Source: Bacteroidales bacterium (lineage in GTDB: Bacteria > Bacteroidota > Bacteroidia > Bacteroidales > UBA932). From it: a stretch of DNA of 49,041 nucleotides. Shown one piece after another: positions 1 through 49,041 of the stretch. The notes below the pieces were generated by a model. That model worked only from the letters and a program-made list of their open reading frames with translations, did not search any database and was not told where the DNA came from. The translations under genes and the position numbers were made by a program. The stretch lies in contig JAFTCB010000012.1 of assembly GCA_017454905.1 (NCBI GenBank), positions 1-49,041 on the forward strand. The letters run 5' to 3'. Each line of letters starts with the position of its first letter. Position 1 is the stretch's first letter.

Positions 1-735
1 AAGGTCGGCGACGAGGTGGAGGCCCAGGTGCTTTCCATCGACCGTGACGCCCGCAAGATCTCCCTCGGTCTCAAGCAGCTCACCCCGAACCCTTGGGAGA
101 GCATCCGCGAGAAGTATCCCGTCGGCAGCAAGCAGAAGGCTACCGTCCGCAACATCACCAACTTCGGTGTCTTCGCCGAGCTGGAGGACGGTGTCGAGGG
201 CCTCGTGCACATCAGCGACCTCAGCTGGAACAAGATCAAGCACCCCTCCGAGGTGGTCGCCCCCGGCGATGTGATCGACGTCCAGATCCTCGACTTCGAC
301 GAGCAGAACCACAAACTGAGCCTTGGCCACAAGCAGCTGATCCCGAACCCTTGGGATGAGATCGAGGCCAAGTTCCCGGTCGGTTCCACCGTCGAGGGTA
401 CCGTCGCTTCCACGACCGACAAGGGTGCCAACATCACCCTGGACGGTGACGCCGAAGGCTTCGCGTTCACCCGCGAGCTGGTCAAGGAAGACGGCAAGCA
501 GGCCGTCGCAGGCGAGACCCTCCCGTTCAAGGTGGTCGAGCTGCGCCGCTCCACCCGCCGCATCCTCCTCAGCCACCTGCGTACCTACCAGGAGGTCAAG
601 GAGCGTGCTGCCGCCAGCGAGGCTGAGAACACCAAGAAGGCCGTCAAGAAGGTCAACGCCAATGTCGAGAAGACGACCCTGGGCGACATCGACGCCCTGG
701 CCGCTCTGAAGGAAAGACTCGAGAAAGGCGAATAA
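1..735 (+). CDS. rpsA: 30S ribosomal protein S1, C-terminal part (5' end outside window)
   Basis: The reading frame is open from the first base, so this is the last 244 codons of a longer gene. Two S1 (OB-fold) repeats are visible, one of them almost textbook (GSKQKATVRNITNFGVFAEL followed by GVEGLVHISDLSW), each ending in the linker NPW(D/E)xI that separates S1 repeats in ribosomal S1. A third, more degenerate repeat follows, and the end is a charged Lys/Glu-rich tail. S1 binds mRNA on the 30S subunit; it matters in Bacteroidota, where Shine-Dalgarno pairing is little used. Codon use is strongly biased, as in a highly expressed gene. rnz follows after 9 nt and is probably co-transcribed. Confidence 0.95.
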   Translation, partial: KVGDEVEAQVLSIDRDARKISLGLKQLTPNPWESIREKYPVGSKQKATVRNITNFGVFAELEDGVEGLVHISDLSWNKIKHPSEVVAPGDVIDVQILDFDEQNHKLSLGHKQLIPNPWDEIEAKFPVGSTVEGTVASTTDKGANITLDGDAEGFAFTRELVKEDGKQAVAGETLPFKVVELRRSTRRILLSHLRTYQEVKERAAASEAENTKKAVKKVNANVEKTTLGDIDALAALKERLEKGE

Positions 736-744
736 TCCTGCCAG

Positions 745-1548
745 ATGATCTTCACACTCACGATAATGGGCACGGCTTCGGCCATGCCCATTTCTGATAG
801 GAACCCAAGCGCCCAGATGCTCACCGTGAACGGGCGCTTGTTCCTTATGGATTGCGGGGAGGGCACGCAGCAGCAGATGCGGCGCGCCCACCTTGCTTTC
901 ATGAAAGTGGAGGCCATTTTCATCTCGCACATCCACGGCGACCATCTGTTCGGCCTCTTCGGCCTGCTCAACACAATGACGATGTACGGCCGCACGGCCC
1001 CGCTGTATATCTATGGTCCGCAGGCACTGGGGTCCGTGATCAATTTCTACAGGAGTTTCTTCGGTGAGCACGAAAGCTACGAGATCCTCTTCACGCCCGT
1101 AAACTGCCGGGAACCGCAGGTCGTCCATACCTCCAAGTGGGTGAAGGTCACTGCATTCCCGCTCAACCACAAGATCGAGTGCTACGGCTGGCGCTTCGAC
1201 GAGATCGTGACCGAGCGGCACTGGCAGGAGAATCCCGCCTACCACCCCAAGAGCTATGCTTACTGCTCCGATACGTCCCCCTTCCCGCAGCTGGCGGACT
1301 GGGTGCACGGGGTGGACCTGCTCTATCACGAAGCCACCTATCCCGAAGAGATGGCGGACAAGGCCGCCGAACGCGGACACTCCACCACGGTGCAGGCGGC
1401 GGCATGCGCACGCGACGCCGAAGCCGGCAGACTGGTCGTGGGGCATTATTCTTCCCGGATTACGGATTTCGACGCGCTGCTCGCAGAATGCCGGGAGATC
1501 TTCCCGGACACGGTGGCCGCCCAGGACCTCGATGTTATCGAAATTTAG
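745..1548 (+). CDS. rnz: Ribonuclease Z (tRNA 3'-processing endonuclease)
   Basis: A 267-residue metallo-beta-lactamase-fold protein that trims the 3' trailer of tRNA precursors. The zinc motif SHIHGDH lies at residues 61-67, an early GTASAMP strand-loop and MDCGEGTQQQ (about 35-44) match RNase Z, and the later HEAT and GHST motifs supply further metal and catalytic residues. It is somewhat shorter than the usual ~300 residues, and the exosite arm appears reduced. It starts 9 nt after rpsA, fitting a translation/RNA-processing operon. The stop codon TAG directly abuts the -7 promoter box of the next gene. Confidence 0.95.
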   Translation: MIFTLTIMGTASAMPISDRNPSAQMLTVNGRLFLMDCGEGTQQQMRRAHLAFMKVEAIFISHIHGDHLFGLFGLLNTMTMYGRTAPLYIYGPQALGSVINFYRSFFGEHESYEILFTPVNCREPQVVHTSKWVKVTAFPLNHKIECYGWRFDEIVTERHWQENPAYHPKSYAYCSDTSPFPQLADWVHGVDLLYHEATYPEEMADKAAERGHSTTVQAAACARDAEAGRLVVGHYSSRITDFDALLAECREIFPDTVAAQDLDVIEI

Positions 1549-1556
1549 TATCTTTG
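1546..1556 (+). promoter_or_regulatory. -7 promoter box of the GH73 gene, abutting the rnz stop codon
   Basis: TATCTTTG at 1549-1556 matches the Bacteroidota -7 consensus TAnnTTTG; the preceding three bases are the rnz stop TAG. Only 5 nt separate the box from the ATG at 1562, so the mRNA would be leaderless or nearly so. No clear -33 TTTG is seen at the right distance. Confidence 0.65.
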
Positions 1557-1561
1557 CGTCG

Positions 1562-2188
1562 ATGAGACGCCTCTTGATGCTGCTTGCGGCGCTGCTGCCC
1601 CTTCTGGCGGCGGCACAGACTCCGCAGCAGGACTATATTGCGAAGTATGCTGCGCTCGCGGTCAGCGAGATGCGGCGGACCGGCGTCCCGGCCAGCATTA
1701 CCCTGGCGCAGGGACTGCTGGAATCGGCTGCCGGGCTCTCCCCGCTGGCGGTCCATGCCAACAACCATTTCGGCATCAAATGCCACAACGACTGGGAAGG
1801 GGAGACCTTCTACAAGGATGATGACAGCGCGCACGAGTGCTTCCGCGCCTACCCGCGCGCCGAGGATTCTTTCCGTGCACACTCCGATTTTCTCCGCAAC
1901 CGGGCGCATTACCGCAGCCTCTTCGACCTGGATCCCACCGACTACAAAGCCTGGGCGCGCGGACTCAAGAAAGCGGGCTATGCCACCGACCCTTCCTATG
2001 CGGACAAACTGATCCGGCAGATCGAAATGTACGGCCTGGCGCGTTACGACCACGCCGAAGCAGACGTCACCGAAGCGGACGTCGCCGGAACCGATGTCCC
2101 GGAGGCGGCCGTGCCGCAGGAATCCCGGCCGGATACGACCGCGCGGGAGAAGGTCCGCTACGACGAGATGGTGATCCTGCCGATTTAA
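1562..2188 (+). CDS. Exported GH73 family glucosaminidase (FlgJ/mannosyl-glycoprotein endo-beta-N-acetylglucosaminidase type)
   Basis: A 208-residue protein with a signal peptide (MRRLLMLLAALLPLLAAAQ) followed by a GH73 domain over about residues 24-165. The signature AQGLLESAAG carries the expected catalytic Glu (E54), and NNHFGIKC and the Y-A-T-D-P-S-Y segment are typical of the family. These enzymes cut the GlcNAc-MurNAc bond in peptidoglycan. The last ~45 residues are an acidic, Ala/Val/Asp-rich tail with imperfect EADV repeats and no recognised domain. The start is the first Met after the promoter box and the only one that gives a complete signal peptide. Confidence 0.88.
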   Translation: MRRLLMLLAALLPLLAAAQTPQQDYIAKYAALAVSEMRRTGVPASITLAQGLLESAAGLSPLAVHANNHFGIKCHNDWEGETFYKDDDSAHECFRAYPRAEDSFRAHSDFLRNRAHYRSLFDLDPTDYKAWARGLKKAGYATDPSYADKLIRQIEMYGLARYDHAEADVTEADVAGTDVPEAAVPQESRPDTTAREKVRYDEMVILPI

Positions 2189-2232
2189 GGCGGGATTTCT
2201 TTGCTTCCTGGCGGATTCTCAAGGATTTCCTC

Positions 2233-2240
2233 TATCTTTG
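2233..2240 (+). promoter_or_regulatory. -7 promoter box of the first GH3 gene
   Basis: TATCTTTG, 15 nt before the ATG at 2256. It fits the TAnnTTTG consensus and lies in the 67-nt gap after the GH73 gene; predicted leader about 10 nt. Confidence 0.7.
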
Positions 2241-2255
2241 TACAAACCGTTACGT

Positions 2256-4517
2256 ATGAAAAAGTTTCTCTCCCTTTCCGCGGCGTCGCTCGTTGTCGCC
2301 GCCTCCCTGTTTTCGGCTTGCAGCAGTCCGGTCTCTCCCCAGGACCGCCTGACGGTGAATGACGCCAGGATCGACGCGGTCATTGCGCAGATGACCCTCG
2401 AGGAGAAGGTCGAAATGCTTCACAGCAAGACCAACATGTCCTCCGCGGGCGTGCCCCGTCTCGGCATTGCCGACATGCACTATGCCGACGGTCCGTTCGG
2501 CATCCGTGAGGAAGGCGTCCCCAACGGATTCCAGTCCGCAGGCTGGCAGCTTGATTCCGCCACCTATTTCCCGACCGGATCGGCCCTCGCGGCCACCTGG
2601 TCCGAGGACCTGGCATACCAGTACGGCAAGGGGATGGGCATCGAAGCCCGCCTGCGCGGCAAGGACGTGATCCTCGGCCCGGCCGTCAACATCCAGCGTC
2701 TGCCCGTCGGCGGCCGCACCTATGAGTACCTGAGCGAGGATCCGATCCTGAGCGCCGCACTGGCATGCTTCTATACCGAAGGCCTCCAGAGTCAGGGCAC
2801 GGCGGTCTGCATCAAGCACTTCGCCGTCAACAACCAGGAGACCAACCGCGGCAGCGTAGACGCCCAGGTGGACGAGCGGACGCTGCGCGAGATCTATCTC
2901 AAGCCCTTCGAGCGGGCGGTCCGCGAGGGCGGCGCGATGAGCGTGATGCCGGCCTACAACAAGGTCAACGGCGCTTATTGCTCCGAAAACGAGCACCTGC
3001 TCAATGAGATCCTGCGCGGCGAGTGGGGCTTCAAGGGCTATACCGTGTCCGACTGGGGCGGCACCCACAGCACGATGGGCGCCATGCTCCATGGCCTGAA
3101 TGTCCAGATGACGGGCAGCAACTACCTCGGCCAGCCGGTCATCGACTCCGTGAAGACCGGTGCCCTGACCGAGGAGCTCGTCAACGAGAAAGTCCGCCAG
3201 ATCCTGCGCGTGCGTTTCGCCGTCGAGGCGGTCCCGGACGACGTGGCCAACACGAAGATGACCTCCCAGCCGGAGTGCCGGGACATCGCCCTCCGCGTGG
3301 CGGAGAAATCCATCGTCCTGCTCAAGAACGAAGGCGGTCTGCTGCCGCTCTCCGCCGGGGTGAAGAAGATTGCCGTGATCGGGCAGAATGCGGTCCTCAA
3401 GACCCAGTCCGGCGGCATGGGCGCCGGGGTCAAGGCGCTTTATGAGGTGACCCCGCTTGAGGGCATCCGCAAGCGGGCCGGAGAAGCGGTTGAAGTATCC
3501 TATGCTCCGGGTTACAAGAATTTCCGGGGCCGCTGGGGTGCCGGCGCCGCGGACCCGCTGGCGGCTGCCGCCAGCGATGAGCCGGCGGATCCGGCACTGG
3601 TTGCCGAGGCCGTGGCCCTGGCCCGCGAAGCGGATCTGGTGCTCTTTTTCGGCGGCACGAACAAGAGCATCGAGACCGAAGGCAGTGACCGGGCCGGCAT
3701 CGACCTGCCTGTCGGACAGAACGAGGTGGTGAAGGCCCTTGCGGCCGCCAACCCCCGTCTCGTGACCGTGCTCATCTCCGGCGGTCCCACCGACCTGCGC
3801 GAACTGGAGCCGCTCAGCCCGGCCATCGTCCAGGGCTGGTGGAACGGCACCGAGGGCGGCACCGCGCTGGCCGAAGTCCTCTTCGGCGATATCGCCCCTT
3901 CCGGCAAACTTCCGTTCACCTTCCCGGCGCGGCTGGAGGATTCTCCGGCCTTTGCCATGGGCAACTTCCCGAACAAGATTGCCGGGCAGGACCTGTTCAT
4001 GATGCTGTACCGGGATGATTTGCAGAAAATGTCTCCCGAGGAGCGACGCGCCCAGATCGCTGCCATGCCCCAGCCTGAGTCCGTCTATTCGGAAGGCTCC
4101 CTGGTCGGCTACCGCTGGTATGATACCAAGGAGGTCAAGCCGATGTATGCCTTCGGCCATGGCCTCTCCTATGTGGATTTCGACTATGGCTCCATGAAGG
4201 CCAGCGCCGGCAAGAAGGGGATCAAGGTGTCTTTCCCGCTGACCAACAGCGGGCGGATGGCCGCCGACGAGGTCGTACAGCTCTATGTCCGCCGTCCAGA
4301 GAGCCGCGTCGAATGGCCTTACAAGGAACTCAAGGCTTTCGCCCGTGTGAGCCTGCAGCCCGGGGAGACCCGGACGGTGCGCCTGGAGATCCCGGCGGAC
4401 GACCTGCGCTACTGGAACGTGGACAAGAACGCCTGGGACCTCGAGCACGGACGCCTGGAACTGCTGCTCGGCGCCGCCTCCGATGACATCCGGCAGAAAG
4501 CCGAGGTCAGGTTCTGA
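2256..4517 (+). CDS. bglX: GH3 beta-glucosidase (BglX-like), lipoprotein
   Basis: A 753-residue enzyme with lipoprotein signal (LFSAC, Cys about residue 27), so probably periplasmic or surface-anchored. The order is GH3 N-terminal TIM barrel, GH3 C-terminal alpha/beta sandwich (KSIVLLKNEGGLLPL, GGTNKSIETEGSDR), and a C-terminal fibronectin-III-like domain ending around the ELKAFARVSLQPGE segment. The nucleophile Asp is D266 in TVSDWGG; KHFAVNNQE and NIQRLPVGGRTYEYLSEDP are substrate-site motifs of beta-glucosidase/xylosidase members. It releases terminal beta-linked sugars from oligosaccharides; the exact substrate cannot be told. The upstream in-frame ATG at 2238 is rejected because it overlaps the promoter and precedes the signal peptide. 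Confidence 0.92.
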   Translation: MKKFLSLSAASLVVAASLFSACSSPVSPQDRLTVNDARIDAVIAQMTLEEKVEMLHSKTNMSSAGVPRLGIADMHYADGPFGIREEGVPNGFQSAGWQLDSATYFPTGSALAATWSEDLAYQYGKGMGIEARLRGKDVILGPAVNIQRLPVGGRTYEYLSEDPILSAALACFYTEGLQSQGTAVCIKHFAVNNQETNRGSVDAQVDERTLREIYLKPFERAVREGGAMSVMPAYNKVNGAYCSENEHLLNEILRGEWGFKGYTVSDWGGTHSTMGAMLHGLNVQMTGSNYLGQPVIDSVKTGALTEELVNEKVRQILRVRFAVEAVPDDVANTKMTSQPECRDIALRVAEKSIVLLKNEGGLLPLSAGVKKIAVIGQNAVLKTQSGGMGAGVKALYEVTPLEGIRKRAGEAVEVSYAPGYKNFRGRWGAGAADPLAAAASDEPADPALVAEAVALAREADLVLFFGGTNKSIETEGSDRAGIDLPVGQNEVVKALAAANPRLVTVLISGGPTDLRELEPLSPAIVQGWWNGTEGGTALAEVLFGDIAPSGKLPFTFPARLEDSPAFAMGNFPNKIAGQDLFMMLYRDDLQKMSPEERRAQIAAMPQPESVYSEGSLVGYRWYDTKEVKPMYAFGHGLSYVDFDYGSMKASAGKKGIKVSFPLTNSGRMAADEVVQLYVRRPESRVEWPYKELKAFARVSLQPGETRTVRLEIPADDLRYWNVDKNAWDLEHGRLELLLGAASDDIRQKAEVRF

Positions 4518-6815
4518 TCATTTGCGGTATTTCCGCACCCGGGCGTCGTCGATGACGCCGCCCCAGTCAAGGCCGTAAGCGAAATCGTAGCTGCGGCCTT
4601 CGCTGTCTGTATAGGGGCGCATGTCGTGCGGGACGTCCTCGGCCTGTTCTTCGACCGTGCGCATGTCGGCGGGGAGCTGCATCGGCAGCAGTCCCGCAGG
4701 CTCGCAGAGCCGTCCGGCGAGGTCGAGCAGTACCTGGTTCTGCACGCCGAAGTGCACGAACAGCACATCCGCCGCGGGCTCGATTTCCGCAGGGACGAAG
4801 GGCTTGGTCAGCCGGACGCAGACGACGACAGGCTTGTCTCCCATCTTCTTCCGGGTGTCGAGGACCAGGTCCAGGTCGGACTCGTTGGCCGTCGTGACCG
4901 TCTTTCCCCGGTAGGAACGGTTGGTGAAAGATTCTTTGGGATCCCCGCCAGCGATGGAAACGGGACGGGCATATTCGGCCTTGTACGGCCGGTACTGGAG
5001 GGAGATGGGGACATAGCCGTTGCCGCCGCGCTCCCGGTCCCGGACATCATAGCCGCTGCCGCCGTCCGGCCCGTCGATGAAGACGAGGGCGAAATCCGCC
5101 TCCGCGGGGTCGTCGGCCCAGTCGAAGTAGCGCTTGACGAGGGCGGTGTCCACGGGCCAGTCAATGCGTTCGGGGTTGCTCCCGCCGAAGCCGAACATGC
5201 CGCGGCCTGCCGGGTATCTGCGTTTCGGGAGATAGACTGTGGATACGGGTGCCGGGGCCGGTTCGTCAGCCCTGGCGTCGGGCGCCGTCTCGTGGAACGG
5301 TTCCAGCAGGTGGCTGTTCAGGCCCTGCAGGGCGGCGCCCCGGTTCTTGAGCATGACGACGGAGCGGCGCTGGGCTCCGTAGCCCGCTTCCATGAATCCG
5401 GCATTGCCGACTACCTTCGCTGCGAGGACCGGATCGGTGTACGGGTTCTCGAAGAGTCCCGTCCGGAAGGAGTTGAGCAGCAGGCGGACCGCCGATTGCT
5501 CGAAGCGCTCGCGGGCGCTTTTCTCCCCGTATTCGCTGACCCACATGGCGTAGGCTTCCAGCACGGGGCCCTTGTCGTTGTTGCCGCCGAACTGGTCCAC
5601 CCCGGCCAGGATGGCCTCGAAATGCCGCTGTGCTTCCGTCAGGTTCTCCACGCCCCAGCATTTGCCGTCGAAGGCTTCGACGGCGCGGTTGTCCTTGGTG
5701 ATGTTCCAGTCGGTGCAGACGACTCCGTCGAAGCCGTGGATCTCCCGCAACAGACCGCTGATGAGGAAATGGTTGTAGCTGTTGCCGACGTTGCGTCCGG
5801 ACGGATCGGCGCCGTAGGAGATGGTGTAGTAGGGCATCACCGCGGAGGCGCTGCGCGTGCCGCCCTGGATGCGGAAGGCGCCTTCGGTGAAGGGGCGCAG
5901 GTGCATCTGGAAATTGTCTCCCGGGTAGACGGCGTATTTGCCATAGCTGTAGTGGGCGTCGCGTCCGCCTTCTTCCGGACCGCCGGAGGGCCAGTGCTTG
6001 ACCATCGCATTGACGCTCCGTCCGCCCCAGCCGTCGGAGGTGCCCTCGGTGGTCTGGAACCCTTCCACGTAGGCACGCGCCATCTCGATGTCCAGTTCGG
6101 GATCTTCTCCGAAAGTGCCGTTGAAGCGGCTCCAGCGCGGCTCCGTCGCGAGGTCGATTTGCGGGCTGAGGGCGGTGGCAATGCCGAGGGCGCGGTATTC
6201 CGAGGAGGCGATCATGCCGAATGTGCGGACGATGGCAGGATCGAAGGTGGCGGCGAGGCCCAGCGGTGTGGGCCACAGGGAGATCTGCCCGCCGGAGCCG
6301 GCGTTGAACTCCGCCGTCGCGCGGGATTCGTTGCGCGGGTCGGAGGAATTGTTGGCGGGGATGCCGTGCCCGAGCCCTTCCACGAAGGCCTGCACGCGGT
6401 TGTTCCAGCGGGCGGCGACTTCCGGCGAAGCGACGCTGGTCACGAGCACGGCCCGCAGGTTGTCTTTTTCGAGGAATTCCCGCTGCCGGGCGGTGATCGT
6501 GTCGGCGGAGACGCTCTGGTGCCCGCTGTAGAGCATCAGGCCGGCGATTTCTTCGATGCTGAGCTGGGCGGCCAGGTCTTCTGCCCGTTTGCGGGCGGGT
6601 TGCCTCCAGTCCTCGTAGATGTCCAGTTCACCGTTGCGGTTGAGATCCTTGAAGACTCGTCCGTTCCGGGTGAGCAGGGGGGCGGTGCTGACGCCGAGCG
6701 CGGCGCCGCGTTTTTGCGTGATGAGCCGGTAGCCGTCGGCCTCGCTTTCCAGCCAGCGGGGACCGCAGGCGGCGGCTGCGAGTCCGAGAATGAGGAGCAG
6801 GGGGATTCTTTTCAT
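4518..6815 (-). CDS. GH3 family glycoside hydrolase, lipoprotein with EF-hand-like N-terminal motif
   Basis: A 765-residue protein with lipoprotein signal (GLAAAAC). Just after it comes DLNRNGELDIYEDW, a DxNxNGxxDxYE loop resembling an EF-hand/dockerin calcium site that is seen in a Bacteroidota branch of GH3. The GH3 barrel follows, with nucleophile D369 in VCTDWN and the KHW, GTFGEDPELD and VMPYY motifs. The C-terminal part is the GH3 alpha/beta domain; I see no clear fibronectin-III module. It is not a close relative of the neighbouring bglX. The longer open frame running to 8063 is rejected because it reads antisense through mltG. Its stop codon starts on the base after the bglX stop. Confidence 0.88.
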   Translation of the reverse strand: MKRIPLLLILGLAAAACGPRWLESEADGYRLITQKRGAALGVSTAPLLTRNGRVFKDLNRNGELDIYEDWRQPARKRAEDLAAQLSIEEIAGLMLYSGHQSVSADTITARQREFLEKDNLRAVLVTSVASPEVAARWNNRVQAFVEGLGHGIPANNSSDPRNESRATAEFNAGSGGQISLWPTPLGLAATFDPAIVRTFGMIASSEYRALGIATALSPQIDLATEPRWSRFNGTFGEDPELDIEMARAYVEGFQTTEGTSDGWGGRSVNAMVKHWPSGGPEEGGRDAHYSYGKYAVYPGDNFQMHLRPFTEGAFRIQGGTRSASAVMPYYTISYGADPSGRNVGNSYNHFLISGLLREIHGFDGVVCTDWNITKDNRAVEAFDGKCWGVENLTEAQRHFEAILAGVDQFGGNNDKGPVLEAYAMWVSEYGEKSARERFEQSAVRLLLNSFRTGLFENPYTDPVLAAKVVGNAGFMEAGYGAQRRSVVMLKNRGAALQGLNSHLLEPFHETAPDARADEPAPAPVSTVYLPKRRYPAGRGMFGFGGSNPERIDWPVDTALVKRYFDWADDPAEADFALVFIDGPDGGSGYDVRDRERGGNGYVPISLQYRPYKAEYARPVSIAGGDPKESFTNRSYRGKTVTTANESDLDLVLDTRKKMGDKPVVVCVRLTKPFVPAEIEPAADVLFVHFGVQNQVLLDLAGRLCEPAGLLPMQLPADMRTVEEQAEDVPHDMRPYTDSEGRSYDFAYGLDWGGVIDDARVRKYRK

Positions 6816-6853
6816 CAGGTGCGGGTTTTCCGCTAATTTAATGAAATTCTTCG

Positions 6854-6861
6854 TAAATTTG
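6854..6861 (+). promoter_or_regulatory. -7 promoter box of mltG
   Basis: TAAATTTG ending 8 nt before the ATG at 6870. It lies in the 54-nt divergent gap between the second GH3 gene and mltG. Implies a leader of only a few nt. A weaker box (one mismatch) faces the GH3 gene in the same gap. Confidence 0.6.
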
Positions 6862-6869
6862 TGACCCTT

Positions 6870-7904
6870 ATGAAGAAAGCGACTTACATCCTTCTGGCCC
6901 TGGTGGTCCTCGCGATCGGCGCCGTGCTGGGTTACAGCTGGCTGCGGGACAACAAACTGCCCAATTTCCGCAAGCAGGCGGAGATCTATGTCTATCCGGA
7001 GTCCACCGCCGACGAGATCCTGGACCTGATCGCCGACAAGGCCCAGGTCATCAGCCGCAAGAGCCTGGAGCGTTGTTTCCAGTCGAAGCAGGTGGCCGAG
7101 TACCTGACACCCGGACATTATACGGTGTCTCCCGGGGATGCCAGCGTGTATGTGGCCCGGATGCTCAACAATGGCTGGCAGTCGCCGGTCCGCCTGTCCC
7201 TGACGGGCAATCTCCGGGTGAAGTCCAACATTGCCGCCAAGATCGCCAGCCAGCTCCAGCTGGATTCCGCGACGGCGCTCCGCGCGCTCAGTGATGACAA
7301 GTTGCTGGCCGCTTACGGTTTCACCTCCCGCAATGTCTTCTCCCTGCTGATGCCGGACACCTATGATATCTATTGGACGGCGTCGATGGTGGATGTGCTT
7401 GACAAGCAGAAGGCGGCCTGGGATGCTTTCTGGACGCCGGAGCGGGATGCGAAGGCGAAGGCGCTGCGCCTGACCCGCCAGGAGGCGTCCGTGCTGGCTT
7501 CCATCGTGAAAGGGGAGTCCAACTACGAGCCGGAGATGCCCCGGATCGCCGGGGTCTATCTCAACCGGCTCAAAGTCGGGATGCCGCTGCAGGCGGATCC
7601 GACCATCGCGTTCTGCTATGACTACAAGCTCAGCCGCATTCTCAACAAGCATCTCGAGGTGGATTCCGCCTACAACACCTACACGCATACCGGTCTGCCT
7701 CCCGGACCGATTTGTGTGCCCACCCGGGCGGCGCTCGAGGCCGTGCTGAATCCGGATTTCGGCGGCACCTGGGGTGCCGGCAATTTCTATTTCTGCGCCA
7801 ACCCCGATTTCTCCGGCACGCACGTCTTCGCCAAGACCCTCTCGGAGCACAACCGCAACGCCGACGCCTTCCGCGCCGAACTCAACCGCCGCAACCGCAA
7901 ATAA
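6870..7904 (+). CDS. mltG: Endolytic murein transglycosylase MltG (YceG-like)
   Basis: A 344-residue inner-membrane protein with one N-terminal transmembrane helix (about 5-23). It cuts nascent glycan strands and ends their polymerisation. The family signatures are present: ASIVKGESNYEPEMPRIAGV with the conserved Glu, YLNRLKVGMPLQADPT, and NTYTHTGLPPGPI. Length is normal. The start at 6870 is preferred to the GTG at 6861, which lies inside the promoter box. The gene appears monocistronic; the next feature on this strand is a hairpin at 7978-8001. Confidence 0.94.
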   Translation: MKKATYILLALVVLAIGAVLGYSWLRDNKLPNFRKQAEIYVYPESTADEILDLIADKAQVISRKSLERCFQSKQVAEYLTPGHYTVSPGDASVYVARMLNNGWQSPVRLSLTGNLRVKSNIAAKIASQLQLDSATALRALSDDKLLAAYGFTSRNVFSLLMPDTYDIYWTASMVDVLDKQKAAWDAFWTPERDAKAKALRLTRQEASVLASIVKGESNYEPEMPRIAGVYLNRLKVGMPLQADPTIAFCYDYKLSRILNKHLEVDSAYNTYTHTGLPPGPICVPTRAALEAVLNPDFGGTWGAGNFYFCANPDFSGTHVFAKTLSEHNRNADAFRAELNRRNRK

Positions 7905-7977
7905 GACCGTCCGCATTGCCGGCGTCTGCGGCAGCAGGGAGCGGATACGGCTGAAGGACAGGGGGATATAAACGAAA

Positions 7978-8001
7978 GAGGGAAGCGTTTCCGCTTCCCT
8001 C
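7978..8001 (-). terminator. Hairpin terminator of tRNA-Pro
   Basis: Perfect 10-bp inverted repeat GAGGGAAGCG/CGCTTCCCTC. Read on the minus strand the loop is GAAA (a stable tetraloop) and the stem is followed by TTTCGTTT, 4 nt after the tRNA-Pro 3' end. It may also stop mltG transcription from the other side, though the T tract there is poor. Confidence 0.7.
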
Positions 8002-8004
8002 TTG

Positions 8005-8078
8005 TCGGGATGATCTGACTCGAACAGACGACCCCTACGTCCCGAACGTAGTGCGCTAGCCAACTGCGCTACATCCCG
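8005..8078 (-). tRNA. tRNA-Pro (anticodon CGG)
   Basis: A 74-nt cloverleaf on the minus strand. The acceptor stem is CGGGATG/CATCCCG with discriminator A; the D arm is GCGC/GCGC, the anticodon stem-loop CTACG-TTCGGGA-CGTAG reads CGG (decodes CCG), and the T arm is GTCTG-TTCGAGT-CAGAT with one G-U pair. CCA is not encoded. Confidence 0.94.
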
Positions 8079-8090
8079 ATTTCTTGTTCC

Positions 8091-8189
8091 TTTCCGGCGC
8101 CTGCGGCGTTCATCTTCGTCGCTCAGTCGGTCACAATCTTCAGATTGCTCCCATCCTCGCTCTTCGTTTCACTGGCAGTCATCCGGAAA
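8091..8189 (-). ncRNA. Candidate structured RNA between rpsT and tRNA-Pro
   Basis: About 99 nt closed by complementary ends TTTCCGG (8091-8097) and CCGGAAA (8183-8189). Inside are a CGCC-TGC-GGCG hairpin (8098-8108) and a CAATCT/AGATTG hairpin (8134-8147). A possible minus-strand -7 box (TAATTTTG, 8244-8251) would make it the 5' part of the tRNA-Pro transcript. No protein reading is convincing. The family is not identified; it could be an independent RNA, a tRNA leader or a dispersed repeat. Confidence 0.4.
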
Positions 8190-8243
8190 TGAACTGCGAA
8201 ATAAATATTTCAAAGTGCTTTCCGGCGTACCGGATTGCGGGTG

Positions 8244-8251
8244 CAAAATTA
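8244..8251 (-). promoter_or_regulatory. Possible -7 box for the structured RNA/tRNA-Pro transcript
   Basis: TAATTTTG on the minus strand, with CTTG 20 nt upstream as a weak -33 element. It sits just after the rpsT stop codon. Confidence 0.4.
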
Positions 8252-8266
8252 CAACAAAAACCGCGA

Positions 8267-8521
8267 TTAAGCAAGTTTGTTGATGTAAACCGCGATGCCG
8301 CTCTTGAGGTTGGAGGCCTTGTTCTTGTGGATGAGGCCGATCTTGGCGAGTTTGTCGATCATCGCATAAACCTTCGGGGCGTTGGCCTGGGCCGTGGCCT
8401 TGTCGGTCGTGTTGCGGATGTCGCGGATCGCGTTGCGTGTTGTCTTTGCATAATAACGATTATGCATTCTGTGCCTTTCGTTCTGACGATCGGCTTTCTT
8501 AGCGGATGCTGTATTTGCCAT
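8267..8521 (-). CDS. rpsT: 30S ribosomal protein S20
   Basis: An 84-residue basic helical protein beginning [18 protein letters not shown] and ending in the [10 protein letters not shown] segment, as expected for S20, which binds the 5' domain of 16S rRNA. Its start lies 22 nt after the 3' end of tRNA-Glu on the same strand with no terminator or second promoter between, so it appears to be co-transcribed with the tRNA and freed by tRNA 3' processing. Confidence 0.95.
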
Positions 8522-8543
8522 TATTGTATTTTTTAATATTTGG

Positions 8544-8615
8544 TAGTGGGTAGGAGAATCGAACTCCTATTGCAAGAATGAAAATCTTGAGTACTAGCCG
8601 TTATACGAACCCACC
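8544..8615 (-). tRNA. tRNA-Glu (anticodon TTC)
   Basis: A 72-nt cloverleaf: acceptor GGTGGGT/ACCCACT (first pair G-U), discriminator A, anticodon stem-loop CAAGA-TTTTCAT-TCTTG reading TTC, T arm AGGAG-TTCGATT-CTCCT. It heads the tRNA-Glu-rpsT transcript. Confidence 0.94.
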
Positions 8616-8653
8616 AAACTCATCCCATAGCGGTATCCGCCAAATTGGGACTG

Positions 8654-8684
8654 CAAAGATAGAAAAATTTTTGGATAAGACAAA
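8654..8684 (-). promoter_or_regulatory. Consensus promoter of tRNA-Glu-rpsT
   Basis: TTTG (8681-8684), a 19-nt spacer, and TATCTTTG (8654-8661): an exact match to the Bacteroidota primary-sigma promoter. The -33 element directly follows the stop codon of the DUF4837 gene (TAG, 8685-8687). Confidence 0.85.
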
Positions 8685-9701
8685 CTAATTTTCGCCTTTT
8701 TCTACCTTCTCCGTGCTTTGTTTCCATTCCCAGGAGTAAAGGATGGACTCAACCTGTCTCAGATACTGCCTCTTGTCGAAGCGGGGAGCATAGACGAAAG
8801 CTTCCGCGGTGATGATCTCGCTGCCGTCCGGGCTGTAGAAGGAATGGGAGACGAAGGGGCCGCCCATGAAGTCGTTCTGGACCTCCCACATGCCACGCGT
8901 CTGGGCCAGGTCGTGTCCTTTGTATTTGAGGTACTCGACAGTCGGCGGGAAATAGACGCTCGTCGTCATGTAGGTGCCTTCGAACATGCCGGGGACGTTG
9001 TCTTTCATCACCTCGTTGCGGTGCGCGATGATCTTCTCCAGGGTGAAGGGATCCTCTTCCGCCGGGTATTTGTAGATGATCACGTCCTGGTAGACGCCTT
9101 CCTTGTCGTCCGCGATCCAGACGAAATCGTCCGTGGTCTTGCGGATCTTGTAGCCGGTGGGGAAGTGGGGGGCGCCGCCCATGATCTCGGCCGTCTTGCG
9201 GAAGATCGAACTCTCCTCATAGCGGAAGGTGTTGCGGATCACGCGGTCCCGCTCGGCCTGTTCGATGGAACTGACGATCATCGGGCCCTTCTCCCGGAAC
9301 ATGTCGGCTGCCTGCGCGGAGGTCGGGGCACTGATCTGGATGACGATCTGGGGCGATGCCCATGCATCGTGCTTGTAGATGATTCCTGCGGAATCGATCT
9401 GCGGGGAGACCCGGAAGAGCAGGATGTTGCGGTGGACCTTGAACAGGTCCACGAACGCGGAAGGAATCACGTTGACCAGGGAATACAGGGGCTCTTTCTG
9501 CGCCAGCCAGGGGCAATCCGCGCCGAGCAGGTCGCGGACCTCGTTGCCGAGGGCATCCTCCCAGTCGGGCTTGTCCATCACCACGATGATTTCGCCTGCC
9601 TTGCCGCTGACGCTGGGCAGGAGGTTGCCGGATTCGCAGCCGGTCAGAGCGCCGAGCGCGGCCACGGCTGCCAGGAAAAAGCGGAGGAGATGTCTTTTCA
9701 T
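8685..9701 (-). CDS. DUF4837 family lipoprotein
   Basis: A 338-residue protein with a lipoprotein signal (GALTGC, Cys22). The segment KAGEIIVVMDKPDWEDALGN, then a PLYSLVNVIPSAFVDLFKVH stretch, is typical of DUF4837, a family confined to Bacteroidota and of unknown function. No catalytic motif is visible. It is the last gene of the M23-dxr-rseP-DUF4837 operon, starting 10 nt after rseP; linkage to an envelope-stress protease suggests an envelope role, but that is inference only. Confidence 0.85.
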   Translation of the reverse strand: MKRHLLRFFLAAVAALGALTGCESGNLLPSVSGKAGEIIVVMDKPDWEDALGNEVRDLLGADCPWLAQKEPLYSLVNVIPSAFVDLFKVHRNILLFRVSPQIDSAGIIYKHDAWASPQIVIQISAPTSAQAADMFREKGPMIVSSIEQAERDRVIRNTFRYEESSIFRKTAEIMGGAPHFPTGYKIRKTTDDFVWIADDKEGVYQDVIIYKYPAEEDPFTLEKIIAHRNEVMKDNVPGMFEGTYMTTSVYFPPTVEYLKYKGHDLAQTRGMWEVQNDFMGGPFVSHSFYSPDGSEIITAEAFVYAPRFDKRQYLRQVESILYSWEWKQSTEKVEKGEN

Positions 9702-9711
9702 ATCTTTATCT

Positions 9712-11013
9712 TTAATGGATGAGTCTGGATATATCGTTCCCGAAGGCCAGGAACATCAGTCCGAAGATCAGGATCATGCCGATGATCTGGGCGACGGCGA
9801 GGAAGCGGTCGCCGGGCTTGCGGCCGGTGAGGATCTCGTACAGCGTGAAGAGGATGTGGCCGCCGTCCAGTCCCGGGATGGGAAGCAGGTTCATCACGCC
9901 GAGCATGATGGACAGCAGGGCCAGGATGTTGAGGAAGCGGAACCAGTCCCAGCTGTCGGGAAAGACCTGCCCGATGGCGATGAAACTGCCGACCGACTTG
10001 TAGGCGCCGGTATCCGGCCGCGAGAGCAGCCGCAAGTCGTCGAGGTAGCCGCTGAGGCTCTCACCGGCCATCCGCCATCCGGCAGGAATGGCTTCCAGCA
10101 GGGTGTAGCGGCGGGTCTGGATGTTGGGGGTCTGGAGATAGACGCCGAGATGCCCGAGGCTGTCCACGCGGACGGGCAGGCCCAGCGTGTCCGCGCCGCG
10201 GACGACATCCGCAGGGATCTCCCGGTCCGGGAGGGCGGCCAGCAGCGGACGGGAGTCCTGCACGTACTCGACCTCCTGCCCGTTCAGGGCGGTGATGCGG
10301 TCGCCTTTGCACAGTCCTGATCCGGCGTTGAGACCGTCGGTCATGACGGAGTCTACGACGAAGGGGATGGCCAGGTCGAACATCATGGGATCGTTGAGGA
10401 CCTCCCCGATGCGGGCCTGGTCGATGTAGATGTCCAGGGTGTCGCTGCCCCGCAGGACCGTGGCCTTGCTGACGTTGCGCCGGGCCAGGTCGGCCTGGAG
10501 CATGCCGAAATTCTCCGGGACGTAGTCGTCCAGCCGGAGGATCTGGTCGCCGGTGCGGAAGCCCATGTCATAGGCGAGCTCGTCCACATAGATCCTGCTG
10601 CCGGCGTTGCTGATATAGGACTGCCCCCAGATGGCCATGATGGCGATGTAGGCGAAAATGGCGAAGATGAAGTTGTTGATCACGCCGCCGGCCATCACCA
10701 GCAGGCGCTGCCAGGCAGGATGCGTACGGAACTCCCAGGGCTTCGGCTCCTGCTTCATCTGTTCCAGGTCCATCGACTCGTCGATCATTCCGGAGATCTT
10801 GCAGTATCCGCCGAAGGGCAGCCAGCCGATGCCGAATTCCGTATCGCCCCAGTGCCAGCGGGCCAGGGCCTTGCCGCCGATATCGAAGAACAGGTAGAAC
10901 TTCTCGACACGGATGCCGAAGGCGCGTGCCCACAGGAAATGGCCGAACTCATGGATGATGATGAGCACGGACAGCGCAAGGACGACTTGCAGGAACTTAA
11001 TGAATATAACCAT
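9712..11013 (-). CDS. rseP: RIP (site-2) zinc metalloprotease RseP
   Basis: A 433-residue inner-membrane protease that cleaves anti-sigma factors or signal-peptide remnants inside the membrane. The zinc motif HEFGH is at residues 21-25 in the first helix; the third ligand motif LDGG is at 382-385. Between them lie two PDZ-like regions (for example GSGLCKGDRITALNGQEVE). Length is normal. Its start overlaps the end of dxr by 17 nt, so translation is probably coupled, an arrangement common in Bacteroidota. Confidence 0.94.
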   Translation of the reverse strand: MVIFIKFLQVVLALSVLIIIHEFGHFLWARAFGIRVEKFYLFFDIGGKALARWHWGDTEFGIGWLPFGGYCKISGMIDESMDLEQMKQEPKPWEFRTHPAWQRLLVMAGGVINNFIFAIFAYIAIMAIWGQSYISNAGSRIYVDELAYDMGFRTGDQILRLDDYVPENFGMLQADLARRNVSKATVLRGSDTLDIYIDQARIGEVLNDPMMFDLAIPFVVDSVMTDGLNAGSGLCKGDRITALNGQEVEYVQDSRPLLAALPDREIPADVVRGADTLGLPVRVDSLGHLGVYLQTPNIQTRRYTLLEAIPAGWRMAGESLSGYLDDLRLLSRPDTGAYKSVGSFIAIGQVFPDSWDWFRFLNILALLSIMLGVMNLLPIPGLDGGHILFTLYEILTGRKPGDRFLAVAQIIGMILIFGLMFLAFGNDISRLIH

Positions 11014-12148
11014 CGGCGATTGCGGCGATTTCCCTATTGGTCTCGAAGATGTCTTCGAGCGTAGGATTCTCTACAAAATCTACGCCTGCGAGCGCTTTCT
11101 CACCGATTTTGGCAATATCATAGAAAGAAATCAGGTCTTTGAGATAGGCGGCTACGGCCACTTCGTTGGCGGCGTTGAGTGCGCACGGGGCGTTGCCGCC
11201 GCGCCGGATGGACTCGTAGGCCAGGGCGAGGCAGGGGAAACGGTCCGTGTCGGGATCCTCGAAGGTCAGGGATCCGAGGGCGGCGAAGTCCAGTTTCTTG
11301 TTGCCGACGGTCAGCCGGCGGGGATAGCTGAGCGCAAATCCGATCGGCTCGCGCATGTCCGGGCAGCCGAGCTGGGCGATGACGGCGCCGTCGGCGAATT
11401 CGACCATCGAGTGGATGACGGATTCGGGGTGGACGACCACGCGGATCTGCTCCGGGGCGAGGTCGAAGAGCCATTTGGCTTCGATGACTTCGAAGCCTTT
11501 GTTCATCATGGTGGCGGAGTCGATCGTGACCTTGGCACCCATGTCCCAGTTGGGGTGTTTGAGCGCCTGGGCGGCGGTGGCGCCTGCGATGCGTTGCCGC
11601 TCCCAGGTGCGGAACGGCCCTCCCGAGGCGGTCAGGTGCACTTTCTCGACGGGATTGCCTCCGGCGGCGAGCAGGCACTGGAAGATGGCGGAATGCTCCG
11701 AGTCCACGGGCAGGAGGGCACCGCCGTGCTCCCGGGCGGTCCGGGTCACGATGGCGCCGGCGGCGACCAGCGTCTCCTTGTTGGCGAGCGCTACGGTCTT
11801 GCCTGCCTCCAGGGCGGCCAGCGTGGGCCGCAGGCCGCTGAATCCCACCATCGCCCCGACGACGATATCCACGGAGGGCATCCCCACGAGTCCGCACAGG
11901 CTGTCCACGCCGGCCCAAACCTTCGTGCCGCGCGGCGCCAGGGCATCGGCCACCTCCCGGTAGCGCTTCTCATCGCAGATGACGACATGGGCGGCTTCGA
12001 ACTCGATAGCCTGCGCGATCAGCAGGTCCACGCTCCGCCGGGCGGAGATGAGTACGACCTCGAACAGGTCGCGGTGCTGGCGGATGACGTCCAGCGTCTG
12101 GGTGCCGATGGATCCGGTGGATCCGAGTATCGCAATTCTTCTTTTCAC
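10997..12148 (-). CDS. dxr: 1-deoxy-D-xylulose 5-phosphate reductoisomerase
   Basis: A 383-residue enzyme making 2-C-methyl-D-erythritol 4-phosphate, the committed step of the MEP isoprenoid pathway. The NADPH-binding GSTGSIG is at residues 9-15; KETLVAAG, PVDSEHSA and TASGGPFR (metal and substrate site) and MMNKGFEVIEA are all present. Its ATG directly follows the stop codon of the upstream M23 gene. Confidence 0.96.
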   Translation of the reverse strand: MKRRIAILGSTGSIGTQTLDVIRQHRDLFEVVLISARRSVDLLIAQAIEFEAAHVVICDEKRYREVADALAPRGTKVWAGVDSLCGLVGMPSVDIVVGAMVGFSGLRPTLAALEAGKTVALANKETLVAAGAIVTRTAREHGGALLPVDSEHSAIFQCLLAAGGNPVEKVHLTASGGPFRTWERQRIAGATAAQALKHPNWDMGAKVTIDSATMMNKGFEVIEAKWLFDLAPEQIRVVVHPESVIHSMVEFADGAVIAQLGCPDMREPIGFALSYPRRLTVGNKKLDFAALGSLTFEDPDTDRFPCLALAYESIRRGGNAPCALNAANEVAVAAYLKDLISFYDIAKIGEKALAGVDFVENPTLEDIFETNREIAAIADGYIH

Positions 12149-13000
12149 TTAGAAACTGATATAACGGGTGGGGTCGAGACTCTGGCCGTTGTGCCACAAT
12201 TCGAAGTGCAGGTGGTCCGCACCTTCTTTGCGGCTGCCTCCGCCGACCAGGGCGAGGGGCGTACCGGCTTTGACGGTCTCTCCGTTGCTGCGCAGCAGCT
12301 TTTGGTTGTGGGCGTAGATGCTCAGCAGGTTGTCCCGGTGCTGCAGGACGATGAAATATCCTTCTTCGGCGTCCCAGCCGGTGAAGACCACGGTGCCGTC
12401 CAGGACGGCGCTGACCACGCTGCCGGTCGGGGCGGTGATGTCGATGGCCGGGTGGAGCACGCGGTCATAGCCGGTGGCGACGACACCCTTGATGGGGGCG
12501 AAGAAATGCATGCCTTCCAGGGGGAGGCTGCGCTCCTCGCGGGCGCTGACGCCGAATTGTTCTTCTTTCTGGACCGTCTCCTGGAAGAGGGAGTCGCGCC
12601 GGGCCAGTTCTGCGGGATCCTTCCCGGAGATGTAGCTGGCCTGGCTGGCGCGCACGAGGCTGTCGAAATCGACGGAAACTTCTCCGGTCAGTGCACGGCT
12701 GAGGTTCTCGGCGTACAGGTTCCAGCGGGTGACGATATTCTCCAGGGAGTCGATCTTGATGGCGTTGGCAACGGCCTCTTTCTTGGAATGGGCGTTGGGG
12801 TAGCCGGGGATGGCGGTGCGCAGGGGAGTGAAGGCAAACAGCAGGTAGAAGAACAGCAGGAGCGCCAGCACGGCGGTCAGGATGCCATAGATGAGCTGGG
12901 CCCGGTTGAAACGGATCGAGCGGATCATGTCGTGGGTCTCATTGTCCACGAGCGAGAGCCTGAATGTCCGTTTGTTGAGGCCCGGATTTTGTCTTCCCAT
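12149..13000 (-). CDS. Membrane-anchored M23 family metallopeptidase
   Basis: A 283-residue protein with a basic cytoplasmic N-terminus, one transmembrane helix (about 37-58), a helical linker and a C-terminal LytM/M23 domain. Zinc ligands are intact: H183 and D187 in HPAID, H265 in HLHFE, with H231 in YAH. Such proteins cut peptide cross-links or activate amidases. It heads the dxr-rseP-DUF4837 operon; the first codons overlap the -33 region of the divergent yqgF promoter. I could not find a convincing promoter of its own in the 23-nt divergent gap. Confidence 0.9.
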   Translation of the reverse strand: MGRQNPGLNKRTFRLSLVDNETHDMIRSIRFNRAQLIYGILTAVLALLLFFYLLFAFTPLRTAIPGYPNAHSKKEAVANAIKIDSLENIVTRWNLYAENLSRALTGEVSVDFDSLVRASQASYISGKDPAELARRDSLFQETVQKEEQFGVSAREERSLPLEGMHFFAPIKGVVATGYDRVLHPAIDITAPTGSVVSAVLDGTVVFTGWDAEEGYFIVLQHRDNLLSIYAHNQKLLRSNGETVKAGTPLALVGGGSRKEGADHLHFELWHNGQSLDPTRYISF

Positions 13001-13018
13001 ACTTTTGAATTAAATTTG
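12988..13018 (+). promoter_or_regulatory. Consensus promoter of yqgF
   Basis: TTTG (12988-12991), 19-nt spacer, TAAATTTG (13011-13018). The box ends 5 nt before the ATG at 13024, so the transcript should be leaderless. The -33 element lies inside the start of the divergent M23 gene. Confidence 0.8.
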
Positions 13019-13023
13019 CGGTA

Positions 13024-13437
13024 ATGAACAGGACGATAGGCATAGATTACGGACGCGCCCGGGTCGGAGTCGCCGTGAGCGACCCGCTGGGCATCTTCGC
13101 ATCTCCTCTCGAGACCGTTCCTGCTGCAAATATAATAGATTATCTCCAAAAATATGCCGCTTCTGAGACGGTTGTCCGTTTTGTCGTAGGCTGGCCGCTG
13201 AATCTCAACGGTGCACCTGCGGAGGCAGCGGCGGACGTGAAGGCCTTCCTGAAGCGCCTGCACAAGGCTTTCCCGGAGGTGCCCGTCGAACTGGAGGATG
13301 AGCGTTTCACCTCCGTGCTGGCGCACCGGGCGATGATCGACGGCGGGATGAAGAAAAGCGACCGCCGGGACAAGGCGTCCGTGGACAAGATCAGTGCAGC
13401 GATTATCCTTCAAAGTTACCTGGACAAGAAGAAATGA
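13024..13437 (+). CDS. ruvX: Holliday junction resolvase-like / pre-16S rRNA nuclease YqgF (RuvX)
   Basis: A 137-residue RNase H-fold protein. GIDYGRARVGVAVSDP carries the first catalytic Asp, FVVGWPLNLNG and ELEDERFTS follow, and DKISAAIILQSYL gives the last acidic residue. The family processes the 5' end of 16S rRNA or resolves junctions. The stop overlaps the start of def by 4 nt (ATGA). Confidence 0.94.
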   Translation: MNRTIGIDYGRARVGVAVSDPLGIFASPLETVPAANIIDYLQKYAASETVVRFVVGWPLNLNGAPAEAAADVKAFLKRLHKAFPEVPVELEDERFTSVLAHRAMIDGGMKKSDRRDKASVDKISAAIILQSYLDKKK

Positions 13438-13988
13438 TACAACCGATTTACCTTTACGGCTCGGAAGTGCTGCGGAAAGTCGCCGCTCCGGCCGATCTCG
13501 CCGACAAGGCAGGTCTCGAGACCCTGGTGAAGGATCTCTGGGACACCCTGGACAACTCCGAAGGCTGCGGCCTGGCGGCTCCCCAGATCGGGGTCAGTCA
13601 GCGTGTCGCCGTGGTCAACGGGGACATCATGGCAGACATCTATCCTTATCTGCTGGGCTTCCGCCGCACCTTCATCAACCCGGTGGTGACGGAGGAGAGC
13701 GAGCAGATGTGCGAATACAACGAGGGATGCCTCAGCGTCCCGGGCATCTATGCGGATGTCCGCCGTCCCGAGCGCATCACGGTCGAGTATTATGATGAGA
13801 ATCTGCAGAAGCAGAAGGAAACCTTCGACAAGTTCGCGGCCCGCATGATCCAGCACGAGTTCTCGCACCTGGACGGCGTGCTCTTCACGGACATCGTAGC
13901 CCCGATCCGCCGCAAGATGCTGGCCAAGAAGTTGACCAGCATCGCCCACGGCAAGGTCGGCACCGCTTACAAGGCCAAGATCAAGTAG
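13434..13988 (+). CDS. def: Peptide deformylase
   Basis: A 184-residue metalloenzyme that removes the N-formyl group from new proteins. All three motifs are intact: GCGLAAPQ (44-51), EGCLS (97-101, metal ligand C99) and QHEFSH (140-145, H141, E142, H145). The ATGA overlap with yqgF indicates coupled translation. Confidence 0.96.
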   Translation: MIQPIYLYGSEVLRKVAAPADLADKAGLETLVKDLWDTLDNSEGCGLAAPQIGVSQRVAVVNGDIMADIYPYLLGFRRTFINPVVTEESEQMCEYNEGCLSVPGIYADVRRPERITVEYYDENLQKQKETFDKFAARMIQHEFSHLDGVLFTDIVAPIRRKMLAKKLTSIAHGKVGTAYKAKIK

Positions 13989-13989
13989 C

Positions 13990-14784
13990 ATGGGGTTCGA
14001 GGCGGTCGTGAATGCCCGCGATCTGGGCGGACTGCCTGCTGCCGGCGGCAAGACCGTCCGGCCGGGCCGTCTGCTCCGTACGGCGCATCTGCATGATGCC
14101 ACGGACGCGGACGTCCGCTTGCTGGAGGAGCACTACCGGCTGCGGATGATCTTCGACTTCCGGACCATGGAGGAAGCCGCCTTCCAGCCCGACCGGGAGG
14201 TCCGGGGGGCGGAGCACCTGCTCCTGCCGACGCTGGACGTGGAGGCGGAACGCCGTTCCGGCGAAGCGGTCCCGGCAGAGACCTGGCTGGACCTGCCTTC
14301 CCGGATCGTAGAACTGGCCTTTACTCCGTTCTTCCAGCAGAAGGCGCGCGAGTTGTATCCGTCCCTGATCACCAGCGAGTTTTCGCAGTTGCAGTATTCC
14401 GCTTTCCTGGACAAGATCCTGGAGACGCCGGACGGGGCCGTGCTCTGGCATTGTTCGCAGGGCAAGGACCGCACCGGCATCGGCGCCGCCCTGATCCTGG
14501 GTGCACTGGGGGCGGACCGGGAGACCATCGTGGCGGATTTCGATGCCTCCAATGTCTCTTACCGGACGCTGGTGGACCGCTACTGCGCGGAGGTCGATGC
14601 GCGGGGCGGGGGTGAGGACGAAAAAGACGTTATCCGTGCCTTCCTCGGAGTCAGTACGCGCAATTTCTGCCGGACCCTGGACCTGATCGACCGGGAGTGG
14701 GGGTCCCTGGAAGCCTACCTGACCGGTCCGCTGGGCCTGGCGCAGGAGGACCTGGCGCTGCTGCGTGCGCGCTATCTTGAATAA
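13990..14784 (+). CDS. Tyrosine/serine protein phosphatase (Y_phosphatase3-like)
   Basis: A 264-residue protein with the cysteine phosphatase P-loop HCSQGKDR (154-161, nucleophile C155, R161) and the N-terminal NARDLGGL motif typical of the PF13350 family, whose members act on phosphotyrosine or phosphoinositides. No signal peptide, so cytoplasmic. It starts one base after the def stop. A capsule tyrosine kinase (wzc) lies elsewhere in the window, but no direct link is shown. Confidence 0.88.
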   Translation: MGFEAVVNARDLGGLPAAGGKTVRPGRLLRTAHLHDATDADVRLLEEHYRLRMIFDFRTMEEAAFQPDREVRGAEHLLLPTLDVEAERRSGEAVPAETWLDLPSRIVELAFTPFFQQKARELYPSLITSEFSQLQYSAFLDKILETPDGAVLWHCSQGKDRTGIGAALILGALGADRETIVADFDASNVSYRTLVDRYCAEVDARGGGEDEKDVIRAFLGVSTRNFCRTLDLIDREWGSLEAYLTGPLGLAQEDLALLRARYLE

Positions 14785-14801
14785 GTCCTTTCACTTTTTT
14801 G

Positions 14802-14809
14802 TATATTTG
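14802..14809 (+). promoter_or_regulatory. -7 promoter box of the phosphohexomutase gene
   Basis: TATATTTG, 20 nt before the ATG at 14830, preceded by a T-rich stretch. No clear -33 TTTG at the ideal distance. Confidence 0.6.
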
Positions 14810-14829
14810 TTCGTTTAAAGAATACAACC

Positions 14830-16194
14830 ATGGGAGCTTTTCACGCATATGATATCCGCGGAATCTACGGAGTGGATTTCGACCGGACGACGGCCTACAA
14901 GGTCGGTTATTTCCTGCCCGAACTGCTGGGCGCCTCCGAGGTGCTGGTCGGCCGTGACTGCCGCGTCTCTTCGCAGGAGATCCACGATGCCCTGGTCGAG
15001 GGCATCTGTGATGCCGGTGCCGACGTGGCCGACATCGGCCTGAGCAGTACGCCGATGGTTTATTTCGGCACGGCCAATTATGGTTTCAAGGCTTCGGTGC
15101 AGATCACGGCGAGCCACAATCCTGCCGAGTACAACGGCATGAAGGTCAGCCGCGAGAATGCCCTGCCGGTCGGCCTGGATACCGGTCTGGGGCAGATCAA
15201 GGCCTGGATCGAGGAGGGACGTCCTACGCCGGTCGCCGCGAAGCGCGGCGTCGTGCGGGAGAAGGATATCCACGAGGATTATATCCGCTTCATGATGCAG
15301 TTCAAGGGGGACTACAGCGGGCTCAAGATCGCGTTCGACCTGTCCAACGGCATGGCCAACCTGTTCGCCCATGAGGTCTTCGGCGAGGAACCGGATTATC
15401 TTTTTGATACGATCGACGGACGTTTCCCCAACCACGAGCCCAATCCGCTGGTGGCCAAGAACGTAGAGCCGCTCAAACAGTTGGTCCGCAAGACCGGTGC
15501 CGACGTGGGCGTGATCTATGACGGGGATGCCGACCGGGTGATGTTCGTGGATGAGAAGGGCAATTTCGTCGCTCCGGACCTGGTCATCGCGATGATGGCG
15601 CTGTATTTCTGCGACGAGCGGGGCGAGAAGGCGCCGCGGGTGCTGCAGGAGATCCGCAGCTCCAAGGCCGTGGGCGAGTTCCTGGCCGGATATGGTGCCG
15701 AACTGCATACCTGGCGCGTGGGCCGGGCTTTCGCCGCTCCGAAGCTCCGCGAGATCGACGGTCTCTGGGGCGGAGAACTGGCGGGCCATTATTATTTCAA
15801 GGATTTCTTCTATTCCGACAGCGGCTTGCTCTCTTCGCTGATCGTGCTGCGTATCGTGGCGGCCCTCAAGAAGCAGGGAAAGACGCTCGGCGGGCAGATC
15901 GCGGAGATTGCCGGGTACTGCAATTCCGGCGAGATCAATTTCCGGCTGGAGGACAAGCCCGGGGCCATGGATGCCGTCCGGGAGCATTTTGCCGCGCAGG
16001 AGACGCCGCTCAAGGTGATGGATTTCGATGGCTACCGGCTGGAGTTCGCGGACTGGTGGTTCAACATCCGTCCTTCCAATACCGAACCCTATCTGCGGTT
16101 CATCTGCGAGGCGCGTACGGAGGAGCTGCTGCAGGATAAGATCGCCCAGACCTGCAGGCTGTTGGAAGAGAAGTTCGGCGCAATCCGTTCATAA
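14830..16194 (+). CDS. manB: Phosphomannomutase/phosphoglucomutase
   Basis: A 454-residue alpha-D-phosphohexomutase interconverting hexose 6- and 1-phosphates, feeding nucleotide sugars for surface polysaccharide. Phosphoserine loop TASHNP is at 93-98 (S95), metal loop DGDADR at 231-236, sugar loop GGELAGH, and phosphate loop RPSNTEPYLR near the end. Mannose versus glucose preference cannot be settled by eye, so the symbol is tentative. A GDP-mannose enzyme at the window end would use its product if it acts on mannose. TAATG overlap with the next gene. Confidence 0.9.
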   Translation: MGAFHAYDIRGIYGVDFDRTTAYKVGYFLPELLGASEVLVGRDCRVSSQEIHDALVEGICDAGADVADIGLSSTPMVYFGTANYGFKASVQITASHNPAEYNGMKVSRENALPVGLDTGLGQIKAWIEEGRPTPVAAKRGVVREKDIHEDYIRFMMQFKGDYSGLKIAFDLSNGMANLFAHEVFGEEPDYLFDTIDGRFPNHEPNPLVAKNVEPLKQLVRKTGADVGVIYDGDADRVMFVDEKGNFVAPDLVIAMMALYFCDERGEKAPRVLQEIRSSKAVGEFLAGYGAELHTWRVGRAFAAPKLREIDGLWGGELAGHYYFKDFFYSDSGLLSSLIVLRIVAALKKQGKTLGGQIAEIAGYCNSGEINFRLEDKPGAMDAVREHFAAQETPLKVMDFDGYRLEFADWWFNIRPSNTEPYLRFICEARTEELLQDKIAQTCRLLEEKFGAIRS

Positions 16195-17264
16195 TGAGAA
16201 AGATCCCTGTACTTGTCCTGAGCCTTTTACTGCTGCCGGCCGCCCTGCGGGGGCAGGCGCCTGATTCTACGGCCGTTGCCGGGGGAGCTTCGTCGTCTGC
16301 CGGCCTGGCCGGCGATACCCTTGACACGTTGCGCGTCCCGGATGCCTTCCTGACGGAGGCGGGCACGTTCCGCCAGGGGACCGGTGCTTCCGTGGATACC
16401 CTGGACATTGATGACGGGCGCCTGCTGCTGGTGCTGCGGGACGATCATACCTGGTATTATATCAAGAATATCGAGCGGCTGGCCGCGGACAGCACTTTCA
16501 CGAAGGACTGGGTGCCCAATTCGACCAATCCTTATCATGTTGCGCTGGACAGCCTTCCGCTGCGCAATTCCATTTGCCTGGTGGACTCCGCGAGCGTGTT
16601 TGTCTGTCCCAACCAGACCAAGGTGTTCTCCCGTTTCGGCTACCGGCATGGCCGCCGCCACCAGGGGGTGGACCTGCCGTTGAAGACCGGCACGCCGGTC
16701 GTGGCAGCTTTTGACGGGCGCGTGCGTGTCTCCAGTTATAATGGCGGTTACGGCAATCTGATCGTAATCCGGCATGAGAACGGGCTGGAGACGTATTATG
16801 GCCATCTTTCCAAGCGGGAGGTGGAGGTCGGTGACTGGGTCCGCGCGGGCGACCAGATCGGTCTGGGCGGCTCTACCGGCCGTTCTACGGGACCGCATCT
16901 GCATTTTGAGACGCGTTATCAGGGCTTTGCCTTCGATCCCGAGTGGATTGCAGATTTCGAGAAGGGCAAGTTGCGCGCCAATGTGTTCGTGCTCCGGCGG
17001 AGTTATCTCAATGCCTCTTCGCATTATGTGCCCGAGTCGCTGGACGAGGAGGATGATGTGTATGCGGCTGACGAGAAGGTCATTGCGGAGGAAAAGCGCC
17101 TTGCGGCCGAACGGGCTGCCGCCAAGTACTATACGGTCAAGTCGGGCGATACGCTGGGCGCCATCGCCAAGCGCAACGGCAAGTCGCTCAGCGCCATCCA
17201 GAAACTCAATCCGGGAGTTAACCCGAATAAACTGAGAATAGGACAGAAAATCCGGGTCAATTAG
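16194..17264 (+). CDS. Exported M23 peptidase with C-terminal LysM domain
   Basis: A 356-residue protein: signal peptide (1-20), a ~110-residue region without recognised domain, an M23/LytM domain (about 135-245) with ligands H156, D160, H204, H235/H237 (RHQGVD, YYGHL, GPHLHFE), and a LysM peptidoglycan-binding domain (about 312-356, YYTVKSGDTLGAIAK). All zinc ligands are intact, so it should be an active endopeptidase rather than a NlpD-like activator. It overlaps the upstream gene by 1 nt. The stop codon lies in the loop of the terminator hairpin. Confidence 0.93.
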   Translation: MRKIPVLVLSLLLLPAALRGQAPDSTAVAGGASSSAGLAGDTLDTLRVPDAFLTEAGTFRQGTGASVDTLDIDDGRLLLVLRDDHTWYYIKNIERLAADSTFTKDWVPNSTNPYHVALDSLPLRNSICLVDSASVFVCPNQTKVFSRFGYRHGRRHQGVDLPLKTGTPVVAAFDGRVRVSSYNGGYGNLIVIRHENGLETYYGHLSKREVEVGDWVRAGDQIGLGGSTGRSTGPHLHFETRYQGFAFDPEWIADFEKGKLRANVFVLRRSYLNASSHYVPESLDEEDDVYAADEKVIAEEKRLAAERAAAKYYTVKSGDTLGAIAKRNGKSLSAIQKLNPGVNPNKLRIGQKIRVN

Positions 17265-17278
17265 ACCCGGATTTTCTG
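17244..17278 (+). terminator. Strong bidirectional terminator
   Basis: Perfect 15-bp inverted repeat, CAGAAAATCCGGGTC / GACCCGGATTTTCTG with loop AATTA, overlapping the stop codon of the M23/LysM gene. A-rich and T-rich flanks on both sides let it serve the plus-strand operon and the convergent GH43 gene. Confidence 0.85.
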
Positions 17279-17288
17279 TAAAAAATCT

Positions 17289-18293
17289 TTATTTCCCGAA
17301 TTCCCGGATGATGCGGAGCGTCTCGCCGGTGTCTTCGAGTTCGAAGATCTTGGGATGGGTTTCGCCCCAGTAGGGGGCGTGAAGGACGAGCATCGGCTGG
17401 CCTTCGAAGGTCTTGAAGATCATGCCGTGGCCGCCGTCCACGAAGAGGGCTTCATCCTGCTGGCGCCAGGGGCCGGCGATCTTGCCGGAGTCGGAGATGG
17501 CGATGCCGCAGCTGTTGTTGGTGGTCCAGATCATGTAGAGCTTGCCGGTCTTGCCCATGTAGAGGTAGGGGCCGTCGGTGACGTAGCCGCTGCCGTCCGG
17601 GGGGATCGGGGCACCCCAGGTGCTGTTGACATAGCTGGCGCGGAAGAGGTTGTGCGGCTCGCCGGCCAGGTCGGAGAGATCGTCCTTGAGGGGTACGAAG
17701 CCGACGGCGCCGTCCGTGACCTGCACCCATTCGTGGCAATATACCATATACGGGATGCCGTCTTCGACCCACAGGGTGCCGTCGATGGTCATCATGTCCT
17801 GCGGCATCGTGGAGTGGGGGGCGAAGGTGTGGAACGGTCCGTCCGGAGAATCAGACCAGAGGACCTGCGATCCGCGCATCACGCGTCCGGTGTGGTACCA
17901 GTTGCGCCATTGCTCCCCGAATTTCTCGGAGGTGTCGAAGGTCTGGAACAGGTAGTATTTCCCTTTGTAGTAGTGCAGTTCCGGCGCCCAGATGCTGTTG
18001 ATCTTGATGTCGCCCCAGACATCATCGGCGGCCGTGTAGATGATGTTCGGTCCTTCCCAGTGGATCAGGTCCTTGCTCTTGTAGCTCATGACGCTGCGGC
18101 CCGCGGGGCCGACCATGATGTAGGTGTGGGATACGGGGTCCGCGAGGACGCAGTTGTCCCGCCAGCGGAGCTGGTCCAGGGTGTAAGTCCCGTAAGCGGG
18201 GCGCCCGGGACGGCGCGGCTGCTGGCCCTGCGGCTGAGCGGAGAGACTCAGCATCAGCAGGAGTCCCAGCGCGAGGGTGAAGGTTTTTCTCAT
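17289..18293 (-). CDS. Exported GH43-like glycoside hydrolase
   Basis: A 334-residue protein with a signal peptide (MRKTFTLALGLLLMLSLSAQ) and a five-bladed beta-propeller pattern. Family marks are RDNCVLADP near the mature N-terminus (catalytic-base region), IWAPELHYYKGKYYLF, and DGTLWVEDGIPYMVYCHEW. The central motif is WAPE rather than the classical WAPD, as in some Bacteroidota arabinosidase-like members. Likely acts on arabino- or xylo-oligosaccharides; the linkage is unknown. The start at 18293 is chosen over the longer frame to 18467 because it gives a clean signal peptide and avoids overlapping the M48 gene by more than 150 nt. Confidence 0.85.
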   Translation of the reverse strand: MRKTFTLALGLLLMLSLSAQPQGQQPRRPGRPAYGTYTLDQLRWRDNCVLADPVSHTYIMVGPAGRSVMSYKSKDLIHWEGPNIIYTAADDVWGDIKINSIWAPELHYYKGKYYLFQTFDTSEKFGEQWRNWYHTGRVMRGSQVLWSDSPDGPFHTFAPHSTMPQDMMTIDGTLWVEDGIPYMVYCHEWVQVTDGAVGFVPLKDDLSDLAGEPHNLFRASYVNSTWGAPIPPDGSGYVTDGPYLYMGKTGKLYMIWTTNNSCGIAISDSGKIAGPWRQQDEALFVDGGHGMIFKTFEGQPMLVLHAPYWGETHPKIFELEDTGETLRIIREFGK

Positions 18294-18310
18294 AACGATA
18301 TGTAATTGGT

Positions 18311-19096
18311 TTATTTCTGCGTTGTGCCCTGGCCGGTCAGTTTGTCGGCTTTCTTGCGCATCTTGGCGGCACGCTTGGCGCTGTCCGGATGGGAAGAGAA
18401 CATCCGGGCGAGGGCGGAAGCATTGGCGCCGGAGGAGAGGGAATTGAGTTTTTCCAGCGAGCGGCACATGCTGTAGGGCTCGTGTCCGTTGTCGATGGCG
18501 AACTGGAATCCGTATTCGTCAGCGCGGGACTCCTGGCTCTGGGAGAACTGGGCGTTGACATAGGCTTCGGAGATATCTCCGAGCACGGTCCCCGCCAGTT
18601 TGCCGTAGCCGCCGGCCGCATAGATGGCTTCGCGGGTGGCCGAGCTGAGGTAGGCGCGCTGCATGGCTTTCTTGGAGTCCTTGTGGACGACATGGCCGAG
18701 TTCGTGCCCGATGACGGCGATGAGTTCGTCGTCGTCCATCAGATCCATCAGGGCGGAGTTGACGCGCACGGAGCCGTCGCCATAGGCGCAGGCGTTCACT
18801 TCATCCGATTTGTACACTTTGAAATTCAGGGGACGCCCTTCGATTTCGGTCACGCCCTCCATCAGCTTGGCCAGCCGTTTCTGGTAGCGGGCGTCCGCCA
18901 TGGGCGTCTTCGCATCCGTCACGGCGACAGCCTGCCGGCACAATTCGGCAATCTGGTCATCCGTCAAGACGGCTGCGGTCAGTGCCTTGCCGCCGGCATT
19001 GGCCAGATGTTGATAGTCCCAGTCGACACGGGACAAAGTGCTGCAACCGCCCAGTAGCAGGGCGGTAAGCAGGGTGCAGATAAGACGTTGGATCAT
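18311..19096 (-). CDS. M48 family metalloprotease, lipoprotein
   Basis: A 261-residue lipoprotein (GGC, Cys18) with zinc motif HELGH (131-135) and downstream ESRADEYG supplying the third ligand, as in LoiP/BepA-type periplasmic proteases that act in outer-membrane protein quality control. Short C-terminus, no TPR repeats. It precedes the GH43 gene by 17 nt and is probably co-transcribed. Starts 5 nt after a -7 box. Confidence 0.91.
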   Translation of the reverse strand: MIQRLICTLLTALLLGGCSTLSRVDWDYQHLANAGGKALTAAVLTDDQIAELCRQAVAVTDAKTPMADARYQKRLAKLMEGVTEIEGRPLNFKVYKSDEVNACAYGDGSVRVNSALMDLMDDDELIAVIGHELGHVVHKDSKKAMQRAYLSSATREAIYAAGGYGKLAGTVLGDISEAYVNAQFSQSQESRADEYGFQFAIDNGHEPYSMCRSLEKLNSLSSGANASALARMFSSHPDSAKRAAKMRKKADKLTGQGTTQK

Positions 19097-19101
19097 ATCC
19101 C

Positions 19102-19133
19102 CAAATATACAAGCTAATCATGGAAAATGCAAA
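19102..19133 (-). promoter_or_regulatory. Promoter of the M48 gene
   Basis: TATATTTG (19102-19109) with TTTG 20 nt upstream (19130-19133). The box ends 5 nt before the ATG at 19096: leaderless arrangement. Confidence 0.75.
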
Positions 19134-19180
19134 AAATGCCTCTTAAGGCCTTTTAGTGGGCATTTTTTACGATTTGAGAT

Positions 19181-19211
19181 TTTGTTTTTTGAAATGATAG
19201 CCGTATATTTG
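19181..19211 (+). promoter_or_regulatory. Consensus promoter of a candidate small RNA
   Basis: TTTG (19181-19184), exactly 19 nt, TATATTTG (19204-19211). No open reading frame of credible length follows before the terminator at 19263-19300. Confidence 0.8.
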
Positions 19212-19215
19212 CAAA

Positions 19216-19300
19216 CAGCGCAAGTTCAATCGTGTGTTATTAAGAAGCGCTATGAAAGGACTCCGTCCCGGCTCGTACCTTGGCCGGGACGGTTTTTTTT
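19216..19300 (+). ncRNA. Candidate small RNA (~85 nt), family unknown
   Basis: The span from a perfect promoter to a perfect intrinsic terminator contains no gene. AGCGC (19217-19221) can pair with GCGCT (19247-19251) around a 25-nt loop, followed by a short purine-rich linker (GAAAGGA) and the terminator hairpin. It lies between the divergent M48 gene and the tRNA-Leu that ends the prfB operon. I do not recognise it as 6S, tmRNA, RNase P or SRP RNA. A 17-codon frame from 19252 runs through the terminator and is not credible. Confidence 0.6.
19263..19300 (+). terminator. Intrinsic terminator of the candidate small RNA
   Basis: Ten-bp perfect stem CCGTCCCGGC/GCCGGGACGG, 10-nt loop, then eight T residues (19293-19300). 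Confidence 0.9.
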
Positions 19301-19307
19301 CGTGAAG

Positions 19308-19389
19308 TGCGGGTGGAGGGGCTCGAACCCTCACGCCTTGCGGCACAAGATCCTAAGTCTTGCTTGGCTACCAATTACAACACACCCGC
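19308..19389 (-). tRNA. tRNA-Leu (anticodon TAG)
   Basis: An 82-nt class II tRNA: acceptor GCGGGTG/CACCCGC, discriminator A, anticodon stem-loop CAAGA-CTTAGGA-TCTTG reading TAG, a long variable arm (TGCCGCAAGGCG) and T arm GAGGG-TTCGAGC-CCCTC. It follows fthC by 33 nt on the same strand. Confidence 0.93.
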
Positions 19390-19400
19390 AGAAGGAGTTG

Positions 19401-19408
19401 CAAATATA
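19401..19408 (-). promoter_or_regulatory. -7 promoter box of tRNA-Leu
   Basis: TATATTTG on the minus strand, 11 nt before the tRNA 5' end and just after the fthC stop. No good -33 element, so read-through from the prfB operon may also supply this tRNA. Confidence 0.5.
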
Positions 19409-19422
19409 CGAATTTTCCGGAT

Positions 19423-20043
19423 TCAATAGATCAGCCCGTCCAGCGGACGGTCCCAGGGGTCCGTGGGGATGTCCGGGAGGACCCGGAAGGGGTAGCAGAT
19501 CCCGACGGTGGGGCAGTGCAGCTGCGGCAGCAACCTGTCATAGAAGCCTTTTCCCCGCCCAAGGCGCTGGATGTTACCGCGTACACAGTCGGTTCGGAGC
19601 GAAGCGACGAGGGGAGTTTGAGGGGTCCGCCCCTCAATCATTTGACCGTAAGCGTTGCGTTCGCTTGCGAACGCAACACCAGGGATGACGGCGAGGTCAA
19701 TATCCTCAGGCTCCAGGAGGACCGCATCGGGTGTCGGTTCGAGGATCCCCTTGTAGCCTGCTTGCAGATGTGCCGGATCGTATTCGCAGAGCTCCAGGTC
19801 CAGTCCGTGTACGCGGGGGATTGCAAAGCGCTTCCGGCCGGCCCAGCGTTCCAGCAACGGGGCTGTCCGGACTTCATCCGGCAGCGCCATGTAGATGAGC
19901 ACACAGGATGCGTCGCGGAATGCCGGCAGGTCTTCGAGTGCGGCCAGGATGCGCGCGGATTCCCGCTCCGCCCGGCCGTCTGCCAGGAAGGCCGCAGCCT
20001 GCCGCCGCATCTCTTCGCGGATCGTCTGTTTGGTTGTGTCCAT
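19423..20043 (-). CDS. 5-formyltetrahydrofolate cyclo-ligase with an in-frame insertion
   Basis: A 206-residue enzyme converting 5-formyl-THF to 5,10-methenyl-THF with ATP. The N-terminal MDTTKQTIREEMRRQ, the LAVIPGVAF strand and the signature RLGRGKGFYDRLLPQL are intact. Between VAF and RLGRGKG, where the family usually has about six residues, some 30 extra residues appear (coding positions about 19567-19653 plus part of the palindrome at 19654-19677). The frame stays open and no key motif is lost, so it is probably functional but altered next to its ATP-binding loop. The start overlaps the serB stop by 1 nt (TGATG); the frame open to 20250 is rejected. Confidence 0.85.
   Translation of the reverse strand: MDTTKQTIREEMRRQAAAFLADGRAERESARILAALEDLPAFRDASCVLIYMALPDEVRTAPLLERWAGRKRFAIPRVHGLDLELCEYDPAHLQAGYKGILEPTPDAVLLEPEDIDLAVIPGVAFASERNAYGQMIEGRTPQTPLVASLRTDCVRGNIQRLGRGKGFYDRLLPQLHCPTVGICYPFRVLPDIPTDPWDRPLDGLIY
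19567..19677 (-). repeat. Palindromic element inserted in frame in the 5-formyl-THF cyclo-ligase gene
   Basis: Contains a near-perfect palindrome GTTGCGTTCGC-TT-GCGAACGCAAC (19654-19677, 11-bp arms) and a hairpin TTGAGGGG-TCCG-CCCCTCAA (19618-19637). The ends show TTACCG/CCGTAA as weak inverted repeats. Length of the extra coding part is about 87 nt, a multiple of three. Exact borders are uncertain, and no second copy is visible in this window. Confidence 0.55.
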
Positions 20044-21266
20044 CAAGGATCGATTTGAGAATCCTTCAGGCCGAGGAAGTACAGGATGCCGTCCAGGCCG
20101 ATGGAGGAGAGGTTCTGCTTGGCGTTGGCCTGGACTTTCGGTTTGGCGTGGTAGGCGATGCCCAGGCCGGCGAGCGAGAGCATCGGCAGGTCGTTGGCTC
20201 CGTCGCCGACGGCCACGGACTGCGCCAGGTTGATGTTCTCGACCTGGCACAGCAGGCGGAGCAGCTCGGCCTTGCGGCGGCCGTCCACGACATCTCCGAC
20301 ATAGCGTCCGGTCAGTTTCCCGTCCTCGATCTCCAACTGGTTGGCGTAGACATAGTCGAAGCCGAACTTCTGCTGGAGGTATTTGCCGAAATAGGTGAAT
20401 CCACCGGAGAGGATGGCGGTCTTGTAACCGACCATCTTGAGGATCTTCATCATGCGCTCCAGGCCTTCGTTGTAGGGGAGGTTGCGGGCGATGTCTTCCA
20501 TCACGCTCTCGTCAAGTCCCTTGAGCAGCGCAACGCGGCGCGTGAAACTCTCCGTGAAGTCGATCTCGCCGCGCATGGCCTGCGCCGTGATCTCCCGGAC
20601 CTGCTCCCCGACGCCGGCGCGGGCGGCCAGTTCGTCGATGCACTCCGTATGGACGAGGGTGGAGTCCATATCGAAACAGATCAGCCGGCGGGAGCGGCGG
20701 TAGATGTCGTCTTTCTGGAAAGAAATGTCCAGTCCGTCCTTGGGCAGGCTCATCAGGGCATGCTGCATCGCCGCCCGGCCGTCTTCGCCGAGGGAGCCGC
20801 GCACGGAGATCTCGATGCAGGCCTTGGTGCTGTTCTCGTCGCTGCTCTCCAGTTTCGGACGGCCGGTCAGGCGCCGGATGGCATCGATGTTGAGCCCGAA
20901 CTGGAAAATGACATCGGTCACGTCGGCGATCTGGCGGGCCGTCACGGCGCGGCCGAGCAGCGTCACGATGTAGCGGTGCTTCCCCTGCCGGGCGACCCAG
21001 GCATCGTAGGCCTCGCGCGAGATCGGCGTGAAGCGGATCTGCACCCCGAGTTCGGAAGCCTTGAACAGCAGGTCCTTCATGATGAATCCGGACTGCTCCT
21101 GGACGGTCTTGAACAGGATGCCCAGGGTGAGGGATTTGTGGATATTCTCCTGGCCGATATCCAGGATGTCGGCCCCGTACTGGGCCAGGATGGAGGTGAG
21201 GGCGGAGGTCAGGCCCGGCTTGTCCTCACCGGAGATGTTGACTTGGATGATCTCTATCATGGTCAT
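20043..21266 (-). CDS. serB: Phosphoserine phosphatase with two N-terminal ACT domains
   Basis: A 407-residue enzyme for the last step of serine synthesis. Two ACT regulatory domains (about 4-80 and 97-185) precede the HAD phosphatase domain with FDMDST (D199 nucleophile, D201), LSGGFTYFG and VGDGANDLPML. The ACT pair suggests feedback control by serine or another amino acid. An ATGA overlap with the upstream asmA-like gene supports the chosen start. Confidence 0.94.
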   Translation of the reverse strand: MTMIEIIQVNISGEDKPGLTSALTSILAQYGADILDIGQENIHKSLTLGILFKTVQEQSGFIMKDLLFKASELGVQIRFTPISREAYDAWVARQGKHRYIVTLLGRAVTARQIADVTDVIFQFGLNIDAIRRLTGRPKLESSDENSTKACIEISVRGSLGEDGRAAMQHALMSLPKDGLDISFQKDDIYRRSRRLICFDMDSTLVHTECIDELAARAGVGEQVREITAQAMRGEIDFTESFTRRVALLKGLDESVMEDIARNLPYNEGLERMMKILKMVGYKTAILSGGFTYFGKYLQQKFGFDYVYANQLEIEDGKLTGRYVGDVVDGRRKAELLRLLCQVENINLAQSVAVGDGANDLPMLSLAGLGIAYHAKPKVQANAKQNLSSIGLDGILYFLGLKDSQIDP

Positions 21267-24200
21267 TTCTTGTTGTTCATTTTTTCCATCTTGCGGAGGA
21301 TGCGCTTGTCGTAGGTCTGCTCCGCATACTCCTTCAGCAGGTCGTCGGTGGCCTGCGTAGCACTCGCCAGGGCGTCGTCGATCTCGGCGTACATCTCCTC
21401 CTCCTGCTCTTCCAGGGCGGCGGCGAGAATCATGTCGTCGATCTGCCGGTAGTCCTCTGCGTCCAGCAGGTCCCCGCCGGCCGCCGGCGCGGCCGGCCGC
21501 TGCCCTGTGTTGAACCGCTGCACCCGCCGGACGCCCGAATCGAAGATGTCGCGGACGCCCTGGGCGATGTTGACCTGGACGGAGTCCAGCTGCTTCGTAT
21601 ACACGGGAACCCGTCCCTCCCGGTATTCCGCCCGGCCCAGGGAGAACTTCCAGTTGTCCAGGCTGCCGAACAGGTTGATGCCGAAGCGGAGCAGGAAAGG
21701 GGAGCGCAGGATGGAGATATGGTAATACAGGCTCCTGTCGAAGCCCTGTGTGCCGCGGAGCGCCAGCTTATAGCGGTCTACGCCGAGTTCGAAGGGGAAT
21801 ACTTCCAGCTTGCTGTCGTGCACGACGGCATCCACGGAGAGGTCGTCGATGTGCCCGATGTCCTTGTTGCGGAACAGAAGCAGCCGGGTGATGCGCTTGA
21901 GGTCTCCGGCGTCTTTGACTTCCAGGTCTTTGCCCGTGATGCGCAGCAGGCCGTCCAGCGAGGGGATGATCACGTTCATGTTGGTATCCAGCTTCGCGGT
22001 GGCCCCGAGGTTGCATCCCAGCCTGCCGTCGAAGGATTTGATGGCGGGCATCAGCGAGTCCACGGAAGGCAGCAGCTGGATGATGTCGTGGGCTTTCATG
22101 TCCGCGAGGCGGAGATTCACGCCGGCCAGGATGTCGTCCTTGCTCCAGGTGGAGTAGAAGGCGTCCAGCCCGATGCGCCCGATGTCGGAGATGACATGGG
22201 TGCCCAGGAGCTGGGCGGTGCGGTCCTGGACGCGGGCGACGGAGAGCACCGGACCGACTTGCAGTTCGGCATAGTCCACGGTGTCGGCCTGGATGCCCAC
22301 GGTGGCCTTGATGTTGCCCGGCACGATGATGAGCGACTTCTTGTCCTGGGCGATGCGGGCGTCTTCCAGGGTGTCCGTGACGAAACTCTCGTCCTGCTCG
22401 TCCCCGGGATCCACTTCTCCGATATCCGCGGAACCGGCCTGCAGGGCGGCGATGAATTCGTTGATGTTCAGGCGCCTGGACTCGACGTTGAGCTGCGCCT
22501 CCAGGACGCCGTGGCGGAAGAGGGCCTGCCGGATGCCCTGCATGTAGCCGGCGGCAGTGACATCGGAGCTGCCCGAGACGATGCCGAGCGAGTCGATATC
22601 GATCTCGTTGTCGTTGAAATCGGCGCTGAGCGCCGTGATCCGGGTGCGCAAGGGCAGCCGCGGGGTGGCCAGGAAGCCGTTTTCGGCATACAGGCTGCCG
22701 GACGGGGACCATTCCCGGAGGAGGTTCGACCAGGTGCTGTCCAGCGTGATGCTGAGGTCGCTGTCCGCGAAATCGCCCCGGGGCCGGGCTTCCATAGGCC
22801 TGCGCCGTCCTGCCGGCTGGCGGCGGAGCCGCTTTTCGGCGGAAAGCCAGACGCTCGATCCGCGGACCCCCATCCTGCTGGAGCCGACCTTGGCGAAGAT
22901 CTCTCCGTTGTCGGTCGAGGCAAACAGTTTCGGCACCATCTGTCCCTCCACGGGGACCTTGATCACCTGGGCGCCGTTGCGCATCTCCCGGACGCGTGCC
23001 TGGAGACTGACGCCCTTGTTGGCATAGAGGCTGTCGAAATCCGCGTTCAGGCGGATGCCGGCTTCGTTGGATCCGACCTGGATCCGGGTTTTGTAGAGTT
23101 TTGCGTAGATGGAGTCGGCCGGGAGCGAGAAACGGAGGCTGTCGCTGGTCACCAGTCCGGAGACGTCCGCCTTCTGGAAGCGGTAGGTCTGCAGTTCCGC
23201 CTTCGTGACATTCGCCTGCAGGTCGAGATGGAAGTCGCCGGCGGCTTCTTCCACGCCCAGCGAGGCGGGCAGGTAGCTTTTCATCTGCTGCATATCTCCG
23301 TCCGCCCGGGCCTGCACCTGGTAGTGCGGATTGCGGCCGAGCAGATCCCTGACGGTGCCGGAGCCCTGGATCTTGGCGCCGGAGATGCGTGCCCGCAGCC
23401 GGCGGATGCGGGCGTCCACCTTTCCCGAAGGGCTCATTTCAGCGTCCAGCTCGAAAGTGAGCGGACCTCCGATCCGCTGGGGGCGGTAGAGGGTCTGCGC
23501 GGACGGAAAGGTCAGGTGCGCCGTGACGGCCGGTTTGCTTGTCCGGGTCCAGCTGCCCTTGGCGTCCAGGTCCAGATTCACCCGGGCGCTGGTCTTGATG
23601 TCCCGGGAGATCTTCATGAAATGGTCCAGGTAGCCCCGCTGGAGGGAATCCAGCGGACAGTCGGTGATCCGGGCGCCGGCATCCAGGTCGGTGCGCCCCG
23701 GGGTCAGGACGGCCTGGCCGGCCGCCTCCAGGGGCACCTGCGCGATGCGGGCTTCCAGCCGGGGGATATCGATGCCGGTCCGCCCGGGCTGCCAGTCTAC
23801 GCGCAGGTCGCTGTCCAGCCGGAGCGGCAGGACCATTTCCCCGTACTTCGCGGACTGCCACAGGGCGTCAGCCGCCAGGGCAAGCCGGAAAGACCGGTCC
23901 TTCTGCTCGTCCAGCCGGAGGCGGCCCAGACCGGCGGCCAGCGAGTCGCCCGGCGTCTTCCCGCTCAGCTGCAGGGAGTCCAGGGCCAGGTGGACGGCGT
24001 CCAGAAGGACCTCTTTGGAGGACAGCCTGGCGCGTCCCTCCAGCGCGAGCCGCTGGAAACGAGCATCCGCATACAGGCCCTTCCGCTGTGCGGTGTAGAC
24101 CAGGCGTGGCTGCTCATCGATGCGCAGTTCGCGCAAAGCAATCCAGGGCAGGTCCAGAGCGTGGGTCGTGTCGGAGGCCGGCAGCCGGATGATGCTCCAG

Positions 24201-24646
24201 TTGGCCGTCTCCCCGTAGTCATGCGCAAACGCGGAAAAGCGGCTCAGCGCGACCTTGTGGACTACGATCTCCCCGTGGGCCAGTTTCCAGGCATCCGCCT
24301 GGACGGCGAGGGTGCCGAAACGGGCCAGGGTGTCCTTGGAAACGCCGCGGCCCGCTTCCAGCAGGTCGCTGGAAACGGGCGCGGTGTCATAAGCGGAAAA
24401 GCGTTCGTGCGGGTAGGTCAGCGCCACGTCCTCCAGCGTGATCCCGACCAGGGGAAGGTCCCTGTAGGGGAAGATGCGGATCCGCGCATACTCCAGGTCT
24501 CCGTCAATGTACTCCGCCGCGTATTTGTCCACCAGGTTCGTCACGACCCTGGAATTGAGGACCAGCGGCACGGCTGTGAGCACGAGGACGGCGAGGCCGA
24601 GAAGAACGGCCACGACGATCCCGGAGATCCGCAGCGCCTTTCTCAT
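21263..24646 (-). CDS. AsmA-like family protein (envelope lipid transport/assembly)
   Basis: An 1127-residue protein with one N-terminal transmembrane helix (about 7-29) and an AsmA start (NSRVVTNLVDKYAAEYIDG then DLEYARIRIFPYRDLPLVGI). The body is beta-rich, as expected for the bridge-like AsmA/TamB group that moves phospholipid or aids outer-membrane assembly. The C-terminal region (FGINLFGSLDNWKFSLGRA) is the conserved Bacteroidota AsmA end, followed by a charged tail with coiled-coil character. It sits between fumA (5-nt gap) and serB (4-nt overlap), so the linkage is an operon rather than a shared pathway. Confidence 0.85.
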   Translation of the reverse strand: MRKALRISGIVVAVLLGLAVLVLTAVPLVLNSRVVTNLVDKYAAEYIDGDLEYARIRIFPYRDLPLVGITLEDVALTYPHERFSAYDTAPVSSDLLEAGRGVSKDTLARFGTLAVQADAWKLAHGEIVVHKVALSRFSAFAHDYGETANWSIIRLPASDTTHALDLPWIALRELRIDEQPRLVYTAQRKGLYADARFQRLALEGRARLSSKEVLLDAVHLALDSLQLSGKTPGDSLAAGLGRLRLDEQKDRSFRLALAADALWQSAKYGEMVLPLRLDSDLRVDWQPGRTGIDIPRLEARIAQVPLEAAGQAVLTPGRTDLDAGARITDCPLDSLQRGYLDHFMKISRDIKTSARVNLDLDAKGSWTRTSKPAVTAHLTFPSAQTLYRPQRIGGPLTFELDAEMSPSGKVDARIRRLRARISGAKIQGSGTVRDLLGRNPHYQVQARADGDMQQMKSYLPASLGVEEAAGDFHLDLQANVTKAELQTYRFQKADVSGLVTSDSLRFSLPADSIYAKLYKTRIQVGSNEAGIRLNADFDSLYANKGVSLQARVREMRNGAQVIKVPVEGQMVPKLFASTDNGEIFAKVGSSRMGVRGSSVWLSAEKRLRRQPAGRRRPMEARPRGDFADSDLSITLDSTWSNLLREWSPSGSLYAENGFLATPRLPLRTRITALSADFNDNEIDIDSLGIVSGSSDVTAAGYMQGIRQALFRHGVLEAQLNVESRRLNINEFIAALQAGSADIGEVDPGDEQDESFVTDTLEDARIAQDKKSLIIVPGNIKATVGIQADTVDYAELQVGPVLSVARVQDRTAQLLGTHVISDIGRIGLDAFYSTWSKDDILAGVNLRLADMKAHDIIQLLPSVDSLMPAIKSFDGRLGCNLGATAKLDTNMNVIIPSLDGLLRITGKDLEVKDAGDLKRITRLLLFRNKDIGHIDDLSVDAVVHDSKLEVFPFELGVDRYKLALRGTQGFDRSLYYHISILRSPFLLRFGINLFGSLDNWKFSLGRAEYREGRVPVYTKQLDSVQVNIAQGVRDIFDSGVRRVQRFNTGQRPAAPAAGGDLLDAEDYRQIDDMILAAALEEQEEEMYAEIDDALASATQATDDLLKEYAEQTYDKRILRKMEKMNNKK

Positions 24647-24651
24647 GGGAA

Positions 24652-26277
24652 CTACAGTCCGAGCTGCTTGAAGAAGTCGTTGCCCTTGTCATCCACGAGG
24701 ATGAAGGCGGGGAAGTCCTCGACGCGGATTTTCCAGATGGCCTCCATGCCGAGTTCCGGATACTCCACGCATTCGATGCTCTTGATGTTGTTCTGGGCCA
24801 GGATGGCGGCGGGGCCGCCGATGGAGCCGAGGTAGAAACCGCCATGCTTGCGGCAGGCGTCCGTGACGCATTGCGCCCGGTTGCCCTTGGCCAGCATGAT
24901 CATCGATCCGCCGTGGTCCTGGAACTCGTCGACATAGGGGTCCATGCGGCCGGCCGTGGTGGGGCCCATGGAGCCGCAGGCCATGCCGGCGGGTGTCTTG
25001 GCAGGGCCGGCGTAGTAGATCGGGTGATCCTTGAGATACTGCGGCATCTCTTCGCCGGCATCCAGGCGGGCCTTGATCTTGGCGTGGGCGATATCACGGC
25101 CGACGATGATCGTGCCGTTGAGGCTCAGGCGGGTGCTGACGGGATACTTGGTCAGTTCTGCGAGGATGTCCTTCATCGGCTGGTCGAGGTTGATCTTGAC
25201 GGCCTCGCCTTCCCCTGCCTGGCGGAGTTCCTCCGGGATCAGTTCATAAGGCTTGTCGTCCATCTTCTCAATCCAGATGCCGTCGGCGTTGATCTTCGCC
25301 TTGATGTTGCGGTCGGCGGAGCAGCTGACGCCGAGGCCGATCGGGCAGCTGGCGCCGTGGCGAGGCAGGCGGACGACGCGGACGTCGTGGGCCATGTATT
25401 TGCCGCCGAACTGGGCGCCGAGACCGATCTTGCGGGTCTCTTCGAGCAGCTGCTTCTCCAGTTCAAGATCCCGGAAAGCGCGCCCGGTCTCATCTCCCGT
25501 GGTGGGCAGGCCATCGTAGTAGTGCGTGGAGGCGAGCTTGACCGTCAGCAGGTTCTTCTCTGCGGAGGTGCCGCCGATCACGATGGCGATGTGGTAGGGC
25601 GGGCAGGCCGCCGTGCCCAGCGAGCGCATCTTCTCCACGAGGAAAGGTACCAGCGTGCCCGGGTTCTGGATGCGGGCCTTGGTCTCCTGGTAGAGGTAGG
25701 TCTTGTTGGCGGAGCCGCCGCCCTTGGTCACGCAGAGGAAGCGGTACTCGTCACCTTCTGCGGCCTCGATGTCGATCTGCGCGGGCAGGTTGCACTTGGT
25801 GTTGACTTCCTTGTACATGTCCAGCGGAGCATTCTGGCTGTAACGCAGGTTCTCCTCGGTGTAGGTCTTGAATACGCCCAGGCTGAGTGCCTCCTCGTCG
25901 CAGAAGCCGGTCCAGACCTGCTGGCCCTTCTCGCCGTGGATGATGGCGGTGCCGGTGTCCTGGCAGAGCGGGAGTTTGCCCTTGGCAGCCACCTCGGCAT
26001 TGCGCAGGAAGGTCAGGGCCACATATTTATCGTTCTCGGAAGCTTCCGGATCGCGGAGGATCTTCGCCACCTGCTCGTTGTGCGAGCGGCGCAGCAGGAA
26101 ACTCACGTCGCGGAAAGCCGTATTGGCCATCACGGTGAGACCCTCCTTCTGGATCTTGAGGATTTTGTGGCCCTCGAAATCCGCCGTGGAAACGAAAGCC
26201 TCGGAGCCCGGAATCTTGTAGTACTCAGTCTGGTCTTCACCCAGCTGGAACATCGGTGCGTACTTGAACTCAGTCAT
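24652..26277 (-). CDS. fumA: Class I (iron-sulfur) fumarate hydratase
   Basis: A 541-residue 4Fe-4S hydratase converting fumarate to malate in the TCA cycle or its reductive branch. N-terminal domain marks are [10 protein letters not shown] and [21 protein letters not shown] and the C-terminal [13 protein letters not shown] and [13 protein letters not shown] match class I enzymes with alpha and beta parts fused. The start at 26277 lies 8 nt after the prfB stop; the frame open to 26430 would overlap prfB and is rejected. Confidence 0.95.
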
Positions 26278-26285
26278 ATTATCAG

Positions 26286-27353
26286 TTAGTTGTGCATTAG
26301 GAATTCTTTCATGAAATCGTTGAGGTCGCCGTCCAGCACGCCCTGGGTGTCGGCTGTCTCCCAGCCGGTGCGCAGGTCCTTGACCATCTTGTAGGGGTGC
26401 AGGACATAGGAGCGGATCTGCGAGCCCCATTCAATCTTCTTTTTCTGCCCCTCGAGCTCGGCCTGCTTCTCCTGGCGCTTCTTGAGCTCGATGTCGTAGA
26501 GGCGGGATTTGAGGATGAGCAAGGCGCGCTGGCGGTTGTCCTGCTGGCTGCGGGTCTCGGTGTTCTCGACCGTGATGCCGGTCGGGAGGTGCCGCACGCG
26601 GACGCCGGTCTCTACCTTGTTGACGTTCTGTCCGCCGTGGCCGCCCGAGCGGAAGGTATCCCACTCGATGTCGGAAGGATTGATCTCGATGTTGATGCTG
26701 TCGTCCACGAGCGGATAGACGAAGACCGAGCTGAAGGTGGTCTGGCGCTTTCCCTGGGCGTTGAAAGGAGAGATGCGCACGAGCCGGTGGACGCCGGATT
26801 CCGCTTTGAGGTAGCCGTAGGCGTAGTCACCTTCATACTGGATGGTGCAGGACTTGATACCGGTCTCATCGCCTTCGATCTCCTCGGTCACGGTCATCTT
26901 GTAGCCGTTGCGCTCACCCCAGCGCATGTACATGCGCATCAGCATCGCGCTCCAGTCGTTGGCCTCGGTGCCGCCGGCCCCGGAATTGATGGTCAGCACG
27001 GCGCCGAGGTTGTCTCCCTCCGCGCCGAGCATGTTCTTGAGCTCCAGGTCTTCGACCCGGGAGCAGGCCTGCTTGTAGGCGGCGTCGATCTCGCTTCCTT
27101 CCGGATCCAGTTCCTGCAGGACTTCGACATCTTCGACGGCCGTGCGGGCCGCATCGAAGGAGGAGACCCAGGCTTTGATGCCGCTGAGCGCCTTGAGGAA
27201 AGTTTCCGCTTTTTTGGGATCGTCCCAGAAATCCGGGGCCTGGCTCTGCAGTTCTTTCTCCTTCACTTCCGCCCGCTTCCCTTCAATGGCGAGGCACTCG
27301 CGGAGCGTCTCCAGACGCTCCTGCAAATCTTTGATTTGTTCCTGGGTAATCAT
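26286..27353 (-). CDS. prfB: Peptide chain release factor 2, without programmed frameshift
   Basis: A 355-residue class 1 release factor for UGA and UAA. The stop-codon recognition tripeptide SPF is at 195-197 and the catalytic GGQ at 240-242 within [17 protein letters not shown]. In most bacteria codon ~25 is an in-frame UGA needing a +1 frameshift; here the region reads [11 protein letters not shown] straight through, with no UGA, so autoregulation is absent. It heads the prfB-fumA-asmA-serB-fthC operon and lies 6 nt after a -7 box. Confidence 0.96.
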
Positions 27354-27359
27354 AGATTA

Positions 27360-27367
27360 CAAAGATA
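27360..27367 (-). promoter_or_regulatory. -7 promoter box of the prfB operon
   Basis: TATCTTTG ending 6 nt before the prfB ATG (27353): leaderless arrangement. No clear -33 TTTG. Confidence 0.65.
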
Positions 27368-27403
27368 ACAATAATCTTTGATTTCTTGCCGAACAAGAAA
27401 GCA

Positions 27404-27431
27404 AACGTCCGCAGCGAGCGCTGCGGACGTT
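27404..27431 (-). terminator. Terminator of the murI operon
   Basis: Twelve-bp perfect stem AACGTCCGCAGC/GCTGCGGACGTT with a 4-nt loop, 13 nt after the murI stop, followed on the minus strand by a T-rich stretch (TGCTTTCTTGTT). Outer bases GCAAA/TTTGC extend the pairing. Confidence 0.8.
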
Positions 27432-27444
27432 GTTTGCCGGCGGC

Positions 27445-28200
27445 TTATCCGATCGCGGCGGCCAGGGCGCGGAGTGTCGCGGGGTCTCCGGAAGACAGCA
27501 GCTCGAGGCTTCCGCCTCCGTTGTCCGGATGATCTTCCGCCCGGCAGGAACCCAGGACCTTGAGCACCTGCCGGGCAACGGCGGGCGCCGGGTCGATGAC
27601 CTGCACGTCCGGACCGGCGATACGCTCGATGACGGGACGCAGGAAGGGGTAATGGGTACAGCCCAGGACAATGGTGTCGGCCCCGGCGTCCAGCAGGGGC
27701 TGCAGGCTGGCGCGTACGGTGCGCTCCACCTCCGGACCGTCCAGTTCCAGCCGCTCGACCAGCTGGACGAATCCTTCTCCCACATGCTCCTCGATGCGGA
27801 CATCGCCCTGGTAGATGCCCTTTGTCTTCAGATACTTCGAGGCTTTCAGCGTCCCGGCGGTGGCCAGTACGCCGATGACGCCGCTGCGGGTGCCGAGCGC
27901 GGCGGGCTTGACCGCCGGCTCCATCCCGACGAAGGGGACGCTGAACTCTTCCCGCAGGGTTGCGATCGCTGCGCCCGTGGCCGTGTTGCAGGCCACGACG
28001 ATCACCTCGGCGCCCTTTTCCAGCAGCAGGCGCGTGATGACACGCGCCCGGTCCCGGATATAGGCCTCGCTCTTCTCCCCGTAGGGACAGTGTGCGTTGT
28101 CTGAGTAGTAGATGTAACGTGCGGAAGGGAGGACCTTCCGTATTTCTTTCAATACTGAAAGTCCTCCCGACCCTGAATCGAAAATTCCGATGACTGCCAC
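27445..28200 (-). CDS. murI: Glutamate racemase
   Basis: A 251-residue enzyme making D-glutamate for the peptidoglycan stem peptide. DSGSGG (8-13), VACNTA with C71 and LGCTHYPFL with C181 give both catalytic cysteines. It is the last gene of the seven-gene operon and starts 2 nt after the DUF6515 stop; its presence supports a cell-wall role for the operon. Confidence 0.95.
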   Translation of the reverse strand: MAVIGIFDSGSGGLSVLKEIRKVLPSARYIYYSDNAHCPYGEKSEAYIRDRARVITRLLLEKGAEVIVVACNTATGAAIATLREEFSVPFVGMEPAVKPAALGTRSGVIGVLATAGTLKASKYLKTKGIYQGDVRIEEHVGEGFVQLVERLELDGPEVERTVRASLQPLLDAGADTIVLGCTHYPFLRPVIERIAGPDVQVIDPAPAVARQVLKVLGSCRAEDHPDNGGGSLELLSSGDPATLRALAAAIG

Positions 28201-28202
28201 CG

Positions 28203-29657
28203 CTAGAGGGTATTGTACTGGTTGTACTTCTCGGCGAGTGCGCCGGTCAGCTGGCCCAGGACCTCGAAGTACGGGGTGCCGTCGATGATGGTCAGCTTGT
28301 ACACGGTGTCGTCCACCTTGTAGTACTCTTCCCCATCCAGGATGATCGTTTCGTAGTCGTCAGGCAGTTCCTGGACCAGGGCTCCCGCAGGCGGGACGAT
28401 GGTCACGTACTTGCCTTCGCTGTCCTTGATGAAGAACACGCCGTCATCGTAGAAGTACTCTACGCCTGCATCGGCGTAGCTCTGCACCAGGCCCAGCCGG
28501 TCGGCCTGCTTGTAAGACCTGGCCGCGCGCTCGGTATTGAGCGCGATGTCAGCGTTCTGGCGGGCGATCGTGGCGTTGTTGGCCGCGATGGTCGCGTTCT
28601 GGCTGGCGATGGTCTGCGCGTTCTCGTTGATCGTGCGGTACGTATTGTACACGTCGTAATAGTAGGCGAAGCGGCAGGTGGTGTACACCAGGTTGTCCAG
28701 TACCGGGTCGAAGTAGACGCCGAACGGGGGACGGCTGATGTAGTAGTGGCCGCCGTAGTAGCGGTAGTAGATACCGTCGAGGACGTAGTAGGGGACACCC
28801 CAGTAGACGTGGCGGACGTAGCGTTCCGGCAGGTAGGAGACGCGGTATCCGAAGTAGTGGTGTCCGCCGTCCCAGAAGCGGACCGGCCGGTCGAACGGCA
28901 TCGGGTCGCGACGGCGGGGCGGGATCCGCTCCATGTTGTGGCCCGGGCCGGGGTGCATCTGCACATGGCTGGGACCGCGGCCGCCTTCGAAGTTGCGCGG
29001 AGCGCCTTCACGATGGCGGACGGTGCTGGGAGCGTTGGGATTGACGCTCATGCCGGGCTGCCGCTGGTTGCGGTTGATGCTCGCGCCGGAATTCTGGCGG
29101 CTCTGCTGCCGGACGACCGTGCCGGAGGAAGAAGAGCTGCCGCCGCCGCTGCTGCGGACATTGCTGCCGCTGCGCGCCGGCTGGCCGGCGGAAGAGCGCG
29201 CCTGCGTGCCGGAAGTGGTTCTGCTGCCATCTGTCGGGATGCGCTGCTGCGTTACCGTGCCGCGGCTGATGGTGCCGCTGCCGGAGTTGCTGCCGTAGCT
29301 CGGCGTGCTCTGGCGGGTGGTCGAAGAGCTGCTGCGGGTATTGCTGCCGCTGCGGCTGACCTGGCCGCCGGTGCTGCCGGACGGACGGCTGCTGCTATAG
29401 GAGGAGGAAGAAGAAGGGCTACTGCTGCTACGCGGGGTAGAGCTGAGTCCTTTGGTATTTCCGGCGGAGCCGGATCCTCGCATCTGGGAGGAGGGGGCTG
29501 ACATCGAAGAGGAAGGACGGCTGCCGCCGCTGCGGGAGTTGCCGCCGCCCGATCCACCGCGGGAATTGCTACCGCCCCTGGTCTGGGCGTCCAGAGGGAC
29601 CGCGATCATAGCCGCTGCGGCTATGGCGATCAGGGAGAGTGTGGTCAAGCGTTTCAT
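28203..29657 (-). CDS. Exported DUF6515-like protein with Ser-rich low-complexity region
   Basis: A 484-residue protein: signal peptide (ends about PLDAQ), about 190 residues very rich in Ser, Gly, Arg and Thr, a Tyr/Gly/His/Pro-rich stretch with YYGGHYYISRPP, four back-to-back heptads of the form NATIAxQ (likely a short coiled coil), and a C-terminal DUF6515-like domain (YVTIVPPAGALVQELPDDYE then EEYYKVDDTVYK). Function unknown; DUF6515 proteins are exported in Bacteroidota. It lies between NamZ (12-nt gap) and murI (2-nt gap) in one operon. Confidence 0.75.
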   Translation of the reverse strand: MKRLTTLSLIAIAAAAMIAVPLDAQTRGGSNSRGGSGGGNSRSGGSRPSSSMSAPSSQMRGSGSAGNTKGLSSTPRSSSSPSSSSSYSSSRPSGSTGGQVSRSGSNTRSSSSTTRQSTPSYGSNSGSGTISRGTVTQQRIPTDGSRTTSGTQARSSAGQPARSGSNVRSSGGGSSSSSGTVVRQQSRQNSGASINRNQRQPGMSVNPNAPSTVRHREGAPRNFEGGRGPSHVQMHPGPGHNMERIPPRRRDPMPFDRPVRFWDGGHHYFGYRVSYLPERYVRHVYWGVPYYVLDGIYYRYYGGHYYISRPPFGVYFDPVLDNLVYTTCRFAYYYDVYNTYRTINENAQTIASQNATIAANNATIARQNADIALNTERAARSYKQADRLGLVQSYADAGVEYFYDDGVFFIKDSEGKYVTIVPPAGALVQELPDDYETIILDGEEYYKVDDTVYKLTIIDGTPYFEVLGQLTGALAEKYNQYNTL

Positions 29658-29669
29658 AATTGTGTGATT

Positions 29670-30914
29670 TTAGTAAATGTAGTATTTCTTGGACAGGGCT
29701 TTGAAGGCCGGGACGTCTGCGGACCAGTAGTCTGCGATGTCGGAGACTTTCATCGTCTGTCCGAACTTCTTACTGACAAAATCAGTGCCGCAAACTTTGT
29801 TGAACATCGAAATCCGGTCGGAACCTGCTGAAATGGGGTTCTTTTTGTACAGTTCCCAGACCGCCTGCATGACGTAGAACTGCGTCAGGGTGATGGTCGC
29901 GGCATCATAATCCGTGTAATAATATTGTACGCCGTGGATCAGTTTTCCGGCCAGCCGGCCGGAAATCGGCTGGTAGTGGATGGTGCGCCAGGCCACGCCG
30001 GGCACGTGATAGCTGTCCAGTTTCTCCTTGAGTTTGTCGGCGTCCACCCACTCTTCCGCAAAGGTGGCGAAAGGCAGCGTGTAGCCGATGCCGATGTTGA
30101 GGTAGTTGTACATCTCTCCGCAGAGTCCGGCTGAGGGATAGAGGATGGCCGTTTCGGCATAGGGAATGTTGGGCGAAGGGAGCACCCAGGGCAGTCCCGT
30201 GTCGTTGAAGAGCATGTCCCGCTTCCATCCCTCCATCGGGACGACCAGGAGCTTGCACCGGGCCGGGGCGGCCTTGCCGTTCTGTCCGCAGTTGAGCCCT
30301 TCTTCGTTGATCAGGCGGGCGAGCTCTCCCACCGTCAGGCCGTACACATAGGGGATCTTGTACTGGCTGACGAAGGAATGGTAGCCGTCCCGGACGAGCG
30401 GGCCTTCAACCTTCAGGCCGCCGAGCGGATTGGGGCGGTCCAGGACCATGACCGGGATGCCCACTTCGGCGCAGGTGCGCATCACCAGGCCGAGCGTGGA
30501 GATGAAGGTGTAGGAGCGGCTGCCCACGTCCTGGATATCGTAGACCATGATGTCAATGCCGCGCAGCATCTCCGCGGTCGGCTGCCGCGTGCTCCCGAAC
30601 AAGGAATGCACCGGCAAGCCGGTGTGCTCGTCCTTGCCGGATTCGACCTTGCCGCCGGCATAGACGTCTCCGCGTACGCCGTGTTCGGGGGCGAACAGGG
30701 CGACCAGCTTGACATTTTCAGCCTCGAAGAGGATATCGATGGTCGAATTGAGCTGGCTGTCCACCCCGGAAGGGTTGGTGACCAGGCCGACCCGTTTGCC
30801 TTCCAGGCCGGCGAAATGACGGTCCCGGAGGACCTCGATGCCCGGCTTCACCCGGGCGGAGCCTGCCGTGAGGCTCAGGAGGAACAGCGCTGCCGCGCAA
30901 AGAAAGTGACGCAT
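29670..30914 (-). CDS. namZ: Exo-beta-N-acetylmuramidase NamZ (DUF1343, GH171)
   Basis: A 414-residue exported enzyme (signal peptide MRHFLCAAALFLLSLTAGSA). DUF1343 marks are GKRVGLVTNPSGVD, FAPEHGVRGD (E77 in the catalytic PEHG motif), DIQDVGSRSYTF, LDRPNPLGG and SPNIPYAETAILYPS. NamZ proteins release terminal MurNAc from peptide-free glycan ends. It overlaps the end of the AmpG-like permease gene by 40 nt. The longer frame open to 31229 reads through the permease and is rejected. Confidence 0.92.
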   Translation of the reverse strand: MRHFLCAAALFLLSLTAGSARVKPGIEVLRDRHFAGLEGKRVGLVTNPSGVDSQLNSTIDILFEAENVKLVALFAPEHGVRGDVYAGGKVESGKDEHTGLPVHSLFGSTRQPTAEMLRGIDIMVYDIQDVGSRSYTFISTLGLVMRTCAEVGIPVMVLDRPNPLGGLKVEGPLVRDGYHSFVSQYKIPYVYGLTVGELARLINEEGLNCGQNGKAAPARCKLLVVPMEGWKRDMLFNDTGLPWVLPSPNIPYAETAILYPSAGLCGEMYNYLNIGIGYTLPFATFAEEWVDADKLKEKLDSYHVPGVAWRTIHYQPISGRLAGKLIHGVQYYYTDYDAATITLTQFYVMQAVWELYKKNPISAGSDRISMFNKVCGTDFVSKKFGQTMKVSDIADYWSADVPAFKALSKKYYIY

Positions 30915-32179
30915 ACCGTTGCCAGACAACATACCATGACAATTATAAAGAAACCGACATAACCGAGGGCCTCCTGCATCCATCCGGCGAAGAGGCCCGG
31001 AAGCATCATCGAGAGGGCCATGAAGGCCGTGCAGATGGCGTAGTGGGAGGTTTTGAATTCCCCTTCGGAGAATTGCATCATATAGAGCATATAGGCCGTG
31101 AAGCCGAATCCGTAGCCGAACTGGTCCAGGGCTACGCACAGATAGATGATCCACAGTTGCGAAGGCTGTACCAGGGCCATGTAGAGATAGACCGCGCAGG
31201 GGAGGGCGAGCGCCATGGACATGGGCCACATGGACTTCTTCAGGCCCTGCCGGGCTGCAAACAGCCCGCCCAGGATGCCGCCCACGGTCAGGGCGATCAC
31301 GCCGACGGTGCCGTAGACGAGTCCGGATTGGGCCGTGGTGAGCCCCAGGCCGCCCTGGTCCGCCGGATCCAGCAGGAAGGGCGTCAGCATCTTGACGGAA
31401 AATGCCTCCGGCAGCCGGTAGAGCAGCATGAACACGATGGCGAGCCAGACGCCGGGTTTCTGGAAGAAGGTTTTCCAGGCGCGGCCGAATTCCCGGAAAA
31501 TCCGGCCGGCCCCGCCGGGGGTCCCGGCAGAGGGACGGGAGAATTGCTCCGGGCCGCGCCCGTCATTTGCCGGCTCCGCCGGCGAATCTCCTTCTACCTT
31601 CGGCAGGAAGCGCCAGTGCCACAGGGTGACCAGCGCGAACAGGGCGGCGCAGATCAGCAGGGTCATGCTCCACGCATGCGGGATGTTGCCGGAACGCTCC
31701 TCCAGCAGGCCGGCCAGCACGACGATGACGCCCTGTCCGAAGACCGAGGCGATGCGGTAAAAGGTGCTGCGGATGCCGACGAACACGGACTGGCGTTTCT
31801 GGTCCAGGGCCAGCATGTAGAAGCCGTCCGCCGCGATATCGTGCGTGGCGGAAGCGAAGGCGATGATGTAGAAAATCACGAGGGTCAGGCCGAAAGCGTC
31901 CGGACTGACGCTGAGGGCGAGTGCGGCAAAACCGGCGGTGCAGATCAGCTGCATCAGCAGGATCCACCAGCGCTTCGTGCGGATCACATCCACGAAGGGG
32001 CTCCAGAGGGGCTTGATCACCCAGGGGAGATAGAGCAGGGAGGTGTACATCGCCAGATCGCCGTTGGACATGCCCAGGCGTTTGAACATCGTCACGGAAA
32101 TCACGTTGACGATGAAATAGGGGATGCCTTCGGCAAAATAGAGTGTAGGCACCCAGAACCAGGGGGATTTATTCAACAT
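30875..32179 (-). CDS. ampG: AmpG-like MFS permease (probable muropeptide importer)
   Basis: A 434-residue membrane protein with about 12 helices. The start MLNKSPWFWVPTLYFAEGIP and the segments LYLPWVIKPLWSPFVD and ATHDIAADGFYML are typical of the AmpG group, which imports GlcNAc-anhydroMurNAc peptides. A Pro/Gly-rich hydrophilic loop (about 215-245) separates the two halves. The start at 32179 is chosen because it matches the family N-terminus; an ATG at 32221 adds 14 hydrophilic residues and a longer overlap. It overlaps the upstream SpoIID fusion gene by 11 nt and NamZ by 40 nt. Confidence 0.87.
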   Translation of the reverse strand: MLNKSPWFWVPTLYFAEGIPYFIVNVISVTMFKRLGMSNGDLAMYTSLLYLPWVIKPLWSPFVDVIRTKRWWILLMQLICTAGFAALALSVSPDAFGLTLVIFYIIAFASATHDIAADGFYMLALDQKRQSVFVGIRSTFYRIASVFGQGVIVVLAGLLEERSGNIPHAWSMTLLICAALFALVTLWHWRFLPKVEGDSPAEPANDGRGPEQFSRPSAGTPGGAGRIFREFGRAWKTFFQKPGVWLAIVFMLLYRLPEAFSVKMLTPFLLDPADQGGLGLTTAQSGLVYGTVGVIALTVGGILGGLFAARQGLKKSMWPMSMALALPCAVYLYMALVQPSQLWIIYLCVALDQFGYGFGFTAYMLYMMQFSEGEFKTSHYAICTAFMALSMMLPGLFAGWMQEALGYVGFFIIVMVCCLATVCVTFFARQRCSS

Positions 32180-34235
32180 TTGCACCGGGATAGTAGTGTT
32201 GGAGGATTTGACGGTAATCATAGCCGCGGGCAGCCATGACGGCGGCTCCGATCTGGCAGAGGCCGACGCCGTGGCCCCATCCGCGTCCTTTCAGGACAAA
32301 GGCTCCGCCCGGGTCCCGCTCTACCGAGAAAGCGGAACTCTTGAGGTGGGAAGGGCTCAGGGCGCGCCGGATCTTGAGTTCTTTGCCGATTACTTCCGTG
32401 CGCAGGCTGCCCTGGATACGCAGGTATTTGATGCGCCCGGAAGGGCCGCGCTCGATGGGCTCCAGAGCCTGGATCTCGCCGAAATCGATGCCCGTGCGCT
32501 CGCGGACCAGGGCGGAGAGCTCCTCCGCACCGTAACGGACGGTCCAGTCGTGGAAGTCCTTGGTCTGCTGGTCGTAATCATTGAGGACCTGGGAAAGGAT
32601 CCCGTCGTTCTCGCAGTCGCAGAACGGGTCTTCGACACTTTGCAGATAGGGATAATCGATGTCCTCCCAGCAGGTGCTGAACAGTTCCGTCCGGCCGCCG
32701 CAGCATTTGGCATAGCGGGTGTCGCAGAGTTCCCCGCGATAGCGGAGTACCTGCCCCCAGGTCTCGTCGATGACGGCGCGGACGTTTTCTCCGACGGCCA
32801 TCGTGAGGCCCTGGTAGCGCTGGCAGTGATCATCGGCGCAGACGTCGAAACGGTCATGTGCCGAGTGGTCTGTCATGCGGGCGAGGAGCCAGCTGCGCGA
32901 GATGACGGCGTGGGCCTTGAGCAGGTCGGGGGATGCACTGGATTTCATTTCTGAGGAAATGACGCTCAGCAGGTAGTCTTCCATGCCGACGAGATTGACC
33001 GCCCGGATCTTGTCGCCTTCCACGATGAACTTCAGGCCGCCGGCGAACTTCAGCGTCCGTTTCTGCTCCCAGTGGAAGTCGATCCCGATCACAACGTCAT
33101 AGAGCACGAAGGACGGTTCGGCGAACAGGGTGGAACGGGTGATGGAGTCGAAATACAATTCGTCATACAGGGCGCCGTTGTAGGCGATCCGTCCGTCGCT
33201 CCAGCGGACCCGCTGGGGGCCGGCGCCGTCCGAGATGATCTCGAAGCAGATCTCCTCCGCGGCCAGGATGCCCACGGACACGCGCGGCTGCGTGCGGGTC
33301 AGCCGCCATTCGATCATGTCCTGCTCATGCTGGGGGATGGTCACTTCGTTCAGGATCTCCTCCAGACGGCTTCCGGTGACGTGTTCCAGGTCTTCGTGGT
33401 AGGGCGTGACGAACACGCCGGCCATGTCCGCGGCGCCCGGACTGATCGTGAGATGGTCGCTCTCCGATGAATCGTAGTGATGGGAACGCTTGCTGGAGCG
33501 CATCACGACGAACAGCCGCAGTTCGGCGCCTTTGATATAAGCATAGAGGTTGAATTTCGGCTCGGTCTCGCCTTCGTGCCGGTCCGTGCAGTCCAGCAGG
33601 CGGTAGAACAGCTTGGTCAGTGATTTGGAGGTGGTCGCCTTGAGGGCGAAGACTCCGCGGGAGAACCCGGGATAGCGGTACAGGGTGGCATCCTTGACGG
33701 ACGCGAGGGCTTCGCCGGGTGCATCCAGGAACGCATCCACGGCTTCTTCGAGTGGAAGCTGGTGGCGCGGCACCGCCTGGAAATGCAGGTGGTCCGGTGC
33801 GGAGGCGCCGCTGGCGGGGCCGTTGTAGAAGACCGTATAACCGGGATATTTGACGGCAAAATCCAGCATGTCAGGCAGATGGTGCCAGATGGCCTGCGGC
33901 AGGTGCTCTTCCCGGACGATGACCAGGTGGTCCCGGAAAATGGGATAGGGATTGACCTGGATATTGTACATCCGGCCCTTGCGCCCTTCGAACTTGAGGT
34001 GGAACTGCTCGGGCGGCCGGTTTTCCGCGCAGAGGAAGCAGGGCCTGGCGGCGATGGCTTCCGGGGAAGTGTCCGCAGTGGTGGATATGATCCTTTCGGG
34101 GTTATACTGCACGCGGCAGGGCAGGCCGAATACGGCCAGTTCCTTGACCTCTACGCTTTTGAGCGAGCGGAAGTTGGCGGCCGCCAGGGGCCAGACAGAC
34201 AGTTGGTCTTTGATGAATTTTCGGATCTCTTGCAT
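32169..34235 (-). CDS. DUF4922 (HIT/GalT-like) - SpoIID/LytB fusion protein
   Basis: A 688-residue protein with no signal peptide or transmembrane helix, so apparently cytoplasmic. Residues about 1-310 form a DUF4922 region related to GalT/Ap4A-type phosphorylases: CFLC (66-69, possible zinc site), NPYPIFRDHLVIV (95-107) and D-H-L-H-F-Q (148-153), the HxHxQ nucleotidyl-transfer motif. Residues about 315-688 form a SpoIID domain: MEDYLLSVISSEMK with the catalytic Glu E429, LLKAHAVISRSWLL and the C-terminal GRGWGHGVGLCQIGA. SpoIID enzymes are lytic transglycosylases on peptide-free glycan. The TAATG overlap with the NUDIX gene and the 11-nt overlap with ampG show operon coupling. The joint reaction is unknown. 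Confidence 0.82.
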   Translation of the reverse strand: MQEIRKFIKDQLSVWPLAAANFRSLKSVEVKELAVFGLPCRVQYNPERIISTTADTSPEAIAARPCFLCAENRPPEQFHLKFEGRKGRMYNIQVNPYPIFRDHLVIVREEHLPQAIWHHLPDMLDFAVKYPGYTVFYNGPASGASAPDHLHFQAVPRHQLPLEEAVDAFLDAPGEALASVKDATLYRYPGFSRGVFALKATTSKSLTKLFYRLLDCTDRHEGETEPKFNLYAYIKGAELRLFVVMRSSKRSHHYDSSESDHLTISPGAADMAGVFVTPYHEDLEHVTGSRLEEILNEVTIPQHEQDMIEWRLTRTQPRVSVGILAAEEICFEIISDGAGPQRVRWSDGRIAYNGALYDELYFDSITRSTLFAEPSFVLYDVVIGIDFHWEQKRTLKFAGGLKFIVEGDKIRAVNLVGMEDYLLSVISSEMKSSASPDLLKAHAVISRSWLLARMTDHSAHDRFDVCADDHCQRYQGLTMAVGENVRAVIDETWGQVLRYRGELCDTRYAKCCGGRTELFSTCWEDIDYPYLQSVEDPFCDCENDGILSQVLNDYDQQTKDFHDWTVRYGAEELSALVRERTGIDFGEIQALEPIERGPSGRIKYLRIQGSLRTEVIGKELKIRRALSPSHLKSSAFSVERDPGGAFVLKGRGWGHGVGLCQIGAAVMAARGYDYRQILQHYYPGANVE

Positions 34236-34807
34236 TACAGGAGGGCTGACAGGGCATCTTTGATGCGGAGGTACTCTTCTTCGAAATTGGGCGTCAGGAT
34301 GCCCTGGCCGAGGGTGCGCGTGATCTCTTCCGGGGTCCAGAAGCGGCCGCCCGCAAGCTCTTCGGGATCCGGACGGATCTCATATTCGCCCACGGCGGCG
34401 AACACGCTGACCAGTTCGCGCTCGCTTGCGGACTCGAACACGTAGTTGCAGAGTCCCTGGGGCAGGAAATTGTGCAGGCCCAGTTCTTCGGCGGATTCCC
34501 GGTAAAGGGCTTCCAGGATGTATTCACCATAGGCGACGTGCCCGCCGACGGCCGTGTCCCAGCGCAGCGGGAGCAGTTCCTTGTGCGGGCCGCGCTGCTG
34601 GAGGTAGATCTGGCCGCAGCGGTTGATGATGTGCAGGTGGACGACGGGGTGCAGGGGCTTCTCGGGACTGTGATGACAGAAATCCCGGGAAGCCTGGGCC
34701 TTGACGTTGCCGTATTCATCCACGACCGGCAGCATCTCTACGGCCCGGGTACGCTTGTCTCCCCGCAGGAGCGGCGCGGGGGATGCGGGATAAATCAGTT
34801 CCAACAA
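34235..34807 (-). CDS. NUDIX hydrolase
   Basis: A 190-residue protein with a complete Nudix box from G89 to G110 (GHVAYGE, x7, RESAEELG), fixing the metal-binding Glu residues. The flanks resemble the YfcD/isopentenyl-diphosphate isomerase-like branch (RDFCHHSPEKPLHPVVHLHI). It hydrolyses a nucleoside diphosphate-X compound that cannot be named. It begins 4 nt after the HU-like gene and overlaps the DUF4922-SpoIID gene by 1 nt; the neighbouring phosphorylase-like domain makes a nucleotide-sugar substrate possible (inference). Confidence 0.88.
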   Translation of the reverse strand: MLELIYPASPAPLLRGDKRTRAVEMLPVVDEYGNVKAQASRDFCHHSPEKPLHPVVHLHIINRCGQIYLQQRGPHKELLPLRWDTAVGGHVAYGEYILEALYRESAEELGLHNFLPQGLCNYVFESASERELVSVFAAVGEYEIRPDPEELAGGRFWTPEEITRTLGQGILTPNFEEEYLRIKDALSALL

Positions 34808-34811
34808 GGCG

Positions 34812-35744
34812 TCAATAGTTTAAGATGCGTAATTCCTCGGGGGTATAGAGGATGGAATCGATGAAGTCCGGGGACACCCGGGCCAGGATGAGGAATACGG
34901 CCAGGGCGAGGACGGCCAGGATGACCAGGGTAAGCAGCAGGGCGGCCCACCAGGGCATTCCTTTCTTCTTCCGGACTTCTGCCGCTGCCGTGTCTGTCGT
35001 TGGGATTTCCGGCTCTGCCGGGGTGTCCTCGGCTTCCGGTTCCGCAGCGGGCTCTTCAGCGGCGGGTTCTTCGGAAACGGGCGCTTCCGCGACAGGTTCT
35101 TCCGCGGCTGGTTCTTCGGCGGCTGGTTCTTCGGCGGCGGGTTCTTCCGGTATTCCGGGTTCTGTCGGAGGTGCTTCGACTATGGGTTCTTCTGCCGGTA
35201 CTTCCGGTTCTTCCGCCGGCTCCTCGGAAGCGGCTGCTTCCGGTTCCGCCGCCGGCGCGGGCTCCGGCGCTTCCGCAAGGAGGGGGAGCGGGACCTTGAT
35301 GACCACTGGGTCGTCCTGGATCAGGTGGCTCTTGAGGGATACGGGACGCAGGCCGATGCCGGCCGGGAAGATGTCGAGACCTTCGTCCGGGACGAAAAAC
35401 AAGGTGTTTTCCCGGGTGGCGCGGAGACGCCCGAGCCCCGGCAGGGTGACGGTCTTGCGCTCTTCGAGCACAGAGCGGAGTTCTGCCAGATATTGTGTAA
35501 TATAGATCCTGGCCGCCTCCCGGTCGATCAGGTTGGACGCAGCGTAGAAGTCTATCAGCAGGGAGTCCTCCTGGATGCCGGGGTAGAAAGAAAGCCGGCG
35601 ATAGGGCGGGTTGATGGTAAAACCCTTATCAGAAAAAGATGCCGGGACCATCTCGGCAACGAAAGTGCCGACTCCCGGCAGGCCTACCTGGTCATGCGCG
35701 ATGACCAATTCGCCCACCATCCGTGACAGAAGTTCAAGATCCAT
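34812..35744 (-). CDS. CCDC81-type bacterial HU-domain protein with Glu/Pro/Ala repeats and C-terminal membrane anchor
   Basis: A 310-residue protein. Residues 1-130 hold two HU-like modules of the CCDC81 bacterial type (LPGVGTFVAEMVPASFSDKG; RKTVTLPGLGRLRATRE). Residues about 160-255 are low complexity with EEPAA-type repeats, then comes a transmembrane helix (about 265-287, MPWWAALLLTLVILAVL) and a short tail. Relatives commonly end in a SPOR peptidoglycan-binding domain, which is missing here. First gene of the seven-gene operon. The start at 35744 is set by the promoter 6 nt upstream; the frame open to 35849 crosses that promoter. Confidence 0.8.
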   Translation of the reverse strand: MDLELLSRMVGELVIAHDQVGLPGVGTFVAEMVPASFSDKGFTINPPYRRLSFYPGIQEDSLLIDFYAASNLIDREAARIYITQYLAELRSVLEERKTVTLPGLGRLRATRENTLFFVPDEGLDIFPAGIGLRPVSLKSHLIQDDPVVIKVPLPLLAEAPEPAPAAEPEAAASEEPAEEPEVPAEEPIVEAPPTEPGIPEEPAAEEPAAEEPAAEEPVAEAPVSEEPAAEEPAAEPEAEDTPAEPEIPTTDTAAAEVRKKKGMPWWAALLLTLVILAVLALAVFLILARVSPDFIDSILYTPEELRILNY

Positions 35745-35750
35745 AATACA

Positions 35751-35758
35751 CAAAGATA
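35751..35758 (-). promoter_or_regulatory. -7 promoter box of the seven-gene HU-murI operon
   Basis: TATCTTTG ending 6 nt before the ATG at 35744: leaderless arrangement. From here no good terminator is seen until 27404-27431, giving an mRNA of about 8.3 kb. Confidence 0.65.
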
Positions 35759-35810
35759 AACAATCTTTGCAAAAACGGCAACCGGGATTGCCTTGCATTC
35801 CCTTTTTTTC

Positions 35811-35818
35811 TAATTTTG
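35811..35818 (+). promoter_or_regulatory. -7 promoter box of the exported hypothetical gene
   Basis: TAATTTTG, 19 nt before the ATG at 35838, with TTG near the -33 position (35788-35790). It is followed by a run of nine A residues. Confidence 0.6.
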
Positions 35819-35837
35819 TAAAAAAAAAGGATCTGTC

Positions 35838-36392
35838 ATGAGCAAGCATTCCCTCTTGATTCTCTTGTCCGCCCTGTCCCTGGGCGCTTCCATCGTTTCC
35901 GCCGGCGCTCAGAACGCCGGTTCAGAAGCCGTCAAGGCCATCCGTGCCGCATACGCCGAAGCCAAGGAAAAGATCAAAATGACGACCGGTAACGAATCCG
36001 TCCCGCGCAACGACGTCACGGCCACCCTCCGCTACATGGTCCCTGCCACCGGGGAGCGGACCGAGGTCTTCCACGCATATTTTGACCTCGAGACGGATGA
36101 GGAAGGTGCTCATTATCTGCCTTATTTCATCACGCGCAAGTACAATGTCGCCGTCCGGAATGTCTATGAGGAGTACCTCTTCGATCCGGAGACGGGCCTG
36201 CTGCTCTTTGTCTTCATCCAGTCCGATAACTTGGAGGGCGGCAAGGACGAGGAGCGCTATTATTTCGATGCGATGGGCAAGATCGTGCACCGGATCGTCA
36301 AGGGTGAAGACTCCCTCGATGCCGACAGCCTGCTGATGGACGCGGCCCGGATTCGCGCCCTCATCCCGCAGTACCTGGATTTTAGCTACTAG
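35838..36392 (+). CDS. Exported hypothetical protein conserved in Bacteroidales
   Basis: A 184-residue protein with a signal peptide (ends about SAGAQ). The mature part starts with a charged helix (EAVKAIRAAYAEAKEKIKM), then alternating strands (TATLRYMVPATGERTEVFHA, ITRKYNVAVRNVYEEYLFDP, ERYYFDAMGKIVHRIVKGED). No catalytic motif and no domain I can name. It follows its own promoter, divergent from the HU-murI operon, and has no terminator I can see. Confidence 0.7.
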   Translation: MSKHSLLILLSALSLGASIVSAGAQNAGSEAVKAIRAAYAEAKEKIKMTTGNESVPRNDVTATLRYMVPATGERTEVFHAYFDLETDEEGAHYLPYFITRKYNVAVRNVYEEYLFDPETGLLLFVFIQSDNLEGGKDEERYYFDAMGKIVHRIVKGEDSLDADSLLMDAARIRALIPQYLDFSY

Positions 36393-36424
36393 GCGGCGTC
36401 GGAAGCAAAAAAACTGAAAAAATA

Positions 36425-36455
36425 TTTGCGCTTTCGAGAATTTGCCGTATATTTG
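36425..36455 (+). promoter_or_regulatory. Consensus promoter of tRNA-Asn
   Basis: TTTG (36425-36428), exactly 19 nt, TATATTTG (36448-36455), ending 29 nt before the tRNA. Confidence 0.85.
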
Positions 36456-36484
36456 CAATCCCAAACGAAACGTAAGGGAAACAG

Positions 36485-36558
36485 TCCTCTTTAGCTCAGT
36501 TGGTTAGAGCACCTGACTGTTAATCAGGGGGTCCTAGGTTCAAGTCCTAGAAGGGGAG
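36485..36558 (+). tRNA. tRNA-Asn (anticodon GTT)
   Basis: A 74-nt cloverleaf: acceptor TCCTCTT/AAGGGGA (one G-U pair), discriminator G, anticodon stem-loop CCTGA-CTGTTAA-TCAGG reading GTT, T arm CTAGG-TTCAAGT-CCTAG. CCA follows directly in the DNA at 36559-36561, unlike the other three tRNAs here. Confidence 0.95.
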
Positions 36559-36560
36559 CC

Positions 36561-36607
36561 AAGCGGACGAATCATCGGAAACGGCGGTTCGCCCGCTTCT
36601 TTTTTTT
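36561..36607 (+). terminator. Terminator of tRNA-Asn
   Basis: Stem AAGCGGACGAA/TTCGCCCGCTT (11 positions, one mismatch) with an inner GC-rich loop, followed by C and eight T residues. Confidence 0.8.
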
Positions 36608-36620
36608 GCTGGAATTAAAT

Positions 36621-36628
36621 TATATTTG
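36621..36628 (+). promoter_or_regulatory. -7 promoter box of the DUF3298 gene
   Basis: TATATTTG, 21 nt before the ATG at 36650. The -33 region is occupied by the T tract of the tRNA terminator. Confidence 0.6.
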
Positions 36629-36649
36629 ATAAAATAAAGATTGTTGGTT

Positions 36650-37531
36650 ATGAAAAAGTCATTTCATATGGGACTGGCTGCGATGCTTCTGCTGGCGGCC
36701 TCTTGTACTTCTTCCAAGTCACCTATGAAACTGGACATCAGGGAGTATGCGGATTCTTCCGCCTATTCCTACTTCAATATGCATGTTGAAATGCCCGTCG
36801 CCAAAGGTACGGTGCCTTCCGCCATCCGCAATGTGCTCGTGGATGTGATGGACGAGGCGCTCAGTCACGTGTCGGACAATGAAGGACGGGAATTCGGGCG
36901 TTTCGAAGGGGACCCCGGAGATTCGGAAGCTCTTTTCTCCTATTATGAGGTCCAGGCGTCCACTGCCCTTGCGGAAGCATCCGACCGGGACTGCGGGGAC
37001 CGTATCCTGGGTATTTATGAGTCGAAGACGCTCTCTGATAGCGAGAAGGAGTTCTATGCAGCCAATATCAGCCGCTGGGCTTACGACTTTAATTTGAAAA
37101 AAGTGGAGGAGACGAAGGATTACATTGTTTTTGACTCCCAGAATTATGTCAGTTATGGCGGGGCACATGGCGGTATCATCGGCGCCGGTCCGATGACCTT
37201 CAGCAAGAAAGACGGACATCTCGTGCGCGAATTCTTCCGGCCGGACTGCACCAAAGACATGCAGAAACTCCTCCGGGAAGGACTCCAGGAGTATTTCCAG
37301 TTCAGGATGGATGCAGTCGGACTGGGGCTGGGTGCCTTCCTCTCACTTCCGGAAGACAGCCTGATCCCGCTGCCGGGATGGGCTCCCTATCCTGTTGCTG
37401 ACAGTCTGCATTTCGTGTATCAGCAATATGAGATTGCAGCGTATGCTGCCGGTATGCCGGAATTCTCCCTGCCTTACGACAAGGTCCGGAAATACCTGAC
37501 CGACGACGCCCGCAAGACGATTGGCCGGTGA
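36650..37531 (+). CDS. DUF3298 (RsiV-like) lipoprotein
   Basis: A 293-residue protein with a lipoprotein signal (LLLAASC). The second half carries the DUF3298 signature: YVSYGGAHGG, later FVYQQYEIAAYAAGMPEFSL and PYDKV. The same fold forms the outer domain of the anti-sigma factor RsiV, which binds lysozyme, and of PdaC-type deacetylases; here there is no cytoplasmic anti-sigma part. A role in sensing or binding glycan is possible but unproven. The start at 36650 is preferred to 36641. Confidence 0.82.
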   Translation: MKKSFHMGLAAMLLLAASCTSSKSPMKLDIREYADSSAYSYFNMHVEMPVAKGTVPSAIRNVLVDVMDEALSHVSDNEGREFGRFEGDPGDSEALFSYYEVQASTALAEASDRDCGDRILGIYESKTLSDSEKEFYAANISRWAYDFNLKKVEETKDYIVFDSQNYVSYGGAHGGIIGAGPMTFSKKDGHLVREFFRPDCTKDMQKLLREGLQEYFQFRMDAVGLGLGAFLSLPEDSLIPLPGWAPYPVADSLHFVYQQYEIAAYAAGMPEFSLPYDKVRKYLTDDARKTIGR

Positions 37532-37577
37532 ATCAGTTGCAAACGCCATTCTATTTTCGTTTTAAAAGGAAAAACGC

Positions 37578-37585
37578 TATCTTTG
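37578..37585 (+). promoter_or_regulatory. -7 promoter box of the capsule export operon
   Basis: TATCTTTG, 28 nt before the ATG at 37614, with TTTC at the -33 position (37555-37558, one mismatch). Confidence 0.65.
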
Positions 37586-37613
37586 TAAACTTTGGAGTTT
37601 TTAGCAGTTTTAT

Positions 37614-38396
37614 ATGAAAGATTTTTACCATTTGATACTCGCCATCGCTTCTGCTGCGATGGTGGTCGGTTGCGCTACATCCAGGGAAATCCTGTATTTC
37701 CAGGATATCGATGAGGTCCAACTCAAGCAACTGGCGACCGAGTACGAAGCCATCATCAAGAAAGATGACCGCCTGACGATCGTCGTCAGCGGACCGGATA
37801 AGACGGTGACAGGCCCTTATAATCTTACGCTCAGCGAACTGGGTACCGGCGGTGGTGGCTACAGCTCCAATCCCGAGCAATCGACCCTCTCCTATCTGGT
37901 GGATCCTGATGGAAATATCGATTTCCCGATTCTCGGAAAGATCCATGTTGAGGGGATGACCCGCAACCAGCTTGTAAACTATCTTACCCGGGAGATTGGA
38001 AAGGACGTGAAAGATCCGATCGTCTATGTGTCTTTCCGGAACTACAAGATAACGGTTCTGGGTGAGGTCCGCTCTCCCGGAACTTTTACCATAGATTCGG
38101 AAAAGATCAATGTGCTGCAGGCGCTGGGCCGGGCAGGTGACCTCAATCTGACCGCACAACGGGAGGGTATCCTGCTGCTGCGCGAGGTGGACGGAAAACT
38201 GGAGCACCATGCTATCGATCTCAAGAACAGCGACATTCTCCAGTCACCCTATTTCTATCTCCAGCAGAACGATATCCTTTATGTACCGCCCAGTGCGACG
38301 CGGGTTGCCACCGCCACGACGGCTACCGGCATCTGGAGCACGATACTATCTTCTATCACGACTGTTATTGCAGTCATTTCACTCATCACCCGATAA
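37614..38396 (+). CDS. wza: Polysaccharide export lipoprotein (Wza-like)
   Basis: A 260-residue lipoprotein (VVGC, Cys20) with a Poly_export domain (about 45-150, KKDDRLTIVVSG; DPDGNIDFPILGKIHVEGMT) and an SLBB-like domain (about 155-235, VLGEVRSPGTFTID; QALGRAGDLNLTAQR), ending in a hydrophobic helix that would line the outer-membrane pore. It is much shorter than E. coli Wza, as is usual in Bacteroidales. wzc follows after 9 nt. Confidence 0.92.
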   Translation: MKDFYHLILAIASAAMVVGCATSREILYFQDIDEVQLKQLATEYEAIIKKDDRLTIVVSGPDKTVTGPYNLTLSELGTGGGGYSSNPEQSTLSYLVDPDGNIDFPILGKIHVEGMTRNQLVNYLTREIGKDVKDPIVYVSFRNYKITVLGEVRSPGTFTIDSEKINVLQALGRAGDLNLTAQREGILLLREVDGKLEHHAIDLKNSDILQSPYFYLQQNDILYVPPSATRVATATTATGIWSTILSSITTVIAVISLITR

Positions 38397-38405
38397 TCTT
38401 TATAC

Positions 38406-40997
38406 ATGGATCAGCAGTATAGTTCCCACAGCATTCAACAGGAGGAGGAATCCTCCATCAATTTCCGGGAGATATTGGAATTTGTTTTCCGTCTTAAATG
38501 GTGGATTGTCCTTTCTGCATTCATTTGCCTGATCATCGCAGCCATTTATGTCCGGATGCAGACACCCGAGTATGAGCGCACGGCGTGGATCATGCTCAAT
38601 AAAAACGATGGTTCCAACTCCGACATGGCCCTGCTCAGCGAGTTCACCGGAAGAAGCGTGGCCAAGAGAATAGACAACGAGGTCTTTATCCTGCAGAGCC
38701 CTTCCATGATGTCCCGTGTGGTGGAGGACCTGGGACTCAATACCCGTTATTATCACTATCGTCTGCCCTTTGCTGACCGTATCAGGTTCGGCCGCGGACT
38801 CCTTGACTTCAAAAAGGAGGAGTACTATCTGGACAATCCTTTTACCATGACCATGGCAGTGGATTCCCTCTACCCCGAATCCATGTCCCCGAAATCCGTC
38901 AGCCTCGAGTTCAAGCACAATGGGAAGGATTCCGGTTTCTCGGTCCGGAAACTGCTTGTCAACGGAAAGAAAGTCAAGTTGAAGAATACCAAATATGCCT
39001 ACGGTGAGACTGTCGGTGTATCCGGGGCCGGTATCCGGCTGGATGTGACCGATCCGGACGCCATGATCCATGGCGACAAGTATATCGGCACCTGGGCGAC
39101 TCCTTCCGTAGCTGCAAGTGCTTTCTCTTCCCATTTCACGGCTGCGGCCCAGGGCAAAGGTGCCAATCAGAGCGATATTGTCGTCCTGACCATCAATGAC
39201 AGCAAGGTCCGCAGGGCGGAGAATATCCTTAATGACATTATCACCCGTGTGAACAAAGAGGCCCGCGACTACCGCAATGTGGCGACTTTCAATACGATAG
39301 AATTCATCGACCAGCGCCTGGCCGCCCTTGCCCGGGAACTGGATTCAGCCGAAAGCAGCTACAAGCAGTACCAGTCTTCCAATGTCCTGGTAAACCTTGA
39401 ATCCCAGTCCCAGGTGGCCATTACGGCTGACATGCAGTACCGGGACCAGTTGACCGATGTCCGTCTCCAACTGAGCGTACTGGACATGGTGACCGGCTAT
39501 CTGGATGGACAGAACGGGGATTATCAGGTGATTCCGACCAACATCGGGATTGAGGATGCCGGGCTGAACAGCGTAATCGGCAATTACAATACGCTGGTCA
39601 CGGAGCGCAACCGGATGATTGCCAATTCCTCTGCGACCAACCCCCGGGTGATGAGCATGAACTCGCAACTCGATGATGCCAGGAAGAGCATTACCCTTTC
39701 CATCGACAATCTCGTGAAGGTCTACAAGATCCGGGAACGCGAACTCCAGCGGACCCTGGCTTTGAGCCAGCGTTCCATGGCCAATATCCCCCAGCAGCAA
39801 CTTGCCGTCCAGCAACTCGGCCGGAAGATTGAAGTGATCGAGCCGTTGTACCTGTTGCTCCAGCAGAAGCGTGAGGAGTCCCAGATCACCATGTATTCCC
39901 AGACTGATAATTTCCGCGTCATCGAGTCGGCTTTCGGCAGTTCGACGCCGGTGAAGCCCCGTCCCATGATGATCTTTTTGCTGGCCCTGATCCTTGGCGC
40001 GCTGCTGCCTTGCGGCATCGTGTGGCTCAGGATGATGCTCAAGACCAAGGTCGAGACCAAGAAGGATGTGACAGATGTCTTGGACGTCCCTGTCATCGCG
40101 GTTCTGCCGCGGGGCGGAAAGGATTTCGGCAACCTGATTCCGAAGAATGGCCGGGATACGGTCTCCGAGTCTTTCCGGATGCTCCGCTCCAATCTTCAGT
40201 ACTTGCCGGATGCCAAGGTCATCCAGGTGACTTCGTCTGTTCCGGGAGAGGGTAAATCGTTCATTTCCTCCAATCTGGCCCTGTCCATTTCCCATGTTGG
40301 CAAGAAAGTGCTGCTCATCGGGCTGGATCTCCGCAAGCCTGCTCTGCCCCAATTCTTCCCCAATGTGAGGATGGACCGGAGCAAAGGGGTTGTGGCCTAC
40401 CTCATCGGCAGGGCTCCCGATCTGGATTCCATGCCTGTGCCCAGCGGCTATCCCAACCTGGATATCATCTTCTCCGGGGCTGTTCCGCCCAACCCGACCG
40501 AGCTTCTCTCACAGGGCAAGGAGGGCGATCTGATCAACTACTTCCGGGACAAGTATGACTACATCATTATCGATTCCGCCCCGTACCTGCCGGTATCCGA
40601 CTCTTTCCTCATCAATGGCTTCGTGGATGCGACGCTCTATACGGTACGCGCCAATTACACGGACCTCAAAATGCTGAGTGACATCAATGAGGCTATCACC
40701 AGCGAGGCCAAGCCCATGAAGAACGTCAAGATCGTCCTTAACGACCTCGATGTTGCAGCCAACAAGTACCGTTACGGTTACGGTGCCGGCTATGGCTACG
40801 GCTACGGGCACGGTTATGGTTATGGTTACGGTTATGGCTACGGCTATGGATATGGCAATGAGCCGGAGCCTGGGAAAACCGGAACCAAAGGTGTGGCGGA
40901 TAACGTTTTGAAGGGTGTGAAATCTTTGGAAAAGTATATCCCGAAACGCAAGGACACCAATCCTGAAACCCGCCACGACGATGAAACTGCCGAATAG
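38406..40997 (+). CDS. wzc: Polysaccharide chain-length regulator / tyrosine autokinase (Wzc-like) with Tyr-Gly tail
   Basis: An 863-residue inner-membrane protein. The N-terminal Wzz domain has a transmembrane helix at about 34-54, a long periplasmic coiled-coil region (GNVT-like part includes RQLAALAREL-type helices), a second helix at about 520-540, and a cytoplasmic BY-kinase domain with Walker A VPGEGKS (near 612), Walker A' LIGLDLRKP and Walker B YIIIDSAP. The tail (about 788-818) is an almost pure Tyr-Gly repeat, giving some fifteen tyrosines for autophosphorylation. It controls polymer length together with the phosphatase CpsB encoded next, which overlaps by 17 nt. Confidence 0.94.
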   Translation: MDQQYSSHSIQQEEESSINFREILEFVFRLKWWIVLSAFICLIIAAIYVRMQTPEYERTAWIMLNKNDGSNSDMALLSEFTGRSVAKRIDNEVFILQSPSMMSRVVEDLGLNTRYYHYRLPFADRIRFGRGLLDFKKEEYYLDNPFTMTMAVDSLYPESMSPKSVSLEFKHNGKDSGFSVRKLLVNGKKVKLKNTKYAYGETVGVSGAGIRLDVTDPDAMIHGDKYIGTWATPSVAASAFSSHFTAAAQGKGANQSDIVVLTINDSKVRRAENILNDIITRVNKEARDYRNVATFNTIEFIDQRLAALARELDSAESSYKQYQSSNVLVNLESQSQVAITADMQYRDQLTDVRLQLSVLDMVTGYLDGQNGDYQVIPTNIGIEDAGLNSVIGNYNTLVTERNRMIANSSATNPRVMSMNSQLDDARKSITLSIDNLVKVYKIRERELQRTLALSQRSMANIPQQQLAVQQLGRKIEVIEPLYLLLQQKREESQITMYSQTDNFRVIESAFGSSTPVKPRPMMIFLLALILGALLPCGIVWLRMMLKTKVETKKDVTDVLDVPVIAVLPRGGKDFGNLIPKNGRDTVSESFRMLRSNLQYLPDAKVIQVTSSVPGEGKSFISSNLALSISHVGKKVLLIGLDLRKPALPQFFPNVRMDRSKGVVAYLIGRAPDLDSMPVPSGYPNLDIIFSGAVPPNPTELLSQGKEGDLINYFRDKYDYIIIDSAPYLPVSDSFLINGFVDATLYTVRANYTDLKMLSDINEAITSEAKPMKNVKIVLNDLDVAANKYRYGYGAGYGYGYGHGYGYGYGYGYGYGYGNEPEPGKTGTKGVADNVLKGVKSLEKYIPKRKDTNPETRHDDETAE
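40768..40860 (+). repeat. Imperfect TAYGGY hexanucleotide repeat encoding the Tyr-Gly tail of Wzc
   Basis: Tandem codon pairs TAT/TAC-GGN over about 93 nt. Synonymous variation between units shows that selection acts on the protein repeat; the tract could still vary in length by slippage in 6-nt steps. Confidence 0.8.
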
Positions 40998-41685
40998 AGA
41001 CATTCACAACCATCTGCTCCCGGGAGTGGACGATGGGTTCCGTCATGCCGAGGATTCCCTGCGCGCCATTGAGAAGATGGCGGCTGCGGGCGTGAAAGAG
41101 TTCATCTTCACGCCGCACATGAACCCTGATGTATATCCGGAAGAGAGCGAAGAGCATTTCAAGCAAGTCTACGCTGATTTTTCGGCGCGTATCCCGGCAG
41201 AGTGGGGCGTGAAAACCTCCCTCGCGGCGGAATACATGGTCGTTAATGATTTTGAGCGGCGGGTGGAGCATCCCGAGACCCTGCTGCACTGGCCGGACGG
41301 GAGCATCCTGATCGAGATGTCGTATTACTTCCGCAGCGAGAACCTGGAACAGGCTGTTTTTGAACTGGTTATGGCCGGCTTCAAACCCATCCTGGCTCAT
41401 CCCGAGCGCTATCTCTATCAGGCCGGAGACGTTGGCTGGTTCGATCGCCTGAAGGATATGGGGTGCCGCTTGCAGATGAACTGTATGTCCCTGAGCGGAT
41501 GCTACGGTCTGGATTCCGTAAAGATCCTGGCGCATCTGCTGAAACATGACCTCTACGACTTCGTAGCCACGGACCTGCATACGCTGGGCCAGCTGCAGAA
41601 GATCCAGGATCTCAAAGTTGACAAGAAGATATCCAGACTTGTGGAGAAGCTTCTTTCGGTTGATACGCTCAATGTAATCCAGTGA
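40981..41685 (+). CDS. cpsB: PHP-family protein-tyrosine phosphatase (CpsB/YwqE-like)
   Basis: A 234-residue metal-dependent phosphatase that dephosphorylates the BY-kinase tail. PHP motifs are complete: DIHNHLLPGVDDG near the start, TPHMNPDVYP, LAHPERY and FVATDLHT. The 17-nt overlap with wzc and a GTGA overlap with proB imply tight translational coupling. Confidence 0.93.
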   Translation: MKLPNRDIHNHLLPGVDDGFRHAEDSLRAIEKMAAAGVKEFIFTPHMNPDVYPEESEEHFKQVYADFSARIPAEWGVKTSLAAEYMVVNDFERRVEHPETLLHWPDGSILIEMSYYFRSENLEQAVFELVMAGFKPILAHPERYLYQAGDVGWFDRLKDMGCRLQMNCMSLSGCYGLDSVKILAHLLKHDLYDFVATDLHTLGQLQKIQDLKVDKKISRLVEKLLSVDTLNVIQ

Positions 41686-42446
41686 AACGCCTTGTCGTCA
41701 AGATCGGCACGAATGTGCTTACGCGTCCGGACGGTACGCTGGACGTGACCCGCGTGTCCGCACTGGTGGACCAGGTGGTCTTCCTGCGCAGGCAGGGCTG
41801 GGCCGTGGTCCTGGTCAGTTCCGGGGCCGTGGCCTGCGGGCGCACGGAGTTGCGTCTGGACAATGACCTGGACAGCGTGGAGCAGCGCCAGCTGTACTCC
41901 GCGGTGGGGCAGGTACGCCTGATGGATCTCTACTACCGGCTTTTCCGTGACTACGGGCTGCAGATGGGGCAGGTCCTGACCACCCGGCGCAACTTCGAGA
42001 CGGAGCGGGAGCGCGAGAACCAGCGCGCCTGCATGGAGGTGATGCTTTCGCATGGCGTGGTCCCGATCGTCAACGAGAATGACACCGTCAGCGTCACGGA
42101 ACTGATGTTCACCGACAACGATGAGCTTTCCGGGCTGATTGCCGAAATGGTCGGGGCGCAGACCCTGGTGCTCCTGAGCAATATCCCCGGGTTGTACGAC
42201 CGGCATCCCGATGATCCGGACGCCCGGGTGATCCGGACCGTCCGCTGCGGGGAAGACCTCTCCGGCTGCATCAGCGAGGAGAAAAGCGCCTTCGGCCGGG
42301 GTGGCATGTTCTCCAAGTACAATACGGCGCGCCGTGTGGCCGCCTCCGGCATCCGGGTTTTGATCGCGGACGGCAAGCGTGACCGGATCCTGCCGGATTT
42401 GCTGGAGCATCCCGACAGCGTTGTTTTCACCGAATTCCTTCCCTGA
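41682..42446 (+). CDS. proB: Glutamate 5-kinase, short form without PUA domain, GTG start
   Basis: A 254-residue amino-acid-kinase-fold enzyme for the first step of proline synthesis. VVKIGTNVLTRPDG, LVSSGAVACG, PIVNENDTVS and FGRGGMFSKYNTAR are present. It ends right after the kinase domain, about 110 residues shorter than the E. coli enzyme, so the C-terminal PUA domain is missing. The start is GTG inside the GTGA overlap with cpsB; no closer ATG preserves the KIGTN strand. Confidence 0.93.
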   Translation: MKRLVVKIGTNVLTRPDGTLDVTRVSALVDQVVFLRRQGWAVVLVSSGAVACGRTELRLDNDLDSVEQRQLYSAVGQVRLMDLYYRLFRDYGLQMGQVLTTRRNFETERERENQRACMEVMLSHGVVPIVNENDTVSVTELMFTDNDELSGLIAEMVGAQTLVLLSNIPGLYDRHPDDPDARVIRTVRCGEDLSGCISEEKSAFGRGGMFSKYNTARRVAASGIRVLIADGKRDRILPDLLEHPDSVVFTEFLP

Positions 42447-42449
42447 ACC

Positions 42450-43688
42450 ATGGATACAGCCCTGTTTGAAGCCGCTAAACGGGCGGCGGCGAAAGTCGCG
42501 CTGCTTCCGGACGAAGTCCGTGCGGAGGCGCTGGTTGCCGTTGCGGACGCCATCGAAGCGCATGGATCGGAACTGCTGGCGGCGAATGCCGGGGATCTGG
42601 CGCGCATGGATCCGCAGAATCCGCTCTATGACCGTCTCAAACTGGACCCGGGCCGCTTGTCCGGGATCGCTTCGGATATGCGTCATGTCGCAGGGCTGCC
42701 TTCACCGCTGGGGCGTGTCCTGGATGACCGGACCCTGCCCAACGGGTTGCACTTGCGCAAGGTGAGCGTGCCTTTCGGCGTGGTCGGCGTCATCTATGAA
42801 GCACGGCCCAATGTGACCTTCGATGTCTTTGCGCTGTGCCTGCGCAGCGGCAATGCCTGCATCCTCAAGGGCGGCCGGGATGCCGATGCCTCCAACCGGG
42901 CGGCTGTCGCGCTGATCCGGCAGGTCCTGGAATCTTTGGGCCTTCCGCCGGAGGCTGTGACCCTGCTGCCTCCGGACCACGAGGCCGTGGGGGATCTGCT
43001 CGGTGCGGTCGGTTATGTGGACCTGGTCATCCCGCGGGGCGGCCGGCGCCTGATCGATTATGTCAGGGACCATGCGCGGGTGCCCTGCATCGAGACCGGG
43101 GCGGGTGTCGTCAATACCTATTTCGATAAGGACGGAGACCTGGAGACGGGCCGGCGCGTGGTATGCAATGCCAAGACCCGGCGCGTGTCGGTCTGCAACG
43201 CCCTGGACTGCCTGATCGTCCATGCCTCGCGGCTCTCCGATCTTCCGGCCCTGGTGGCGCCCCTGGCGGAGCATCGGGTCCTCCTGTATGCGGATGAATC
43301 GGCCTTTGATGCCCTGCAGGGACGGTATCCCCGGGTGGAGCTTGCCGGACCGGATTCTTTCGGCACCGAGTACATGGATTACAAGATGGCCGTCCGGACC
43401 GTATCGTCGATGGACGAAGCGCTTGCGCATATCTCCCGTTACGGGTCCGGACACAGTGAAAGCATCGTGACAGACTCCGAAGAGGCTGCCCGGCGTTTCC
43501 AGATGGAAGTGGATGCTGCGTGCGTGTACGTGAATGCGCCGACCAGTTTTACCGACGGCGCCCAGTTCGGACTGGGCGCGGAAATCGGGATCAGTACCCA
43601 GAAACTGGGGGCGCGCGGTCCGATGGGACTGGCGGAACTGACTACCTATAAGTGGCTGATCAACGGAGCCGGACAGATCCGGCCGTGA
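42450..43688 (+). CDS. proA: Gamma-glutamyl phosphate reductase
   Basis: A 412-residue aldehyde-dehydrogenase-fold enzyme for the second step of proline synthesis. The catalytic cysteine is C249 in [50 protein letters not shown] and the C-terminal [20 protein letters not shown] are family motifs. It follows proB by 3 nt. Its stop directly abuts the stop of the convergent lipoprotein gene. Confidence 0.96.
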
Positions 43689-43994
43689 TTATTTCTTCAT
43701 TTCTTTGATTTCCCGGTACGGGACATTGGGCACGGCGTAAAGCAGTTTGGTGCGCTCCTCCTGAGCCCGGCGGAGGCTGTCCAGCCGTATCCGGTCGTTT
43801 TCGCTCGCCTGGAAAGGGGCTTCCTGGGCTTCCATCTCGGAAAGTATCTGATCTACCAGGGCCTTCTGCTGCTCCCGCGCAGCCTCCTGCTCCCGCTCGA
43901 GGCGGGCCTGCCGCGCTTCGCGCAGAGCCGAACAGGAAGAGAACCCGAGAATGGCCAGGATACCGGCCAGGATATAATTGACGGACTTTTTCAT
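43689..43994 (-). CDS. Small lipoprotein paired with the radical SAM enzyme
   Basis: A 101-residue lipoprotein: signal and lipobox LAILGFSSC (Cys21), a highly charged helical middle rich in Arg, Glu and Gln (about 25-85), and a short C-terminus reading YAVPNVPYREIKE. The LGFSSC ending of the signal and a YGxP-like motif are features I associate with the lipo_with_rSAM family found beside this radical SAM enzyme; here the usual C-terminal beta-rich domain seems absent. It has its own -7 box overlapping the radical SAM stop codon. A target of modification is plausible but unproven. Confidence 0.72.
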   Translation of the reverse strand: MKKSVNYILAGILAILGFSSCSALREARQARLEREQEAAREQQKALVDQILSEMEAQEAPFQASENDRIRLDSLRRAQEERTKLLYAVPNVPYREIKEMKK

Positions 43995-43999
43995 GAAGT

Positions 44000-44007
44000 C
44001 AAAGTTA
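44000..44007 (-). promoter_or_regulatory. -7 promoter box of the small lipoprotein gene
   Basis: TAACTTTG; its first three bases are the TAA stop of the radical SAM gene. It ends 5 nt before the ATG at 43994: leaderless arrangement inside an operon. Confidence 0.65.
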
Positions 44008-45066
44008 GGCAATTCTTTTCAAATGACAAAATAGGAGTTTCCCCTGGTCATCGCGGAGGTGCATGCCACCGCCGAGACAATACTTGAAATATTTGCAGTC
44101 AGCGCATTCTCCGGTGCGCATCCATTCCCGGTCGCGGTAGGGTTGGAATCCCTTTTCCCAGACGTCCATCAGGTCATCCCGGTAGATGTTGCCCTGGTGG
44201 TAGTCCGCCCGGATGCTGGCGCAGGCGGAGATGGAACCGTCCACGAGCACCGAAGCCGCCGTGATGCCCGCTTCGCAGCTGTAGAAATGGTCCCGGACCT
44301 CTCCTTCATAGTTGCCGAGGAATCCCTCGCAGCCGTAGGAAGCGTGGATGCGGCCTTCCTTGCGTGTCTGTTTGATGAAATCCAACAGCCCGCGGAACTC
44401 GTCCCGCGGCAGCTGCAGTTCGTCGTCCCCCGCGGCCCGTCCCATCGGGAAAACCGTGAACAGGCGCCAGTGCGACACGCCCCATCCGATGAGGGCCTCT
44501 TTCAGTCGGGGAAGTTCGGCATAGTTGCGCCGGTTGACGCAGGTCACGACATCAAAGACGAAATCCTTCTGCTGCGCAAGCATCCGGATCGCTGTTGAAG
44601 CACGCTCGAAACTGTGCTCCCGTCCGCGCATCCAGTCATGGTTGTCCTGCAGGCCGTCCAGGCTCACGGTGGCGCTCCGCATTCCGCTGTCCAGCAGGCG
44701 GGCGAAGCGTTCCGGCGTGAGCGCGAAGCCATTGGTCACCATGCCCCAGGAGAAGCCTTTCTCATAGATTCCGCGGCCGCATTCTTCCAGATCCGGCCGC
44801 ATCAGCGGCTCGCCGCCGGTCACGATGACAAAGACGGAATGCGGTTCACACCGGGCATTGACGCTGTCCAGCACCCGGAGGAAATCTTCCCGGGGCATGT
44901 CCGGGGCCTGCGAAACCATCTTGCAGTCGCTCCCGCAGTGCCTGCAGGCCAGGTTGCAGCGGAGCGTACATTCCCAGAAAAGCTGTTCCAGCGGATGGCT
45001 CCGCCGGACGTCCCGCTGCAGGACATTGTTGATATCCAGGGCGATCCTGTGCCTCAGGTCGAGCAT
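44005..45066 (-). CDS. Radical SAM/SPASM enzyme of the rSAM-lipoprotein system (TIGR04133-like)
   Basis: A 353-residue enzyme with the radical SAM motif C37xxxC41xxC44 inside FWECTLRCNLACRHCGSDCK, GGEPLMRPDL, and a SPASM-type C-terminal cluster region with C321, C324, C330 and C347 (CADCKYFKYC). It closely resembles, from memory, Bacteroides proteins of TIGR04133, which are encoded next to a small lipoprotein and have no known product. SPASM enzymes usually modify peptides or proteins. Start overlaps the stop of the LamG gene by 1 nt. Confidence 0.88.
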   Translation of the reverse strand: MLDLRHRIALDINNVLQRDVRRSHPLEQLFWECTLRCNLACRHCGSDCKMVSQAPDMPREDFLRVLDSVNARCEPHSVFVIVTGGEPLMRPDLEECGRGIYEKGFSWGMVTNGFALTPERFARLLDSGMRSATVSLDGLQDNHDWMRGREHSFERASTAIRMLAQQKDFVFDVVTCVNRRNYAELPRLKEALIGWGVSHWRLFTVFPMGRAAGDDELQLPRDEFRGLLDFIKQTRKEGRIHASYGCEGFLGNYEGEVRDHFYSCEAGITAASVLVDGSISACASIRADYHQGNIYRDDLMDVWEKGFQPYRDREWMRTGECADCKYFKYCLGGGMHLRDDQGKLLFCHLKRIA

Positions 45067-45758
45067 TATTCTCCGTTGAGTTTCTTGTGGTCCTGGAGCA
45101 TCTCTTCCGGCTTCAGGGCCCTGGGGGTTACGCGCAGTTTATAGAGGTCTCCCTTGAACCAGCAGACCATGTTCTGCCGGACGCCGACGGAGGTGAACCC
45201 TTCTGTGACAAGCGGGAGCCAGGGCATGGAGCTGCGGCACTGTTCGACTCCGTCGACGTAGCTGACCAGGCCCTCCGGGGTAGCGACCAGCGCGAGGGAG
45301 TACCAGCGGTCGGTGGGATGCGTGAGTTTCTCGTCGATCAGGACGGCGCTCCGCCGGGCCGGATTGGGATTCTCCGGCGTGGCTTCCGGGGTGCCCAGGT
45401 TGACGAATGCGTCGAAATACCAGGTCTTGTCCGGATTCACACGCGTCTCGAAGAGAATGCGCTTGTCCATCGTGCCGATATGCAGGAAGCGCTGCTCGAA
45501 GGCCGCGTCGCCGTCCTGGCGGAAAACGACTTCCAGGGTGAATTCTTCCATTCCGGCTACCGGGACGGATTCGACGAAGACGGCGTCCCCCTTGCCGTCG
45601 AAATGCACGGCCTGGCCGGCGGGGGTCCAGAAGACCTGCGGTTCGCCGAAGAGGCTGCGGATGGGCGGGAAGTAGTCTGCTGACCATTCAACGGTGCGGG
45701 GCTGGGCCACGCAGGCGATTGCCAGGCAGGAAGCGAGAAGGGAGGTAAGCGTTTTCAT
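45066..45758 (-). CDS. Exported LamG/concanavalin-like domain protein
   Basis: A 230-residue protein with a signal peptide (MKTLTSLLASCLAIACVAQ) and a jelly-roll LamG-type domain: FDGKGDAVFVESVPVAGMEE, FTLEVVFRQDG, a WYSLALVATPEGLVSYVDGV strand pair and a C-terminal LRVTPRALKPEEML. Such domains bind glycans or calcium. TAATG overlap shows co-translation with the radical SAM gene. The frame open to 47162 lies antisense to the carboxylesterase and is rejected. Confidence 0.82.
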   Translation of the reverse strand: MKTLTSLLASCLAIACVAQPRTVEWSADYFPPIRSLFGEPQVFWTPAGQAVHFDGKGDAVFVESVPVAGMEEFTLEVVFRQDGDAAFEQRFLHIGTMDKRILFETRVNPDKTWYFDAFVNLGTPEATPENPNPARRSAVLIDEKLTHPTDRWYSLALVATPEGLVSYVDGVEQCRSSMPWLPLVTEGFTSVGVRQNMVCWFKGDLYKLRVTPRALKPEEMLQDHKKLNGE

Positions 45759-45763
45759 ATTAC

Positions 45764-45771
45764 CAAAGATA
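45764..45771 (-). promoter_or_regulatory. -7 promoter box of the LamG-rSAM-lipoprotein operon
   Basis: TATCTTTG ending 5 nt before the ATG at 45758: leaderless arrangement. Confidence 0.65.
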
Positions 45772-45826
45772 CTGATTTTTTCATCTTTTTGGTCTTTTCT
45801 TGCAAGAATTCCCGATGCCGGAGAGT

Positions 45827-45834
45827 TAACTTTG
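45827..45834 (+). promoter_or_regulatory. -7 promoter box of the carboxylesterase gene
   Basis: TAACTTTG, 26 nt before the ATG at 45861. Confidence 0.6.
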
Positions 45835-45860
45835 CATTCGTCATTAAAACCGACAGCCTT

Positions 45861-47366
45861 ATGAAGAAATGCCTTTTGTTTTTGTCTGTGCTCGTCCTGT
45901 TCGGATGCAGCAAGACCGTTGTCAATCCGGTCCTGACCATCGAGGGTGGGCAGGTCCAGGGTGTCACTGCGGATATTCCCGGCGTCTTCGTGTACCGGGG
46001 TATCCCGTATGCCGCTCCGCCGATCGGCGACCTGCGCTGGAAAGAACCCCAGCCCGTCGTCCCCTGGCAGGGCGTCAAGATTGCAGATAAATTCGGCCAT
46101 CCCGGCTACCAGGCCGTCCACTATCCCGGCGGTTATACGACCGAATGGGGATACGGGGATGAGGCTCCTTACAGCGAGGACTGCCTCTATCTCAACGTGT
46201 GGACCAAGGCTCCGGGCGAGGTCGGTAAAAAACTTCCCGTCGCGCTGTGGATCCACGGCGGCGGTTATCGTGAAGGCTGGGGCTCCGAACCGGAGTTCGA
46301 CGGCCAGGAGTGGGGCGCGAAAGACGTCGTCCTCGTCTCCATCAATTATCGCCTGGGTGTTTTCGGATTCCTGACCCATCCTGAACTTTCTGCGGAGAGC
46401 CCGCACCACGTTTCCGGAAACTACGGCATCCTCGACCAGATCGAGGCTCTCAAGTGGATTCGCAAGAACATCGCCCAGTTCGGCGGAGATCCGGACAATG
46501 TGACGATCTTCGGCCAGAGCGCCGGCGCCGGCAGCGTCAAGACACTCTGCGAATCCCCGCTGGCCCGCGGCCTCTTCAACAAGGCCATCATTATGTCCGG
46601 CGGTGGCCTGACCGTTCCCCAGGCAGCTCCCGCTCCCGCTCCGGCACCCGCAGCCCGTCCGGCCGCCGGCCGTCCGGCAATGCCCGCCGCTGCGATGCGC
46701 GGTATGTTCCGTGCCCAGACCCTGCCCGAGGCTGAACAGCAGACCAAGACCGTCATGGACTGGGCCGGCCTGACCGACCTGAAGAAGATGCGTGCCGCCT
46801 CTACGGAGATGCTCTACACCGTCGGCAACATCTACAACGCCGCCAGCGGCAAGTTCGCGTTCCTGACCGGCTCTCCGATCGTGGACGGCTATGTCTGCAA
46901 GCAGAGCTTTGACGATGCGGCCAAGGAAGGCAACCTCGCCGATGTGCCGTACATGATCGGCTACACGCTCAACGATATGGGCGACATGGCCGGCGGCATT
47001 GCAGCCTTCTGCCTCAACCGGGAAGAGAAAGGCGGCAAGGCCTGGGCCTATGAATTCGCCCGTCCGCTGCCGGATGACGGTTCTCATCCTGAGGTCACCG
47101 CCCGGCTCAAGGGCGCATTCCACTCCTCCGACCTCTGGTTTGTGTTCAAGTCCCTGCAGCACTGCTGGCGTCCCTGGGTCCAGGGTGACTGGGACCTTTC
47201 CGAGAAGATGCTGACCGCTTGGACCAACTTCGCCAAGACCGGCGATCCCAACGGCGGCGGTGTCGCGTGGACGCCTTATACCAAGGACAACGGCAAGTTC
47301 ATGCTCTTCAAGCTGGATGCCCAGGAGAACGAAGCTTCCGAAATGGGGGATCCGATCAAGCCGTAA
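45861..47366 (+). CDS. Type B carboxylesterase, lipoprotein
   Basis: A 501-residue alpha/beta-hydrolase with lipoprotein signal (LFGC). Family motifs are FVYRGIPYAAPPIGDLRWKE, SEDCLYLNVWT, the oxyanion loop WIHGGGYREG and nucleophile elbow GQSAGAGS (S220). Just after it, at about residues 254-285, lies a Pro/Ala-rich stretch (APAPAPAPAARPAAGRPAMP) that I would not expect in the family. Likely removes acetyl or feruloyl esters from plant or host glycans; substrate unknown. Monocistronic with its own promoter and terminator. Confidence 0.9.
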   Translation: MKKCLLFLSVLVLFGCSKTVVNPVLTIEGGQVQGVTADIPGVFVYRGIPYAAPPIGDLRWKEPQPVVPWQGVKIADKFGHPGYQAVHYPGGYTTEWGYGDEAPYSEDCLYLNVWTKAPGEVGKKLPVALWIHGGGYREGWGSEPEFDGQEWGAKDVVLVSINYRLGVFGFLTHPELSAESPHHVSGNYGILDQIEALKWIRKNIAQFGGDPDNVTIFGQSAGAGSVKTLCESPLARGLFNKAIIMSGGGLTVPQAAPAPAPAPAARPAAGRPAMPAAAMRGMFRAQTLPEAEQQTKTVMDWAGLTDLKKMRAASTEMLYTVGNIYNAASGKFAFLTGSPIVDGYVCKQSFDDAAKEGNLADVPYMIGYTLNDMGDMAGGIAAFCLNREEKGGKAWAYEFARPLPDDGSHPEVTARLKGAFHSSDLWFVFKSLQHCWRPWVQGDWDLSEKMLTAWTNFAKTGDPNGGGVAWTPYTKDNGKFMLFKLDAQENEASEMGDPIKP

Positions 47367-47391
47367 GGCCGCAAAGCGACCTGCTCAAACA

Positions 47392-47424
47392 AAACGTCCG
47401 TCCGGGATCCCCGGGCGGACGTTT
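47392..47424 (+). terminator. Terminator of the carboxylesterase gene
   Basis: Fifteen-bp inverted repeat AAACGTCCGTCCGGG/CCCGGGCGGACGTTT with one G-T pair and a 3-nt loop, followed by CTGTTT. It probably also serves the convergent YjbH-like gene. Confidence 0.8.
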
Positions 47425-47449
47425 CTGTTTATCGATGCGGTGCTGACCG

Positions 47450-48265
47450 CTAAAAGAGAACTATTTTGTATCGGAAGCCCCAGGAGACCCATTGCATGTT
47501 CTGCAACATGAACATCAGGTCGAAATGATTCTTGTAGAAGGTGAAAACCATTCCGGCATTCCAGGTCCTGGAGTCATATTCTCCGATGAGGTTCAGGCTC
47601 GCCATCTCGCTCTGCAACCATTTCGGACGCCAGTTGACACCGCCGCAAAGGCCCTTGACGGGACGGTCCGTGCGGAAACTGTATTGGTATCCGATATGGG
47701 TGCCGATATCGCCGACTGGAGTGTTGAAATGCTTGGAGGCGGAGACAAAAAACCGGTTGAAGTAACCGTTTTGGTTATCAATCTTGTCTGTTGAGCCGAA
47801 GTATTCTCCGTTCACGGCGCCTGTGACCGGGTCGCTGACGCCGACGGCAATGGCCGGGACCCATTTCCATCCGAACTCGTTTTCTTTGACCAGCAGGAAT
47901 TTGGCATAGAAGTGACGGTCCTGGTTGTTCTGCGCTCTCCACCATGCACTGGGTGGATTCTCCATCCGCTTTCCGTCCATCAGGGTGAGGACATATGAGA
48001 CTTCAAACCGGGACCAGAAGGTAATGTTGATGCTGTAGCCGAACGTGTCATACCCCCAGGGAAAAGGCGGAAGGACATGCGGATCCAGGAAAGTATTCGT
48101 AATCATGAAAGTCCCGGAGGGATTCATGTCCGCCGAAGGAGCGAGCATCAATCCGGAAGCCCCATCCTGGAGGAACTGGGCACGGGCGGGACCTGCTGCC
48201 GTCGACAGCAGCAGAAGGACAATGATCAGTACTCGTATATGAGAGAAAAAAGTCCGCATCAACAT
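47450..48265 (-). CDS. YjbH-like outer-membrane protein (exopolysaccharide-associated)
   Basis: A 271-residue protein with a signal peptide (ends about GPARAQ) followed by GASGLMLAPSADMNPSGTFM, the opening I associate with YjbH/YbjH family proteins, and a series of amphipathic strands (YSINITFWSRFEVSYVLTLM, THIGYQYSFRTD, WNAGMVFTFYKNHFDLMFML) ending in aromatic-rich VSWGFRYKIVLF, typical of a beta-barrel. YjbH proteins are tied to exopolysaccharide production, which suits the nearby capsule genes. Shorter than the enterobacterial protein (~700). Start could be 48265 or 48259. Confidence 0.75.
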   Translation of the reverse strand: MLMRTFFSHIRVLIIVLLLLSTAAGPARAQFLQDGASGLMLAPSADMNPSGTFMITNTFLDPHVLPPFPWGYDTFGYSINITFWSRFEVSYVLTLMDGKRMENPPSAWWRAQNNQDRHFYAKFLLVKENEFGWKWVPAIAVGVSDPVTGAVNGEYFGSTDKIDNQNGYFNRFFVSASKHFNTPVGDIGTHIGYQYSFRTDRPVKGLCGGVNWRPKWLQSEMASLNLIGEYDSRTWNAGMVFTFYKNHFDLMFMLQNMQWVSWGFRYKIVLF

Positions 48266-48277
48266 TGGTATTGTCCG

Positions 48278-48285
48278 CAAAGATA
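48278..48285 (-). promoter_or_regulatory. -7 promoter box of the YjbH-like gene
   Basis: TATCTTTG on the minus strand, 12 nt before the ATG at 48265; no clear -33 element. Confidence 0.6.
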
Positions 48286-48340
48286 GGAAAAGATTCTTAA
48301 AACAGAACCATTGTCCGGCTTTGTGCACCTTACTTCTGTC

Positions 48341-48371
48341 ATTGGCAGTGTCGTTTTTTTGTGTATATTTG
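48341..48371 (+). promoter_or_regulatory. Promoter of the mannose-1-phosphate guanylyltransferase gene
   Basis: ATTG (48341-48344, one mismatch to TTTG), 19-nt spacer, TATATTTG (48364-48371), 17 nt before the ATG at 48389. Confidence 0.75.
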
Positions 48372-48388
48372 TGTAAAATCGATGTGTT

Positions 48389-49041
48389 ATGCATATTATC
48401 TTATTGTCCGGCGGCTCCGGGAAGCGCCTGTGGCCCTTGTCGAACGAAGTGCGTTCGAAGCAGTTCATTCCGATTTTCAGGCGCGAAGACGGGAGCTATG
48501 AGTCGATGGTGCAGCGGGTGTTCCGGCAGATCCGGACGGTGGAGCCGGAGGCAACGGTGACGATCGCGACGTCGAAGAGCCAGGTGTCCTCGATCCACAA
48601 CCAGCTGGGGGATGCCGTTGGGATCAGCGTGGAGCCGTGCCGGCGGGATACGTTCCCGGCGATTGCGCTGTCGAGCGCCTATCTGCACGACATCCAGGGC
48701 GTCGGGTTGGATGAGGCCGTGGTGGTCTGCCCGGTGGACCCGTATGTGGAGGATGATTATTTCGAGGCGCTGAAGCGCCTGTCGGACCTGGCGCAGGTCG
48801 GGGCGGCGAACCTGACGCTGATGGGGATCGAGCCGACCTATCCGAGCAGCAAATACGGCTACATCATTCCCCGGGACAAGGGAGAGGTGAGCAAGGTCTC
48901 GACCTTCAAGGAGAAGCCGACGGAGGAAGTGGCGGCCGGATATATCGCACAGGGGGCCCTGTGGAACGGGGGCGTGTTCGCCTACCGGCTGGGCTATGTG
49001 CTGGATCGGGCGCAGGAGCTGATCGGCTTCTCGGACTACCA
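48389..49041 (+). CDS. manC: Mannose-1-phosphate guanylyltransferase (3' end outside window)
   Basis: The first 217 codons of a nucleotidyltransferase making GDP-mannose. The N-terminal signature LLSGGSGKRLWPLSNEVRSK is complete, followed by QFIPIF, VEPCRRDTFPAIA, CPVDPYVEDDYF and the FKEKPTEE region. The frame is open to the last base. With the phosphohexomutase and the Wza/Wzc genes it would supply mannose or fucose precursors for a surface polysaccharide. Probably the first gene of a glycan synthesis cluster beyond the window. Confidence 0.93.
   Translation, partial: MHIILLSGGSGKRLWPLSNEVRSKQFIPIFRREDGSYESMVQRVFRQIRTVEPEATVTIATSKSQVSSIHNQLGDAVGISVEPCRRDTFPAIALSSAYLHDIQGVGLDEAVVVCPVDPYVEDDYFEALKRLSDLAQVGAANLTLMGIEPTYPSSKYGYIIPRDKGEVSKVSTFKEKPTEEVAAGYIAQGALWNGGVFAYRLGYVLDRAQELIGFSDY

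Follow-up and report, generated by a model that had tools for sequence, protein, structure and literature searches.

The window, the whole 49,041-nucleotide stretch of DNA analysed here, comes from a gut Bacteroidales bacterium and harbors seven genes, all on the minus strand, that encode an HU-CCDC81 protein, a NUDIX hydrolase, a DUF4922-SpoIID fusion, AmpG, NamZ, a DUF6515 protein and MurI, with intergenic spacings of 4, -1, -11, -40, 12 and 2 nt in that order (Table 1). Ahead of the first gene lies a promoter box, TATCTTTG, the counterpart of TANNTTTG, which we take to be the consensus of the Bacteroidota-type -7 promoter box. A scan of the window for such boxes found no second minus-strand TANNTTTG box within the operon, the nearest others on this strand being located at 27360-27367, immediately before prfB, and upstream at 36802-36809; boxes of this type numbered 26 in the window vs. 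6.7 expected, and sigma-70 promoter sites were at chance level (3 vs. 2.3 expected). The terminator behind MurI was the top-scoring site of a scan that returned 12 terminator-like sites vs. 8.0 expected, and its stretch has a folding energy of -26.2 kcal/mol (z -5.7). With a single strand, one promoter box and one strong terminator, this is, as judged from sequence, a genuine seven-gene operon; the arrangement proposed in an earlier note on this DNA is borne out by the gaps, the single box and the top-scoring terminator, and the domain names given there for the seven genes hold on profile searches.

Table 1. Features of the operon, from promoter to terminator, in positions of the window
Feature	Position	Strand	Details
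Promoter box, Bacteroidota-type -7	35751-35758	-	TATCTTTG (consensus TANNTTTG); TTG at 35781-35779
HU-CCDC81 protein, 310 aa	34812-35744	-	PF18174, PF18175
NUDIX hydrolase, YfcD/IPP-isomerase-like, 190 aa	34235-34807	-	PF00293 9e-13
DUF4922-SpoIID fusion, 688 aa	32169-34235	-	PF16269 5e-53, PF08486 1e-22, TIGR02669 1e-53
AmpG-like MFS muropeptide permease	30875 to about 32179	-	TIGR00901 2e-53, PF07690
NamZ exo-beta-N-acetylmuramidase, 414 aa	29670-30914	-	PF07075 3e-83, PF20732 2e-31
DUF6515 protein, 484 aa	28203-29657	-	PF20125 5e-14
MurI glutamate racemase	27445-28200	-	TIGR00067 204 bits, above cut-off
Intrinsic terminator	27404-27431	-	12-pair GC-rich stem and T-rich tail

The HU-CCDC81 protein comprises two HU-like domains and an acidic Pro/Ala-rich linker, with a single apparent membrane helix (by eye) close to the C-terminus; a Pfam profile search gave no match to a SPOR domain in it. 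The NUDIX hydrolase, in which the Nudix box was identified by eye, has YfcD (2fkb) as its closest PDB entry. The fusion protein joins a GalT/Ap4A-phosphorylase-like N-terminal part carrying the motif HLHFQ to a C-terminal SpoIID part of cytosolic type. The start of AmpG is ambiguous, being either ATG 32179 (11-nt overlap with the preceding gene) or ATG 32221 (53-nt overlap), and its best model, TIGR00901, scores 182 bits, under the NCBI cut-off of 350. NamZ has both the NamZ_N and NamZ_C domains plus an N-terminal signal peptide (by eye), and the DUF6515 protein is Ser/Gly-rich with an apparent signal peptide.

A conserved core of DUF4922, SpoIID and AmpG

Across 63 loci of the fused lineage, with per-gene counts taken only from loci with enough flank or a match, the gene order of the window operon is repeated more than chance allows, with NUDIX in 54/57, HU in 48/52, AmpG in 58/60, NamZ in 58/58, DUF6515 in 39/49 and MurI in 47/48 loci (same strand in 36, opposite strand in 11/47). 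Neither HU nor NUDIX was found in the distant loci (0/14 each), which rules out NUDIX as a core member; MurI is ruled out by its opposite strand in those 11 loci, and DUF6515 by not being found in 10/49. The core is DUF4922, SpoIID and AmpG, with NamZ added in the lineage of the window. The other four genes, which the earlier note had listed in the operon alongside these, are probably passengers or helpers, HU and NUDIX being lineage-specific and DUF6515 and MurI variable; conservation of the neighborhood outside this genome, a check proposed in that note, holds for the core but not for the accessory genes. In regions around the module in the order-wide sample, AmpG was found in 21/29, a MurK-like gene in 12/29, MurQ in 8/29 and NamZ in only 9/29, and the region of L120 carries MurK/MurQ. 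Counting against the salvage reading developed below are this low NamZ count, two Parabacteroides loci (L076 and L082) with SpoIID but without an adjacent DUF4922 or AmpG, and two loci from another class (L270 and L271) where no AmpG was seen.

Two samples, of 119 Bacteroidales genomes and of 247 genomes across the phylum (the window's genome, G000, and G053 being common to both), yielded the new observation that DUF4922 and the cytosolic-type SpoIID co-occur nearly without exception. Among the Bacteroidales, DUF4922 was present in 30 genomes and a strong cytosolic-type SpoIID in those 30 and G086; in the phylum sample, setting aside three weak DUF4922 matches (G158, G267 and G291), the two were present together in 36 genomes, a strong DUF4922 alone in one (G354) and SpoIID alone in none. 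They co-occur even when located on separate contigs (e.g., G002, G053 and G095). A third partner, GT2 (E 1e-40), was found in 29/30 Bacteroidales carriers and in no other genome among the 119. Fusions join GT2 to DUF4922 (L135), DUF4922 to SpoIID (the window, L129, L134 and L139) or all three (L068, L069 and L133); L118, with DUF4922 and SpoIID as overlapping frames, was left out of this count. GT2 was not found in the window's genome (82% complete) or in the flanks of the 63 fused-lineage loci, and is therefore dispensable here.

In a profile search of the PDB, the nearest solved relative of DUF4922 was yeast Ap4A phosphorylase 2 (Apa2, 4i5t; E 2e-5), with HLHFQ aligning with DHKHLQ of 4i5t (4i5v deviates at that His), and the HxHxQ motif (nucleotidyl-His) is invariant across 17 aligned rows. 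The likeness to the Ap4A phosphorylase/GalT superfamily (Apa2, galT_2), of which plant GDP-L-galactose phosphorylase is also a member, resides in this motif region, whereas beyond it DUF4922 shows little similarity, and it is linked to wall-sugar genes. Scores fall under the family cut-offs, at 19.4 vs. 23.1 bits for Ap4A_phos_N and 25.7 vs. 650 for galT_2, and a relative (L008) lies only just at the Pfam Ap4A_phos_N cut-off (23.2). The proposal that this operon includes an unusual nucleotide-linked enzyme is supported by the resemblance of DUF4922 to Ap4A phosphorylase and GalT. We consider it very unlikely that DUF4922 is an Ap4A phosphorylase working with NUDIX in alarmone or nucleotide clean-up, tied to wall genes through expression only: the yeast relative and the position of NUDIX ahead of DUF4922 in nearly all near loci would fit, but NUDIX is missing from the distant loci, DUF4922 is fused to SpoIID, and it tracks cytosolic SpoIID across contigs, which shared expression would not need.

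Cellular place of the SpoIID part

SpoIID enzymes are lytic transglycosylases that cut denuded glycan to give anhydroMurNAc ends, and the SpoIID part of the fusion is homologous (E 7e-23) to the SpoIID/LytB members of known structure (4rwr, 5i1t and 5txu), with 4rwr, a SpoIID, as the closest PDB match. The catalytic-type residues E117, C180, H184 and C185 (alignment numbering) are retained and are identical in 20/20 exported SpoIIDs; we take the conserved Glu and Cys/His to be catalytic or metal-binding. Neighboring residues, however, differ systematically from those of the exported proteins (H130 for Gln, S112 for Gly), and the subfamily of the window differs further in having no export signal and in its cytosolic-type fusion partners. 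By a hydrophobicity test, which is not SignalP, a signal-like N-terminus was present in 0/28 cytosolic-type relatives (separate genes only, excluding 8 fused or overlapping frames and L081, whose start is cut off), vs. 18/20 ordinary Bacteroidales SpoIIDs and 63/64 NamZ proteins as controls; the same threshold was exceeded by 1/35 DUF4922 and 3/34 GT2 proteins. The 20 ordinary SpoIIDs were chosen from weaker SpoIID matches in the Bacteroidales sample, five of them from carrier genomes.

With no export signal seen among its relatives and with fusion partners of cytosolic type, the SpoIID part probably resides inside the cell. The earlier note had wall fragments trimmed outside the cell ahead of import; a rival reading along these lines has SpoIID acting there on glycan strands before AmpG uptake, with DUF4922 as an unrelated passenger domain. 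The exported appearance of ordinary SpoIIDs and an exported NamZ within the same operon favor that version, but we judge it extremely improbable given the signal-free relatives and the fusions to DUF4922 and GT2-DUF4922. For a SpoIID gene in these genomes, an extracellular wall hydrolase cannot be assumed.

Probable wall-sugar salvage and the AnmK kinase

SpoIID, AmpG and NamZ are neighbors on one strand in the window, in the same order as lytB (SpoIID), ampG and ybbC in the published gene order of Tannerella forsythia, whose YbbC is presumably NamZ; in a Tannerella sp. MAG (L070), SpoIID is likewise followed by AmpG. Passages of PMC5388701 and PMC7670621 give the T. forsythia operon (Tanf_08345-08385) as xanthan lyase, gtf, gtf, lytB, ampG, ybbC, murT, murK and murQ. 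The window differs in that DUF4922 is fused to SpoIID, gtf is absent, HU, NUDIX, DUF6515 and murI are added, and profile searches found none of murT, murK and murQ among the seven operon proteins, an AmgK/MurU-like pair lying elsewhere in the genome. According to passages of PMC7670621, growth of T. forsythia on GlcNAc-anhydroMurNAc/GlcNAc-MurNAc requires AmpG, no AnmK is predicted, and the processing of AmpG-imported fragments is described as an open question. Two statements there count against our reading: T. forsythia extract chiefly gave GlcNAc-MurNAc instead of its anhydro counterpart, and anhydroMurNAc by itself served poorly as a substrate, its use being independent of AmpG. With AmpG, NamZ and SpoIID together and this precedent, the wall-sugar salvage already suggested for the operon is supported as a fair reading.

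Recycling of the E. coli type, based on AnmK, shares the AmpG input and the anhydroMurNAc to be handled; in contrast, AnmK was not found in the window's genome (82% complete), nor in 26/30 Bacteroidales carriers, and G008 and G115 likewise gave no match. AnmK was present in 4/30 carriers vs. 78/89 non-carriers of DUF4922, and a dependent model of evolution was favored on an rpoB tree (LRT 16.9, p 0.002) comprising 112/119 genomes (five without an RpoB match, and G042 and G075 with RpoB fragments, are absent; G062, G086 and G118 entered as partial sequences), with fits from three or four random starts. Carriers fall mostly within one large clade, with some four AnmK losses among them as judged by eye on the tree, and the tendency is weaker beyond Bacteroidales (AnmK in 14/36 phylum-sample carriers). 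Since AnmK coexists with the module in these carriers and with DUF4922 in Bacteroides ihuae, a named control genome, replacement of AnmK is not absolute; the 11/89 non-carriers that are also without AnmK count against it.

MurQ, on the other hand, was positively associated with DUF4922 (17/30 carriers vs. 8/89 others; tree-corrected p 1.6e-4), the count comprising 25 genomes with matches of at least 166 bits, two of them (G052 and G080) fragments. It leaves out the non-carrier G118, where a 594-aa frame scores 84.7 and 50.1 bits and whose inclusion would make 9/89, and many matches of ~24-43 bits, mostly in ~620-aa frames, that by appearance are probably GlmS SIS domains. MurQ was not found in the window's genome (82% complete) or in the near-complete family genomes G008 and G115, which gave only partial matches of 28-33 bits in 616-653-aa frames. 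The earlier note had none of the known MurNAc salvage enzymes in the operon; elsewhere in this genome, contig C42 carries a candidate AmgK/MurU pair, with adjacent MurU-like (NF045761, 1e-39; best PDB match 8hhd, a MurU) and AmgK-like genes (NF045759, 2e-13; sole PDB match 3csv, named aminoglycoside phosphotransferase), both under NCBI cut-offs.

These associations bear on a biosynthetic or regulatory alternative. Here GT2 together with DUF4922 would provide or recycle a nucleotide sugar, a glycan intermediate built in part from salvaged sugars (e.g., for surface glycosylation) would be edited by the cytosolic SpoIID, and AmpG would be only a neighbor sharing the input. The GT2 of nearly all carriers would fit, as would the GT4 that follows SpoIID in L271 (with a similar gene in L270) and the two annotated glycosyltransferase genes ahead of lytB in T. 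forsythia, whose operon is called glycosylation-related in passages of PMC5388701. However, we find this alternative rather unlikely in view of AmpG, MurK-like and MurQ genes around the module, the opposite signs of the AnmK and MurQ associations after tree correction (negative and positive, respectively), and the retention of SpoIID, AmpG and NamZ without GT2 in the lineage of the window.

We lean toward the operon being a peptidoglycan-sugar salvage system built on a cytosolic DUF4922-SpoIID module and feeding AmgK/MurU or MurK/MurQ. Judging from its family, exported NamZ would act in the periplasm, removing MurNAc from glycan that carries no peptides, and AmpG would import GlcNAc-anhydroMurNAc and GlcNAc-MurNAc, as passages of PMC7670621 report for T. 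forsythia AmpG. The fused DUF4922-SpoIID, whose cytosolic place is strongly indicated, would then process the imported sugar; the resulting MurNAc would pass to the putative AmgK/MurU in the window's genome and to MurK/MurQ in relatives having them, while DUF4922 (and GT2 in relatives) would act on this material too, in a step linked to a nucleotide or nucleotide sugar. The fusion enzyme may stand in for the kinase AnmK, which is missing from most relatives with the DUF4922-SpoIID pair. More tentatively, the likeliest step would be one in which the SpoIID part, through its conserved catalytic Glu, reverses the lytic-transglycosylase reaction or works as a hydrolase. The 1,6-anhydro ring would thereby be opened, MurNAc released, or both, and AnmK would not be needed; SpoIID enzymes are, to our knowledge, not known as ring openers. 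A bolder and decidedly unlikely version is a kinase-free anhydro-MurNAc route, with the cytosolic lytic transglycosylase opening the 1,6-anhydro ring, perhaps onto a phosphate acceptor, and DUF4922 leading through a nucleotide sugar to UDP-MurNAc/UDP-GlcNAc without AnmK; such a route, if true, would be widespread in Bacteroidota.

For the processing question in T. forsythia, cytosolic SpoIID, DUF4922 and GT2 provide a candidate protein set that is testable in vitro. If the reading is true, many Bacteroidota would recycle their wall via a chemistry of which we found no description in the literature examined.

Operon layout and its conserved core

All seven genes of the operon (HU-CCDC81, NUDIX, the DUF4922-SpoIID fusion, AmpG, NamZ, DUF6515 and MurI) lie on the minus strand, with intergenic gaps of 4, -1, -11, -40, 12 and 2 nt (the third being -53 if AmpG starts earlier), a TATCTTTG box immediately 5' of the first ATG and a strong terminator (z -5.7) behind murI. 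The earlier note had described this arrangement correctly as to strand, gaps, domains and terminator, and its gene and domain names were borne out by domain searches. Because prfB carries its own TATCTTTG box immediately 5', murI is probably the last gene of the predicted operon. Divergent TANNTTTG boxes, a motif enriched across the window (26 vs. 6.7 expected), stand between the HU gene and a plus-strand gene at 35838. The host assembly (G000; 2.42 Mb, 62 contigs, 82% complete) has as its closest relatives in genome_contigs Bacteroidales MAGs, by record titles mostly from rumen or gut and some of them Candidatus Cryptobacteroides. A further NamZ-like match in this assembly is weaker, at 74 bits, and shares 28% identity with the operon NamZ.

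Taking the best 80 of 101 relatives, we obtained 79 loci: 63 of the fused lineage, in which DUF4922 and SpoIID form one protein as in the window, and 16 distant ones. Among fused-lineage loci with sufficient flank or with a match, we found NamZ in 58/58, AmpG in 58/60, MurI in 47/48 (on the opposite strand in 11), NUDIX in 54/57, HU in 48/52 and DUF6515 in 39/49. Among the distant loci, AmpG was present in 12/15 (the L080 copy merely 28% identical and 3.9 kb off) and NamZ in 1/14, there on the opposite strand; of the 16, 9 have DUF4922 and SpoIID as adjacent separate genes and 2 have both within a triple fusion, while DUF4922 was not seen in 5, two of which begin at a contig edge (L070, L081) and three do not (L076, L078, L082). 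Based on these counts, the conserved core is DUF4922, SpoIID and AmpG, plus NamZ in the fused lineage; the gene order comparison proposed in the earlier note upholds this core but not NUDIX and HU, neither of which occurs in any of 14 distant loci.

We fetched 29 regions around DUF4922 from the order sample, some shortened by contig ends, which contained GT2, a conserved glycosyltransferase of ~485 aa (24 regions), AmpG (21), SpoIID (20), a MurK-like gene (12), NamZ (9) and MurQ (8). Neither the 82% complete G000 nor the sequence flanking its near loci yielded GT2, whose position there is held by the NUDIX gene. The order in L115 and L116 is DUF4922, a GNAT acetyltransferase (identified by Pfam in L115, by a similar start in L116) and AmpG; in both genomes SpoIID was matched on a contig other than that of DUF4922. 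Two loci from another class of the phylum, L270 and L271, have a glycosyltransferase gene behind the cytosolic SpoIID. Pfam assigns the L271 gene to the GT4 type, and the L270 gene looks similar by eye; AmpG was not seen in the short flanks of either locus. Six of the 29 regions encode a large Golvesin_C-domain protein, in L112 with an additional weak Amidase_3 match, which may correspond to the 'xanthan lyase' of T. forsythia.

Coordinates of features in the window and in related loci
Feature	Sequence	Position
Seven-gene operon	window	27404..35758
TANNTTTG box	window	35811-35818
TANNTTTG box	window	35751-35758
Second NamZ-like match	G000:C22 (L002)	751-1065
GT2 (example)	L129	6480-7931
GT2 (example)	L112	8279-9748
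Golvesin_C protein (example)	L112	17458-19899
Golvesin_C protein (example)	L118	1580-4570

Cytosolic-type SpoIID and its partners

DUF4922 occurs in 30 of the 119 order-sample genomes, and cytosolic-type SpoIID, counting strong matches, in the same 30 plus G086; GT2 at E 1e-40 was found in 29 genomes, every one a DUF4922 carrier, leaving G000 as the sole carrier lacking it. Within the phylum sample (247 genomes, two common to the order sample), 36 have cytosolic SpoIID, 37 strong DUF4922 and 36 both. The module genes co-occur even on separate contigs (e.g. G002, G053, G095), and several are fused: DUF4922+SpoIID in the window, L129, L134 and L139; GT2+DUF4922+SpoIID in L068, L069 and L133; and GT2+DUF4922 in L135.

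SpoIID relatives encoded as separate genes begin with a conserved 'PxIxVGI' segment right at the N-terminus, and none of 28 showed a signal-like stretch by hydrophobicity over the first 35 residues, a test other than SignalP, which scored as signal-like 63/64 NamZ and 18/20 ordinary Bacteroidales SpoIIDs (the remaining two being signal peptide-like by eye), 1/35 DUF4922 and 3/34 GT2. Together with the fusions to DUF4922 and GT2, these data indicate that the SpoIID of the DUF4922 module probably acts inside the cell. It shares with exported SpoIIDs (20/20) the catalytic-type positions E117, C180, H184 and C185 (alignment numbering), of which we take E117 to be catalytic and the Cys/His positions to be metal-binding, while nearby positions consistently differ: Gln is replaced by H130 and Gly by S112, and M118 is changed as well. 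Since the former are kept and their neighbors changed, the cytosolic type retains the same core and probably acts on a different substrate.

In Pfam and NCBIfam searches, DUF4922 hit the Ap4A phosphorylase and galT_2 models weakly. A 17-sequence profile matched yeast Ap4A phosphorylase 2 (4i5t, E 2e-5), aligning HLHFQ with DHKHLQ, and scored lower with 4i5v, which differs at the motif His; both motif His and a CxxC pair, as known from GalT, are invariant in the 17 rows.

AnmK, MurQ and the fate of MurNAc

AnmK, the anhydroMurNAc kinase, is present in 82 of the 119 order-sample genomes, comprising 4/30 DUF4922 carriers (G007, G034 in two pieces, G114 and G116) vs. 78/89 others. On an rpoB tree (112 of the 119 genomes, single gene, FastTree, midpoint root), dependent evolution of DUF4922 and AnmK was favored over independent evolution (LRT 16.9, 4 df, p 0.002), with joint presence as the unstable state and ~4 AnmK losses among carriers, counted by eye. 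This exclusion is a tendency, because 14/36 phylum-sample carriers also have AnmK (vs. 156/211 others; p 6.5e-5, kinship ignored), as does the named control Bacteroides ihuae, with matches for both. MurQ is positively linked to DUF4922 (17/30 vs. 8/89; tree-corrected p 1.6e-4).

The earlier note had found no murQ, amgK or murU in the operon. Elsewhere, neither MurQ nor AnmK was found in G000 (82% complete) or in the near-complete family members G008 and G115; adjacent MurU-like and AmgK-like genes do lie on contig C42 of G000, both under NCBI cut-offs. Because the AmgK/MurU and MurK/MurQ routes alike require free MurNAc, we infer that the missing activity is an opener of anhydroMurNAc, for which the cytosolic SpoIID would be the natural candidate.

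A precedent exists in Tannerella forsythia, where, as published, xanthan lyase-gtf-gtf-lytB-ampG-ybbC and murTKQ form a single transcript (PMC5388701), growth on GlcNAc-MurNAc and GlcNAc-anhydroMurNAc depends on AmpG, growth on anhydroMurNAc is poor and AmpG-independent, and AnmK is not predicted (PMC7670621); PMC7670621 leaves open how imported fragments are processed, and MurK is treated in PMC5790795. In the Tannerella sp. MAG locus L070, AmpG comes after a SpoIID. A literature search, with most subscription journals outside its coverage, listed no paper on the module by title or abstract start, and DUF4922 was mentioned in two papers, both on plants by title.

Wall-sugar salvage, as read in the earlier note, holds in outline; trimming by SpoIID outside the cell is not supported. 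As judged from sequence, the step that is unusual probably takes place inside the cell and is common to a defined set of proteins, with a chemistry that we infer.
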